This document shows positions 1-39,961 of a stretch of 39,961 nt of DNA, in pieces; the stretch's first letter is position 1; the number at the start of each line of letters is the position of its first letter. This DNA is from Oscillospiraceae bacterium (GTDB lineage: Bacteria; Bacillota; Clostridia; UBA1381; UMGS1253). A program made the position numbers and the translations under genes. The stretch spans positions 1-39,961 of the forward strand of contig SVKA01000016.1 of the NCBI GenBank assembly GCA_015068725.1. Direction: 5' to 3'. The notes under the pieces were generated by a model. That model worked only from the letters and a program-made list of their open reading frames with translations, had not been told where the DNA came from and searched no databases.

Positions 1-1
1 T

Positions 2-82
2 CCTCTTAATGATGAGGAAATCAGCGCGCTTCACAACAGTGCAAAGGTTTTAAAGGATTTTATTAAAGGTCTTAATATATAA
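2..82 (+). CDS. malate/lactate dehydrogenase, C-terminal end (partial)
   Basis: Only the last 26 codons are present, open at the left window edge and ending at TAA 80-82. The peptide (LNDEE, then SAKVLKDFI) resembles the C-terminal helix of the NAD-dependent malate/lactate dehydrogenase family. The fumarase gene starts 43 nt downstream on the same strand, so malate dehydrogenase is the likelier assignment: it would make malate for the fumarase. MDH and LDH cannot be separated from this tail. The family call is from residue pattern only; the MDH choice is inferred from context. Confidence 0.6.
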   Translation, partial: PLNDEEISALHNSAKVLKDFIKGLNI

Positions 83-125
83 ATGTAAGCAAGAGCAAGT
101 TAAAATAAGAAAGGATTGGTAAAAA

Positions 126-1502
126 ATGGATTATCGTATTGAACACGACTCAATGGGAGAGGTAAAAGTGCCTGCCGACAAGCTTTGGGCTGCGCAGACA
201 CAAAGAAGCCACGAAAACTTTGAAATAGGCGTTGGCATCGAAACAATGCCCGCAGAAATTATACACGCGTTTGGTGTGTTGAAAAAAGCTGCCGCTATAA
301 CAAACAACTCTTTGCGTCCTGAAAAGATGACAAAAGAAAAGCTTGATGCAATAAAGGCTGCTTGTGATGAAATAATGGACGGAAAGCTTAATGATAACTT
401 TCCTCTTGTTGTATGGCAGACAGGCTCGGGCACACAGTCTAATATGAACGCAAATGAGGTTATCGCAAACAGAGGAAATCAGATTTTGGGCGAGAAATTA
501 CTTCATCCGAATGATGATGTTAATATGAGCCAATCTTCTAATGATACCTTCCCTACTGCTATGCATATTGCTGCTGTGCTTATTTTAGAGGATAAGCTTA
601 TTCCGGCAGTACAGGAATTGATTGACACATTTAAAAAGCTTGAAAAAGAAAACGAAGGAATTGTAAAGAGCGGAAGAACACATCTTCAGGATGCAACTCC
701 GATTACTTTTTCCCAGGAAATAAGCGGATGGCGTTCAAGTCTTGAAAAAGACATTGAGCTTATAAAGCGTTCTATCGAGCCTTTGTATGAGCTTGCTTTG
801 GGCGGAACTGCCGTTGGAACAGGTCTTAACGCGCCTGCTTCTTTCGGTCCTGTTGTAGCGGGAGAGGTTGCAAACATCACCGGCAAGCCGTTTGTAACGG
901 CGCAAAACAAGTTCCACGCACTTACATCAAAGGATGAGCTTGTTTTTGCTCACGGTGCGATTAAGGCTCTTGCGGCAGATATGATGAAGATTGCAAATGA
1001 TGTTCGCTGGCTTGCATCAGGCCCCAGAGATGGTCTTGGTGAAATCTTTATTCCCGAGAATGAGCCGGGTTCATCTATTATGCCCGGTAAGGTAAACCCC
1101 ACACAGTGCGAAGCGGTAACCATGGTTTCGGTTCAGGTAATGGGTAACGACGTTGCAGTTGGTATAGCTGCATCACAGGGCAACTTTGAGCTTAACGTAT
1201 TTATGCCTGTATGTGTGTATAATTTCCTTCAGTCTGCAAGACTTATGGCAGAGGCAATTCGTTCATTTAATAAAAACTGTGCAGTTGGAATTAAAGCCAA
1301 CAAAGAAAAGATGCATCACAATTTGCACAATTCTTTGATGCTTGTTACTGCGCTCAATCCATATATTGGTTACGAAAACGCAGCAAAAACCGTTAAAAAG
1401 GCATTCAAGGATGATATATCTTTAAAGGAAGCTTGTGTCGAGCTTGGCTTTTTAACTGCTGAAAAATTTGACGAAGTATTCCATCCGGAAGAAATGGTTT
1501 AA
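126..1502 (+). CDS. fumC: class II fumarase
   Basis: 458 residues, the usual length for class II (iron-free, homotetrameric) fumarase, which interconverts malate and fumarate in the cytosol. The superfamily signature GSSIMPGKVNP is present near residue 318. SGTQSNMNANEV near residue 101 and GRTHLQDATP near residue 187 are the other active-site segments, and the catalytic Ser lies in the flexible GSSIMPGK loop. An AAAGGA ribosome site precedes the ATG. It sits between a malate dehydrogenase-like gene and an Hdr/fumarate-reductase operon, which points to use in the reductive direction (malate to fumarate to succinate). Confidence 0.97.
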   Translation: MDYRIEHDSMGEVKVPADKLWAAQTQRSHENFEIGVGIETMPAEIIHAFGVLKKAAAITNNSLRPEKMTKEKLDAIKAACDEIMDGKLNDNFPLVVWQTGSGTQSNMNANEVIANRGNQILGEKLLHPNDDVNMSQSSNDTFPTAMHIAAVLILEDKLIPAVQELIDTFKKLEKENEGIVKSGRTHLQDATPITFSQEISGWRSSLEKDIELIKRSIEPLYELALGGTAVGTGLNAPASFGPVVAGEVANITGKPFVTAQNKFHALTSKDELVFAHGAIKALAADMMKIANDVRWLASGPRDGLGEIFIPENEPGSSIMPGKVNPTQCEAVTMVSVQVMGNDVAVGIAASQGNFELNVFMPVCVYNFLQSARLMAEAIRSFNKNCAVGIKANKEKMHHNLHNSLMLVTALNPYIGYENAAKTVKKAFKDDISLKEACVELGFLTAEKFDEVFHPEEMV

Positions 1503-1549
1503 GTTTAAACGCTACACTATTAAATTTCCTGCACTTTGGAGGTGTAAAA

Positions 1550-2341
1550 ATGAAGGTTAGTTATTTTCCGGGGTGTACTTTGAAAAACAAAGCAAAAGAC
1601 CTTGATTTGTATGCGTACAAATCTGCCGAAGCTTTGGGAATTACGCTCGAGGAAATTGAAAACTGGCAATGCTGCGGCGGCGTATTTACGACGGCAAAAA
1701 ATGAAATTGCAACAAAGCTTTCATCTGTTCGCGCATTAAAAGAAGCGTTCGTTAAAGAGCAGCCGTTAGTTACAGTATGCTCAGCTTGCCACAATGTTAT
1801 TAAACAGACAAATTACACAATGCAAAATGATAAAGAATTTGCCGACAAAGCAAACCGTTATATGAATGAAGAAAACGGATGTTTTGGCGAGGCGCAGGTA
1901 TATCATTATCTTGAAATGCTTCGCGACCTTGTTGGATTTGACACTTTAAAAGAAAAGGTTGTAAATCCTCTTAGCAGCAAAAAGATTGCACCATACTATG
2001 GTTGTCTTTTGTTAAGGCCAAACAGCGTTATGAAGATGGATGACCCTGAAAACCCTACCATTATGGAGGATTTTATAAAGGCGCTTGGTGCAAGTCCCGT
2101 TATATTTGCAAAGCGTAACGAATGCTGTGGCGGTTATGTAAGCGTTGAAAGTCCTGAACTTGCAAAAAAGAACAGTATTGGCGTTGTTCAGAACGCAAAG
2201 GCAAATGGCGCCGATATGATTATTACCGCTTGTCCTCTTTGTAAATACAATCTTGAAAAAAATGGCGCGGACATTCCGGTTGTTTATATCACCGAAATTT
2301 TGGCCGAGGCGCTTGGAGTAAAGGAGGATACAAATGAATAA
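1550..2341 (+). CDS. hdrB: HdrB-like CCG-domain subunit
   Basis: 263 residues with two cysteine-rich CCG domains: C9, C41-C42, C77, C80 and C152, C192-C193, C228, C231. In methanogen HdrB these motifs bind the noncubane [4Fe-4S] clusters that reduce the CoM-S-S-CoB disulfide. This organism is unlikely to have those thiols, so the natural acceptor is unknown. A GGAGG site lies just upstream, and the gene overlaps hdrC by 8 nt. It begins an hdrB-hdrC-hdrA-flxDCBA-fumarate reductase block. Methanogen thiol:fumarate reductase TfrB carries a fused CCG domain, so this protein may supply that domain as a separate subunit (inference). Confidence 0.9.
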   Translation: MKVSYFPGCTLKNKAKDLDLYAYKSAEALGITLEEIENWQCCGGVFTTAKNEIATKLSSVRALKEAFVKEQPLVTVCSACHNVIKQTNYTMQNDKEFADKANRYMNEENGCFGEAQVYHYLEMLRDLVGFDTLKEKVVNPLSSKKIAPYYGCLLLRPNSVMKMDDPENPTIMEDFIKALGASPVIFAKRNECCGGYVSVESPELAKKNSIGVVQNAKANGADMIITACPLCKYNLEKNGADIPVVYITEILAEALGVKEDTNE

Positions 2342-2723
2342 TAACAAGTATCTTCGCGAGGAATTAATCCGCCAAAGCGGTGTTAATCCAAAAAAATGTA
2401 TGAAATGCGGAAAATGTTCTGCAACTTGTCCCGCTTATGACGAGATGGAGTATCATCCTCATCAGTTTGTAAGTATGGTTGAGTCAGGAGATATAGAGCC
2501 GCTTTTAAAATCAGAATCATTATATAAATGTTTATCTTGTTTTGCCTGTGTTGACAGATGCCCAAGAGGCGTCGAGCCTGCAAAATTAGTTGAGGCAGTA
2601 CGTCTTAGCGCAGTAAGAAAGCAAGGACAAAACCGAATGAGCGCAAATGATGTTGCAAGCATTCTTGATGAAGATATTCCGCAGCAGCTTTTGGTAAGCG
2701 CTTTTAGAAAATACAGCAAGTAA
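2334..2723 (+). CDS. hdrC: HdrC-like 2x[4Fe-4S] electron transfer subunit
   Basis: 129 residues with two classical cubane motifs, C22/C25/C28/C32-Pro and C66/C69/C72/C76-Pro, the HdrC architecture. HdrC relays electrons between HdrA and the HdrB active site. It is soluble: no membrane segment is visible, unlike HdrE-linked systems. The ATG lies inside the end of hdrB after an AGGAGG site, indicating translational coupling. hdrA follows after 15 nt. Confidence 0.9.
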   Translation: MNNNKYLREELIRQSGVNPKKCMKCGKCSATCPAYDEMEYHPHQFVSMVESGDIEPLLKSESLYKCLSCFACVDRCPRGVEPAKLVEAVRLSAVRKQGQNRMSANDVASILDEDIPQQLLVSAFRKYSK

Positions 2724-2738
2724 GGAGGAAAAGACAAA

Positions 2739-4733
2739 ATGCAAAGAATTGGTGTTTTTGTATGTTGGTGTGGCAGTAATATCGCAGGCTCTGTTGATGT
2801 CGAAGCGGTATCGCAGGCCTTGAAAAACGAACCTGGAGTCGTCTTTTCCACCAATTATCAATATATGTGTTCTCAGGCAGGTCAGGATATGATTGTAAAT
2901 GCAGTCAAAGAGCATAAGCTTACAGGTATTGTTGTTTGCTCTTGCTCGCCACGCATGCACGAAGCGACTTTCAGAAAAACGGCTGCAGCTGCAGGCTTAA
3001 ATCCTTATATGGTTGAAATTGCCAACATAAGAGAACAGTGTTCATGGGTTCACAAGGATATTGCTACCGGAACGCAGAAAGCAATCATTCTTGGTAAGGC
3101 GGCTATTGCAAAGGTTAACCTTAACGCTCCGCTTACACCGGGCGAATCGCCCGTTACCAAGAGAGCACTTGTTATCGGCGGTGGTATTGCAGGCATTCAG
3201 ACAGCACTTGATATTGCTGATGCAGGTTTTCCCGTTGATATAGTTGAAAAAAATCCTACAATCGGCGGAAAAATGGCGCAGCTTGATAAGACGTTCCCTA
3301 CCCTTGACTGTGCGGCATGTATTTTGACGCCAAAAATGGTGGACGTCGCACAAAACGAAAATATCCGTATTTTCTCATATAGCGAAGTATCAGAAATAAA
3401 GGGCTTTGTGGGCAATTTTGATGTTACTATCAAGAAAAATGCCCGCTATGTCAAAGAAGATGTATGCACTGGCTGTGGTGCTTGTGTTGAAAAGTGCCCG
3501 ATGAAGAAAGTACCTAATGAGTTCAATCTCGGAATGGATAATCGCAGTGCGATTTATATCCCGTTTGCACAGGCAGTTCCAAAGGTTGCAACAATCGACC
3601 CTAATGCTTGTAATATGCTTAAAAACGGCAAATGCGGTCTTTGTGCAAAGGTTTGCGCAGCAGGTGCGATTGATTACACGCAAAAAGATGAATATATCAA
3701 CGAAAAATATGGTGCGATTGTTGTTGCGACCGGATTTAATCCTATCAGCATGGACAAGTTCGACGAATTTGCCTACAATCAGTCAAAGGACGTTATCACA
3801 TCACTTGAGTTTGAACGTCTTACAAATGCGGCAGGTCCTACTGCCGGCCATCTTGAAAGACCTTCGGACGGAAAATCACCAAAAACTATTGTTTTTGTTC
3901 AGTGTGTTGGTTCAAGATGTGATGCGTGCAATGAAAAAGGCAAAGAATATTGTTCAAAAATTTGTTGTATGTATACAGCCAAGCATGCAATGCTTGTAAG
4001 AGATAAATACCCTGATACAGATGTATATGTATTCTATATAGACGTAAGAACTCCCGGCAAGAATTTTGATGAATTTTACCGCAGAGCAGTTGAAGAATAC
4101 GGCGTAAAATATATTAAGGGTATGGTGGGAAAAGTTACTCCCGAGGGAGATAAACTAAAAGTTCAGGCATCAGACCTTATTGATAACAAACAGCTTCATA
4201 TTGATGCTGACTTAGTAGTTTTAGCAGCTGCTATCGAGCCTGATAAATCAGCAAGACCTCTTGCAACTATGCTTACGGCAAGTATGGATACAAATGACTT
4301 CTTCACTGAAGCTCATCCAAAGCTTCGTCCTGTAGAAAGCCCGACTGCCGGCGTATTCTTGTCAGGTGCTTGTCAGGGTCCAAAAGATATTCCTGAAACA
4401 GTTTCTCAGGCAGGTGCGGCGGCTTCTAAGGTTATCGGACTTCTTGCCAAAGATAAATTGACAGGTAACCCGTGTGTTGCTCATTCAAATGAGCTTATGT
4501 GTAACGGATGTTCTTCTTGTGAAAGAGTTTGTCCGTATGGCGCTATCACTTATGAAGACAGAGAATTCCGCATGCCTGACAGAACAACCAAGATAAGACG
4601 AATTGCAATTGTTAACCCCGCAGTTTGTCAGGGTTGTGGTGCATGTACAGTTGCATGTCCGTCAGGAGCTATGGACTTAAACGGATTTGCAAGTAATCAA
4701 ATTATGGCGGAGGTGGACGCAATATGCAAGTAA
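2739..4733 (+). CDS. hdrA: HdrA-like FAD/iron-sulfur bifurcating subunit
   Basis: 664 residues, full-length HdrA. The N-terminal cysteine region (C9, C11, C44, C67, C69) is followed by an FAD Rossmann motif GGGIAG at 147-152 and the conserved CAAC at 191-194. Ferredoxin-type clusters come next (C243/C246/C249/C253, then C291/C299/C302/C306), and two more cubane motifs lie in the last 80 residues. In methanogens HdrA is the flavin-bifurcating centre, splitting an electron pair between ferredoxin and HdrBC. The same role is inferred here with NADH (via the Flx subunits) as donor. AGGAGG precedes the ATG; the stop overlaps the next gene by 10 nt. Confidence 0.93.
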   Translation: MQRIGVFVCWCGSNIAGSVDVEAVSQALKNEPGVVFSTNYQYMCSQAGQDMIVNAVKEHKLTGIVVCSCSPRMHEATFRKTAAAAGLNPYMVEIANIREQCSWVHKDIATGTQKAIILGKAAIAKVNLNAPLTPGESPVTKRALVIGGGIAGIQTALDIADAGFPVDIVEKNPTIGGKMAQLDKTFPTLDCAACILTPKMVDVAQNENIRIFSYSEVSEIKGFVGNFDVTIKKNARYVKEDVCTGCGACVEKCPMKKVPNEFNLGMDNRSAIYIPFAQAVPKVATIDPNACNMLKNGKCGLCAKVCAAGAIDYTQKDEYINEKYGAIVVATGFNPISMDKFDEFAYNQSKDVITSLEFERLTNAAGPTAGHLERPSDGKSPKTIVFVQCVGSRCDACNEKGKEYCSKICCMYTAKHAMLVRDKYPDTDVYVFYIDVRTPGKNFDEFYRRAVEEYGVKYIKGMVGKVTPEGDKLKVQASDLIDNKQLHIDADLVVLAAAIEPDKSARPLATMLTASMDTNDFFTEAHPKLRPVESPTAGVFLSGACQGPKDIPETVSQAGAAASKVIGLLAKDKLTGNPCVAHSNELMCNGCSSCERVCPYGAITYEDREFRMPDRTTKIRRIAIVNPAVCQGCGACTVACPSGAMDLNGFASNQIMAEVDAICK

Positions 4734-5158
4734 ATGAACGCAAGCCTTTAATTGTTGCTTTTTGCTGTAACTGGTGTTCTTATGCCGGTGCTGACCTTGC
4801 AGGAAACAATCGTCTTAACTATCCGGCAGATGTTAAAATTATAAGAGTGCCTTGCTCTTGCAGGGTTAATCCTATGTTCGTTCTTCGCGCTTTCCAAAGA
4901 GGTGCTGACGGTGTTATCATCTGCGGTTGCCACCCAGGCGACTGTCATTACACCTCCGGAAACTATTATACAAGAAGAAGAATGGCTGCGCTTTTCTCAA
5001 TGCTTAATTACCTTGGAATTGAAAAAGAACGCACCCGTGTTGAATGGGTTTCAGCTGCCGAAGGTGCAAAGTTTGCCGCTACAATGAATGATTTTGCACA
5101 AAAAGTAGCAGCTCTTGGAGAAAACAAGAGATTGGAGGATCTGCGATGCAAAAGATAA
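4724..5158 (+). CDS. flxD: FlxD / MvhD-like [2Fe-2S] subunit
   Basis: 144 residues of the MvhD/FlxD family, which bridges the electron-input module to HdrA. Its conserved cysteines are visible: CCNWCSY near the N-terminus, CSCR in the middle and CGCHPGDCHY near residue 65. In methanogens MvhD connects the [NiFe]-hydrogenase; no hydrogenase gene occurs here. The following genes match the NAD(P)H-oxidising Flx module instead, so FlxD is the better name. It overlaps hdrA and the next gene at either end, implying coupled translation. Confidence 0.87.
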   Translation: MQVNERKPLIVAFCCNWCSYAGADLAGNNRLNYPADVKIIRVPCSCRVNPMFVLRAFQRGADGVIICGCHPGDCHYTSGNYYTRRRMAALFSMLNYLGIEKERTRVEWVSAAEGAKFAATMNDFAQKVAALGENKRLEDLRCKR

Positions 5159-6144
5159 CACAAAATCAATTAATAGACAAAGCAGTTTCTCTGCTTGAAA
5201 ATGGCAGCGTCAGTGCTGTTCTCGGATGGCACAAAGGCGAATTTGGCTATGATGTAACCCCGGCAGTGTTTAAAACGAAGGAAGACTTAAAAGAAAACTT
5301 TGTATACAGCGATTTTTGCGGCGTAAATTTCTCAAAGTATCTTGTTTCAAAAACAGATAGATTTGATGGGAAAATTCTCGTTTTCTTAAAACCTTGTGAT
5401 ACGTACAGCTTTAATCAGCTTTTAACAGAGCATCGTTTTGACCGCGAAAAAGTTTATGCCGTTGGTATCCCCTGCGAAGGTATGGCAGATATTTCCAAAA
5501 TAAAAAACATAACGGGCGAAGGAATAAGCGAAATTAAAGAAGACGGACAAAATCTTTTAGTTACAACAATTTACGAAGACAAACCTGTTTCGGTTCCCGT
5601 TAATGATGTTCTTTTAGAGCGTTGCGTTAACTGTAAGAGTAAAAAGCACGTTGCATACGACGAGCTTTTAGGCGAAGAGGGCGACGTTATAGACTCACAA
5701 AGATTTGATGAGGTTGCTAAAATCGAGGCTATGACGCCTGACGAAAGATTTGAGTTCTGGCAAAACGAGCTTTCACGTTGTATTCGCTGTAATGCATGTC
5801 GTGATGCTTGTCCCGCTTGCACTTGTGAAAAATGTGTGTTTGACAACCCCTCATCGGGTGTTGAAAACAAGGCTCCTGCTAACAGCTTTGAGGAGAAAAT
5901 GTTCCACATTATAAGAGCATATCATGTAGCAGGTCGTTGCACAGATTGTGGAGAATGTTCAAGAGTTTGTCCGCAAAACATCCCCCTTCACCTTCTAAAT
6001 CGCAAATTCATTAAAGATATGAATGAATTTTACGGCGAATATCAGGCGGGCGAAGATGTTGGCTCGCGTGCTCCGCTTGTAGACTATACACAAGACGACC
6101 TTGAACCCGGTGAAGTTTTTGACAGGAGGGATACAGATGCTTAA
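5146..6144 (+). CDS. flxC: FlxC-like iron-sulfur subunit
   Basis: 332 residues. The N-terminal half resembles the coenzyme F420 hydrogenase/formate dehydrogenase beta type; the C-terminal half has CIRCNACRDACP with extra cysteines (CTCEKC), then CTDCGECSRVCP, i.e. at least two [4Fe-4S] clusters. It fits the FlxC position of the Desulfovibrio-type flxABCD-hdrABC system. It probably carries electrons from the FAD/NADH subunit to FlxD-HdrA. The start overlaps flxD by 13 nt and is preceded by a GGAGG site. The Flx letter is assigned from gene context and domain type, not from a database match. Confidence 0.78.
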   Translation: MQKITQNQLIDKAVSLLENGSVSAVLGWHKGEFGYDVTPAVFKTKEDLKENFVYSDFCGVNFSKYLVSKTDRFDGKILVFLKPCDTYSFNQLLTEHRFDREKVYAVGIPCEGMADISKIKNITGEGISEIKEDGQNLLVTTIYEDKPVSVPVNDVLLERCVNCKSKKHVAYDELLGEEGDVIDSQRFDEVAKIEAMTPDERFEFWQNELSRCIRCNACRDACPACTCEKCVFDNPSSGVENKAPANSFEEKMFHIIRAYHVAGRCTDCGECSRVCPQNIPLHLLNRKFIKDMNEFYGEYQAGEDVGSRAPLVDYTQDDLEPGEVFDRRDTDA

Positions 6145-7162
6145 ATGTTCTCTTGATAAGATAAATCTTATATTTGCAGAAATTTCTAAAACAGCAAAGC
6201 TTTATCTCCCTGTTGATGACATTGATAAAAGTGCGGTCTATAAAAAATGGGAAGTTGGTATGAATTGGAGCGATGCCTTAAACACAGTAAGAAGCCCTAA
6301 AGATTTCTTCTTTCCTCAAATGGAAAACCTTATGGAATTTAAAACAGAGGGGAAAAACATCGAAGTTATCGATACAAGAAGTGAAACAGAGGATTTTGTC
6401 ATCTTTGGAGTTCGCGCCTGTGATGTAAAAAGCTTTGAAATTCTGGACAGAGTGTTCCTTGCAGAGCCCGTTGATAGCTATTATGCATCAAGAAGAGAAA
6501 AAGGCATTATCGTGTCAACCGCTTGTTCAAAGCCTGCTGAAACATGTTTTTGTAAGACGTTTGGTATTTCACCTGAAGAGCCTTTGGGAGATGTTTCAAC
6601 ATGGAAAACAGAAAACGAGATATTTTTTAAGGCAAACACCAAAAAGGGTGAAGCTCTTTTAGAAAAAATCAAGGCTTTTACAGAGGATTGCGACAAAAGT
6701 GCTGTTAATGAGCAGAAAGAAAAGATTTGCCGGGTTACAAGCAAGCTTCCTCTTAAAGACCTTACAACAGACGCTTTCGGTGGAGGAAAAACAGAAAATT
6801 TCTTTGACAATCCCGCATGGGACGAGCTTTCACAAGCTTGTCTTGGCTGTGGCACGTGTACGTTTGTGTGCCCCACCTGTCAATGCTATGACATCAAAGA
6901 TTTTAATACAGGTAACGGCGTTATAAGATTCAGATGCTGGGATTCTTGCATGTATTCGGACTTTACAAAGATGGCTCACGGAAACAACAGACTTACACAG
7001 AAAGAACGTTTCCGCCAGAGATTTATGCACAAGCTTGTTTACTATCCTGAAAACAACGAGGGGGTATTTAGCTGTGTAGGTTGTGGAAGATGCCTTGCAA
7101 AGTGTCCTATATCAATGAATATTGTTAAAGTAATGAAAAAGATTGGGGGTAGCGACAAGTGA
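6137..7162 (+). CDS. flxB: FlxB-like iron-sulfur subunit (sulfhydrogenase beta type)
   Basis: 341 residues starting at ATG 6137, chosen because GGAGGG lies 6-8 nt upstream; a longer in-frame start at 6101 has no such site. The C-terminal third has CLGCGTCTFVCPTCQC and CVGCGRCLAKCP, two [4Fe-4S] motifs as in the beta subunit of archaeal sulfhydrogenase and in anaerobic sulfite reductase subunit A. It overlaps the upstream gene by 8 nt and its stop overlaps the GTG start of flxA. It is likely the partner that takes electrons from the FAD subunit. Confidence 0.8.
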   Translation: MLKCSLDKINLIFAEISKTAKLYLPVDDIDKSAVYKKWEVGMNWSDALNTVRSPKDFFFPQMENLMEFKTEGKNIEVIDTRSETEDFVIFGVRACDVKSFEILDRVFLAEPVDSYYASRREKGIIVSTACSKPAETCFCKTFGISPEEPLGDVSTWKTENEIFFKANTKKGEALLEKIKAFTEDCDKSAVNEQKEKICRVTSKLPLKDLTTDAFGGGKTENFFDNPAWDELSQACLGCGTCTFVCPTCQCYDIKDFNTGNGVIRFRCWDSCMYSDFTKMAHGNNRLTQKERFRQRFMHKLVYYPENNEGVFSCVGCGRCLAKCPISMNIVKVMKKIGGSDK

Positions 7163-7992
7163 ATAACAGAGAAGAAACTTTAATTCCCCAAATTGGTGTT
7201 ATAACTGATGTGCGTATTGATACACCCGATATCAAAACCTTTAGAGTAGTTACACTCGATGGCAAAAAAGCCTTTGACCATCGTCCCGGTCAATGTGCTA
7301 TGCTTTCTGTCCCAGGCGTTGGTGAAGCAATGTTTTCTATAACATCCTCTCCGACAAATGAGGAATATATGGAATTTTCTATTAAAAAATGCGGATGTGT
7401 TACCGATTGGCTCCATCAGGCAGAGGTTGGTCAGCAAATAACAATCAGAGGTCCTTATGGAAAGCCATTCCCCGTTGATGATGTATTTGCCGGAAAAAAC
7501 CTTCTCTTTATTGCCGGCGGTGTAGGTCTTGCGCCACTTCGCAGCGTTATCAATTATTGCAGACATTACCGTGATCGTTATGGTGATATCGATATCGTTT
7601 ATGGATCAAGAAGCAAGGATGATTTACTTGATTATCAGGAAATTATTGATGAATGGTCTAATGACGCCGGTGTAAAAGTTCATCTTACAATTGATAATCC
7701 CCAGGATGGTTGGGACGGTCATGTGGGTTTTGTTCCAAGCTATGTAAAAGAGCTTGGCTTTGATACAAATAAAACTGCTGTTCTTTGCGGTCCTCCCATT
7801 ATGATTAAGTTCACATTAGAAGGACTTTGTGAAATCGGATTTGATAAAACCCAGATTTACACAACACTGGAGCTTAGAATGAAGTGTGGTGTCGGCAAAT
7901 GCGGAAGATGTAATGTTGGCGCTAAATATGTGTGCAAAGATGGTCCGGTATTCAGGTGCGACGAGCTTGATGAGCTTCCGGATGAATATTAA
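7159..7992 (+). CDS. flxA: FlxA-like FAD/NAD(P)H oxidoreductase subunit
   Basis: 277 residues of the ferredoxin-NADP reductase superfamily, closest in layout to PyrK and sulfhydrogenase gamma subunits. An FAD-binding barrel (RPGQCAM, then FSITSSP) is followed by the nucleotide-binding GGVGLAPLRS near residue 120 and a C-terminal [2Fe-2S] cysteine set (CGVGKCGRC plus a later C). The expected role is NADH (or NADPH) oxidation as entry point to Flx-Hdr. The GTG start overlaps the previous stop as GTGA. Cofactor preference cannot be read from the sequence. Confidence 0.87.
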   Translation: MNNREETLIPQIGVITDVRIDTPDIKTFRVVTLDGKKAFDHRPGQCAMLSVPGVGEAMFSITSSPTNEEYMEFSIKKCGCVTDWLHQAEVGQQITIRGPYGKPFPVDDVFAGKNLLFIAGGVGLAPLRSVINYCRHYRDRYGDIDIVYGSRSKDDLLDYQEIIDEWSNDAGVKVHLTIDNPQDGWDGHVGFVPSYVKELGFDTNKTAVLCGPPIMIKFTLEGLCEIGFDKTQIYTTLELRMKCGVGKCGRCNVGAKYVCKDGPVFRCDELDELPDEY

Positions 7993-8004
7993 AGGAGAGG
8001 TAAT

Positions 8005-8679
8005 ATGGAAAAATTAGTTAATATATTTCTTTTCGGCAAAAAATATGAGGTGCCCGAAAACTTAACAATTATGACCGCTATGGAATATGCCGGCTATCAG
8101 TTAGTTCGTGGCTGCGGATGTCGTAATGGTTTTTGCGGTGCATGTGCAACCATCTACCGCATCAAAGGGGACAAAGAGCTTAAGGCTTGTCTTGCTTGTC
8201 AGACTAAAGTTGAAGATAATATGTATATCGCAACACTTCCCTTCTTCCCTCTTGTCAAGGAAGGATATGACATCGAAAATATTCCCGTAAATGAGTCTAT
8301 TATGATGCAACTTTATCCTGAAATTTATGCTTGTATCGGTTGTAATGCCTGCACAAAAAGCTGTACTCAGGGACTTGATGTTATGCAGTACATCGCATAC
8401 GCTCAGCGTGGTGATTTTGAAAAATGCGCAGAAGAGTCGTTTGACTGTGTAATGTGTGGAGTATGTTCTTCAAGATGTCCTGCAGGAATTTCTCATCCTC
8501 AGGTTGCAATGCTTGCAAGAAGAATCAATGGTAAATATTTAGCTCCCGGATGCGGTCATCTCGAAGACCGTGTAAAAGAGATTGAAAATGGTGATTTCAA
8601 AGAACTTATTGAAGCTCTTATGCAAAAACCTATCGAGGAGATGAAAGAGCTTTACAATACCAGAGATATAGAAAAGTAA
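8005..8679 (+). CDS. fumarate reductase iron-sulfur subunit, TfrB-like without CCG domain
   Basis: 224 residues. The N-terminal [2Fe-2S] ferredoxin domain is of SdhB/FrdB type (GCGCRNGFCGAC around 36-47, then CLAC at 62-65). The second domain has two full cubane motifs, C110/C113/C116/C120 and C148/C151/C154/C158, as in HdrC. Classical FrdB has one [4Fe-4S] and one [3Fe-4S] motif, so this subunit is closer to the N-terminal part of methanogen thiol:fumarate reductase TfrB, lacking its C-terminal CCG domain. It is 13 nt upstream of the flavoprotein gene and the two surely form a heterodimer. Confidence 0.85.
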   Translation: MEKLVNIFLFGKKYEVPENLTIMTAMEYAGYQLVRGCGCRNGFCGACATIYRIKGDKELKACLACQTKVEDNMYIATLPFFPLVKEGYDIENIPVNESIMMQLYPEIYACIGCNACTKSCTQGLDVMQYIAYAQRGDFEKCAEESFDCVMCGVCSSRCPAGISHPQVAMLARRINGKYLAPGCGHLEDRVKEIENGDFKELIEALMQKPIEEMKELYNTRDIEK

Positions 8680-8692
8680 GGAGGAAAAGAAT

Positions 8693-10300
8693 ATGTATTC
8701 GGAAAAGTTTCAAAAATCACTTGCCGCTGTTGAAGCTGCAAGAGAGAAAAATATCGCATTAGAGCCGGATCGTATGACTGCAAAGCAGAAGGAAGATTTG
8801 CTTGCCGCTTTTCATCCGGACTATAAGCAAGACGAATTTGAAACACTGAAAATCGGTCCTAATAAAGGCGACAAGGTTCCAACAGAATTAGCCGGGATAC
8901 TTCAGGCGCATAGCCGTATCAGTGCAGATAGTGTTGATCTTGCAAACCCAGACTATGAAACAGACGTTCTCGTCATCGGTGGCGGCGGTGCAGGCACAGC
9001 TGCTGCAATCGAAGCTCACGAGGCAGGCGCAGATGTTATGATTGTTACAAAGCTGCGTATGGGTGATGCCAACACAATGATGGCTGAAGGCGGTATTCAG
9101 GCGGCTGATAAACCAAACGATTCGCCGGCAATTCACTTTGTGGATGCTTTCGGCGGCGGACATTTTGCCGCAAAAAAAGAGCTTTTGTCAAAGCTTGTTT
9201 GCGATGCCCCCGAGGCTATTTTGTGGCTCAGCAATTTAGGTGTTGAGTTTGATAAAGAAGAAGACGGAACTATGGTTACAACACATGGTGGCGGTACTTC
9301 AAGAAAAAGAATGCACGCAGCAAAGGACTATTCCGGAGCTGAAATTATGAGAACACTTCGTGATGAGGTGTTAAACCGCGACATCCGCGTTGTTGATTTT
9401 ACCTCTGCAATCGAGCTTATCCTTGACGAAAACGGCAATGCAGCAGGCGCCGTTCTTATGAATATGGAAACTAAAGAGCTTCTTATTGCAAAGGCTAAAA
9501 CAGTTATTATAGCAACAGGCGGCGCAGGTCGTATGCACTATCAGGGCTTCCCTACATCAAACCACTATGGTGCTACCGCGGATGGTCTTGTTCTTGGATA
9601 CAGAGCAGGCGCAAAGCTTCTTTATGCCGAAACACTTCAGTATCATCCCACAGGTGCTGCTTATCCTGAGCAGATTTTTGGCGCCCTTGTTACTGAGAAG
9701 GTTCGTTCGCTCGGTGCAAAGCTTATAAATGCAAACGGCGAAGCATTTATGCATCCTCTTGAAACACGTGATGTATCAGCAGCTTCTATTATTCGTGAAT
9801 GCAGCGAAAGAGATAACGGCGTAGATACAGGAAACGGCAAAGGTGTATGGCTTGATACGCCTATGATTGAAAAAATCGGCGGCGAAGGCACTATTATGAA
9901 GAGAATTCCTGCTATGTGGAGAATGTTTGATAAATATGGAATCGATATTCGTAAAGAACCCATCCTTGTTTATCCCACACTCCACTATCAGAATGGTGGC
10001 CTTGATATCGGTGCTGACTGTATGACAACCAACGTTGAAAACCTCTTTGTTGCAGGTGAAGCCGTTGGCGGAATTCATGGCAAAAACAGACTTATGGGCA
10101 ACTCACTTCTTGACATTATTGTATTTGGTAGAAGTGCAGGTAAAAATGCCGCTGCAAAAGCCAAGGATATCACAGTTGGCAAGCTTTCGCTTTCTCATGT
10201 TGACAAGTTTGAGAAAGAAATTGCAGATGCAGGCATTGATACAAATGTAGTTTCGCCTAAACTTTTGCCAAGTTATACAAAAAACAAGGAGGCATTTTAA
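8693..10300 (+). CDS. fumarate reductase flavoprotein subunit (soluble)
   Basis: 535 residues. The N-terminal extension of about 88 residues is unusual; the FAD motif GGGGAG follows at 96-101. Substrate-site segments of the fumarate reductase/succinate dehydrogenase family are present: YHPTGA, ETRD, GIHGKNRLMGNS and the FGRSAG tail. The residue that is normally the His for covalent FAD attachment is Asn127 (context ANTMMAEGG), so FAD is probably non-covalent. L-aspartate oxidase is the main alternative, but the GNSLLDIIVFGR ending and the partner iron-sulfur gene favour fumarate reductase. No membrane-anchor gene is present, so the enzyme should be cytoplasmic. Confidence 0.9.
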   Translation: MYSEKFQKSLAAVEAAREKNIALEPDRMTAKQKEDLLAAFHPDYKQDEFETLKIGPNKGDKVPTELAGILQAHSRISADSVDLANPDYETDVLVIGGGGAGTAAAIEAHEAGADVMIVTKLRMGDANTMMAEGGIQAADKPNDSPAIHFVDAFGGGHFAAKKELLSKLVCDAPEAILWLSNLGVEFDKEEDGTMVTTHGGGTSRKRMHAAKDYSGAEIMRTLRDEVLNRDIRVVDFTSAIELILDENGNAAGAVLMNMETKELLIAKAKTVIIATGGAGRMHYQGFPTSNHYGATADGLVLGYRAGAKLLYAETLQYHPTGAAYPEQIFGALVTEKVRSLGAKLINANGEAFMHPLETRDVSAASIIRECSERDNGVDTGNGKGVWLDTPMIEKIGGEGTIMKRIPAMWRMFDKYGIDIRKEPILVYPTLHYQNGGLDIGADCMTTNVENLFVAGEAVGGIHGKNRLMGNSLLDIIVFGRSAGKNAAAKAKDITVGKLSLSHVDKFEKEIADAGIDTNVVSPKLLPSYTKNKEAF

Positions 10301-10301
10301 G

Positions 10302-11531
10302 ATGAGTTTATTTGGTGGTGTTATTACCATTACCGGTATAACCTTTTTGATGTTTTGTGTATTTGCTATTTTGGCAATAGGATATGCCTTAGGAAGAATA
10401 ACTATCAAAGGTGTATCCTTAGGCTCTGCCGGAGTATTTCTTGTAGCTTTATTGTTTGGTTGTCTGTTCTATGACAAGCTCGAAGCTCAGACCTCGGGAT
10501 ATACCTCAAGCGCTTTAAAAATCGTAGAAAATATCGGTCTTATTCTTTTTATTACATCCGTAGGATTTATAGCAGGTCCCAAGTTTTTTAGTAATATGAA
10601 GAAAAATTTTACATCTTATGTGCTTTTGGGTGCAGTTATAATAATATCAGGTGCGCTTGTTGCCGCAGGATGTATATACATTGGCAAGCTTTCAGGTGAA
10701 ACAAATATGGAAAAGCTTTCTGCGATTATGGCAGGTCTTTTTGCAGGAGCATTAACATCTACGCCGGCTTTTTCAGCAGCAAAAGCCTCGGTAGCTACTC
10801 CTGAGATGGAACAGCTTGTTTCTGTCGGCTATGGCATTGCGTATATTTTCGGAGTTATCGGCGTTGTATTGTTCGTTCAGGTTCTGCCCAAAATTTTAAA
10901 GGTTGATATGGAAAAAGAACGTGCAAAGCTCGTTGCTATAGAAAATGCAACTGCTAAAATACATAGCGGAAAATTTATAGACCTTGATGATTTTGGTATT
11001 GCCCCATTCGCAATTGCGGCTCTTATCGGTATTTTAATCGGAATGATAAAAATACCTCTTTCAAGCAAAGGTCTTGATGGTACAACATTCTCGTTGACAA
11101 CAACAGGCGGATGTCTTTTTGCCGCACTTGTTTTCGGTCATTTTGGAAAGATAGGAAAAATCAATCTTATGCCATCAGCAACTACTCTTAAAGTGCTCAG
11201 AGAATTAGGCCTTGTATTCTTCCTTGCAGGTGCGGGAATTTCGGGCGGCGCAAGATTTATCCAGGAATTTAAAATTGAGTATTTTGTATATGGTATGGCA
11301 ATGACGATTTTGCCTATGATAATCGGCTTTGTTTTCGCAAAATATATTCTTAAAATTGATTTTCTGAATATTCTCGGCTCAATTACAGGCGGTATGACAA
11401 GCACCCCTGCTCTTGGAACTTTGATCAATGTTGCAAAAACAGAGGATGTTGCAGCTGCCTATGCGGCTACTTATCCTATCGCACTTATTGCCGTTGTTTT
11501 AGTGTCCCAATTCATTATAATATTGTTCTAA
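10302..11531 (+). CDS. AspT/YidE/YbjL-family permease, candidate dicarboxylate exporter
   Basis: 409 residues, very hydrophobic, with about 10-11 membrane segments in two similar halves. Each half has the family's TSTPA motif (LTSTPAF near 149, MTSTPAL near 367), and the second ends with the YAATYP signature of the aspartate-alanine exchanger family. The two TrkA-C domains found between the halves in many members are absent. Family members exchange aspartate/alanine or, as for SucE1 of Corynebacterium glutamicum, export succinate. Its place as last gene after fumarate reductase, behind its own AAGGAGG, suggests succinate or other C4-dicarboxylate transport (inference). Confidence 0.8.
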   Translation: MSLFGGVITITGITFLMFCVFAILAIGYALGRITIKGVSLGSAGVFLVALLFGCLFYDKLEAQTSGYTSSALKIVENIGLILFITSVGFIAGPKFFSNMKKNFTSYVLLGAVIIISGALVAAGCIYIGKLSGETNMEKLSAIMAGLFAGALTSTPAFSAAKASVATPEMEQLVSVGYGIAYIFGVIGVVLFVQVLPKILKVDMEKERAKLVAIENATAKIHSGKFIDLDDFGIAPFAIAALIGILIGMIKIPLSSKGLDGTTFSLTTTGGCLFAALVFGHFGKIGKINLMPSATTLKVLRELGLVFFLAGAGISGGARFIQEFKIEYFVYGMAMTILPMIIGFVFAKYILKIDFLNILGSITGGMTSTPALGTLINVAKTEDVAAAYAATYPIALIAVVLVSQFIIILF

Positions 11532-11560
11532 AAGCAGTTTTAATGCTTAGTTAATTTTAG

Positions 11561-11600
11561 TGCGTAAATCCAAATCAGGATTTACGCATTTTCATTTTTT
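11561..11600 (+). terminator. terminator of the Hdr-Flx-fumarate reductase operon
   Basis: An 11-bp perfect stem (11561-11571 with 11578-11588) with a 6-nt loop is followed by a T-rich tract. It lies 30 nt after the permease stop and converges on yunB. The stem could serve both strands, but the T-tract favours the + strand. Confidence 0.8.
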
Positions 11601-11610
11601 ATTACTATTT

Positions 11611-12291
11611 TTAGTTTTCCATTTTTATTACACCCTCGGGAAGCTCACCTACAATTATTGTTTGCGCAACAGGTACACTCGTTTTTATTTCGACGTTTTC
11701 ACTTCCTGCAGACAAAATCATACCAAAGCTTGCTTCAATTACAATATCAATCTGGTGCTTTGTCTGATTTATGCCTGCACCCAAAAAGCTGTTTTCAAAA
11801 TCCGCTTTTGCATACCCTATTGGAACAAACTCTACATCAATCATTGGTCCCATACCAGAAAACAACGGAATGTCAAGTATCGCACCAAACGGTATATTTA
11901 TCCTCGCACGCTTTGTATCTTCAATCTTTTTTTGAATTTCCAGTACAAGCTGCGATTTTATTTTATTCATATTTTTAGTATCCATAAACAACGCCTGAAT
12001 CTGACCGTTTTCTCTCCTTTGAACTATTGTCAGGTCTTCATAAGAAAGCTCTGTTTTTATCATATATTGATTTACCACGTCATTTATGGCTGTTGTTACG
12101 ATTTGCGACATGCGCTGCCTTGCAGTATTTATTATGAGTGGATTTATCTGTGTATGATAATATGTAAATCCCATCGAAAAGGTCAATATAACAAGACACA
12201 TCACAAGCGTCTTGTTTATATTGCGCCAGGTTGTAACCGTATGCGCCGGAAATATGCGTATGCGTACTCGTTTATTCAGTCCAAGGCGCAA
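11611..12291 (-). CDS. yunB: sporulation protein YunB
   Basis: 226 residues with one N-terminal membrane segment (about residues 28-45), followed by an extracytoplasmic domain containing the family segments INPLI, AINDVV and FGMILSAG. YunB is a Bacillus/Clostridia sporulation protein under sigma E control in B. subtilis; its molecular role is unclear. The TTG start at 12291 is preceded by GGGAGGGG 6 nt upstream. That ribosome site is also the 3' arm of the folC terminator hairpin. It follows folC on the same strand. Confidence 0.88.
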   Translation of the reverse strand: MRLGLNKRVRIRIFPAHTVTTWRNINKTLVMCLVILTFSMGFTYYHTQINPLIINTARQRMSQIVTTAINDVVNQYMIKTELSYEDLTIVQRRENGQIQALFMDTKNMNKIKSQLVLEIQKKIEDTKRARINIPFGAILDIPLFSGMGPMIDVEFVPIGYAKADFENSFLGAGINQTKHQIDIVIEASFGMILSAGSENVEIKTSVPVAQTIIVGELPEGVIKMEN

Positions 12292-12336
12292 AAAAATCCC
12301 CTCCCATATTTTAATATATGCACTATGGTGGGGATT
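12291..12336 (-). terminator. folC terminator overlapping the yunB ribosome site
   Basis: On the - strand AATCCCC (12336-12330) pairs with GGGGATT (12301-12295), extended by CCATA/TATGG, and is followed by a run of T. The 3' arm carries the GGAGGGG that serves yunB. The hairpin can therefore both end folC transcripts and mask the yunB ribosome site. Confidence 0.65.
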
Positions 12337-12342
12337 GTTTCT

Positions 12343-13608
12343 CTATTTATATTCTGGTAAGATTTTTGACTCTACAAAGTCCTTATACAAATAAAGCGAA
12401 CCGCATATGATTATAAGCTTACCTGTCTTTTTTGCTGCAGCATACGCCTCTTTTATATCCTCATATGAGCTTGCATCAAGACCAAGTGCGCGTGCCTTTT
12501 TAGCAAACTCCTCGCCGCCCATACTTCGCTCATTATCCTTAACAGCTACCATTTTAAACTCGCAGCCTTCTTCTTTTAAGATTTCAAGCGACTCGCCCAC
12601 TTCTTTATCAGCCATCGCTGCCATTATATACACCTTTTTAGTATCAGCAAAATATCTGTCAAGATTTTTTCTAAGCGCTAAGACGCCGTCGGGGTTGTGC
12701 GCACCGTCAAAATACGTGTCAGTCCCCATCTTCTCAAAGCGGCCTACATGTTTTGCGTGTGTAAGACCGTATACGATGCTCTCCTTTGGTATATTAAGTG
12801 TTTTCGCCGCCAAAATGGCACACGACGCATTGTCAAGCTGATTTATGCCGCCGAGCGAAAGCTTGACGCCACTAAATTCTCCCTTGCTTATAATCTCATA
12901 TACTCCGTCATATTTATCTGTGGATATCTTTTCTGCAAAATAAAGATTGCAGCCTCTTTCTTCGCTTACGCTTTTTATAACCTCTGCCGCCTCAGCGCTT
13001 TGATAAGCACTTACAACGTCTTTTCCCTGTTTTATTATTCCCGCTTTTTCAAAAGCAACTTTTGAAAGCGTATCGCCAAGATACTGTGTATGGTCAAGGG
13101 CAATATGTGTTATAACCGACAAAACCGTCGTTGTAATCACATTCGTCGCGTCAAGTCTTCCGCCAAGTCCTGTTTCGAGCACAACATAATCACAGCCCTG
13201 CTCCAAAAAATACACCATACCCATCGCTGTCCATATTTCAAACTGGGTCGGATACAGACCAACCTCTTTTTCAGTAAGCTTGCACGCTTCATTTACCATA
13301 TCAAGTATGCGGTGCATATCATCATCTGATATGTTCTTTCCATCTACATTCACACGCTCGTTTACGCATATCATATTAGGCGATGTATATAATCCCGTCT
13401 TAAATCCCGCATGCGTAAGCATACTTTGCAAAAACACACAGACCGAGCCTTTACCATTTGTACCTGCAACGTGTATAAATTTTAGTTTATCCTGAGGATT
13501 GCCAAGATGCTTTAAAAGAACACTAATACTTTCAAGTCCAAGACGCGCAACGCTCTGAAAGCTGTTTGCATAACCCGTAAATTCTTTGCTTGCTCTGTAA
13601 TATGACAT
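12343..13608 (-). CDS. folC: bifunctional folylpolyglutamate / dihydrofolate synthase
   Basis: 421 residues, Mur ligase superfamily. The ATP-binding loop VAGTNGKGS lies near residue 47, followed by the folate-site region ITHIALDH near 150-160 and a C-terminal domain with YFDGAHNP. The enzyme adds glutamate to (dihydro)pteroate or folates, trapping folate in the cell. The start at 13608 is preferred over 13617 because AAGGA sits at proper distance only for the former. It follows folT, the folate S-component, by about 20 nt and shares its THF riboswitch, so uptake and retention are coordinated. Confidence 0.95.
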   Translation of the reverse strand: MSYYRASKEFTGYANSFQSVARLGLESISVLLKHLGNPQDKLKFIHVAGTNGKGSVCVFLQSMLTHAGFKTGLYTSPNMICVNERVNVDGKNISDDDMHRILDMVNEACKLTEKEVGLYPTQFEIWTAMGMVYFLEQGCDYVVLETGLGGRLDATNVITTTVLSVITHIALDHTQYLGDTLSKVAFEKAGIIKQGKDVVSAYQSAEAAEVIKSVSEERGCNLYFAEKISTDKYDGVYEIISKGEFSGVKLSLGGINQLDNASCAILAAKTLNIPKESIVYGLTHAKHVGRFEKMGTDTYFDGAHNPDGVLALRKNLDRYFADTKKVYIMAAMADKEVGESLEILKEEGCEFKMVAVKDNERSMGGEEFAKKARALGLDASSYEDIKEAYAAAKKTGKLIIICGSLYLYKDFVESKILPEYK

Positions 13609-13628
13609 TTTTATCATTTCCTTTTTTA

Positions 13629-14162
13629 TTAAAACTTAACTACCTTTGAAAGTCTGGGATATAAATACTTGCACACAGGTATGAGCACAACCACTTTTAC
13701 AGCCGCCTCTATAAGCGATGCGGTAAGCTTTGCTGTAAAAATTACGCTAAACGCTTTTACCATTCCCGTTACATACTTATGATAAATATAAAGCCACAGC
13801 GGTGTAAGCGGCACAGCGACGAATACAAGCTGAATCATCACGCATACAACTACGCGCCACACGCCTATATCCTTTTTATAAAACATCCACGCAAAAATGA
13901 GCGCATACAGCACTGCATTTATGGAAAACATCGGATTGTACGCTCCCGTGCCTGCAATCATTGTCCCTACAAAATCGGATACAAGCGCTATAAACACCGC
14001 CCACGAAGGTCCAAGCATCATCGCTGCAATTGCAATCGGAACAAAGCCAAGACTGATTTGAAAAATATCTGTCTGTATTCCAAGATAGCGTGATAAAATG
14101 ATTTGCAGTGCTACAAGTATTGCACCAAACGCAAGCTTTCGTACCATATTAGTTTTGGACAT
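13629..14162 (-). CDS. folT: ECF folate transporter S component
   Basis: 177 residues, about six membrane segments, small and lacking an ATPase domain: the S-component layout of ECF vitamin transporters. The interior MLGPSWAVFIALVSDFVG and GAYNPMFSINA segments are typical of FolT. It binds folate and needs the shared EcfAA'T module, which is not in this window. The start is ATG 14162, with GGGAGG 8 nt upstream; the longer TTG start at 14177 would include this site. The THF riboswitch directly upstream and folC downstream support folate specificity strongly. Confidence 0.93.
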   Translation of the reverse strand: MSKTNMVRKLAFGAILVALQIILSRYLGIQTDIFQISLGFVPIAIAAMMLGPSWAVFIALVSDFVGTMIAGTGAYNPMFSINAVLYALIFAWMFYKKDIGVWRVVVCVMIQLVFVAVPLTPLWLYIYHKYVTGMVKAFSVIFTAKLTASLIEAAVKVVVLIPVCKYLYPRLSKVVKF

Positions 14163-14166
14163 AAAA

Positions 14167-14220
14167 ACACCTCCCAAATATTAGCGTAACAACTCGCTAC
14201 ATATCAGGAGGTCATCTCCT
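14167..14220 (-). promoter_or_regulatory. expression platform: alternative pairing that can mask the folT ribosome site
   Basis: Downstream of the aptamer, ACCTCCT (forward 14206-14212) can pair either with the preceding AGGAG (14216-14220) or with the folT ribosome site GGGAGGT (14169-14175). The two pairings exclude each other, which fits translational control by THF. Which state binds ligand is not determined. Confidence 0.6.
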
Positions 14221-14224
14221 ATTA

Positions 14225-14320
14225 TAGCAGCGGGATGCGAGCCTTTAACCGCAACAAAATGTTTTCGTCCCACAGGCAACTCCCCGTCCCGAAGGCACTT
14301 AACGCTAAAAGCTCTACTCT
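14225..14320 (-). promoter_or_regulatory. tetrahydrofolate (THF) riboswitch
   Basis: Read on the - strand, the leader has the conserved THF aptamer elements in order: AGAGTAG (P1), GCGTTAAGTGC, GGGACGGGGAGTTGCC, GGACGAAA, GCGGTTAAAGG and GCATCCCGCTGCT closing P1 (AGTAG with CTGCT). It sits about 60 nt upstream of the folT start, the classical location. Recognition is by consensus elements and context; no covariance-model score was run. Confidence 0.92.
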
Positions 14321-14338
14321 GTATTTTGTACTCTTAAT

Positions 14339-14367
14339 ATTATAATCCTTTTTGGCTAAAATTGCAA
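14339..14367 (-). promoter_or_regulatory. promoter of folT-folC-yunB
   Basis: TTGCAA (14367-14362), a 17-nt spacer and TATAAT (14344-14339) on the - strand. It lies about 20 nt before the riboswitch and is divergent from the tRNA promoter. Confidence 0.7.
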
Positions 14368-14375
14368 GCACAATC

Positions 14376-14404
14376 TTGACAAATTATTAAAAAAACGTTA
14401 ATAT
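14376..14404 (+). promoter_or_regulatory. promoter of tRNA-Arg
   Basis: TTGACA at 14376-14381, 17-nt spacer, TAATAT at 14399-14404, about 19 nt before the mature tRNA 5' end. It is back to back with the folT promoter. Confidence 0.7.
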
Positions 14405-14422
14405 AATATAGTAATTTTATAT

Positions 14423-14499
14423 GCGCCTGTAGCTCAGTTGGATAGAGTTTCAGACTCCGACTCTGAAGGTCGTGCGTTCGAATCGCATCAGGCGTACCA
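14423..14499 (+). tRNA. tRNA-Arg (anticodon CCG)
   Basis: 77-nt cloverleaf. Acceptor GCGCCTG pairs with CAGGCGT (first pair G-U), the D arm is AGCTCAGTTGG, and the anticodon stem TCAGA/TCTGA encloses CTCCGAC (anticodon CCG, codon CGG). The T arm has TTCGAAT, and CCA is encoded at 14497-14499. It stands alone rather than in a tRNA cluster and directly precedes the small-RNA array. Confidence 0.97.
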
Positions 14500-14503
14500 T
14501 TTG

Positions 14504-14537
14504 AAAAAAGGCATTATTTTATGATAATGCCTTTTTT
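14504..14537 (+). terminator. tRNA-Arg terminator
   Basis: 8-bp stem GGCATTAT (14510-14517) / ATAATGCC (14524-14531), flanked by A6 and T6. It is strong on the + strand and symmetric enough to act on the other strand too. Confidence 0.85.
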
Positions 14538-14591
14538 AGTTAAATCCATAATGATTGACATCACAAAAAATTTATGCTACACTTATTTTAG

Positions 14592-14653
14592 AGTTGACGG
14601 TTAGTGAGCGAGTCCCTCCCGTTTGGGCTGAGGACACGTCGCCCTCGTCAACT
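14592..14653 (+). ncRNA. array unit A, putative 62-nt structured RNA
   Basis: Promoter TTGACA 14555-14560, 17 nt, TACACT 14578-14583. Closing stem AGTTGACG (14592-14599) / CGTCAACT (14646-14653), then T-run to 14658. An inner helix GTCC 14612-14615 / GGAC 14632-14635 is visible. It begins right after the tRNA terminator, so it has independent transcription. Confidence 0.55.
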
Positions 14654-14700
14654 TTTTTATATGCGTTGACTTTTTGTGATAATTATAGTATAATAATTGC

Positions 14701-14772
14701 AGAACCAATGTCTGCTGGCGATGCGACTAAACCGTTATTGGTTGTCTCTACCGCCGTTTCAGCATTGGTTCT
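14701..14772 (+). ncRNA. array unit B, putative 72-nt structured RNA
   Basis: Promoter TTGACT 14666-14671, 17 nt, TATAAT 14689-14694. Closing stem AGAACCAATG (14701-14710) / CATTGGTTCT (14763-14772), 10 bp perfect. Inner GGCG/CGCC helix and a GAC..AACC / GGTTGTC helix. Paralogous to units I and K. There is no T-run at its end; unit C follows immediately, so B and C may be one transcript. Confidence 0.55.
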
Positions 14773-14836
14773 AGATGGTGTTTCCCCAAGCGGACTTTTA
14801 TCAGTCTCTGACTTGGACTTGAAAGAAACACCATCT
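14773..14836 (+). ncRNA. array unit C, stem-closed domain fused behind B
   Basis: Closing stem AGATGGTGTTTC (14773-14784) / GAAACACCATCT (14825-14836), 12 bp perfect, starting on the base after unit B ends. It has no promoter of its own, so it is probably the 3' domain of the B transcript. Confidence 0.5.
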
Positions 14837-14848
14837 TATATTGATTTT

Positions 14849-15739
14849 TCACAACAAATATGTTATGCTAACAACAACAGACGATGAGACAAGGGGCGTT
14901 TCGGACGTGAGCTGTGGGTTGATTTTATCAACATTCGGCACTTGGCTACCAACGTCTGTCTTTTTATTGACATTTATTATATTTTGTGGTATATTGAGGT
15001 CAGAGGTTGATTCTTTTTTTATATCTGAAACAGCATTTTTGCTGCGAGGTAGGTATGAATCAACCTCTAAATTTATGTCATAAAACACTTCGCCAAAATT
15101 TGCTTTTCCAAGCCTCACGATATATTTAAAAATAACATTATCAATACGAACTCTGCCATTATAATTTCTGAAGCCATTTTCTTTGAAAAGCTTATGGTTT
15201 TTCACATCAGGCGAATCCCAATGAGCGACAGAATTGTCTATTAAATCCTGTATACTTGGCGCAAGTCTCATTTTTTGATTAAATCTTTTATCATCTTCCG
15301 AAAAACTTTTAAACAGCAATTGGCTTTCGTCGCTACGGGTAAATTCTTCAGCACTCAAACGTATAAATTGTATTTCTTTACCATCCACAACATCAGTAAT
15401 CGTTTCTTTATTATCTCTTTTTCCAATGATATAATCATAGGCTCTTTGTTGCATAGTCCAAGGATTAGTTATGTTTTTAAAAACATCCTTTTCCGTTTCA
15501 ATGTGCCAGTATTGTTTGCCAAACTTACCCGTCTTAAGCATCATATGCGATTTGCTATCCACACTCTGTTCCCTACTCTTCCTCAATGCCCTCTCATACA
15601 ATCTCGCCGCCTTCTGAAGCTGCGCATCGCTAAGTCCGGACACGTTCAAGCCATTGACATTCGAACGATTTTGTGGTATATTGTTCTTGGAAGTTCCACC
15701 CTCCGACAAACCTTTTTGTTTGCCCGGCCTTTGAGCCAC
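14849..15739 (-). CDS. phage-like polyvalent-protein domain ORF, probably a remnant
   Basis: An open frame of 296 codons. The central part, about 15070-15650, looks genuinely coding: a helical segment (DAQLQKAARLYERAL), then a mixed domain with HIETEKD, RLSAEEFTRS, APSIQDLIDNS, HKLFKENGF and FYDINLEV. This resembles C-terminal domains of large polyvalent proteins in Firmicute phages and integrative elements (possibly the LPD3 type; uncertain). Both ends run antisense through array promoters and give a low-complexity NIPQ..NVN peptide. The GTG start lies inside unit F with no ribosome site. I infer a decayed phage gene fragment caught in the array. Confidence 0.45.
   Translation of the reverse strand: MAQRPGKQKGLSEGGTSKNNIPQNRSNVNGLNVSGLSDAQLQKAARLYERALRKSREQSVDSKSHMMLKTGKFGKQYWHIETEKDVFKNITNPWTMQQRAYDYIIGKRDNKETITDVVDGKEIQFIRLSAEEFTRSDESQLLFKSFSEDDKRFNQKMRLAPSIQDLIDNSVAHWDSPDVKNHKLFKENGFRNYNGRVRIDNVIFKYIVRLGKANFGEVFYDINLEVDSYLPRSKNAVSDIKKESTSDLNIPQNIINVNKKTDVGSQVPNVDKINPQLTSETPLVSSSVVVSITYLL
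14877..14959 (+). ncRNA. array unit D, putative 83-nt structured RNA
   Basis: Promoter TTGATT 14841-14846, 17 nt, TATGCT 14864-14869. Closing stem ACAGACG (14877-14883) / CGTCTGT (14953-14959), then CTTTTT. Inner hairpins: GCGT..ACGT (14896-14908, with the GGACGT motif shared with G, H, M) and GTTGAT/ATCAAC (14918-14932). Confidence 0.55.
15002..15068 (+). ncRNA. array unit E, putative 67-nt structured RNA
   Basis: Promoter TTGACA 14967-14972, 17 nt, TATATT 14990-14995. Closing stem AGAGGTTGATTC (15002-15013) / GAATCAACCTCT (15057-15068), 12 bp perfect. Inner CAGC/GCTG hairpin. No T-run follows; the antisense coding remnant begins at this boundary. Confidence 0.5.
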
Positions 15740-15756
15740 TTGAGGGAGCGGAGCTT
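15691..15756 (+). ncRNA. array unit F, putative 66-nt structured RNA
   Basis: Promoter TTGACA 15654-15659, 17 nt, TATATT 15677-15682. Closing stem AAGTTCC (15691-15697) / GGAGCTT (15750-15756, one G-U), then CTTTTATTT. It has a clear multibranch fold: CCCTC/GAGGG encloses CAAAC/GTTTG and GGC/GCC hairpins. Confidence 0.55.
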
Positions 15757-15799
15757 CTTTTATTTGACTTTTTAACTCAACTCTGCTAAACTTATGTTA

Positions 15800-15873
15800 A
15801 AAGCAGATACGTTTGTTGCGTTTTCGGACGTTTCTTGGGGGCCACCAGCATCCGAGGGCAAACGGTCTGCTTT
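15800..15873 (+). ncRNA. array unit G, putative 74-nt structured RNA
   Basis: Promoter TTGACT 15764-15769, 17 nt, TAAACT 15787-15792. Closing stem AAAGCAGA (15800-15807) / TCTGCTTT (15866-15873), then T-run to 15876. A second collinear stem is CGTTTG 15810-15815 / CAAACG 15859-15864. Inner hairpins: GCGT..ACGT and CTTGG/CCGAG. Confidence 0.6.
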
Positions 15874-15918
15874 TTTATTCATTTGACAGACTGCTCAGGC
15901 TGTGGTATAGTAGTGGTA

Positions 15919-15991
15919 GGAACATTATTCGGGACGTCTTGGACGTACATCCGGGGGATGCCTGCATCATCTGGATATGAATCAATGTTCC
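15919..15991 (+). ncRNA. array unit H, putative 73-nt structured RNA
   Basis: Promoter TTGACA 15883-15888, 17 nt, TATAGT 15906-15911. Closing stem GGAACATT (15919-15926) / AATGTTCC (15984-15991), extended by ATTC/GAAT, then ATTTTTT. Inner hairpins: ACGT 15934-15937 / ACGT 15943-15946, and ATCCG/TGGAT enclosing GATG/CATC. Its promoter is a near-identical copy of that of unit N. Confidence 0.6.
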
Positions 15992-16037
15992 ATTTTTTAT
16001 TTGACAAAATATCCAGATTGTAATATAATAGTGGTGG

Positions 16038-16105
16038 AACCAATGTCTGCTGGCGATGCGACTACACCCTTATCAGTTGTAGCTGCCGCCCTTTCAGCAT
16101 TGGTT
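16038..16105 (+). ncRNA. array unit I, putative 68-nt structured RNA
   Basis: Promoter TTGACA 16001-16006, 17 nt, TATAAT 16024-16029. Closing stem AACCAATG (16038-16045) / CATTGGTT (16098-16105), running into T5. Inner helix GGCG 16052-16055 / CGCC 16087-16090, then CTACA/TGTAG. Paralog of B and K; compensatory change relative to K. Confidence 0.6.
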
Positions 16106-16156
16106 TTTGTTGCTTCCATTGACAAGCCAATAAAACTGTGGTATATTAGTACCGAA

Positions 16157-16222
16157 AGAAGCTTTTCGTTTTTTTTGAGCGCCTCCCTTCGGGGAGGAAG
16201 AGCCCGTACTCGGAAAGCTTCT
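16157..16222 (+). ncRNA. array unit J, putative 66-nt structured RNA
   Basis: Promoter TTGACA 16119-16124, 17 nt, TATATT 16142-16147. Closing stem AGAAGCTTTTCG (16157-16168) / CGGAAAGCTTCT (16211-16222), 12 bp with one G-U, then TTTG. Inner hairpin CCTCCC-TTCG-GGGAGG carries a stable tetraloop. Confidence 0.6.
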
Positions 16223-16393
16223 TTTGTTTATTTGTAATACTCCTCAACCTATCAACACAGTCATTGTAAATAAGACGCCCCTTCTGTAACGTTACGTTAA
16301 GTGTCGGTAATGGTTGTGGCTGTATATTGTTTTGCGCGATTGGTAATGGTTGCGGGTTGACAGATTGTTCCTGTTGTGGTATAGTAGTGGTAG

Positions 16394-16461
16394 AACCAAT
16401 GTCTGTTGTCGATGCGACTGCACTGTTATCAGTTGTAGCTGCCGACGTTTCAGCATTGGTT
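16394..16461 (+). ncRNA. array unit K, putative 68-nt structured RNA
   Basis: Promoter TTGACA 16357-16362, 17 nt, TATAGT 16380-16385. Closing stem AACCAATG (16394-16401) / CATTGGTT (16454-16461), into T4. Inner helix GTCG 16408-16411 / CGAC 16443-16446. Paralog of I and B. Confidence 0.6.
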
Positions 16462-16508
16462 TTGTTGCTTCCATTGACAAGCCAATAAAACTGTGGTATA
16501 TTGTTCTT

Positions 16509-16578
16509 GGATGTAGAATTTAGCGTGGGAGAAGCGGTGCTTTTGCCGTCAGGCACCCTGGTCGCATTTTCTGCATCC
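16509..16578 (+). ncRNA. array unit L, putative 70-nt structured RNA
   Basis: Promoter TTGACA 16474-16479, 17 nt, TATATT 16497-16502. Closing stem GGATGTAGAA (16509-16518) / TTCTGCATCC (16569-16578), 10 bp with one G-U. Inner GGTGC/GCACC hairpin. No T-run; a further structured stretch (16579-16655, CTTCC/GGAAG enclosing CGGAC/GTCCG, ending CTCCTTTTT) follows and may be the 3' domain of the same transcript. Confidence 0.5.
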
Positions 16579-16691
16579 TTGTATGGGGTCTTTGGTAGCT
16601 TCCATCCCGGACAATTGTAGTCCGTCGACAGGAAGATTCTGAAGGCTCCTTTTTATTGACGTTTGTTGTAATTTGTGGTATAGTAGTGGTG

Positions 16692-16780
16692 GAAGAAGAT
16701 TTAGTGGACGGGGCGTTATTGGACGTTGTTGGCATGGCTTCATTATTTGTTGCAGTTGCTACTCGAGGACTATCTTCTTC
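16692..16780 (+). ncRNA. array unit M, putative 89-nt structured RNA
   Basis: Promoter TTGACG 16656-16661, 17 nt, TATAGT 16679-16684. Closing stem GAAGAAGA (16692-16699) / TCTTCTTC (16773-16780), extended by TAGT/ACTA, then T6. Inner GCGT 16713-16716 / ACGT 16723-16726 hairpin with the GGACGT motif. Confidence 0.55.
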
Positions 16781-16829
16781 TTTTTTATTCATTTGACAGA
16801 CTGCTCAGGTTGTGGTATAGTAGTGGTAG

Positions 16830-16896
16830 GACTTGAACTGCTTTCAGGGGCGGTGGATACGGATTCCACGTCGGTCGAGTTAGCAGGTATCAAGTC
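16830..16896 (+). ncRNA. array unit N, putative 67-nt structured RNA
   Basis: Promoter TTGACA 16793-16798, 17 nt, TATAGT 16816-16821. Closing stem GACTTGA (16830-16836) / TCAAGTC (16890-16896). Inner CTGC/GCAG and GGCG..TGG / CCACGTC helices. It is the last unit; its T-run is weak (CATTTCATTT). Confidence 0.5.
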
Positions 16897-16908
16897 CATT
16901 TCATTTAC

Positions 16909-16938
16909 AAAAAAAGCACTTCAACCGAAGCGCTTTTT
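16909..16938 (-). terminator. terminator of the Asp23/Gls24 gene
   Basis: On the - strand AGCGCTTC pairs with GAAGTGCT around a 4-nt loop and is followed by T7. The one non-Watson-Crick pair is G-U on this strand but A-C on the other, so it evolved for the - strand. Confidence 0.8.
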
Positions 16939-16943
16939 ACATT

Positions 16944-17396
16944 TTATTCTTCCTCTTTTACATCCTCATCCACAGCGTCTTCTTTTTCAACTATCTTTGC
17001 GCCGCGATTTTGTATTTTAGGCTCTTTTTCAATGACAACACCCTCGATATAGATGTTTACCTTATCAACAGTAAGTCCTGTCATTGTTTCAACTGCCTTT
17101 TTAACCTTTTCCTGAATTTCCCATGCAACCTCGGGCACCTTTGCGCCGTATATAACCGTGATGTGCAAATCAATCGTTGCTACCTCGCCATCAAGCACAA
17201 CCTTTACGCCTCTGCCCATATTCTTTTTGCCAAGTATTTCCGCAATACCGCCGGCAATAGTTCCCGACATTGACGAAACGCCTTTAACCTCTGATGTTGC
17301 AACGCCCGCAATAACGCTTATAACCTCATCTGATATTGTAATGTTGCCTACTTCGTTTTCGGCTTCATTTACGTTTATGTTCAAATTTTCTTCCAT
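16944..17396 (-). CDS. Asp23/Gls24 family envelope stress response protein
   Basis: 150 residues from the ATG at 17396, which has AAAGGAG upstream; a longer frame to 17429 lacks a ribosome site. The Asp23 domain spans about residues 15-120 (GNITISDEVISVIAGVA, GVKVVLDGEVATIDLHI, VPEVAWEIQEKVKKAVE), followed by an acidic tail. Members are abundant cytoplasmic or membrane-associated proteins linked to envelope stress. It lies just downstream of spoIIIAH on the same strand, a frequent clostridial arrangement, but a 70-nt gap separates them. Confidence 0.92.
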   Translation of the reverse strand: MEENLNINVNEAENEVGNITISDEVISVIAGVATSEVKGVSSMSGTIAGGIAEILGKKNMGRGVKVVLDGEVATIDLHITVIYGAKVPEVAWEIQEKVKKAVETMTGLTVDKVNIYIEGVVIEKEPKIQNRGAKIVEKEDAVDEDVKEEE

Positions 17397-17466
17397 GTTT
17401 TTTTGCTCCTTTCGTGTTTTAAAACACAAGAAATTTTACTCCTTAGTATAAAGTATACCACTAAAT

Positions 17467-18042
17467 TTACTTAACTTCAACTATTTTTATATTTTTTATT
17501 AAAATTCCTGTCTGAGAAGAAACAATTTCCTGAATTTTTGCAACATCACTTGCTGATAATTTTTCCGATTTAACAGTTACACTTGCACTGTTTTCATTTA
17601 TAAATACGACACATTCGCTAAATCCCTTTGCCTTTATAAGATTTTCACACATTGCCTCTTTGTCAGACGCTCCCGCAAGGTTTAAAAGGCTCTGCTGTGC
17701 CGCTTTTCTGCTCTCTTCGTCAACGTTTGTATTTGCTATAATCTGCTCATACATTTCCTTTGACTTACTGCGCGCATTTTCTTTGTCGAGCCTTGCCTGT
17801 GTAAAATAGCTTATATCAATTTGAGCTGCATTTGAGCTTACATACTGCGCTTCACCCATTTTTTTTGCGCTTTGAGAGTCAGGTGCCTCGCTTGTTTCAC
17901 CTTGCTGCTCTGATACATTTTGCGTGCTCGCAAGCTCTGTCATGGGCACATCTGAATAATTATAATTAATAAATGCAGCAACCAGTATCAGCATAATAAG
18001 CGAGCCTATTAAAACTTCCTTTCTTTTCAAAATCATCATCAT
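17467..18042 (-). CDS. spoIIIAH: stage III sporulation protein AH
   Basis: 191 residues. The start is the first of three consecutive ATGs (18042), 8 nt after AAGGAGG. One N-terminal membrane segment (about residues 8-28) is followed by a low-complexity linker and the C-terminal YscJ/FliF-like ring domain (about 75-190). SpoIIIAH sits in the outer forespore membrane of the mother cell and binds forespore SpoIIQ, forming the feeding-tube channel. It is the last gene of the spoIIIA operon. Confidence 0.92.
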   Translation of the reverse strand: MMMILKRKEVLIGSLIMLILVAAFINYNYSDVPMTELASTQNVSEQQGETSEAPDSQSAKKMGEAQYVSSNAAQIDISYFTQARLDKENARSKSKEMYEQIIANTNVDEESRKAAQQSLLNLAGASDKEAMCENLIKAKGFSECVVFINENSASVTVKSEKLSASDVAKIQEIVSSQTGILIKNIKIVEVK

Positions 18043-18070
18043 AATAAATTCCTCCTTGTTATATATAAAT

Positions 18071-18589
18071 TTAATTTCGTGCAAAAACGCTTATTTTGTG
18101 GTCATCGACGTCCAAAACGGCCTTGAGTGCATTTGTAATATCCGCTTTGACTTGTATATCATCTCCTCCATCACAAACCACAATCACACCTCTAACTCTT
18201 GGGTAGCTTTGCTTTACCAAAAGCGGTTCCTTTGACATTGTAACAAGCTTACTTGTTTGCTTTGACTGGCTTTGCGAGCGCGCGCTTGCACCGCCGTCAG
18301 TGCTGATATTTTTTTCGTTTGTTATATCGCTCGCATAGTGCTTTTCGCCCGTTTGCTCATATGTAAGCATTACATCCGCCCTGCCTGCACCGTGTATTTG
18401 CGAAAGTATATGCGAAAGCTCTTTTTGAAGATTATCACTATTATCTATGATAGCGTCGGTGCTTTTGTGCAAGCTTTGTTTGTTATCCTTTAAAAGAGCA
18501 GAATTTGCAATTAATATGATTACTACTCCTGTAATTAATATTATGTAAAGAAGCTGCATATTCTTATTTTTATTAAAAATTTCGCACAT
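18071..18589 (-). CDS. spoIIIAG: stage III sporulation protein AG
   Basis: 172 residues from ATG 18589 (AAGGAA just upstream); a TTG at 18604 overlapping spoIIIAF is an alternative start. An N-terminal membrane helix (about 15-33) precedes a ring-building domain with the conserved YPRVRGVIVVCDGGDD region near the end. SpoIIIAG forms the large 30-fold ring in the mother-cell membrane. It is 28 nt upstream of spoIIIAH. Confidence 0.92.
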   Translation of the reverse strand: MCEIFNKNKNMQLLYIILITGVVIILIANSALLKDNKQSLHKSTDAIIDNSDNLQKELSHILSQIHGAGRADVMLTYEQTGEKHYASDITNEKNISTDGGASARSQSQSKQTSKLVTMSKEPLLVKQSYPRVRGVIVVCDGGDDIQVKADITNALKAVLDVDDHKISVFARN

Positions 18590-18596
18590 TTTTTCC

Positions 18597-19091
18597 TTAA
18601 TCAAGCTCTGCGCCCCCTATATGTATAATCTGTTTATCAACCTCAAGCTCGCGCGAGAGTATGTTTTTTACGTTTTCTGTGTCGCACGCATCATACATTC
18701 TTACATAAATACCATCCACACCCAGTATAGCACCGTCTGTATCTACCGAAATCATAATTTCTACCTCGCACTCTATGTTCGTATTCTCTTTTACAAGCTT
18801 CTGTACTCTTTTTGTAAAATTTATTTTAAAATTTTCTATTATCCGTTCATTGTATAACGCCTGAGCGTCCTCTTTTGTAAAGGTGCTCTGATAAGGTATA
18901 TCGGTTATATTTTCGAAGCTATCGGCTTGTATATTTGCAAACGAGCCTGCAATCGTAATTGAAACAACAGTTCCGATTACAAATTCAACATATTTTCCAA
19001 GACTTCCCTGCGGCATAAGCGCACGCAAAACAAAGCTTAAAATAACCATACATACAACCGTTATTGTAAAAGAGCTGATATAATCTGCCAT
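18597..19091 (-). CDS. spoIIIAF: stage III sporulation protein AF
   Basis: 164 residues from the ATG at 19091, behind GGAGGGG. The open frame extends further upstream to 19385, but that part is antisense to spoIIIAE coding and is not real. Two N-terminal membrane segments (about 5-25 and 33-52) are followed by an exposed domain. Operon position between AE and AG and the hydropathy pattern support the assignment. Confidence 0.9.
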   Translation of the reverse strand: MADYISSFTITVVCMVILSFVLRALMPQGSLGKYVEFVIGTVVSITIAGSFANIQADSFENITDIPYQSTFTKEDAQALYNERIIENFKINFTKRVQKLVKENTNIECEVEIMISVDTDGAILGVDGIYVRMYDACDTENVKNILSRELEVDKQIIHIGGAELD

Positions 19092-19114
19092 TTTATCCCC
19101 TCCGTTTATCCTTC

Positions 19115-20251
19115 TCAGCCTGTATTTCCTATTGACATAACCATCCCCATTGATATTATAAACATCAGCGCAGCAACAACAATTATCGCTGCCATAAGCG
19201 AGGTTATTGACGCAACCGAAGATACAACTGATGAAATGCGTCTGTCTGCCATAGGCTCTAAAATCGCCGCACCAAGATGGAAAGAAGCGCTCAGTGCCAG
19301 AATTTTTAGCGCGGGTGATGTTGCGATTGTCAAAATAGCAATCATCCCCGCCGCGCCCGTTGCATTTTTTATTACGCGTGAGCATCCCAGGACTGTTTCG
19401 ATAGTGTCAGATAAAATTCCGCCAACAATCGGAACTGCACTTCCTACAAGAAAACGCGCCGTTTTTGCGGCAGCACCGTCGAGTGTTGATGCACAAAACC
19501 CCTGTACGCTGAGCACGGCTACAAATACCGTCATTATAAGGCACAGACACCACTTGACCGTCTTTTTCAGAAAATCGGCAAACTTTGAAACCCTGATGGT
19601 TTCATTAATCTCGCTTACCATATATAATATTGCCGAGCTGTATAAAAGTGGTAATAAAAGCTTTTCCGAAATTATACACACAAGCTGAGTCGAAATAAGT
19701 ATTACAGGATTTATTGCCGCTGCTCCTGCGGGTGCGCCGCTTGTAATAAGAACAGTCATAAGCACGGGTGACGCTGCATTTATAAAAACCGCAGCACTTT
19801 TTAATGTGGCAACAACAAGCCCCGACGCTTTTCCAAACGAGTCCGCCAAAAGCCAGTTCAAAATAATATAGCACACAAAAAAAGCAATTTCACCAAGAGT
19901 ATTTTTATTAAAGCTTGAATTCATACCCGTAAGCATCGAAAATAACAAAGATATCGCAATTATATTGATAATAAGCGAAACGCAGCTTTTTGCTTCGTTA
20001 AAAAAACCTCCTATAATGGCGCGCAGTATCCCTTCTGTGCTAAGCACCTGCTTTCCTGTAGCAAAATCCTTTACCGTTTCAAAAAAGCTGTCCGATTCTG
20101 TATAGTAGTTATCAACGCCATCTGTGTATCCTTCGAGTGACTCAATATCATAGCTCGCCATTTGCTCTTCTATTTCGGTTGCAAACACGCCCCTGTCGCA
20201 TATAAAAACAATACAAATCGCCAAAAAGAGTACGCAGAGCATCTTTTTCAT
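19115..20251 (-). CDS. spoIIIAE: stage III sporulation protein AE
   Basis: 378 residues with a cleavable signal sequence (residues 1 to about 24, ending GVFA), then an acidic linker and about seven to eight membrane segments. It is the polytopic SpoIIIA membrane protein, probably the channel platform analogous to type III export components. The family segments GSAVPIVGGILSDT and LKILALSASFHLGAAILEP are visible. It is 15 nt after spoIIIAD. Confidence 0.95.
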   Translation of the reverse strand: MKKMLCVLFLAICIVFICDRGVFATEIEEQMASYDIESLEGYTDGVDNYYTESDSFFETVKDFATGKQVLSTEGILRAIIGGFFNEAKSCVSLIINIIAISLLFSMLTGMNSSFNKNTLGEIAFFVCYIILNWLLADSFGKASGLVVATLKSAAVFINAASPVLMTVLITSGAPAGAAAINPVILISTQLVCIISEKLLLPLLYSSAILYMVSEINETIRVSKFADFLKKTVKWCLCLIMTVFVAVLSVQGFCASTLDGAAAKTARFLVGSAVPIVGGILSDTIETVLGCSRVIKNATGAAGMIAILTIATSPALKILALSASFHLGAAILEPMADRRISSVVSSVASITSLMAAIIVVAALMFIISMGMVMSIGNTG

Positions 20252-20266
20252 ATGTAATTTCCTCCC

Positions 20267-20653
20267 TTACGGCAAAATTGATACAACGAGAGACAAAAGC
20301 GAATCCGCAATCGGCAGCGAATAAAGCAGTATTAAAATCTTTGCACAAAATTCTATCTTTGATGCGATTGCCCCCTGCCCCGAATCGCGACAAATCTCTG
20401 ACGAAAACTGACATATATAAGCGATTGCAATTATCTTTATTACAGTAGCTATATACGCTGTATTAACGTTGTATTTTGTCGCAATTTCATATATATTTTG
20501 TATAACATCTTCAAGCCCGCCAAGAGCACAAAGCAATATAACACTGCCCGTTATAAGTGCACTCACAAGTGCAAATTCACCCTTGTATTGCTTTAAAATA
20601 ATGGTAAGGAGCGTTCCCGTTATACCAATTATTACAATTTGAAATATGTTCAT
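20267..20653 (-). CDS. spoIIIAD: stage III sporulation protein AD
   Basis: 128 residues, about four membrane segments, with the family segments ILKQYKGEFALV and YIATVIKIIAIAYI. Part of the SpoIIIA-Q transenvelope complex. It lies 17 nt after spoIIIAC. Confidence 0.95.
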   Translation of the reverse strand: MNIFQIVIIGITGTLLTIILKQYKGEFALVSALITGSVILLCALGGLEDVIQNIYEIATKYNVNTAYIATVIKIIAIAYICQFSSEICRDSGQGAIASKIEFCAKILILLYSLPIADSLLSLVVSILP

Positions 20654-20670
20654 CTTATCGTTATCCTTTT

Positions 20671-20865
20671 TTATAATCCAAACACTGTTTTTATAGTGTC
20701 AAACAGTGTGCTTATCTGATTTATTATCATCATAAGAACAACTATAAGTCCCGCCAACGTTGTAAGCATGGCTTGTTCCTCTCTTCCTGAGCGTATCAGG
20801 AGCTGATTTAAAACAGATACTATTATTCCTATTGCAGCGATTTGAAAAATTAAATCGACACCCAT
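20671..20865 (-). CDS. spoIIIAC: stage III sporulation protein AC
   Basis: 64 residues with two membrane helices and the conserved GREEQAMLTTLAGLIVVL stretch. Typical length for SpoIIIAC, which resembles small export-apparatus membrane proteins. The AGGAGG site overlaps the end of the spoIIIAB region. Confidence 0.95.
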   Translation of the reverse strand: MGVDLIFQIAAIGIIVSVLNQLLIRSGREEQAMLTTLAGLIVVLMMIINQISTLFDTIKTVFGL

Positions 20866-20877
20866 CAGGCTTTCCTC

Positions 20878-21393
20878 CTAAAATAACATTACTGCTATAA
20901 GTATTCCGCCAAGCACGCCTGCGCTTTGATACATTTTTTTGTTTGTATCGCACGCATTTTTTGCTTCGGCAAGCTGTGTGCTGATTGCCGATCTTGTATT
21001 ATGTATATTTTTGATTTCATTTTCAACATCCGATTTACCAAATCGCATTGAAAACTCCTTTAAAATCTGTATATCTGCCTCGGCAAGACACATTTTTGAC
21101 TTGTTTTTTTCAATTGATTTTTGCCACGAGTCTTCAAATGATATCCTTTGATTTTTCAATGTTTGCGATAAATAGGCAAAAAAGCTGTCCGTCGGCTTTT
21201 GCGCCAATGCCGAAATATGCTCAAACGCTTTTTGCGGAGTATTTTTTACAAAGCTTATTTCTCCTTCGAGAAGAGAAAATGCATTTTTAAATCCCACAAG
21301 AGAAATTTTTCTCATCTCAAGCCTTGATGCAAACGAAAAACCAAGCTTTGACGATGCAAATATGACCAAAATTATTCCAATTATTTTAAGCAT
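20878..21393 (-). CDS. spoIIIAB: stage III sporulation protein AB
   Basis: 171 residues from ATG 21393 (AGAGG 8 nt upstream); a GTG at 21402 is an alternative. An N-terminal membrane helix is followed by a long cytoplasmic helical domain and a C-terminal helix (VLGGILIAVMLF), a fold compared with GspF. It probably binds the SpoIIIAA ATPase. It directly follows spoIIIAA. Confidence 0.94.
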   Translation of the reverse strand: MLKIIGIILVIFASSKLGFSFASRLEMRKISLVGFKNAFSLLEGEISFVKNTPQKAFEHISALAQKPTDSFFAYLSQTLKNQRISFEDSWQKSIEKNKSKMCLAEADIQILKEFSMRFGKSDVENEIKNIHNTRSAISTQLAEAKNACDTNKKMYQSAGVLGGILIAVMLF

Positions 21394-21406
21394 ACTCGCC
21401 ACCTCT

Positions 21407-22348
21407 TTAAAGCATAGAATTTATAAGCTGCGCGCGTGTAAAAATATTTTTCACCCTGTCTTTTTTATCTTTATCGCCAAGCACGACAAAAATGTCAAAA
21501 AGTCTCGCCAGTTCATTTATTTCTTCTCTTTTAAAAAGCTTGTCTGTATCGTTTGAATGTATGCTCGATATAACCGCCACGCCGCATCCAAGCGCTGATT
21601 TTATCGCCTTTATATCAGCCTCTGTACCGATTTCATCACAGACAATGACCTGCGGCGACAAGCTCCTTATTGCAAGCATTATTCCCTCTGATTTCGGGCA
21701 CATATCGAGCACATCCGTAAGCATACCTACATCATAACCACATACTCCCTCGTTCATCGCCGCAAGCTCGCTTCTTTCATCAATTATTACTGTTTTGTAT
21801 CCGCGCGTTGAGGCTTGGCGCGCAATATCACGAAGCATCGTTGTTTTGCCGTATCCCGGCGGCGATATTATAAGCGTGTTATTGATTACGTCCTGACAGA
21901 TAATGCTTTTTATTACATTATCTGCCACGCCCTTTATTGCCCCTGCAATTCGAAAATTAAAGCCCGATATATCTGTTATATAATCTATTTTCCCTTCATT
22001 TATAACGCTGCGCCCCGCAATACCAACCCTGTTTCCTCCGCTCGTTGTAATATAGCCCGATTTGATTTGCTCCTGATATGAATATACGGCTCCATCTGTC
22101 AAAAGCTCAAGAGTTCTTGTTATATCCCGCGGGGTTACTATATAAGCATCATCGCCAGCTATTGCCATAGCTCCGTTTTTGCTCACAAATGCATAGTCAT
22201 TTGCATAATGAAGGACAAGCGGCATATTTTTTCTTATTCTTATTTCCTCCACATTATCAAGGTTAACTTTTTTTAACAATGTATATATGCTTTCGCTCAT
22301 ATTTTTTAAAACTGCATTTACGTTTTTGTTTTCATCTGCAATATACAT
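21407..22348 (-). CDS. spoIIIAA: stage III sporulation protein AA (secretion ATPase)
   Basis: 313 residues. Walker A SPPGYGKTT near residue 160 and Walker B VIVCDEIG near 235; the N-terminal part has the family LTDGAVYSYQEQIKSGYIT region. SpoIIIAA is the cytoplasmic AAA/VirB11-like ATPase of the mother-cell side of the feeding tube. It is the first gene of the operon, with a GGGGAGAG site and a sigma-E-like promoter upstream. Confidence 0.96.
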   Translation of the reverse strand: MYIADENKNVNAVLKNMSESIYTLLKKVNLDNVEEIRIRKNMPLVLHYANDYAFVSKNGAMAIAGDDAYIVTPRDITRTLELLTDGAVYSYQEQIKSGYITTSGGNRVGIAGRSVINEGKIDYITDISGFNFRIAGAIKGVADNVIKSIICQDVINNTLIISPPGYGKTTMLRDIARQASTRGYKTVIIDERSELAAMNEGVCGYDVGMLTDVLDMCPKSEGIMLAIRSLSPQVIVCDEIGTEADIKAIKSALGCGVAVISSIHSNDTDKLFKREEINELARLFDIFVVLGDKDKKDRVKNIFTRAQLINSML

Positions 22349-22379
22349 CTTCTCTCCCCTTGTTTTTTATCGTTGTTTC

Positions 22380-22408
22380 ATTCTATGTTTGTCCTTTCGG
22401 TATTATGA
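22380..22408 (-). promoter_or_regulatory. sigma-E-like promoter of the spoIIIA operon
   Basis: On the - strand TCATAAT (22408-22402), 14-nt spacer, CATAGAAT (22387-22380). This fits the mother-cell sigma E consensus (ATA-rich -35, CATACAnT -10 with one mismatch) and lies about 30 nt before spoIIIAA. The operon is sigma-E-controlled in B. subtilis. Confidence 0.6.
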
Positions 22409-22420
22409 CAACCCGAGCGC

Positions 22421-22453
22421 AAAAAAAGGACGTCGAAAATCGACGTCCTTTAA
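22421..22453 (-). terminator. terminator of the first sugar-binding lipoprotein gene
   Basis: Perfect stem AAAGGACGTCG / CGACGTCCTTT with a 5-nt loop and A/T flanks on both sides. Placed just after the lipoprotein stop on the - strand and just upstream of the spoIIIAA promoter, it insulates the two units. Confidence 0.85.
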
Positions 22454-22468
22454 AAATATTTTTAATCA

Positions 22469-24045
22469 TTATTTATACATTCTGTCGTATGCGCTCTGGT
22501 ATGCTGCGAGAACATCCTTGAGACCAAGTTCATTAAGATGTGCAATAAACTCATCCCATGTAGCCTCTACGTCCTTGTTGCCAAGCACCCAGTTTTGCTG
22601 CATCTCACTGATGTATGTTGCTATGTCTGTACCCTGTGATTTCATAACACGTTTTTCTTCGGGAGTATGCTTGAATGTCGGGAATGGTGTAGCAAGCTTG
22701 AAATTGTTTTTGTAGTGCCAGAAAGCTTTCTGTGCAACTTCAGGCATAGCGCCTACCTCAGCTTCAACCAAACGAACACTTCCAAGGCCCAATGCGGCAC
22801 CCTGGCTTTCATTATACTCTGTCGGTCCACCTACATAAGCTCTTGCCTCGTCACTATAATCAGGTGTACCATCAGGATTTATCTTATGGTCAGGACCAAA
22901 CCAGAGGTTTGTTCTTCCTTCATCTGTGTACCAGTAATCAAAGAACTTCATCGTCTCTGCTATGTACTTGTTATCCTTTGAAATACCCCAGCCTGTACTT
23001 GCAATCGGGTTCCATACATTCCAGATTATCTGATCACCGTTAACATCCTTCGGAGGATCTATTGCGGAAAGTTTAAATCCGAAATAGGAATTACCAAGCT
23101 TTTCTTTTGAAAGTGTTACATCAAAGCTGAATGTCGAGCTGAGCCAGTCAACAGTCATACCACCATTGTTGTTTGCAAAAAGCTCCTCACGAGCATTATT
23201 TCTTGTATAAATTTCAGGGTCGATAAGACCTTCTTTATACCACTGTGCAATCTCTGTTATTGCTTGCTTATATTCCTCTGTTGCAACGTTACATATAACC
23301 TTGCCATCTTTTACAACATAGTTTCTGTTGTCTATGCCGAACAAACCAAGCAAGCCAAGCGGAGTCTTTGTTCTGTTAAGATACGGAATCTCATCCTTAC
23401 GACCATTGCCGTTAGGATCCTGCTCACGAAATGCCTTCATTACGTTATAGAACTCATCTTTATTTGTCGGAGCTTCAAGGCCGAGCTTATCAAGCCAGTC
23501 CTGACGAATAATCCATCCCTGTGAAGGACCTTCGATAGAAAATGTAGGTATGTAATAAAGATGTCCGTCATAAGCCTTATTCATCTCAAGGTGATCAGGA
23601 TGCTCCTGGAAATACTTATGAATATTCGGTGCATATTTTTCGACAAGGTCTTCCAGCGGAATCATAGCGCCGTCCATACCGGCCTGGTCAAGATTTGCAC
23701 CCGAACTGTGAATAATGTCCGGAAGAACATCTTCCATAAGCATTGTATTGTACGCCTGGTTTGAATCAGCCTGCGCTGCTGATGCAAGATTTGTGAGCTT
23801 AATATTTGTAAGCTCTTTTGTTTGTTGTGCAAGCAGTGAATCATTTAACCACAAACGTACACCGTTTGACTGGTGATTAAAAAGTGTAAGTTCAAGCTCC
23901 TCTGCTGATGCAAGGTAACCTTCAAGTTTTAAAACCTCATCATTAAGCTCAACACCATTTACACTACTTGTGCCGCCGCAGCCTGCAAGCATAGATACAG
24001 TCATAATGCCCGCAAGTATTGCTGCTAAAATCTTTGTTTTTTCAT
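22469..24045 (-). CDS. extracellular sugar-binding lipoprotein, 5' frameshifted copy
   Basis: About 525 residues if the frame is restored. It is a close paralog of the next gene (24222-25802) and belongs to the large LplA/YtcQ-like ABC solute-binding proteins. The real ATG is at 24045, after GTGGAGG, but the next codons hit TAG because the A-tract has six A where the paralog has seven (forward T-run 24037-24042). One added A restores the signal peptide with its LAGC lipobox. The intact frame from 24004 alone would lack the positively charged start. Causes could be sequencing error, phase variation, slippage or early decay. The rest of the frame is undamaged, which argues against long-standing loss. 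Confidence 0.8.
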
Positions 24046-24072
24046 ACTACTTTCCTCCACTTTTTTATATTA

Positions 24073-24125
24073 CGACATTCGTCGCTATCTATAATTAGCA
24101 TACAATAATGTAACTAAAAAGTCAA
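24073..24125 (-). promoter_or_regulatory. promoter and palindromic operator of the first lipoprotein gene
   Basis: TTGACT (24125-24120), 17 nt, TATGCT (24102-24097) on the - strand, then CGAC-GAAT-GTCG palindrome at 24084-24073. The palindrome occupies the same place relative to the promoter as in the paralogous gene, so it is a likely regulator site. Confidence 0.65.
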
Positions 24126-24172
24126 GTGCTTTATTTGATTTTTATTGGTTATTTTTCACTAAAATCAGACAG

Positions 24173-24205
24173 AAAAAAAGGACGCCGAAAATCAGCGTCC
24201 TTTGA
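24173..24205 (-). terminator. terminator of the second sugar-binding lipoprotein gene
   Basis: AAAGGACGC..GCGTCCTTT stem flanked by A7 and a downstream T/A tract, 17 nt after the lipoprotein stop on the - strand. Similar in sequence to the terminator of the first copy, as expected after gene duplication. Confidence 0.85.
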
Positions 24206-24221
24206 AAAAATTATCTTATTT

Positions 24222-25802
24222 TTATTTGAACATTCTGTCGTATGCAGCCTGCTGCATTGCGATAACCTCGTCTACGCCAAGTTCTTTAAGATGTGTAATA
24301 TACTCATCCCATGTAGCGTCTACGTCCTTGTTGCCCAAAAGCCAATTCTGGCGCATCTCATCCATATATGTTGATGTGTCTGTACCCTTTGACTTATTTA
24401 TACGAGTTTCTTCAGGAGTGTACTTATATGAGATACCGGGCTTTATATGCTCAACATTTTCTCTGTAATGCATATAAGCATCCTTTGCTTCCTGAGGCAT
24501 AGCGCCTACTTCAGCCTCAAGCATACGTATGCTACCGATATTAAGAGCGCCACCGATGCTTGACATATACTCTGTCGGTCCGCCTACATAAGCTCTTGCT
24601 TCGTCGCTGTAATCGGGCTTACCGTCAGCTGTTGTCTTACGGTCAGGTCCGAACCAGAGAAGAGTTCTACCTTCATCTGTAAACCAGAAATCAAAGAACT
24701 TGAGTGTCTCTGCAACATGCTTATTATCCTTTGATATACCCCAACCCTGTGACTGAAGTACAGTACGTGGTGTGTAGGACTTTGATACACCATTTACATC
24801 CTTCGGAGGATCAATTGTTACAAGCTCAAAGCCGAAATATGAATCGCCGAGTGCTTCCTTTGAAAGTGTTTCATTGTAGCTGTATGTCGAGCTGAACCAG
24901 TCAACAGTAGCACCACCATTGTTGTTTGCATAAAGCTCTTCACGGGCATTGTTTCTTGTGAAAATTTCAGGGTCGATAAGACCTTCTGCATACCACTTTG
25001 CAAGCTCTCTCATAGCATTTTTGTATTCTTCTTTCATAAAGTTAGCTACAACTTTGCCATCTTCTGTAACTTCATATGGCTGTCTGCTAACACCAAACAA
25101 TGCAAGCAAATCCCAAGGTGATTTTGTTCTGTCAAGGAACGGAATTTCGTCCTTAAGGCCGTTGCCGTTAGGATCCTGCTCTCTGAATGCCTTGAGCACA
25201 TTATAGAACTCTTCTACATTTGTAGGAGTTTCAAGACCAAGCTTCTCCATCCAGTCCTTACGAAGAATCCAACCCTCTGTAGGACCATCAAGTGAAATAG
25301 CAGGTATGTAATAAAGATGTCCGTCATAAGCCTTGCTCATTGCGATATATTCCGGATGCTCCGAAAAATATTTGTGGATGTTTGGTGCATACTCTTCGAT
25401 AAGGTCTTCAAGCGGAATCATAGCGCCATCCATGCCGGCCTGGTCAAGGTTAGCACCTGTGCTGTGGATAACATCAGGAAGAACGTCGCCCATAAGCATT
25501 GTGTTAAATGCCTGTGCCGAGTCAGCCTGACCAGCTGATGCCTGGTTGATAAGGTTAATGTTTGTTGCTTCTGCGGCAGCCTTTGTGATAGGGCCGTCAT
25601 TTTTCCACATAATTACACCATTTGACTGATGGAAGTGGAATGTCAAATCAAGTGGCTCTGCTGATGCGAGATAGCCTTCAAGGTTTTTAACCTCCTGGTT
25701 AAGCTCAACACCATTTACGCTGCTTGTACCGCCGCAGCCTGCAAGCATGGTAACTACCATAAGACCTGCGAGTACTGCTGCTAAAATTCTTGTTTTTTTC
25801 AT
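24222..25802 (-). CDS. extracellular sugar-binding lipoprotein (ABC transporter)
   Basis: 526 residues with a lipoprotein signal peptide: MKKTR start, hydrophobic core, LAGC lipobox with lipidated Cys23. The mature part is a family 1-like solute-binding protein of the LplA/YtcQ kind (WILRKDWMEKLGLETPTN, AYDGHLYYIP and WGISKDNKH segments). It should capture oligosaccharides outside the cell for an ABC permease. No permease or ATPase gene is nearby, so those parts are elsewhere. It has its own promoter, operator and terminator. Neighbouring GH106 and SGNH genes suggest a rhamnose-containing or acetylated glycan (inference). Confidence 0.9.
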   Translation of the reverse strand: MKKTRILAAVLAGLMVVTMLAGCGGTSSVNGVELNQEVKNLEGYLASAEPLDLTFHFHQSNGVIMWKNDGPITKAAAEATNINLINQASAGQADSAQAFNTMLMGDVLPDVIHSTGANLDQAGMDGAMIPLEDLIEEYAPNIHKYFSEHPEYIAMSKAYDGHLYYIPAISLDGPTEGWILRKDWMEKLGLETPTNVEEFYNVLKAFREQDPNGNGLKDEIPFLDRTKSPWDLLALFGVSRQPYEVTEDGKVVANFMKEEYKNAMRELAKWYAEGLIDPEIFTRNNAREELYANNNGGATVDWFSSTYSYNETLSKEALGDSYFGFELVTIDPPKDVNGVSKSYTPRTVLQSQGWGISKDNKHVAETLKFFDFWFTDEGRTLLWFGPDRKTTADGKPDYSDEARAYVGGPTEYMSSIGGALNIGSIRMLEAEVGAMPQEAKDAYMHYRENVEHIKPGISYKYTPEETRINKSKGTDTSTYMDEMRQNWLLGNKDVDATWDEYITHLKELGVDEVIAMQQAAYDRMFK

Positions 25803-25829
25803 ACTCTTTCCTCCGTCTCTTTTTTTGTT

Positions 25830-25883
25830 ATGACATTAGTCATCACGTATAATAAGAATACTATATATTGGGTTCAAAGTCAA
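25830..25883 (-). promoter_or_regulatory. promoter and palindromic operator of the second lipoprotein gene
   Basis: TTGACT (25883-25878), 17 nt, TATTCT (25860-25855), then perfect palindrome ATGAC-TAAT-GTCAT at 25843-25830 on the - strand. The GAC(N)AATGTC core is shared with the operator of the paralog. Confidence 0.7.
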
Positions 25884-25937
25884 GTATTTTTGCAAAAAAA
25901 GTTAGCTACAAAAGTACATTTTTTGTAGTTTTCAACC

Positions 25938-25971
25938 AAAAAAAGGCGGAAGTAGGATTACTCCCACCTCC
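25938..25971 (-). terminator. terminator of the SGNH hydrolase gene
   Basis: On the - strand GGAGGTGGGA pairs with TCCTACTTCC (two G-U pairs) around a 4-nt loop, then GCC and T7. The wobbles pair only in the - strand RNA. Confidence 0.8.
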
Positions 25972-25985
25972 ATCCTTATCAGTTA

Positions 25986-28838
25986 TTACTTTTTTTCAGA
26001 AATTACAATCTCTGCAAGCGAATTCCACACATTTGTGTTATTTCCGTAGCCCTTGTATTTTACATATCTTGCACTTACGCCACCGAGGTCAAAACCTTCA
26101 AGGTTGCCGGTTGCATATGTGCCACTCGTTTCCGTTTTCTCAATTACAGGTGTATAATTTGTTCCGTCCTCTGAAACGTCTACAGCAAACTTATACTTTC
26201 TCTGATCGCCTTTAAGAAAGGAAAAATACACTTTGTCAAGAGTATATGTCTTTCCAAGGTCATATATTCCCCATGCCTCAACGTCGCCTTCGCTTGAAAC
26301 ACCCCAATATGTGTCATATGAGCCATCATGGCTTGCTGCAATCTGTCTTTGAGGGTTTGCCTCTGCTCCGCTCTGAGTAGACTCTTTGATAGCAATCGCA
26401 TTTGCTACTTTAAGAGCTTCCTGAGATGCAATATCTGTAATTCTTACCTGCTGTGCAATATCAATCCATTCAACCTTACGTCCAAGGTTTTCAGCTACGA
26501 AACGTACCGGAATCACAAATCTGCCGTCAATTATCATAGCGGGAACGTCAAGTTCAACAGCTTTATCATTTACATAAACAGTCTTTTGATTTTCTGTAAT
26601 AACAATCTTTGTCTTTCCGTCATCAGCTGTTGCAGTAGCCGTTGCCTCATCCCACGAAACAGTTGCCTTCATAGCCTCCAGAAGCGCACGCATAGGAATT
26701 AGTGTTCTGCCATCTACGATTGTGGGCGGCACGTCTGATTCAAGGAATTTATTGTTATAATATACTGTTATAGCGCTCTCGGCATCGCCCTTGAACGGAA
26801 TTACTGAATATGTTCTTGAAATTCCCAAAGGTGATGTAACCTTAATCTTCGCCGCCGAACCAAAGCCCTTTGATGGTGTAATTTCAACGTCAAGTGCCGG
26901 GTCAATCGGTGCAGCCTCAACTACAATACTTGCTTCATCGGGAGCAGGTGCATTACATTCCAAAACATTTTGTTTAAAGTCCTTTACCGCAGCTCCTGCA
27001 ACTACGATTGCATTAAGTGTCGGAACAGGGTCGTGCTTGATGTTGATTGTGTATGTCTTGTCGCCTGCCTTTACAATAGCTTTTCCACCGATTGCACTTG
27101 CCTGTGTAATCTGCACACCCTCTTTGCCGCCTGATGTTATATACGGAACCTTTGTCTGATATCTTGAAATGTGATAGTCAAATTCACCCGACTCTGCGCC
27201 CTCAGCAACAATCTGTGTATAAGGTGTACCATTTAACTCATTCTGTGTAGGAATTGCAACTGTATTTGCCGGCAATTCATAGTCAACTACAACTGCCTCA
27301 ACCTGACCGTCAGAAGCCTTCTTGTTTGAAGGCGCAATCACAACATTGATTTCCTTCGGTTTATTCGCTTTGCGTGCCATTTCCTCATACTCTACAAAGC
27401 TGTCAAGACGATCTTTTTCGCCGAGCTTTTTGTCATACCATGCCTGAATTTTCTTTATATCCTCTTCCGATGCAGTCTTACTGTTCTTTCTCAACCATTC
27501 CTTACCGGCTTTGAGAAGATCATCAGTTGTCTTCATCTGCATATTAAAGCCTGCGTATGTACCAGTTGCAAGAATACCCTTCTGCTCATCTGTGTATACA
27601 AAATAACGATCTTTATATTCTTCTGCATGACGTTGATTTGCGATGCCAAGTACCTGCAAAGCCTGTTGCTGACCAGGGTTGTTTTCCTTATCAGCGATGT
27701 TTACGCCTTTTTCAAGCTCATCTGCACTTACACTTGTAACAACTTTATTGTTCATCTTGATATCATAGATACCACTTTCAAGACCTTTTACGCGGATAAT
27801 TTCGCGGTTCAAATCCTCTGTAATCGGTATATACTCTTCAACTCTTCTGTATACGCTGTCTACGCCTATCGGAAGAGCGTTTGCTTTGTAGCTGTAAGAG
27901 ATGTTTTTACCACTTACCGAAACGCCCGAAACATTGGCATTTGATGCACTTATTGTGGGTTTGTCTTGTGTAAGGTCAATATCCACTGTTGCAACCTCAC
28001 CTGTTTCACCCTGCGCCTTCAAAAATGCGTATGTCTTTATGTAATGTCCGAGGTCATCTGCGTGTATTCTGTCGGAAACAAAACAGAAATACGGATTTTT
28101 TTCAAGGTTGTACTGTGTAACTATAAGCTGGGGTGTATTTACATCAACAAACTCAATGTCATACTCTTTTGCAAGGTCAAAAAGCAAAGAACCCGCCTTA
28201 CGCATAACGTTGTTCATATCAGGTGAATTATCATTAGGCGATTCATCTACCCACTCGTCAAACATGGGAGGTGTTACCAAAATGATATCGTTTACGCCTC
28301 TTTGCTTGATTGCTTCGATAAGAGCGCGACATCTTTTTTCATATCTTTTCATTGTTTCGTTGTGCGAAGCCTGGAAAGAAGATTCAAGCTGCTTGTCCGG
28401 GAAATACAATCTGCGGTTCATATCATTTGCACCAAGCATAATTACTATCTTGGTATACTTTGTGTTGTAGTTGAATACATCACGACCAAGACGGTCAAAC
28501 GCTTCCTGTGTATCGTCCGAGTTTACACCCTTGTTAAAGTATGAGAACTTTATATTGGGGTATCTTGTTGTATAATAGTTAAAAATGTTTTTAAAATAGC
28601 TTCCGCCATATGTGATACTGTCGCCGATGAATGCAACCTTATCGCCATCCTTGAACTGTGCAACAGTGCCTATCATATCGGCGCCAACCACTCTCGGATA
28701 TTCTACTGTACCCGATGTCTGATTTGGCTTTGACCACTTTGCAGCAGCCACGTCAGACGCACTTGCAAAAATTGCATTTGGCAATACCAAAGCAAGCACA
28801 AGCAAGGCTGTGATTACTTTTCTTAGTTGTTTTTTCAT
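25986..28838 (-). CDS. secreted SGNH/GDSL hydrolase with stalk and CBM32-like domains
   Basis: 950 residues. The signal peptide covers residues 1 to about 27. An SGNH/GDSL esterase domain follows (nucleophile Ser74 in GDSITYGG, LGANDMNRR block, SDRIHADDLGH block with the catalytic Asp/His), then a long helical and beta linker region. A copper-amine-oxidase-N-like stalk domain lies around 690-800 (NNKFLESDVPP, DGRTLIPMRAL). A discoidin/CBM32-like carbohydrate-binding domain occupies about 815-950 (HDGSYDTYWG, YDLGKTYTLDKVYF). It probably removes acyl groups from a polysaccharide outside the cell. No anchor motif is seen at the C-terminus. Confidence 0.85.
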   Translation of the reverse strand: MKKQLRKVITALLVLALVLPNAIFASASDVAAAKWSKPNQTSGTVEYPRVVGADMIGTVAQFKDGDKVAFIGDSITYGGSYFKNIFNYYTTRYPNIKFSYFNKGVNSDDTQEAFDRLGRDVFNYNTKYTKIVIMLGANDMNRRLYFPDKQLESSFQASHNETMKRYEKRCRALIEAIKQRGVNDIILVTPPMFDEWVDESPNDNSPDMNNVMRKAGSLLFDLAKEYDIEFVDVNTPQLIVTQYNLEKNPYFCFVSDRIHADDLGHYIKTYAFLKAQGETGEVATVDIDLTQDKPTISASNANVSGVSVSGKNISYSYKANALPIGVDSVYRRVEEYIPITEDLNREIIRVKGLESGIYDIKMNNKVVTSVSADELEKGVNIADKENNPGQQQALQVLGIANQRHAEEYKDRYFVYTDEQKGILATGTYAGFNMQMKTTDDLLKAGKEWLRKNSKTASEEDIKKIQAWYDKKLGEKDRLDSFVEYEEMARKANKPKEINVVIAPSNKKASDGQVEAVVVDYELPANTVAIPTQNELNGTPYTQIVAEGAESGEFDYHISRYQTKVPYITSGGKEGVQITQASAIGGKAIVKAGDKTYTINIKHDPVPTLNAIVVAGAAVKDFKQNVLECNAPAPDEASIVVEAAPIDPALDVEITPSKGFGSAAKIKVTSPLGISRTYSVIPFKGDAESAITVYYNNKFLESDVPPTIVDGRTLIPMRALLEAMKATVSWDEATATATADDGKTKIVITENQKTVYVNDKAVELDVPAMIIDGRFVIPVRFVAENLGRKVEWIDIAQQVRITDIASQEALKVANAIAIKESTQSGAEANPQRQIAASHDGSYDTYWGVSSEGDVEAWGIYDLGKTYTLDKVYFSFLKGDQRKYKFAVDVSEDGTNYTPVIEKTETSGTYATGNLEGFDLGGVSARYVKYKGYGNNTNVWNSLAEIVISEKK

Positions 28839-28857
28839 GTAAACCTCTCCCTTTTGT

Positions 28858-28900
28858 TAATATTTGATATTAGTATATACCACGCTTACTCAAAAATCAA
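28858..28900 (-). promoter_or_regulatory. promoter and palindromic operator of the SGNH hydrolase gene
   Basis: TTGATT (28900-28895), 17 nt, TATACT (28877-28872), overlapping perfect palindrome TAATAT-caa-ATATTA (28872-28858) on the - strand. The 320-nt region between this gene and the GH106 gene holds these two divergent promoters and the GH106 leader, nothing else recognised. Confidence 0.65.
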
Positions 28901-29021
28901 GCTTTTTGTGCAAATTATATAATTATTTCGGCAAATACGGATATATGTTTAATAAACAAATAACAAATGCAATTTATATAAAAAAGCATTTTTGTGCCCT
29001 GTAAAAAACAGCCTTCTTATC

Positions 29022-29051
29022 TTGACAACAGTAGCTTTTGTAGTGTATTAT
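29022..29051 (+). promoter_or_regulatory. promoter of the GH106-like gene
   Basis: TTGACA 29022-29027, 18-nt spacer, TATTAT 29046-29051. The predicted start near 29058 leaves a leader of about 110 nt. Confidence 0.65.
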
Positions 29052-29073
29052 TAATTTGGTAACATTTATATTA

Positions 29074-29126
29074 ACAGTATAGATTGTTTCAGGCTGATTT
29101 TCTTTAGACTATACTGTCTTTTTTTT
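29074..29126 (+). promoter_or_regulatory. leader hairpin with T-run (putative attenuator) before the GH106 gene
   Basis: Perfect 9-bp inverted repeat ACAGTATAG (29074-29082) / CTATACTGT (29109-29117) with a 26-nt loop, followed by C and T8 (29119-29126). It lies between promoter and start codon, so it would end transcription early unless opposed. Confidence 0.6.
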
Positions 29127-29169
29127 ATAAAAAATAAACTTTTATTTTTGCGGAAAGGATTTGAATAAT

Positions 29170-31893
29170 TTGAGCAAAAACTTTGAAAACATCGACAACA
29201 AATACCGTCCTATACCCTTTTGGTCGTGGAACACAAAGCTTGAAGCCGAAGAAACAAAAAGGCAAATAAATAAAATGAACGAAGTCGGCATCGGCGGCTT
29301 TTTTATGCACGCCCGCGGCGGCCTTACTACCGAATATATGGGCGAAGAATGGTTTGACAATGTTTCGGCAAGTATAGAAGAAGCTAAAAAGCTCGGTATG
29401 TCAGCATGGGCATACGACGAAAACGGCTGGCCATCGGGCTTTGGTGATGGTATGGTCAACGGGCTCGGATTAGATTATCAGCAAAAATATTTGCGCGTCG
29501 AAGATGGTGAAAAGCAAAACGAATATACAATCTGTAACATAAACGGAAAGCACTATTATTTTGATGTAAATCCGTTTTATGTAGACACATTAAGCGCAGA
29601 GGTAACAAAGGAATTTATCGACAAAATTTATGTTCCCTACTACGAAAAATTCGGCACCTCTTTTGCAGGATTTTTTACGGATGAGCCACAAATATCACGA
29701 AACGGAATCCCGTGGAGTTTCACTCTTCCCGAAGAGTACAAAAAAGCTTATGGCGAGGACATTTATCCGATTTTGCCCGAGCTTTTCTATGAAATCGGCG
29801 ATTATAAAAATAGCCGTATGAAATTCTGGAAGCTTGTTACCGATTTGTTTTCAAAAAACTTTATGAAACAGATTTATGATTGGTGCGAGGAGCACGGACT
29901 TAGTCTTACAGGACATATGGTTTTGGAGCAAAGCCTTCTTTCCCAACTCGATTCAAACGGTGCCGTTATGCCCCACTATGAATACTTTACCATTCCCGGC
30001 ATTGACTGGCTCGGCCGTCCGATTGGCGATTCACTTATAGGTTGCCAGCTTGGAAGCGTTGCTCAGCAGCTCGGCAAAAAGCAGGTGCTTGCAGAGGATT
30101 TTGCCCTATGTGGTCATAATGTAAATTTCGGCGAGCTAAGACGCATTTTCGAGTGGCAGATGGTTCGCGGAATTACGCTTATGTGTCAGCATCTTGAAGG
30201 TTATTCGCTCGAGGGCATCAGAAAAAGGGATTATCCCCCTGCTATGTATTATCAGCAGCCGTGGTGGGACGAATACAAAACCTTTGTCGACTCTATGTCA
30301 AGAATTGGTATGATTATGTCAGAAGGAAAAGTTGTTTGCGATACACTTTTACTTCATCCGCAATCATCGGCATGGATACTTTATAACGCAGGCGATACGG
30401 CAGCGATTGACGAGCTTAATGACAAATTTGTAAAAACTATAAACGAGCTTGAAGAAAAGCACATATTGTTTCACCTTGGCGACGAAACTATTATGGAGCG
30501 CCATGCCAAAGTTTTTGGAAACAAACTTGTAATTGGTCAGCAAAGCTATGACAAAATAATACTTCCTGAGTACATAGATTTTCTGCCGTCAACAAAGGCT
30601 CTTTTAGAAGAATACACCAAAAATGGCGGTATAATCACAACAGTTGATGCTCTGCCCGCAAACGATATAATCGATAACAAAAACATAACATACACAAAGC
30701 GTATATATAACGATTTTGACATTCACTATTTTGTGAACTCGACACCACAAGAGCAGAAAGCATACATATCAAAGGGCAATAAATGCGTCGATATTAAAAC
30801 AGGTGAGCTTGTTGATTTTGATGGAAATTATACATTTGCGCCATTTGACAGTATTGTTATATACGACGACAGAAAAAATGAACCAAGGGTGTTAGCTGCA
30901 AAAGACAACAAGGCAAATCCACTTGATATAGACGGTGTGTGGAAAGTATGCTCTTCAAGCGAAAACGTAATAACTCTTGATTTTTGCGATTATTATTTTG
31001 ACGGAGAATTGATTGAGAAAAACGGATATGTTTTAAACATTCAAAATCGTGCTTGCAGCCTTGAAAAAACAGTCGAGATAAAATGCGTTTACACCGCAGA
31101 TATCAAAACCATTCCCGAAAAGCTTTATCTTGTTTGCGAAAAGCCAAATCAATATGACATTTTCGTAAACGGCTTGTCAGCAGATAAAACAGACTGTGGA
31201 TATATCGTAGATAGCTCATTCAGAAAAATTGATATTTCAAAATTAGTACATGAAGGTAAAAATGAAATAACGCTTATATGCAATTTCTCTCAATCTAAAA
31301 AAGTTTATGAAAACCTTAAAAAAGCACTTATTTTTGAGAGCGAAAGAAACAAGCTTTCTTATGATATGGAAATCGAGCCAATTTATCTTTGCGGTAATTT
31401 CGGTGTGTATGCAAAAAATGAGTTTACAAGCCTTGATAAAGATGCAATTCGTACAAAAGATGGTTTTTATATCGGAAAGCCCGCAAAAGAAATAACATTA
31501 AAAAATATCGAGCAACAGGGCTTTTTATTCTTCGCAGGAAGAACGAAGCTTACACGCGAATTTGATATTTCAGACAAGAACTGCAAGCTTGTTTTTGATA
31601 AAACAGGCGTAAATGCAATCAACATTTTTGTAAACGACAATTTTGTCGACACGCTTTTATGGGCACCGCTCGAGTGTGATATTTCACCTTATGTAAAAGA
31701 AGGTAAAAACACAATAACGCTTGAGGTTGTAAATAACCTTCGCAATATGCTTGGACCGCACCATCTAAAAGAAGGCGAAGCGCTCAGCGTATCTCCCCGC
31801 CAATTCTTTAAAGAAAAATGTTTCTGGGCAGCCGAACCCGAAAAAACGTGGGACGACGATTACTGCTTTGTAGAGGTAAGTCTTATAAAATAA
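29170..31893 (+). CDS. GH106-like glycoside hydrolase (alpha-L-rhamnosidase family)
   Basis: About 907 residues. Start TTG 29170 is chosen because GGAAAGGA lies 10 nt upstream; TTG 29161 is only 1 nt from that site. The N-terminal part shows the GH106 pattern: PFWSWN, GIGGFFMHARGGL, YDENGWPSG, then FTDEPQ and a HMVLEQ segment of the barrel. A C-terminal beta-sandwich with NAINIFVND and EVVNNLRN segments ends the protein. There is no signal peptide, so it should act on imported oligosaccharides. GH106 enzymes release L-rhamnose from rhamnogalacturonan or other rhamnosides; the exact substrate is not shown by the sequence. Confidence 0.82.
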   Translation: MSKNFENIDNKYRPIPFWSWNTKLEAEETKRQINKMNEVGIGGFFMHARGGLTTEYMGEEWFDNVSASIEEAKKLGMSAWAYDENGWPSGFGDGMVNGLGLDYQQKYLRVEDGEKQNEYTICNINGKHYYFDVNPFYVDTLSAEVTKEFIDKIYVPYYEKFGTSFAGFFTDEPQISRNGIPWSFTLPEEYKKAYGEDIYPILPELFYEIGDYKNSRMKFWKLVTDLFSKNFMKQIYDWCEEHGLSLTGHMVLEQSLLSQLDSNGAVMPHYEYFTIPGIDWLGRPIGDSLIGCQLGSVAQQLGKKQVLAEDFALCGHNVNFGELRRIFEWQMVRGITLMCQHLEGYSLEGIRKRDYPPAMYYQQPWWDEYKTFVDSMSRIGMIMSEGKVVCDTLLLHPQSSAWILYNAGDTAAIDELNDKFVKTINELEEKHILFHLGDETIMERHAKVFGNKLVIGQQSYDKIILPEYIDFLPSTKALLEEYTKNGGIITTVDALPANDIIDNKNITYTKRIYNDFDIHYFVNSTPQEQKAYISKGNKCVDIKTGELVDFDGNYTFAPFDSIVIYDDRKNEPRVLAAKDNKANPLDIDGVWKVCSSSENVITLDFCDYYFDGELIEKNGYVLNIQNRACSLEKTVEIKCVYTADIKTIPEKLYLVCEKPNQYDIFVNGLSADKTDCGYIVDSSFRKIDISKLVHEGKNEITLICNFSQSKKVYENLKKALIFESERNKLSYDMEIEPIYLCGNFGVYAKNEFTSLDKDAIRTKDGFYIGKPAKEITLKNIEQQGFLFFAGRTKLTREFDISDKNCKLVFDKTGVNAINIFVNDNFVDTLLWAPLECDISPYVKEGKNTITLEVVNNLRNMLGPHHLKEGEALSVSPRQFFKEKCFWAAEPEKTWDDDYCFVEVSLIK

Positions 31894-31902
31894 TCCAAAA
31901 TC

Positions 31903-31928
31903 AAAAGAGCCGAAATCGGCTCTTTTTT
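31903..31928 (+). terminator. terminator of the GH106-like gene
   Basis: GAGCCGA (31907-31913) / TCGGCTC (31916-31922), then T6. Strong intrinsic terminator just after the stop. Confidence 0.85.
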
Positions 31929-31991
31929 GTTCTTAAAAACCTCCCCCTGACATATACAAATACTAAGGAATGTTTTTAAGGGGGAGTTGTT

Positions 31992-32255
31992 TTGAACAGC
32001 TACATCGAATCACGTGTTATTGATTTTGCAAACTATATCATAGAAAAAGAGGCTACCGTTCGTGCTACGGCAAAGCATTTTAATATCAGCAAAAGTACAG
32101 TACACAAGGACGTTACCCAAAGACTAAAACACATAAACCTTTCATTGTATACAGAGGTCAAAAAAATCCTTGACAAAAACAAGGCGCAACGCCACATAAG
32201 AGGCGGAATGGCAACAAAAATAAAATACCAAAAAAAATCTGCCGCAGAAAGCTAA
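31992..32255 (+). CDS. spoIIID: sporulation transcriptional regulator SpoIIID
   Basis: 87 residues, the usual SpoIIID length. A helix-turn-helix at about residues 20-45 (VRATAKHFNISKSTVHKDVTQRL) is followed by the conserved basic RHIRGGMATKIKYQ tail. SpoIIID is a mother-cell regulator acting with sigma E. It begins with TTG, 5 nt after GGGGGAG. It converges on pflA with a shared terminator. A clear sigma E promoter was not identified, though a CATATACAAAT-like stretch lies near 31951. Confidence 0.96.
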   Translation: MNSYIESRVIDFANYIIEKEATVRATAKHFNISKSTVHKDVTQRLKHINLSLYTEVKKILDKNKAQRHIRGGMATKIKYQKKSAAES

Positions 32256-32272
32256 ATTCTGCGGCGTTTTTT
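32231..32272. terminator. bidirectional terminator between spoIIID and pflA
   Basis: GCCGCAGAA (32241-32249) / TTCTGCGGC (32257-32265), with A7 on one side and T6 on the other. The 5' arm overlaps the last codons of spoIIID. Confidence 0.85.
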
Positions 32273-32993
32273 ACTTTGTATGCTTATCAAGCAATTTATT
32301 CAGTTTTTCAATAGCTTCGGCTTTTGTTTCAGGGACATCTGCAAAAGGAAACGTAATTTTCATAGCGTCATATTTTGTCTGACATATTTTCCTAAACGGC
32401 AAAAGCTCTATTTTATCAACGCAGGTGTTATTGTGCGCAATTTCTTTTAGCGTAAAGACATTTTCTTCATTGTCGTTGATGCCCTCTATAATAACCTGAC
32501 GCAGCGTTGTAGGGATTTTTTGTTCATTTAAATACGCCAAAAACGCAAGCGGTGCCGCAAGCGAACATCCAACATTGTCAATATACTGCTCATCGGTTGT
32601 ATATTTTATATCCAGAAGCACTCTGTCAGTATTTTGAAGCAAACGCTTTATCGCATCATTTAAAAGGCTCCCCGAAGTATCAAGACAGGTATGAATTCCT
32701 TCTTTATGGAGGCGGCAAAACAATTCGTTTACAAACTCTGCCTGCAAAAGCGGTTCTCCTCCCGAAACGGTAACGCCGCCTTCATCGGAAAAATATTCGC
32801 GATATCTCAGTGCTTTTTTACACAGTTCCTCAGCAGAATACTCTACCCCACCATCCATATTCCACGTATCAGGGTTGTGGCAGCATTTGCACCGAAGATT
32901 ACACCCCTGCATAAACACAACAAAACGAACTCCGGGTCCATCAAGTGTCCCCATGGACTGAATGGAATGAACTTTGCCGACTATCCCACTCAT
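32271..32993 (-). CDS. pflA: pyruvate formate-lyase activating enzyme
   Basis: 240 residues, radical SAM enzyme with the CX3CX2C motif at C31/C35/C38 followed by HNPDTW, GGEPLLQ and the family LDTSG segment. Using S-adenosylmethionine and a [4Fe-4S] cluster it makes the glycyl radical on PflB. Its ATG overlaps the pflB stop (ATGA), so the two are co-translated. There is no extra ferredoxin insert, which fits PflA rather than activases of other glycyl radical enzymes. Confidence 0.96.
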
Positions 32994-35221
32994 ACGCTTT
33001 CATGGAAGGTACGGCTGATAACTTCTCTTTGCTGCTCGCGTGATAGCTTGTGGAAGTTAACGGCGTAGCCTGATACTCTTATGGTAAGATTTGGATATGC
33101 TTCGGGGTTTTCATAAGCCTTCATAAGCGTTTCTCTGTTTAATACATTGACGTTTATGTGATGAGCTTTTTTCGCAAAATAGCCATCAAGTATTGTAACA
33201 AGGTTGCCAATTCTTGCATCTTTTGTTCTTCCGAGCGCCTCGGGCGTAATGGAAAATGTATTCGAAACGCCGTCGCGGCAATCGTCATAGCTGATTTTTG
33301 CAACAGAATTAAGCGATGCAAGCGCACCGTTTTCCTCACGGTTATGCATCGGATTTGCACCCGGCGCAAAAGGCTGTGCCTCTTTTCTTCCGTCGGGAGT
33401 TTCGCCCGTGTTTTTACCGTACATAACATTAGATGTAATTGTAAGAACAGACAAGGTATGTATAGCTTCCCTATACGTCTTTGTTTTGCGAAGCTCTGTT
33501 ATGAACTTGTGTGCCATATCCCTGGCAATCGTATCAACACGGTCATCATCGTTGCCATATTTTGGAAATTCGCCCTCTGTTTCAAAGCTGCTTATATAGC
33601 CATCTTCATTTTTAACCGGTTTTACTTTTGCATAGCGAATTGCGCTTAGCGAATCCGCTACAACAGAAAGACCCGCTATACCAAAAGCCATAAAACGTTC
33701 AACCTGCGTATCATGAAGCGCCATTTGCGTCTTTTCATAAGCATATTTATCGTGCATATAATGGATAACGTTCATTGTATTGACATACAATTTACTAAGC
33801 CATGAAATATAAATATCAAACCTTTTCATCACCGCATCAAAATCAAGAGTTTTCATATCCATAACCGGCATCTGCGGACCGATATGCATCTTGCTTGTAG
33901 TGTCATATCCACCGTTTATTGCAATAAGCAAAAGCTTTGCAAGATTGCAGCGCGCTCCGAAAAACTGCATCTGCTTGCCAATTTTCATTGCAGAAACGCA
34001 GCACGCAATCGCATAATCATCGCCATAAATTGGGCGCATTATATCATCATTTTCATACTGAATAGAATCTGTATCAGCCGAAACCTTTGCACAAAACTTT
34101 TTAAAGCTTTCGGGTAATTGTTTCGACCACAAAATAGTCAGGTTCGGCTCCGGCGAAGAGCCCAAAGTATAAAGCGTATTAAGAATACGGTAGCTGTTTT
34201 TTGTAACCAAGGTTCTTGCGTCTTCACCCATACCGCCTACCGCCTCGGTAATCCACATCGGGTCACCGCCGAAAAGCTCGTTATACTCGGGTGTGCGAAG
34301 ATGACGCGCCATACGAAGCTTCATAACAAAATCATCCATCAGCTCCTGAGCACCTTCTTCTGTCAAAATGCCTTTTTCAAAATCGCGCTCAATATAAATA
34401 TCAAAAAATGTGCTCACGCGTCCAAGCGACATAGCTGCACCATTCTGCTCCTTAATAGCTCCAAGATAAGCAAAATATGTCCACTGCACGGCTTCTTTCG
34501 CATTTGAAGCAGGCTGCGAAATGTCAAAACCATACATCTGCGCCATTTGCTTTAAATATCCAAGAAAAAGTATCTGTCTGTATAATTCCTCGCTCAATCT
34601 GATAGTTTCAGCATCATAATCTTTTTGTGCAAGCTTGTCTTTGTCATTATTCTTTTCTTCAATCAAGCGGTCAACGCCATATAGTGCAACTCTACGGTAA
34701 TCACCTATTATTCTTCCTCTGCCATACGCATCAGGAAGTCCTGTAATAACGTGGCACTTTCTCGCCCGTCTCATCTCTTCTGTATACGCACGAAAAACTC
34801 CGTCATTATGCGTTGTTCTGTAGCGAAAATCCTCTTCAACACTATCGCCGAGTTTATAGCCGTATGCTTCACAGGCTTGTCTTGCCATACGCATACCACC
34901 AAAAGGATTTACGCCTCGTTTTAACGGGCTATCCGTTTGAAGACCGACAATAATTTCATTTTCTTTATCAAGATATCCCGGTGCATAATTTGTAAGCGAA
35001 GAAACTGTATCTGTATCAATATCAAGCACGCCGCCGCGCTGACGTTCTAATGCAAAAAGCTCCTCAAGCTTTTTCATAACGCCTTTTGTTCTCTCGGTTG
35101 CACCCGATAAAAAGGAGTCATCGCCCTTATACTCTTTATAATTTTTCTGGATAAAATCGCGAACGTTGATTTCGTCCTGCCAAATACCGTCTGTAAAGCC
35201 ATTCCAGTTTTCGTGTTTCAT
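32990..35221 (-). CDS. pflB: formate C-acetyltransferase (pyruvate formate-lyase)
   Basis: 743 residues from ATG 35221 (GGGGAG just upstream); a longer frame to 35278 runs through the leader and is not real. The active-site Cys pair lies in IACCVSAM, and the radical Gly718 in RVSGYAV near the C-terminus. It converts pyruvate and CoA to acetyl-CoA and formate without oxygen. Length and the paired cysteines fit true PflB rather than glycerol or choline-type relatives. It has a strong promoter and a leader terminator (see that entry). Confidence 0.97.
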
Positions 35222-35258
35222 ATGTATCTCCCCTCTCTGTCTATGTATATCTATATAT

Positions 35259-35292
35259 AAAAAAAGCAATCCGCTCACTAAAAGCGAATTGC
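35259..35292 (-). promoter_or_regulatory. terminator-type hairpin in the pflB leader (putative attenuator)
   Basis: On the - strand GCAATTCGC (35292-35284) pairs with GCGGATTGC (35274-35266, one G-U) around a 9-nt loop, followed at once by T7 (35265-35259), about 40 nt before the pflB ATG. It is a complete intrinsic terminator between promoter and gene, so readthrough must be controlled. The upstream 70 nt of leader match no riboswitch I recognise, including the ZTP type. Confidence 0.65.
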
Positions 35293-35364
35293 CAGATATT
35301 GCTCCTAATCATTCAGATTTTATTGCACTATCCTACAAAATCCGTCATTAGTGGTGTAAAAATA

Positions 35365-35393
35365 ATTATATACTATATATAGTGCTTTGTCAA
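35365..35393 (-). promoter_or_regulatory. promoter of pflB-pflA
   Basis: TTGACA (35393-35388), 17-nt spacer, TATAAT (35370-35365) on the - strand: consensus at both boxes. It leaves a leader of about 135 nt before the pflB ATG. Confidence 0.8.
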
Positions 35394-35475
35394 CAGAAAT
35401 TTTTGATTAATATAACAAACATAATAAAACTTTTTTAAACACAAACCCTAAGAAAACACACAAATAATAATAGTG

Positions 35476-35504
35476 TTGTTTTTTGTCGAATTTTATGATA
35501 AAAT
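35476..35504 (+). promoter_or_regulatory. promoter of the E2-like gene
   Basis: TTGTTT 35476-35481, 17 nt, TAAAAT 35499-35504. Its predicted transcript start near 35511 rules out the ATGs at 35473 and 35503 as start codons. Confidence 0.55.
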
Positions 35505-35538
35505 GTATATAAATTTAAAGAAATGTGGTGGTCTGATT

Positions 35539-36390
35539 TTGACAAGAGAAGGTATAAGAATAAAGCATAAGGTTCCGATGGACGCAATTTCCCCATTTAT
35601 AATGGCAAACAGACTCGGCGCTGCAAACTCTTTTTCATCGACTGTCGATATATCAAAATGCGAACAGCTGATAAGAGAAAAAAGAGCTGAAGGAATGACT
35701 AATCTTGGAATGATGCATTTGTTTATGGCGGCATATGTGAGGGTTGTTTCACAGCTTCCGGGTATAAACAGATATATCCGCGGGCAACGTGTTTTTGCAC
35801 GAAATGGCATACAGATATGTATGACGATAAAAAAGGAGCTTAAACTCAACGCTCCCGAATCAGTTATTAAAATTTTTGCTACGCCCCAGGATACTTTGAC
35901 AGAAATATATAATTCTCTTGTGTCAGAAATCGCCGTAAACAAGCAAGAAGGCGACCAAAACTCTATGGATAATTTTGCAAGAGTTCTCGTTATGCTTCCC
36001 AGAGTGTTTTTAAAATCCGCCGTTGGAATTTTAAGATTTCTTGACTACTTTGGTTTGCTTCCACGCTCGGTTATAAACTTAAGCCCATTTCACGGCTCTA
36101 TGTTTATAACAAATCTCGGCTCACTTGGTATACCTCCTGTTGTGCATCATCTTTACAGCTTTGGCAACTTGCCCATATTTATTGCGATGGGCTCAAAAAG
36201 AACGGAATATGCATTAAACAGTAAAGGCGAAGTTGAAAAAAGAAGGCTACTTGATTTTACACTCACATGCGATGACCGAATTTGCGACGGACATTATTAT
36301 GCAGCAGCATTTAAGCTTTTTAAAAAAATACTTGCAAACCCCGAGCAGCTTTTTGATAAGCCCGAAGCCGTGGTTCAGGATATTTATTAA
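35539..36390 (+). CDS. stand-alone 2-oxoacid dehydrogenase E2-like acyltransferase-fold protein
   Basis: About 283 residues from TTG 35539, which lies 7 nt after GTGGTGG. The fold is that of the E2/chloramphenicol acetyltransferase catalytic domain: FMAAYVRVVSQLPGINR, SMFITNLGSLGI and a C-terminal DFTLTCDDRICDG. The lipoyl and subunit-binding domains of true E2 are absent. The catalytic HxxxDG motif reads DRICDG, so the essential His is Asp. The protein may therefore be a non-classical acyltransferase or a binding protein. It is monocistronic, with its own promoter and terminator, and no E1 or E3 genes are near. Confidence 0.75.
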   Translation: MTREGIRIKHKVPMDAISPFIMANRLGAANSFSSTVDISKCEQLIREKRAEGMTNLGMMHLFMAAYVRVVSQLPGINRYIRGQRVFARNGIQICMTIKKELKLNAPESVIKIFATPQDTLTEIYNSLVSEIAVNKQEGDQNSMDNFARVLVMLPRVFLKSAVGILRFLDYFGLLPRSVINLSPFHGSMFITNLGSLGIPPVVHHLYSFGNLPIFIAMGSKRTEYALNSKGEVEKRRLLDFTLTCDDRICDGHYYAAAFKLFKKILANPEQLFDKPEAVVQDIY

Positions 36391-36401
36391 TTAATATACA
36401 T

Positions 36402-36434
36402 AAAAAGCAGAAACAGTCGTTTCTGCTTTTTTAT
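36402..36434 (+). terminator. terminator of the E2-like gene
   Basis: GCAGAAAC (36407-36414) / GTTTCTGC (36419-36426), A5 before and T6 after. Confidence 0.85.
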
Positions 36435-36525
36435 TAAACTATCACACCTTGCTATTCTTTACAAGCATAGTTTTTTGATATATAATAATTTTGTACTGAC
36501 AAGACATTTTAAACGAGGTATCAAA

Positions 36526-37545
36526 ATGAATATATATAGCCAAACAGTTACGATGCTCGAAGATTATTTTAAATCATCGGACGAAAACACAGCCAAAGCA
36601 AGAATTGTTTTTAAAGAACTATACAAAGGAAAAATTCATTCTTTTTATGATATTAAAATGCTTTCTGAGTCCATAAAACAAAAACTTTCAAATGACTTTA
36701 CGTTTGAAACAATCGAGTTGTTAACCACGTCCGAAAGCGCCGACACCTGCAAATTTTTGTTCCGCCTTCACGATGGACACACTGTTGAAACGGTTTTGAT
36801 GAAGCACGATTACGGCAACGGAGTATGCGTTTCTACCCAGGTAGGCTGTAATATGGATTGTGTTTTCTGCGAAAGCGGAAAATTAAAAAAAATAAGAAAT
36901 CTTGAAACGTTCGAAATGGTCGGTCAGGTTTTGTATCTGATTGACGAGTTGGGCATACAGATATCCCATGTAGTGCTTATGGGTATTGGCGAGCCTTTTG
37001 ATAATTACGACAACGTTATAAGCTTTACAGATATAATTACAGAGCAGCTTGGTCTCGCCATAGCAGCAAGACACGTTACAATTTCGACAAGCGGAATTGC
37101 AGATAAAATAATCGAATATTCTAATCGCAGTTCCTTTAACAGTCTTGCAATCAGTCTGCACGCACCAAACAATGATTTGCGTTCAAAGCTTATGCCAATA
37201 AACAAAGCATACCCAATAGAAAAGCTCATAGCTGCCGCCGATATTTACGCAAAGCGCAGCAATAAAAAGGTTACGTTCGCCTATATAATGATTAAAAATG
37301 TAAATGACAGTGACGAGTGTGCTATGGAGCTGGCAGAGTTGCTTGGCGATATAAACTGCTATGTAAACCTTATCCCCTATAACAAAACACGCTCGACAAG
37401 CTATGAACCAAGCAGCAAAGAGCGGATAGCAAGGTTTTTTGACATATTAAAAAAGAATAATATTAACGTTACCGTAAGGCGCGAATTCGGAAATGATGTA
37501 AGTGCCGCTTGCGGACAATTATCGGCAGATTATCGAAATGTATAG
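36526..37545 (+). CDS. RlmN/Cfr-family radical SAM 23S rRNA methyltransferase
   Basis: 339 residues from ATG 36526 (GAGGT upstream); the longer frame from 36475 has no site. The radical SAM cluster cysteines are C108/C112/C115, and the two methyl-transfer cysteines of the family are C101 and C329 (in AACGQL). GIGEPFDN is the SAM-binding GGEP equivalent. Members methylate A2503 of 23S rRNA at C2 (RlmN) or C8 (Cfr, giving PhLOPSA antibiotic resistance). The Cfr-type reading is favoured by RSKLMPIN.YPI, FAYIM and VNLIPYN, but these are not decisive. The CESG after the cluster differs from the usual C(A/S)TG. Confidence 0.85.
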   Translation: MNIYSQTVTMLEDYFKSSDENTAKARIVFKELYKGKIHSFYDIKMLSESIKQKLSNDFTFETIELLTTSESADTCKFLFRLHDGHTVETVLMKHDYGNGVCVSTQVGCNMDCVFCESGKLKKIRNLETFEMVGQVLYLIDELGIQISHVVLMGIGEPFDNYDNVISFTDIITEQLGLAIAARHVTISTSGIADKIIEYSNRSSFNSLAISLHAPNNDLRSKLMPINKAYPIEKLIAAADIYAKRSNKKVTFAYIMIKNVNDSDECAMELAELLGDINCYVNLIPYNKTRSTSYEPSSKERIARFFDILKKNNINVTVRREFGNDVSAACGQLSADYRNV

Positions 37546-37585
37546 AACAAATCCCACAGAAACTTCTGTGGGATTTGTTGTTTTT
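37546..37585. terminator. bidirectional terminator between the rRNA methyltransferase and glnA
   Basis: Long perfect inverted repeat: 37546-37561 pairs with 37564-37579 (centre around ACAGAA/TTCTGT), T-rich on the right. It serves both convergent genes. Confidence 0.8.
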
Positions 37586-37586
37586 A

Positions 37587-39011
37587 TTATAAATTATAAT
37601 ACTTGTCAAACTCCGCAGGATGAGGAATTGTCGCTAATTGACTAACCTCTTCACGTTTGGTTGCAATAAAGTTTGTTATAAGCTCCTTCGGGAATACTCC
37701 GCCTGCTGTAAGGTAATCATGGTCAGCCTCCAAAGCATCAAGTGCTTCATCAAGAGATGTCGGCAAATGTTTAAGCTTTGCCTTTTCCTCTTCTGGAAGA
37801 TGGAAAAGGTTAACGTCATACGGTCCCCATCCGTTTGCGTGGGGGTCAATCTTATTCTTTATACCGTCAATACCCGCCATAAGAATTGCCGCATAGCAGA
37901 AATACGGATTGCATGTAGCATCAGGATTTCTCAGCTCAAAGCGTCTTAGAGAAGGCTCTTTTGCATACGCAGGAATACGAATAACCGCGCTGCGGTTTGA
38001 CGTTGCATAACCAACTGTAACAGGGGCTTCAAAACCGGGAACAAGTCTTTTGAAGGAGTTTGTGCTCGGATTTGTAAGAGCACAAAGCGATGCAATATGT
38101 TTGAGCAAGCCGCCCATAAAATAGTGTGCTTCCTTGCTGAGGTTTGAATAACCGTTATCGTCAGAAAATACCGGCTCACCATCTTTGAGAAGAAGCATAT
38201 GTACGTGCATACCGTTTCCTGCTTCACCCATAATCGGCTTTGGCATAAAGGTTGCTGACATACCATATTTTCTTGCAGTATTATGGATAATGTACTTAAT
38301 CATCATTGTTGCATCTGCCATTTTTGACATTTGACCAAGCTCGGGCTCAATTTCAAACTGACCTCCCGCGCCAACCTCGGGATGATGATAATTAAGCGCA
38401 ATGCCTGCATCATCAATGAGCATACACATCTCGCTGCGTGCTTCGTATGAAACGTCAAAAGGCTTTGCTATGTGATAATTCTTCTGCTTTGCAACGACAT
38501 TTCCAAGCCCCTCAGCTGCACTATTCCAATGCGCCTGACTTGCATCAAGAGAAAAACCTACGCTATCAGGCTTAACCTCCCAACCAACATTGTCAAAGAG
38601 ATAAAACTCAAACTCGGGCAAAATCAACATTGTATCTGCAATACCGCTATCTTGCAAATATTTTTCTGCCGCCAAAACGATATTTCTCGGATACTGTGCA
38701 AGGGGTCTGTTTTCAGGGTTGTCAATAATCATGGCATTACCTGTCATCGACAAAGTAGGAATTTCGCAAAACGGGTCAATAACTGCGGTATCAGGGTCGG
38801 GAATAAACACCATGTCGCTCTTCTCAACAACGGCATAACCATAATTGGAAGCGTCAAATCCTATACCATTCTTCATTGTTTTTTCTGAAAAATTCTTTGC
38901 AGGAATTGTTACATGACGAAACTGTCCGTTGATATCAACCATCTTGAAATCAACCATTTTGATGTCATTTTCCTGAATAATTTTCAGAATGTCATTCACT
39001 GTTTTTTTCAT
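37587..39011 (-). CDS. glnA: glutamine synthetase, type I
   Basis: 474 residues from ATG 39011; AAGGAG is 8 nt upstream, while the ATG at 39017 is too close. GSI core motifs are present: LPEFEFYLFD, EVGAGGQFEIE, AGNGMHVHM, NRSAVIRIP and RRFELRNPDATCNPY. It makes glutamine from glutamate, ammonia and ATP. The adenylylation Tyr of enteric enzymes is Phe here (NLFHLP), so control by adenylylation is not expected. It is monocistronic. Confidence 0.96.
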   Translation of the reverse strand: MKKTVNDILKIIQENDIKMVDFKMVDINGQFRHVTIPAKNFSEKTMKNGIGFDASNYGYAVVEKSDMVFIPDPDTAVIDPFCEIPTLSMTGNAMIIDNPENRPLAQYPRNIVLAAEKYLQDSGIADTMLILPEFEFYLFDNVGWEVKPDSVGFSLDASQAHWNSAAEGLGNVVAKQKNYHIAKPFDVSYEARSEMCMLIDDAGIALNYHHPEVGAGGQFEIEPELGQMSKMADATMMIKYIIHNTARKYGMSATFMPKPIMGEAGNGMHVHMLLLKDGEPVFSDDNGYSNLSKEAHYFMGGLLKHIASLCALTNPSTNSFKRLVPGFEAPVTVGYATSNRSAVIRIPAYAKEPSLRRFELRNPDATCNPYFCYAAILMAGIDGIKNKIDPHANGWGPYDVNLFHLPEEEKAKLKHLPTSLDEALDALEADHDYLTAGGVFPKELITNFIATKREEVSQLATIPHPAEFDKYYNL

Positions 39012-39147
39012 TTTCATTTCTCCTTTTCTTATATTAAAAATATTTATTTGATTTTTCTCAAATTCACAAACGTACAAAATCAGACATATTATATAAAAAA
39101 ATTGCTTGTGGCGTGATTGTGGCTATGTGATACATTCAGTATAAAAA

Positions 39148-39882
39148 CTATCTCACCATCGGAATTGACAATTCTTCAAGCCTATAGCATGCATCCTTCA
39201 CTCTGCTTATATCATAATCCTCTAATCTGTGTCCGTCAAAGCCAACGCTCATTTTAACGCCGCTTTTTTTAACCGCATCCAAAATTTTATCATCATCAAA
39301 AAAGTCTTTCACATACTTGTGCTCGTTATAATTGTGAATAGAATCATAGTTGACATTAAGCTCCCAGAAAATTCCCTGCTCTGCCATCTTCTTAAAAAAT
39401 ATATCCATATCATAATTTTTTAAGGCAATATATGAGGGCAAATTTGTGTGTGCAATTCCTGTTTTTTCACATCCGCAGTACGCGGCAAAATCAAAAACAT
39501 CCGAAACCGTCGTTTCCTCGTTTGAAATATGCTCAATAAGACAATAATCAAACATAGACACATCTACACCATCAGCAAGAAGCGTGTAGCCCAAATCCAA
39601 TGTGGCAATTTCAACACCGCACCAAACCTTTATGTAGTCCTTATACTTGTCCGAAAGAAGCTTTATATGCTCATAATAACGTTTTAAAGCGCTTGTATGC
39701 ATCGAAATTTTTTCTTCATCACTGCGATATAAAACGCCGTTTCTGTTCATTACAATACCATAATAGTGGTCTGAAATCCCCACGGTCTCTATTCCGTTTG
39801 CTATTGCATTTTTTATAACAGCCTCGGGAGAATCTTTGCCGCAAAATGAATAATAGGTATGCGAATGTAAATCCTGTATCAT
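39148..39882 (-). CDS. PHP-domain phosphoesterase (histidinol-phosphatase-like)
   Basis: 244 residues from ATG 39882, with AAGGAG upstream. PHP metal-binding motifs are present: DLHSHT at the start, ISDHYYG near residue 40, CGVEIA near 85 and SVGFDGH near the end. The fold uses two or three metal ions for phosphoester hydrolysis. Similar proteins are often annotated as histidinol-phosphatase, but no other histidine genes are near, so the substrate is open. Confidence 0.8.
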   Translation of the reverse strand: MIQDLHSHTYYSFCGKDSPEAVIKNAIANGIETVGISDHYYGIVMNRNGVLYRSDEEKISMHTSALKRYYEHIKLLSDKYKDYIKVWCGVEIATLDLGYTLLADGVDVSMFDYCLIEHISNEETTVSDVFDFAAYCGCEKTGIAHTNLPSYIALKNYDMDIFFKKMAEQGIFWELNVNYDSIHNYNEHKYVKDFFDDDKILDAVKKSGVKMSVGFDGHRLEDYDISRVKDACYRLEELSIPMVR

Positions 39883-39901
39883 AAAAAAATATCTCCTTTT
39901 C

Positions 39902-39961
39902 TCATCCTGAAGTGACATATCGCACCGCAAGGCGCGAGCGCTCTGCGACCTCAAACGGTTC
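39902..39961 (-). CDS. possible C-terminal end of an upstream gene (partial)
   Basis: An open frame on the - strand enters from the right window edge and ends with TGA at 39904-39902, 19 nt before the PHP gene start. The peptide (PFEVAERSR, AVRYVTSG) is too short to assign. It may be the tail of a gene in the same operon, or chance. Confidence 0.3.
   Translation of the reverse strand, partial: EPFEVAERSRLAVRYVTSG

What the first reader, a model, noticed from the sequence alone, without database searches (positions are those of the whole stretch)
14555..16900. Array of at least 13 promoter-driven, stem-closed small RNA units of unknown class
On the + strand, 13 copies of a sigma-A-like promoter with an invariant 17-nt spacer are packed into 2.35 kb. 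Each drives a different 62-89 nt segment closed by its own inverted repeat (7-12 bp), usually followed by a T-run. Closing stems differ between most units yet stay complementary, as expected for structured RNAs and not for mobile-element termini. I know no named family with this layout. Possible roles (all inference): antisense/sponge RNAs, guide or decoy RNAs of a phage-defence or satellite element, or substrates of an unknown protein.
Basis: partly seen in the sequence, partly recalled or inferred. Interest (0 to 1): 0.92.

Follow-up and report, generated by a model that had tools for sequence, protein, structure and literature searches.

The report
RNA genes hidden behind phage-toxin domains
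This stretch is a bank of about 14 tiny folded RNA genes of a type that phages and other mobile elements normally hide, back to front, just behind RNA-cutting-type domains of giant 'polyvalent' proteins, so each RNA is probably the partner (perhaps the antidote) of such a domain, which would be a new kind of RNA-protein pairing in phage conflicts.

Summary
In detail: 13 σA-type promoters, all with 17-nt spacers, and 14 stem-closed, mostly self-terminating RNA units of 64-91 nt on the + strand, none on the - strand. The closing stem starts at or near +1. Mean folding z is -3.7.

The units are RNA genes that normally lie antisense inside genes of mobile-element 'polyvalent' proteins, directly behind LPD3, PBECR3 or MuF_C domains. 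In 17 polyvalent ORFs I found 15 antisense units against 0.04 expected from synonymous codon shuffles. Codons under units resist synonymous change. Twelve subclasses show 42 compensatory pairs. RNA class follows domain class: class I cores lie behind PBECR3 in 10/14 phage or polyvalent loci and 0/26 solo PBECR3 genes; class VI lies behind MuF_C in Clostridia and E. coli phages.

The window's minus strand carries broken polyvalent remnants (LPD3), so the array is an orphan bank. Similar banks exist in other ruminant-gut Clostridia and, as five tandem class VI units, in 116 of 5,426 E. coli genomes. No Rfam family and no paper found describes this.

Best mechanism (inferred): each RNA is the cognate partner, probably a type III-like inhibitor, of the neighbouring domain; orphan banks protect against incoming elements.

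The parts
14555..14655 (+). U1: promoter 14555-14583, RNA 14590-14655 (class IV)
   Evidence: relatives in G337, G109, G323, G227; 8 compensatory pairs
14666..14772 (+). U2: promoter 14666-14694, RNA 14701-14772 (class B)
   Evidence: relative antisense in a polyvalent-like ORF of G011 (L006); z -5.5
14773..14836 (+). U3: RNA without its own promoter, directly after U2 (class A)
   Evidence: relatives L009-L014; 5 compensatory pairs; behind LPD3 in G022 and G276
14841..14958 (+). U4: weak promoter 14841-14869 (TTGATT-17-TATGCT, read by eye), RNA 14878-14958 (class I, subtype D)
   Evidence: relatives in L012 and L045
14967..15068 (+). U5: promoter 14967-14995, RNA 15002-15068 (class C), antisense to the end of the LPD3 remnant
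   Evidence: relative L003
15654..15758 (+). U6: promoter 15654-15682, RNA 15689-15758 (no relative found)
   Evidence: z -2.3
15764..15874 (+). U7: promoter 15764-15792 (TTGACT-17-TAAACT, read by eye), RNA 15799-15874 (class I)
   Evidence: class I core; z -3.7
15883..15991 (+). U8: promoter 15883-15911, RNA 15919-15991 (class I)
16001..16107 (+). U9: promoter 16001-16029 (perfect consensus), RNA 16036-16107 (class B)
16119..16226 (+). U10: promoter 16119-16147, RNA 16153-16226 (no relative found)
   Evidence: z -3.0
16357..16463 (+). U11: promoter 16357-16385, RNA 16392-16463 (class B)
   Evidence: z -5.5
16474..16578 (+). U12: promoter 16474-16502, RNA 16509-16578 (no relative found; no clear T-run)
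   Evidence: z -3.3
16656..16781 (+). U13: promoter 16656-16684, RNA 16691-16781 (class I, subtype d)
   Evidence: relative L156 in G008
16793..16897 (+). U14: promoter 16793-16821, RNA 16829-16897 (no relative found)
   Evidence: z -4.2
14849..15739 (-). Broken polyvalent-protein remnant with an LPD3 domain (about 15080-15436); linkers 'NIPQ-x5-VN' are antisense to the promoters
   Evidence: LPD3 at borderline score: 25.9 against a 27-bit cut-off, 27.3 bits; frames broken around it

Best explanation
SHOWN by sequence: the units are small structured RNA genes (sigma-A promoter, 5' end at or near the closing stem, mostly self-terminating) of a widespread kind. Their usual home is the antisense strand of polyvalent-protein genes of phages and related elements, immediately behind an LPD3, PBECR3 or MuF_C domain. 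RNA class tracks domain class. Selection acts on the nucleotide sequence itself, and the RNAs also occur as orphan banks without the protein; the window is such a bank, lying in the debris of a polyvalent protein. INFERRED: each RNA acts in trans as the cognate partner of its neighbouring domain, most likely binding and inhibiting it (a type III-like RNA antitoxin), so that the element's own host is protected. Orphan banks, transcribed constitutively, would neutralise the domains of incoming elements.
For: Antisense placement: 14 of 14 units in LPD3 loci; 15 observed against 0.04 expected in codon shuffles. RNA-level selection: 26/26 against 100/164 codons, p=8.6e-6, and three further pairs; class I core read in two frames. 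Covariation in 12 subclasses. Domain pairing: PBECR3 with class I in 10/14 against 0/26 solo genes, found by protein search of genomes and of viral contigs; MuF_C with class VI. PBECR and MuF-C domains are predicted RNases (PMC5512222). RNAs kept without the protein: this window, L012, L045, L009, L160, L162, and the E. coli five-unit bank.
Against: No transcript, RNA-protein binding or toxicity data. Domain-RNA pairing could be mere linkage by descent of one DNA module. LPD3 is not shown to be an RNase, and the PBECR3 and LPD3 models had no significant PDB match. The window itself keeps only LPD3, not PBECR3 or MuF_C. Solo PBECR3 genes lack the RNA, so those domains must be managed otherwise.
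Confidence: 0.45

Rival explanations
1. Trans-acting RNAs aimed at the host (decoys, sponges or anti-defence RNAs), made at once by host RNA polymerase on entry and carried on the polyvalent gene only because that gene is the element's conflict toolkit.
For: Strong host-type promoters, conserved folds with variable stems, function kept without the protein. Prophage sRNAs that sponge host sRNAs are known (AgvB, AsxR; PMC4104026).
Against: Does not explain why one RNA class follows one domain class.
Confidence: 0.22
2. Cis-encoded antisense regulators: each RNA pairs with the overlapping polyvalent mRNA and lowers its translation or stability (type I-like, or like RNA-OUT or Sar). Orphan banks would silence incoming polyvalent genes by base pairing.
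For: Strict antisense position and perfect complementarity to the overlapping mRNA.
Against: The class I core and fold persist across unrelated linkers and in two reading frames, and in orphan copies. Antisense orientation is also forced by the terminator, which in sense orientation would truncate the mRNA.
Confidence: 0.2
3. Selfish palindromic elements like Rickettsia palindromic elements, or recombination sites for domain shuffling, without an RNA function.
For: They occur inside ORFs and between genes; U2, U9 and U11 are local duplicates; L002, L008 and L003 are solitary copies.
Against: Promoter plus fold is conserved as a unit, synonymous sites are constrained, loop motifs are conserved, and the places are confined to positions behind particular domains instead of scattered.
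Confidence: 0.07

Closest known systems
Type III toxin-antitoxin systems (ToxIN, CptIN)
   Same: Small structured RNAs linked to a predicted endoribonuclease; tandem RNA units in the E. coli bank.
   Different: RNA lies antisense behind the domain, usually as one unit with its own promoter; domain is PBECR3/MuF_C/LPD3 inside a polyvalent protein; no Rfam match; binding untested.
Type I toxin-antitoxin and other cis-antisense RNAs (Sar, RNA-OUT)
   Same: Antisense to the gene, of similar length, own promoter and terminator.
   Different: Lie behind domains of very large ORFs; fold conserved across unrelated genes and frames; kept without the gene.
Rickettsia palindromic elements
   Same: Palindromic elements inside ORFs and between genes.
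   Different: Carry promoter and terminator, conserved inner motifs, fixed position behind certain domains.
Polyvalent proteins (Iyer et al. 2017, PMC5512222)
   Same: The host genes of the RNAs; LPD3, PBECR and MuF_C domains.
   Different: The paper does not mention antisense or noncoding RNA.
Prophage sRNAs AgvB/AsxR and 24B_1
   Same: Small prophage RNAs in E. coli.
   Different: Other genomic positions (moron site near stx2; between lom and vb_24B_43) and, for AgvB/AsxR, 51-60 nt.

Membership tests
Type III toxin-antitoxin | RNA repeats directly upstream of the toxin gene, same strand | tested here: not met
   Units lie antisense and behind the domain
Type III toxin-antitoxin | RNA binds and inhibits an endoribonuclease | not testable with these tools
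   Needs binding and toxicity assays; PBECR only predicted as RNase (PMC5512222)
Type III toxin-antitoxin | Match to a listed RNA family | tested here: not met
   No Rfam match for the units at E up to 5 or 1
Type I toxin-antitoxin / cis-antisense RNA | RNA antisense to the gene it serves | tested here: met
   for copies inside ORFs; orphan copies have no overlapping gene
Type I toxin-antitoxin / cis-antisense RNA | Small hydrophobic toxin | tested here: not met
   Host genes are large polyvalent ORFs
Rickettsia palindromic elements | Palindrome inserted in ORFs and between genes | tested here: met
Rickettsia palindromic elements | No constraint as an RNA gene, scattered over many unrelated genes | tested here: not met
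   Synonymous constraint and confinement behind certain domains
Polyvalent-protein remnant (minus strand of the window) | Polyvalent-type domain in the reading frame | tested here: met
   LPD3 borderline in Pfam, over the cut-off; frames broken
CRISPR-like or guide-RNA arrays | Constant repeat with variable spacers, one leader promoter | tested here: not met
   Each unit has its own promoter and stems differ between units

The most novel reading that the evidence does not exclude
A new type of RNA-protein conflict module: modular polyvalent proteins carry, nested antisense behind each RNase-type domain, an RNA that specifically neutralises (or guides) that domain, and bacteria and prophages keep orphan RNA banks as immunity to incoming elements, in both Clostridia and E. 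coli.
Probability: 0.4. Interest if true: 0.95.

Novelty: categorically new. Interest (0 to 1): 0.87.

Why it matters
If right, one DNA segment codes for a conflict domain on one strand and its RNA partner on the other, across phyla. That could explain how such domains are carried safely, would predict partners for many uncharacterised domains, and would reveal a layer of phage immunity (orphan RNA banks) already present in about 2% of the complete E. coli genomes held here, where it can be tested at once. It also adds a large set of unlisted structured RNAs.

Tried and rejected
Rfam scans at lax thresholds gave nothing credible for the units. Promoter-pattern scans with no RNA constraint were too unspecific, though the first led to the L045-L048 arrays. 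The covariance model of class IV matched only 5 of 391 genomes, so that class is rare. A viral scan for class B hit unrelated structural genes, one for class A found nothing. MAFFT could not align class I over its full length, so covariation was counted within subclasses. Foldseek of the PBECR3 and LPD3 models had no significant match, so a BECR fold for LPD3 is not claimed. A prophage att site at the tRNA was considered; no convincing direct repeat was found. A codon by-product of IPQ-x5-VN or TISDLxxLVK peptides was considered and rejected by codon shuffling. Identity with AgvB/AsxR or 24B_1 was considered and rejected by position.

Full report
1. The array. The + strand from 14555 to 16897 carries 13 promoters with 17-nt spacers and 14 stem-closed RNAs. 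Eleven promoters have at most two mismatches; two (14841, 15764) are weaker and read by eye. None lies on the minus strand of the region. The closing stem's 5' arm starts 5-8 nt after the -10 in most units, so the predicted transcript begins with the stem; a T-run follows most 3' arms. All 14 fold more stably than dinucleotide shuffles (z -1.7 to -5.9, mean -3.7). Rfam knows none of them. The array occurs once in its genome. The Asp23 locus of a same-genus genome and of two family members shows no array, so it is accessory DNA between a tRNA-Arg gene and an Asp23 gene.

2. Relatives. Similarity search in related genomes and a pattern scan of GTDB contigs found the same RNAs in other Clostridia; the named records of the pattern scan are mostly ruminant-gut MAGs. 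They occur solitary between genes (L002, L003, L008), in further dense arrays (L012; L045; L009), and antisense inside long ORFs (L004/L049, L048, L046, L086). Those ORFs that Pfam recognises are polyvalent proteins with ART-PolyVal, LPD23, LPD3, PBECR3, LPD38 and SNF2 domains. The window's own minus strand holds a frame-broken remnant with an LPD3 domain, and its recurring 'NIPQ-x5-VN' linker is the antisense of the promoter.

3. Is it more than a coding by-product? A Pfam LPD3 search over 245 class genomes, chosen without regard to RNA, gave 16 genomes; in the loci scanned the scanner saw 14 units, all antisense (two loci overlap, so a few are counted twice). Shuffling synonymous codons in 17 such ORFs gave 0.04 units on average against 15 observed. 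In pairs of related genes, codons under the units change far less at synonymous sites than flanking codons: 26/26 against 100/164 identical, p=8.6e-6; 19/20 against 49/99, p=7e-5; two further pairs p=0.0045 and 0.0023; most of the more distant pairs were uninformative. Stems covary: 42 of 268 consensus pairs in 12 subclasses have compensatory double changes (class A also). The scanner found 0 units in 86 kb around other strong promoters.

4. RNA class follows domain class. Class I RNAs share a P2 hairpin (RCGUY-UYG-GRCGU) and usually a P3 stem with a GGG/AUC internal loop. They lie directly behind PBECR3. Among PBECR3 loci found by HMM or protein search, a strict class I core lies antisense just behind the domain in 10 of 14 polyvalent or viral loci (9 with a matching promoter; three more have near-matches read by eye; L170 is a 223-aa ORF), against 0 of 26 solo or short PBECR3 genes (by hand, Fisher p is about 1e-6). 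The class I core is read in two different frames of the overlapping proteins, as TSET/TPET or as VRN/ARD/VQN, so the nucleotide motif and not a peptide is conserved. Promoter plus class I core gave 17 matches in 14 of 291 genomes against 2 for the reversed control, some in ORFs of 549-1021 aa and some where stop codons interrupt the antisense frame. Class VI RNAs (inner hairpin GGGC-AAUUGGA-GCCC) lie behind MuF_C. A scan of viral contigs for the class VI core gave 38 loci, 36 of them antisense in ORFs of 339-3199 aa, as '...GLQLP', mostly after a visible MuF_C tail; many are near-identical prophages, and the pattern itself favours conserved codons. LPD3 domains are followed by classes A, II, V, VII and others, with no class I core seen there.

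5. E. coli. MuF_C with the class VI RNA also occurs in E. coli Sepvirinae phages. GLQLP uses the codons GGG CTC CAA TTG CCC in three of four records read, including one at 43% protein identity to the query, and GGG CTT CAA TTG CCC in the fourth. In lambdoid prophages of 116 of 5,426 complete E. coli genomes, five class VI units with different closing stems stand in tandem behind one promoter-like sequence and one terminator, with no polyvalent gene over them. This is the orphan-bank arrangement again, in a model organism.

6. Mechanism. PBECR domains, including MuF-C, are predicted BECR-fold RNases (PMC5512222). The simplest reading of an RNA class tied to a domain class, under nucleotide-level selection and kept without the protein, is a cognate RNA partner, most likely an inhibitor as in type III toxin-antitoxin systems. 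The strict antisense orientation is explained by the terminator: in sense orientation it would truncate the mRNA. Orphan banks would then protect against incoming elements. Everything from 'cognate' onward is inference. A trans role on host factors or cis-antisense control remain possible; selfish palindromic DNA is unlikely.

7. Limits. Classes were defined by eye; the scanner was tuned on these data; covariation rests on few sequences without R-scape; AF2 and Foldseek did not confirm folds; the paper library holds open-access work only, and ten searches found no description of such RNAs. U6, U10, U12 and U14 have no relatives yet.

Noticed in passing
window 14226-14323 (-): THF riboswitch (83.9 bits) upstream of an ECF transporter S-component gene (13629-14177 -).
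   Followed up: no
window 14423-14499 (+): tRNA-Arg (CCG) about 55 nt before the array; a possible old integration site, but no att-like direct repeat was found.
   Followed up: partly
L220 2497-2882 (E. coli SCU-106): Five tandem class VI RNA units in lambdoid prophages between perC-family genes, in 116 of 5,426 E. coli genomes; partly overlapped by an annotated 'hypothetical protein' on the other strand.
   Followed up: partly
L048 6146-7201 (-): An integrase-like gene lies next to the solitary 1928-aa polyvalent gene in a chromosomal setting of G323; perhaps a minimal integrating element (not confirmed by a family search).
   Followed up: no
L174 and L175, about 3490-3650: Two class I cores in tandem behind one PBECR3 domain, read in different frames.
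   Followed up: partly
L222 819-949: GTTCACC-type repeats upstream of the ssb gene in an E. coli prophage gave spurious microRNA matches in Rfam.
   Followed up: no
L045 8154-8507: An ArsC/Spx-like gene lies in the middle of the G337 RNA array.
   Followed up: no
G101:C1 (four places): Four nearly identical extended -10 promoters (TTGACATTACAAAAAAWTTGTGGTATAAT) scattered in one genome, perhaps a mobile element.
   Followed up: no
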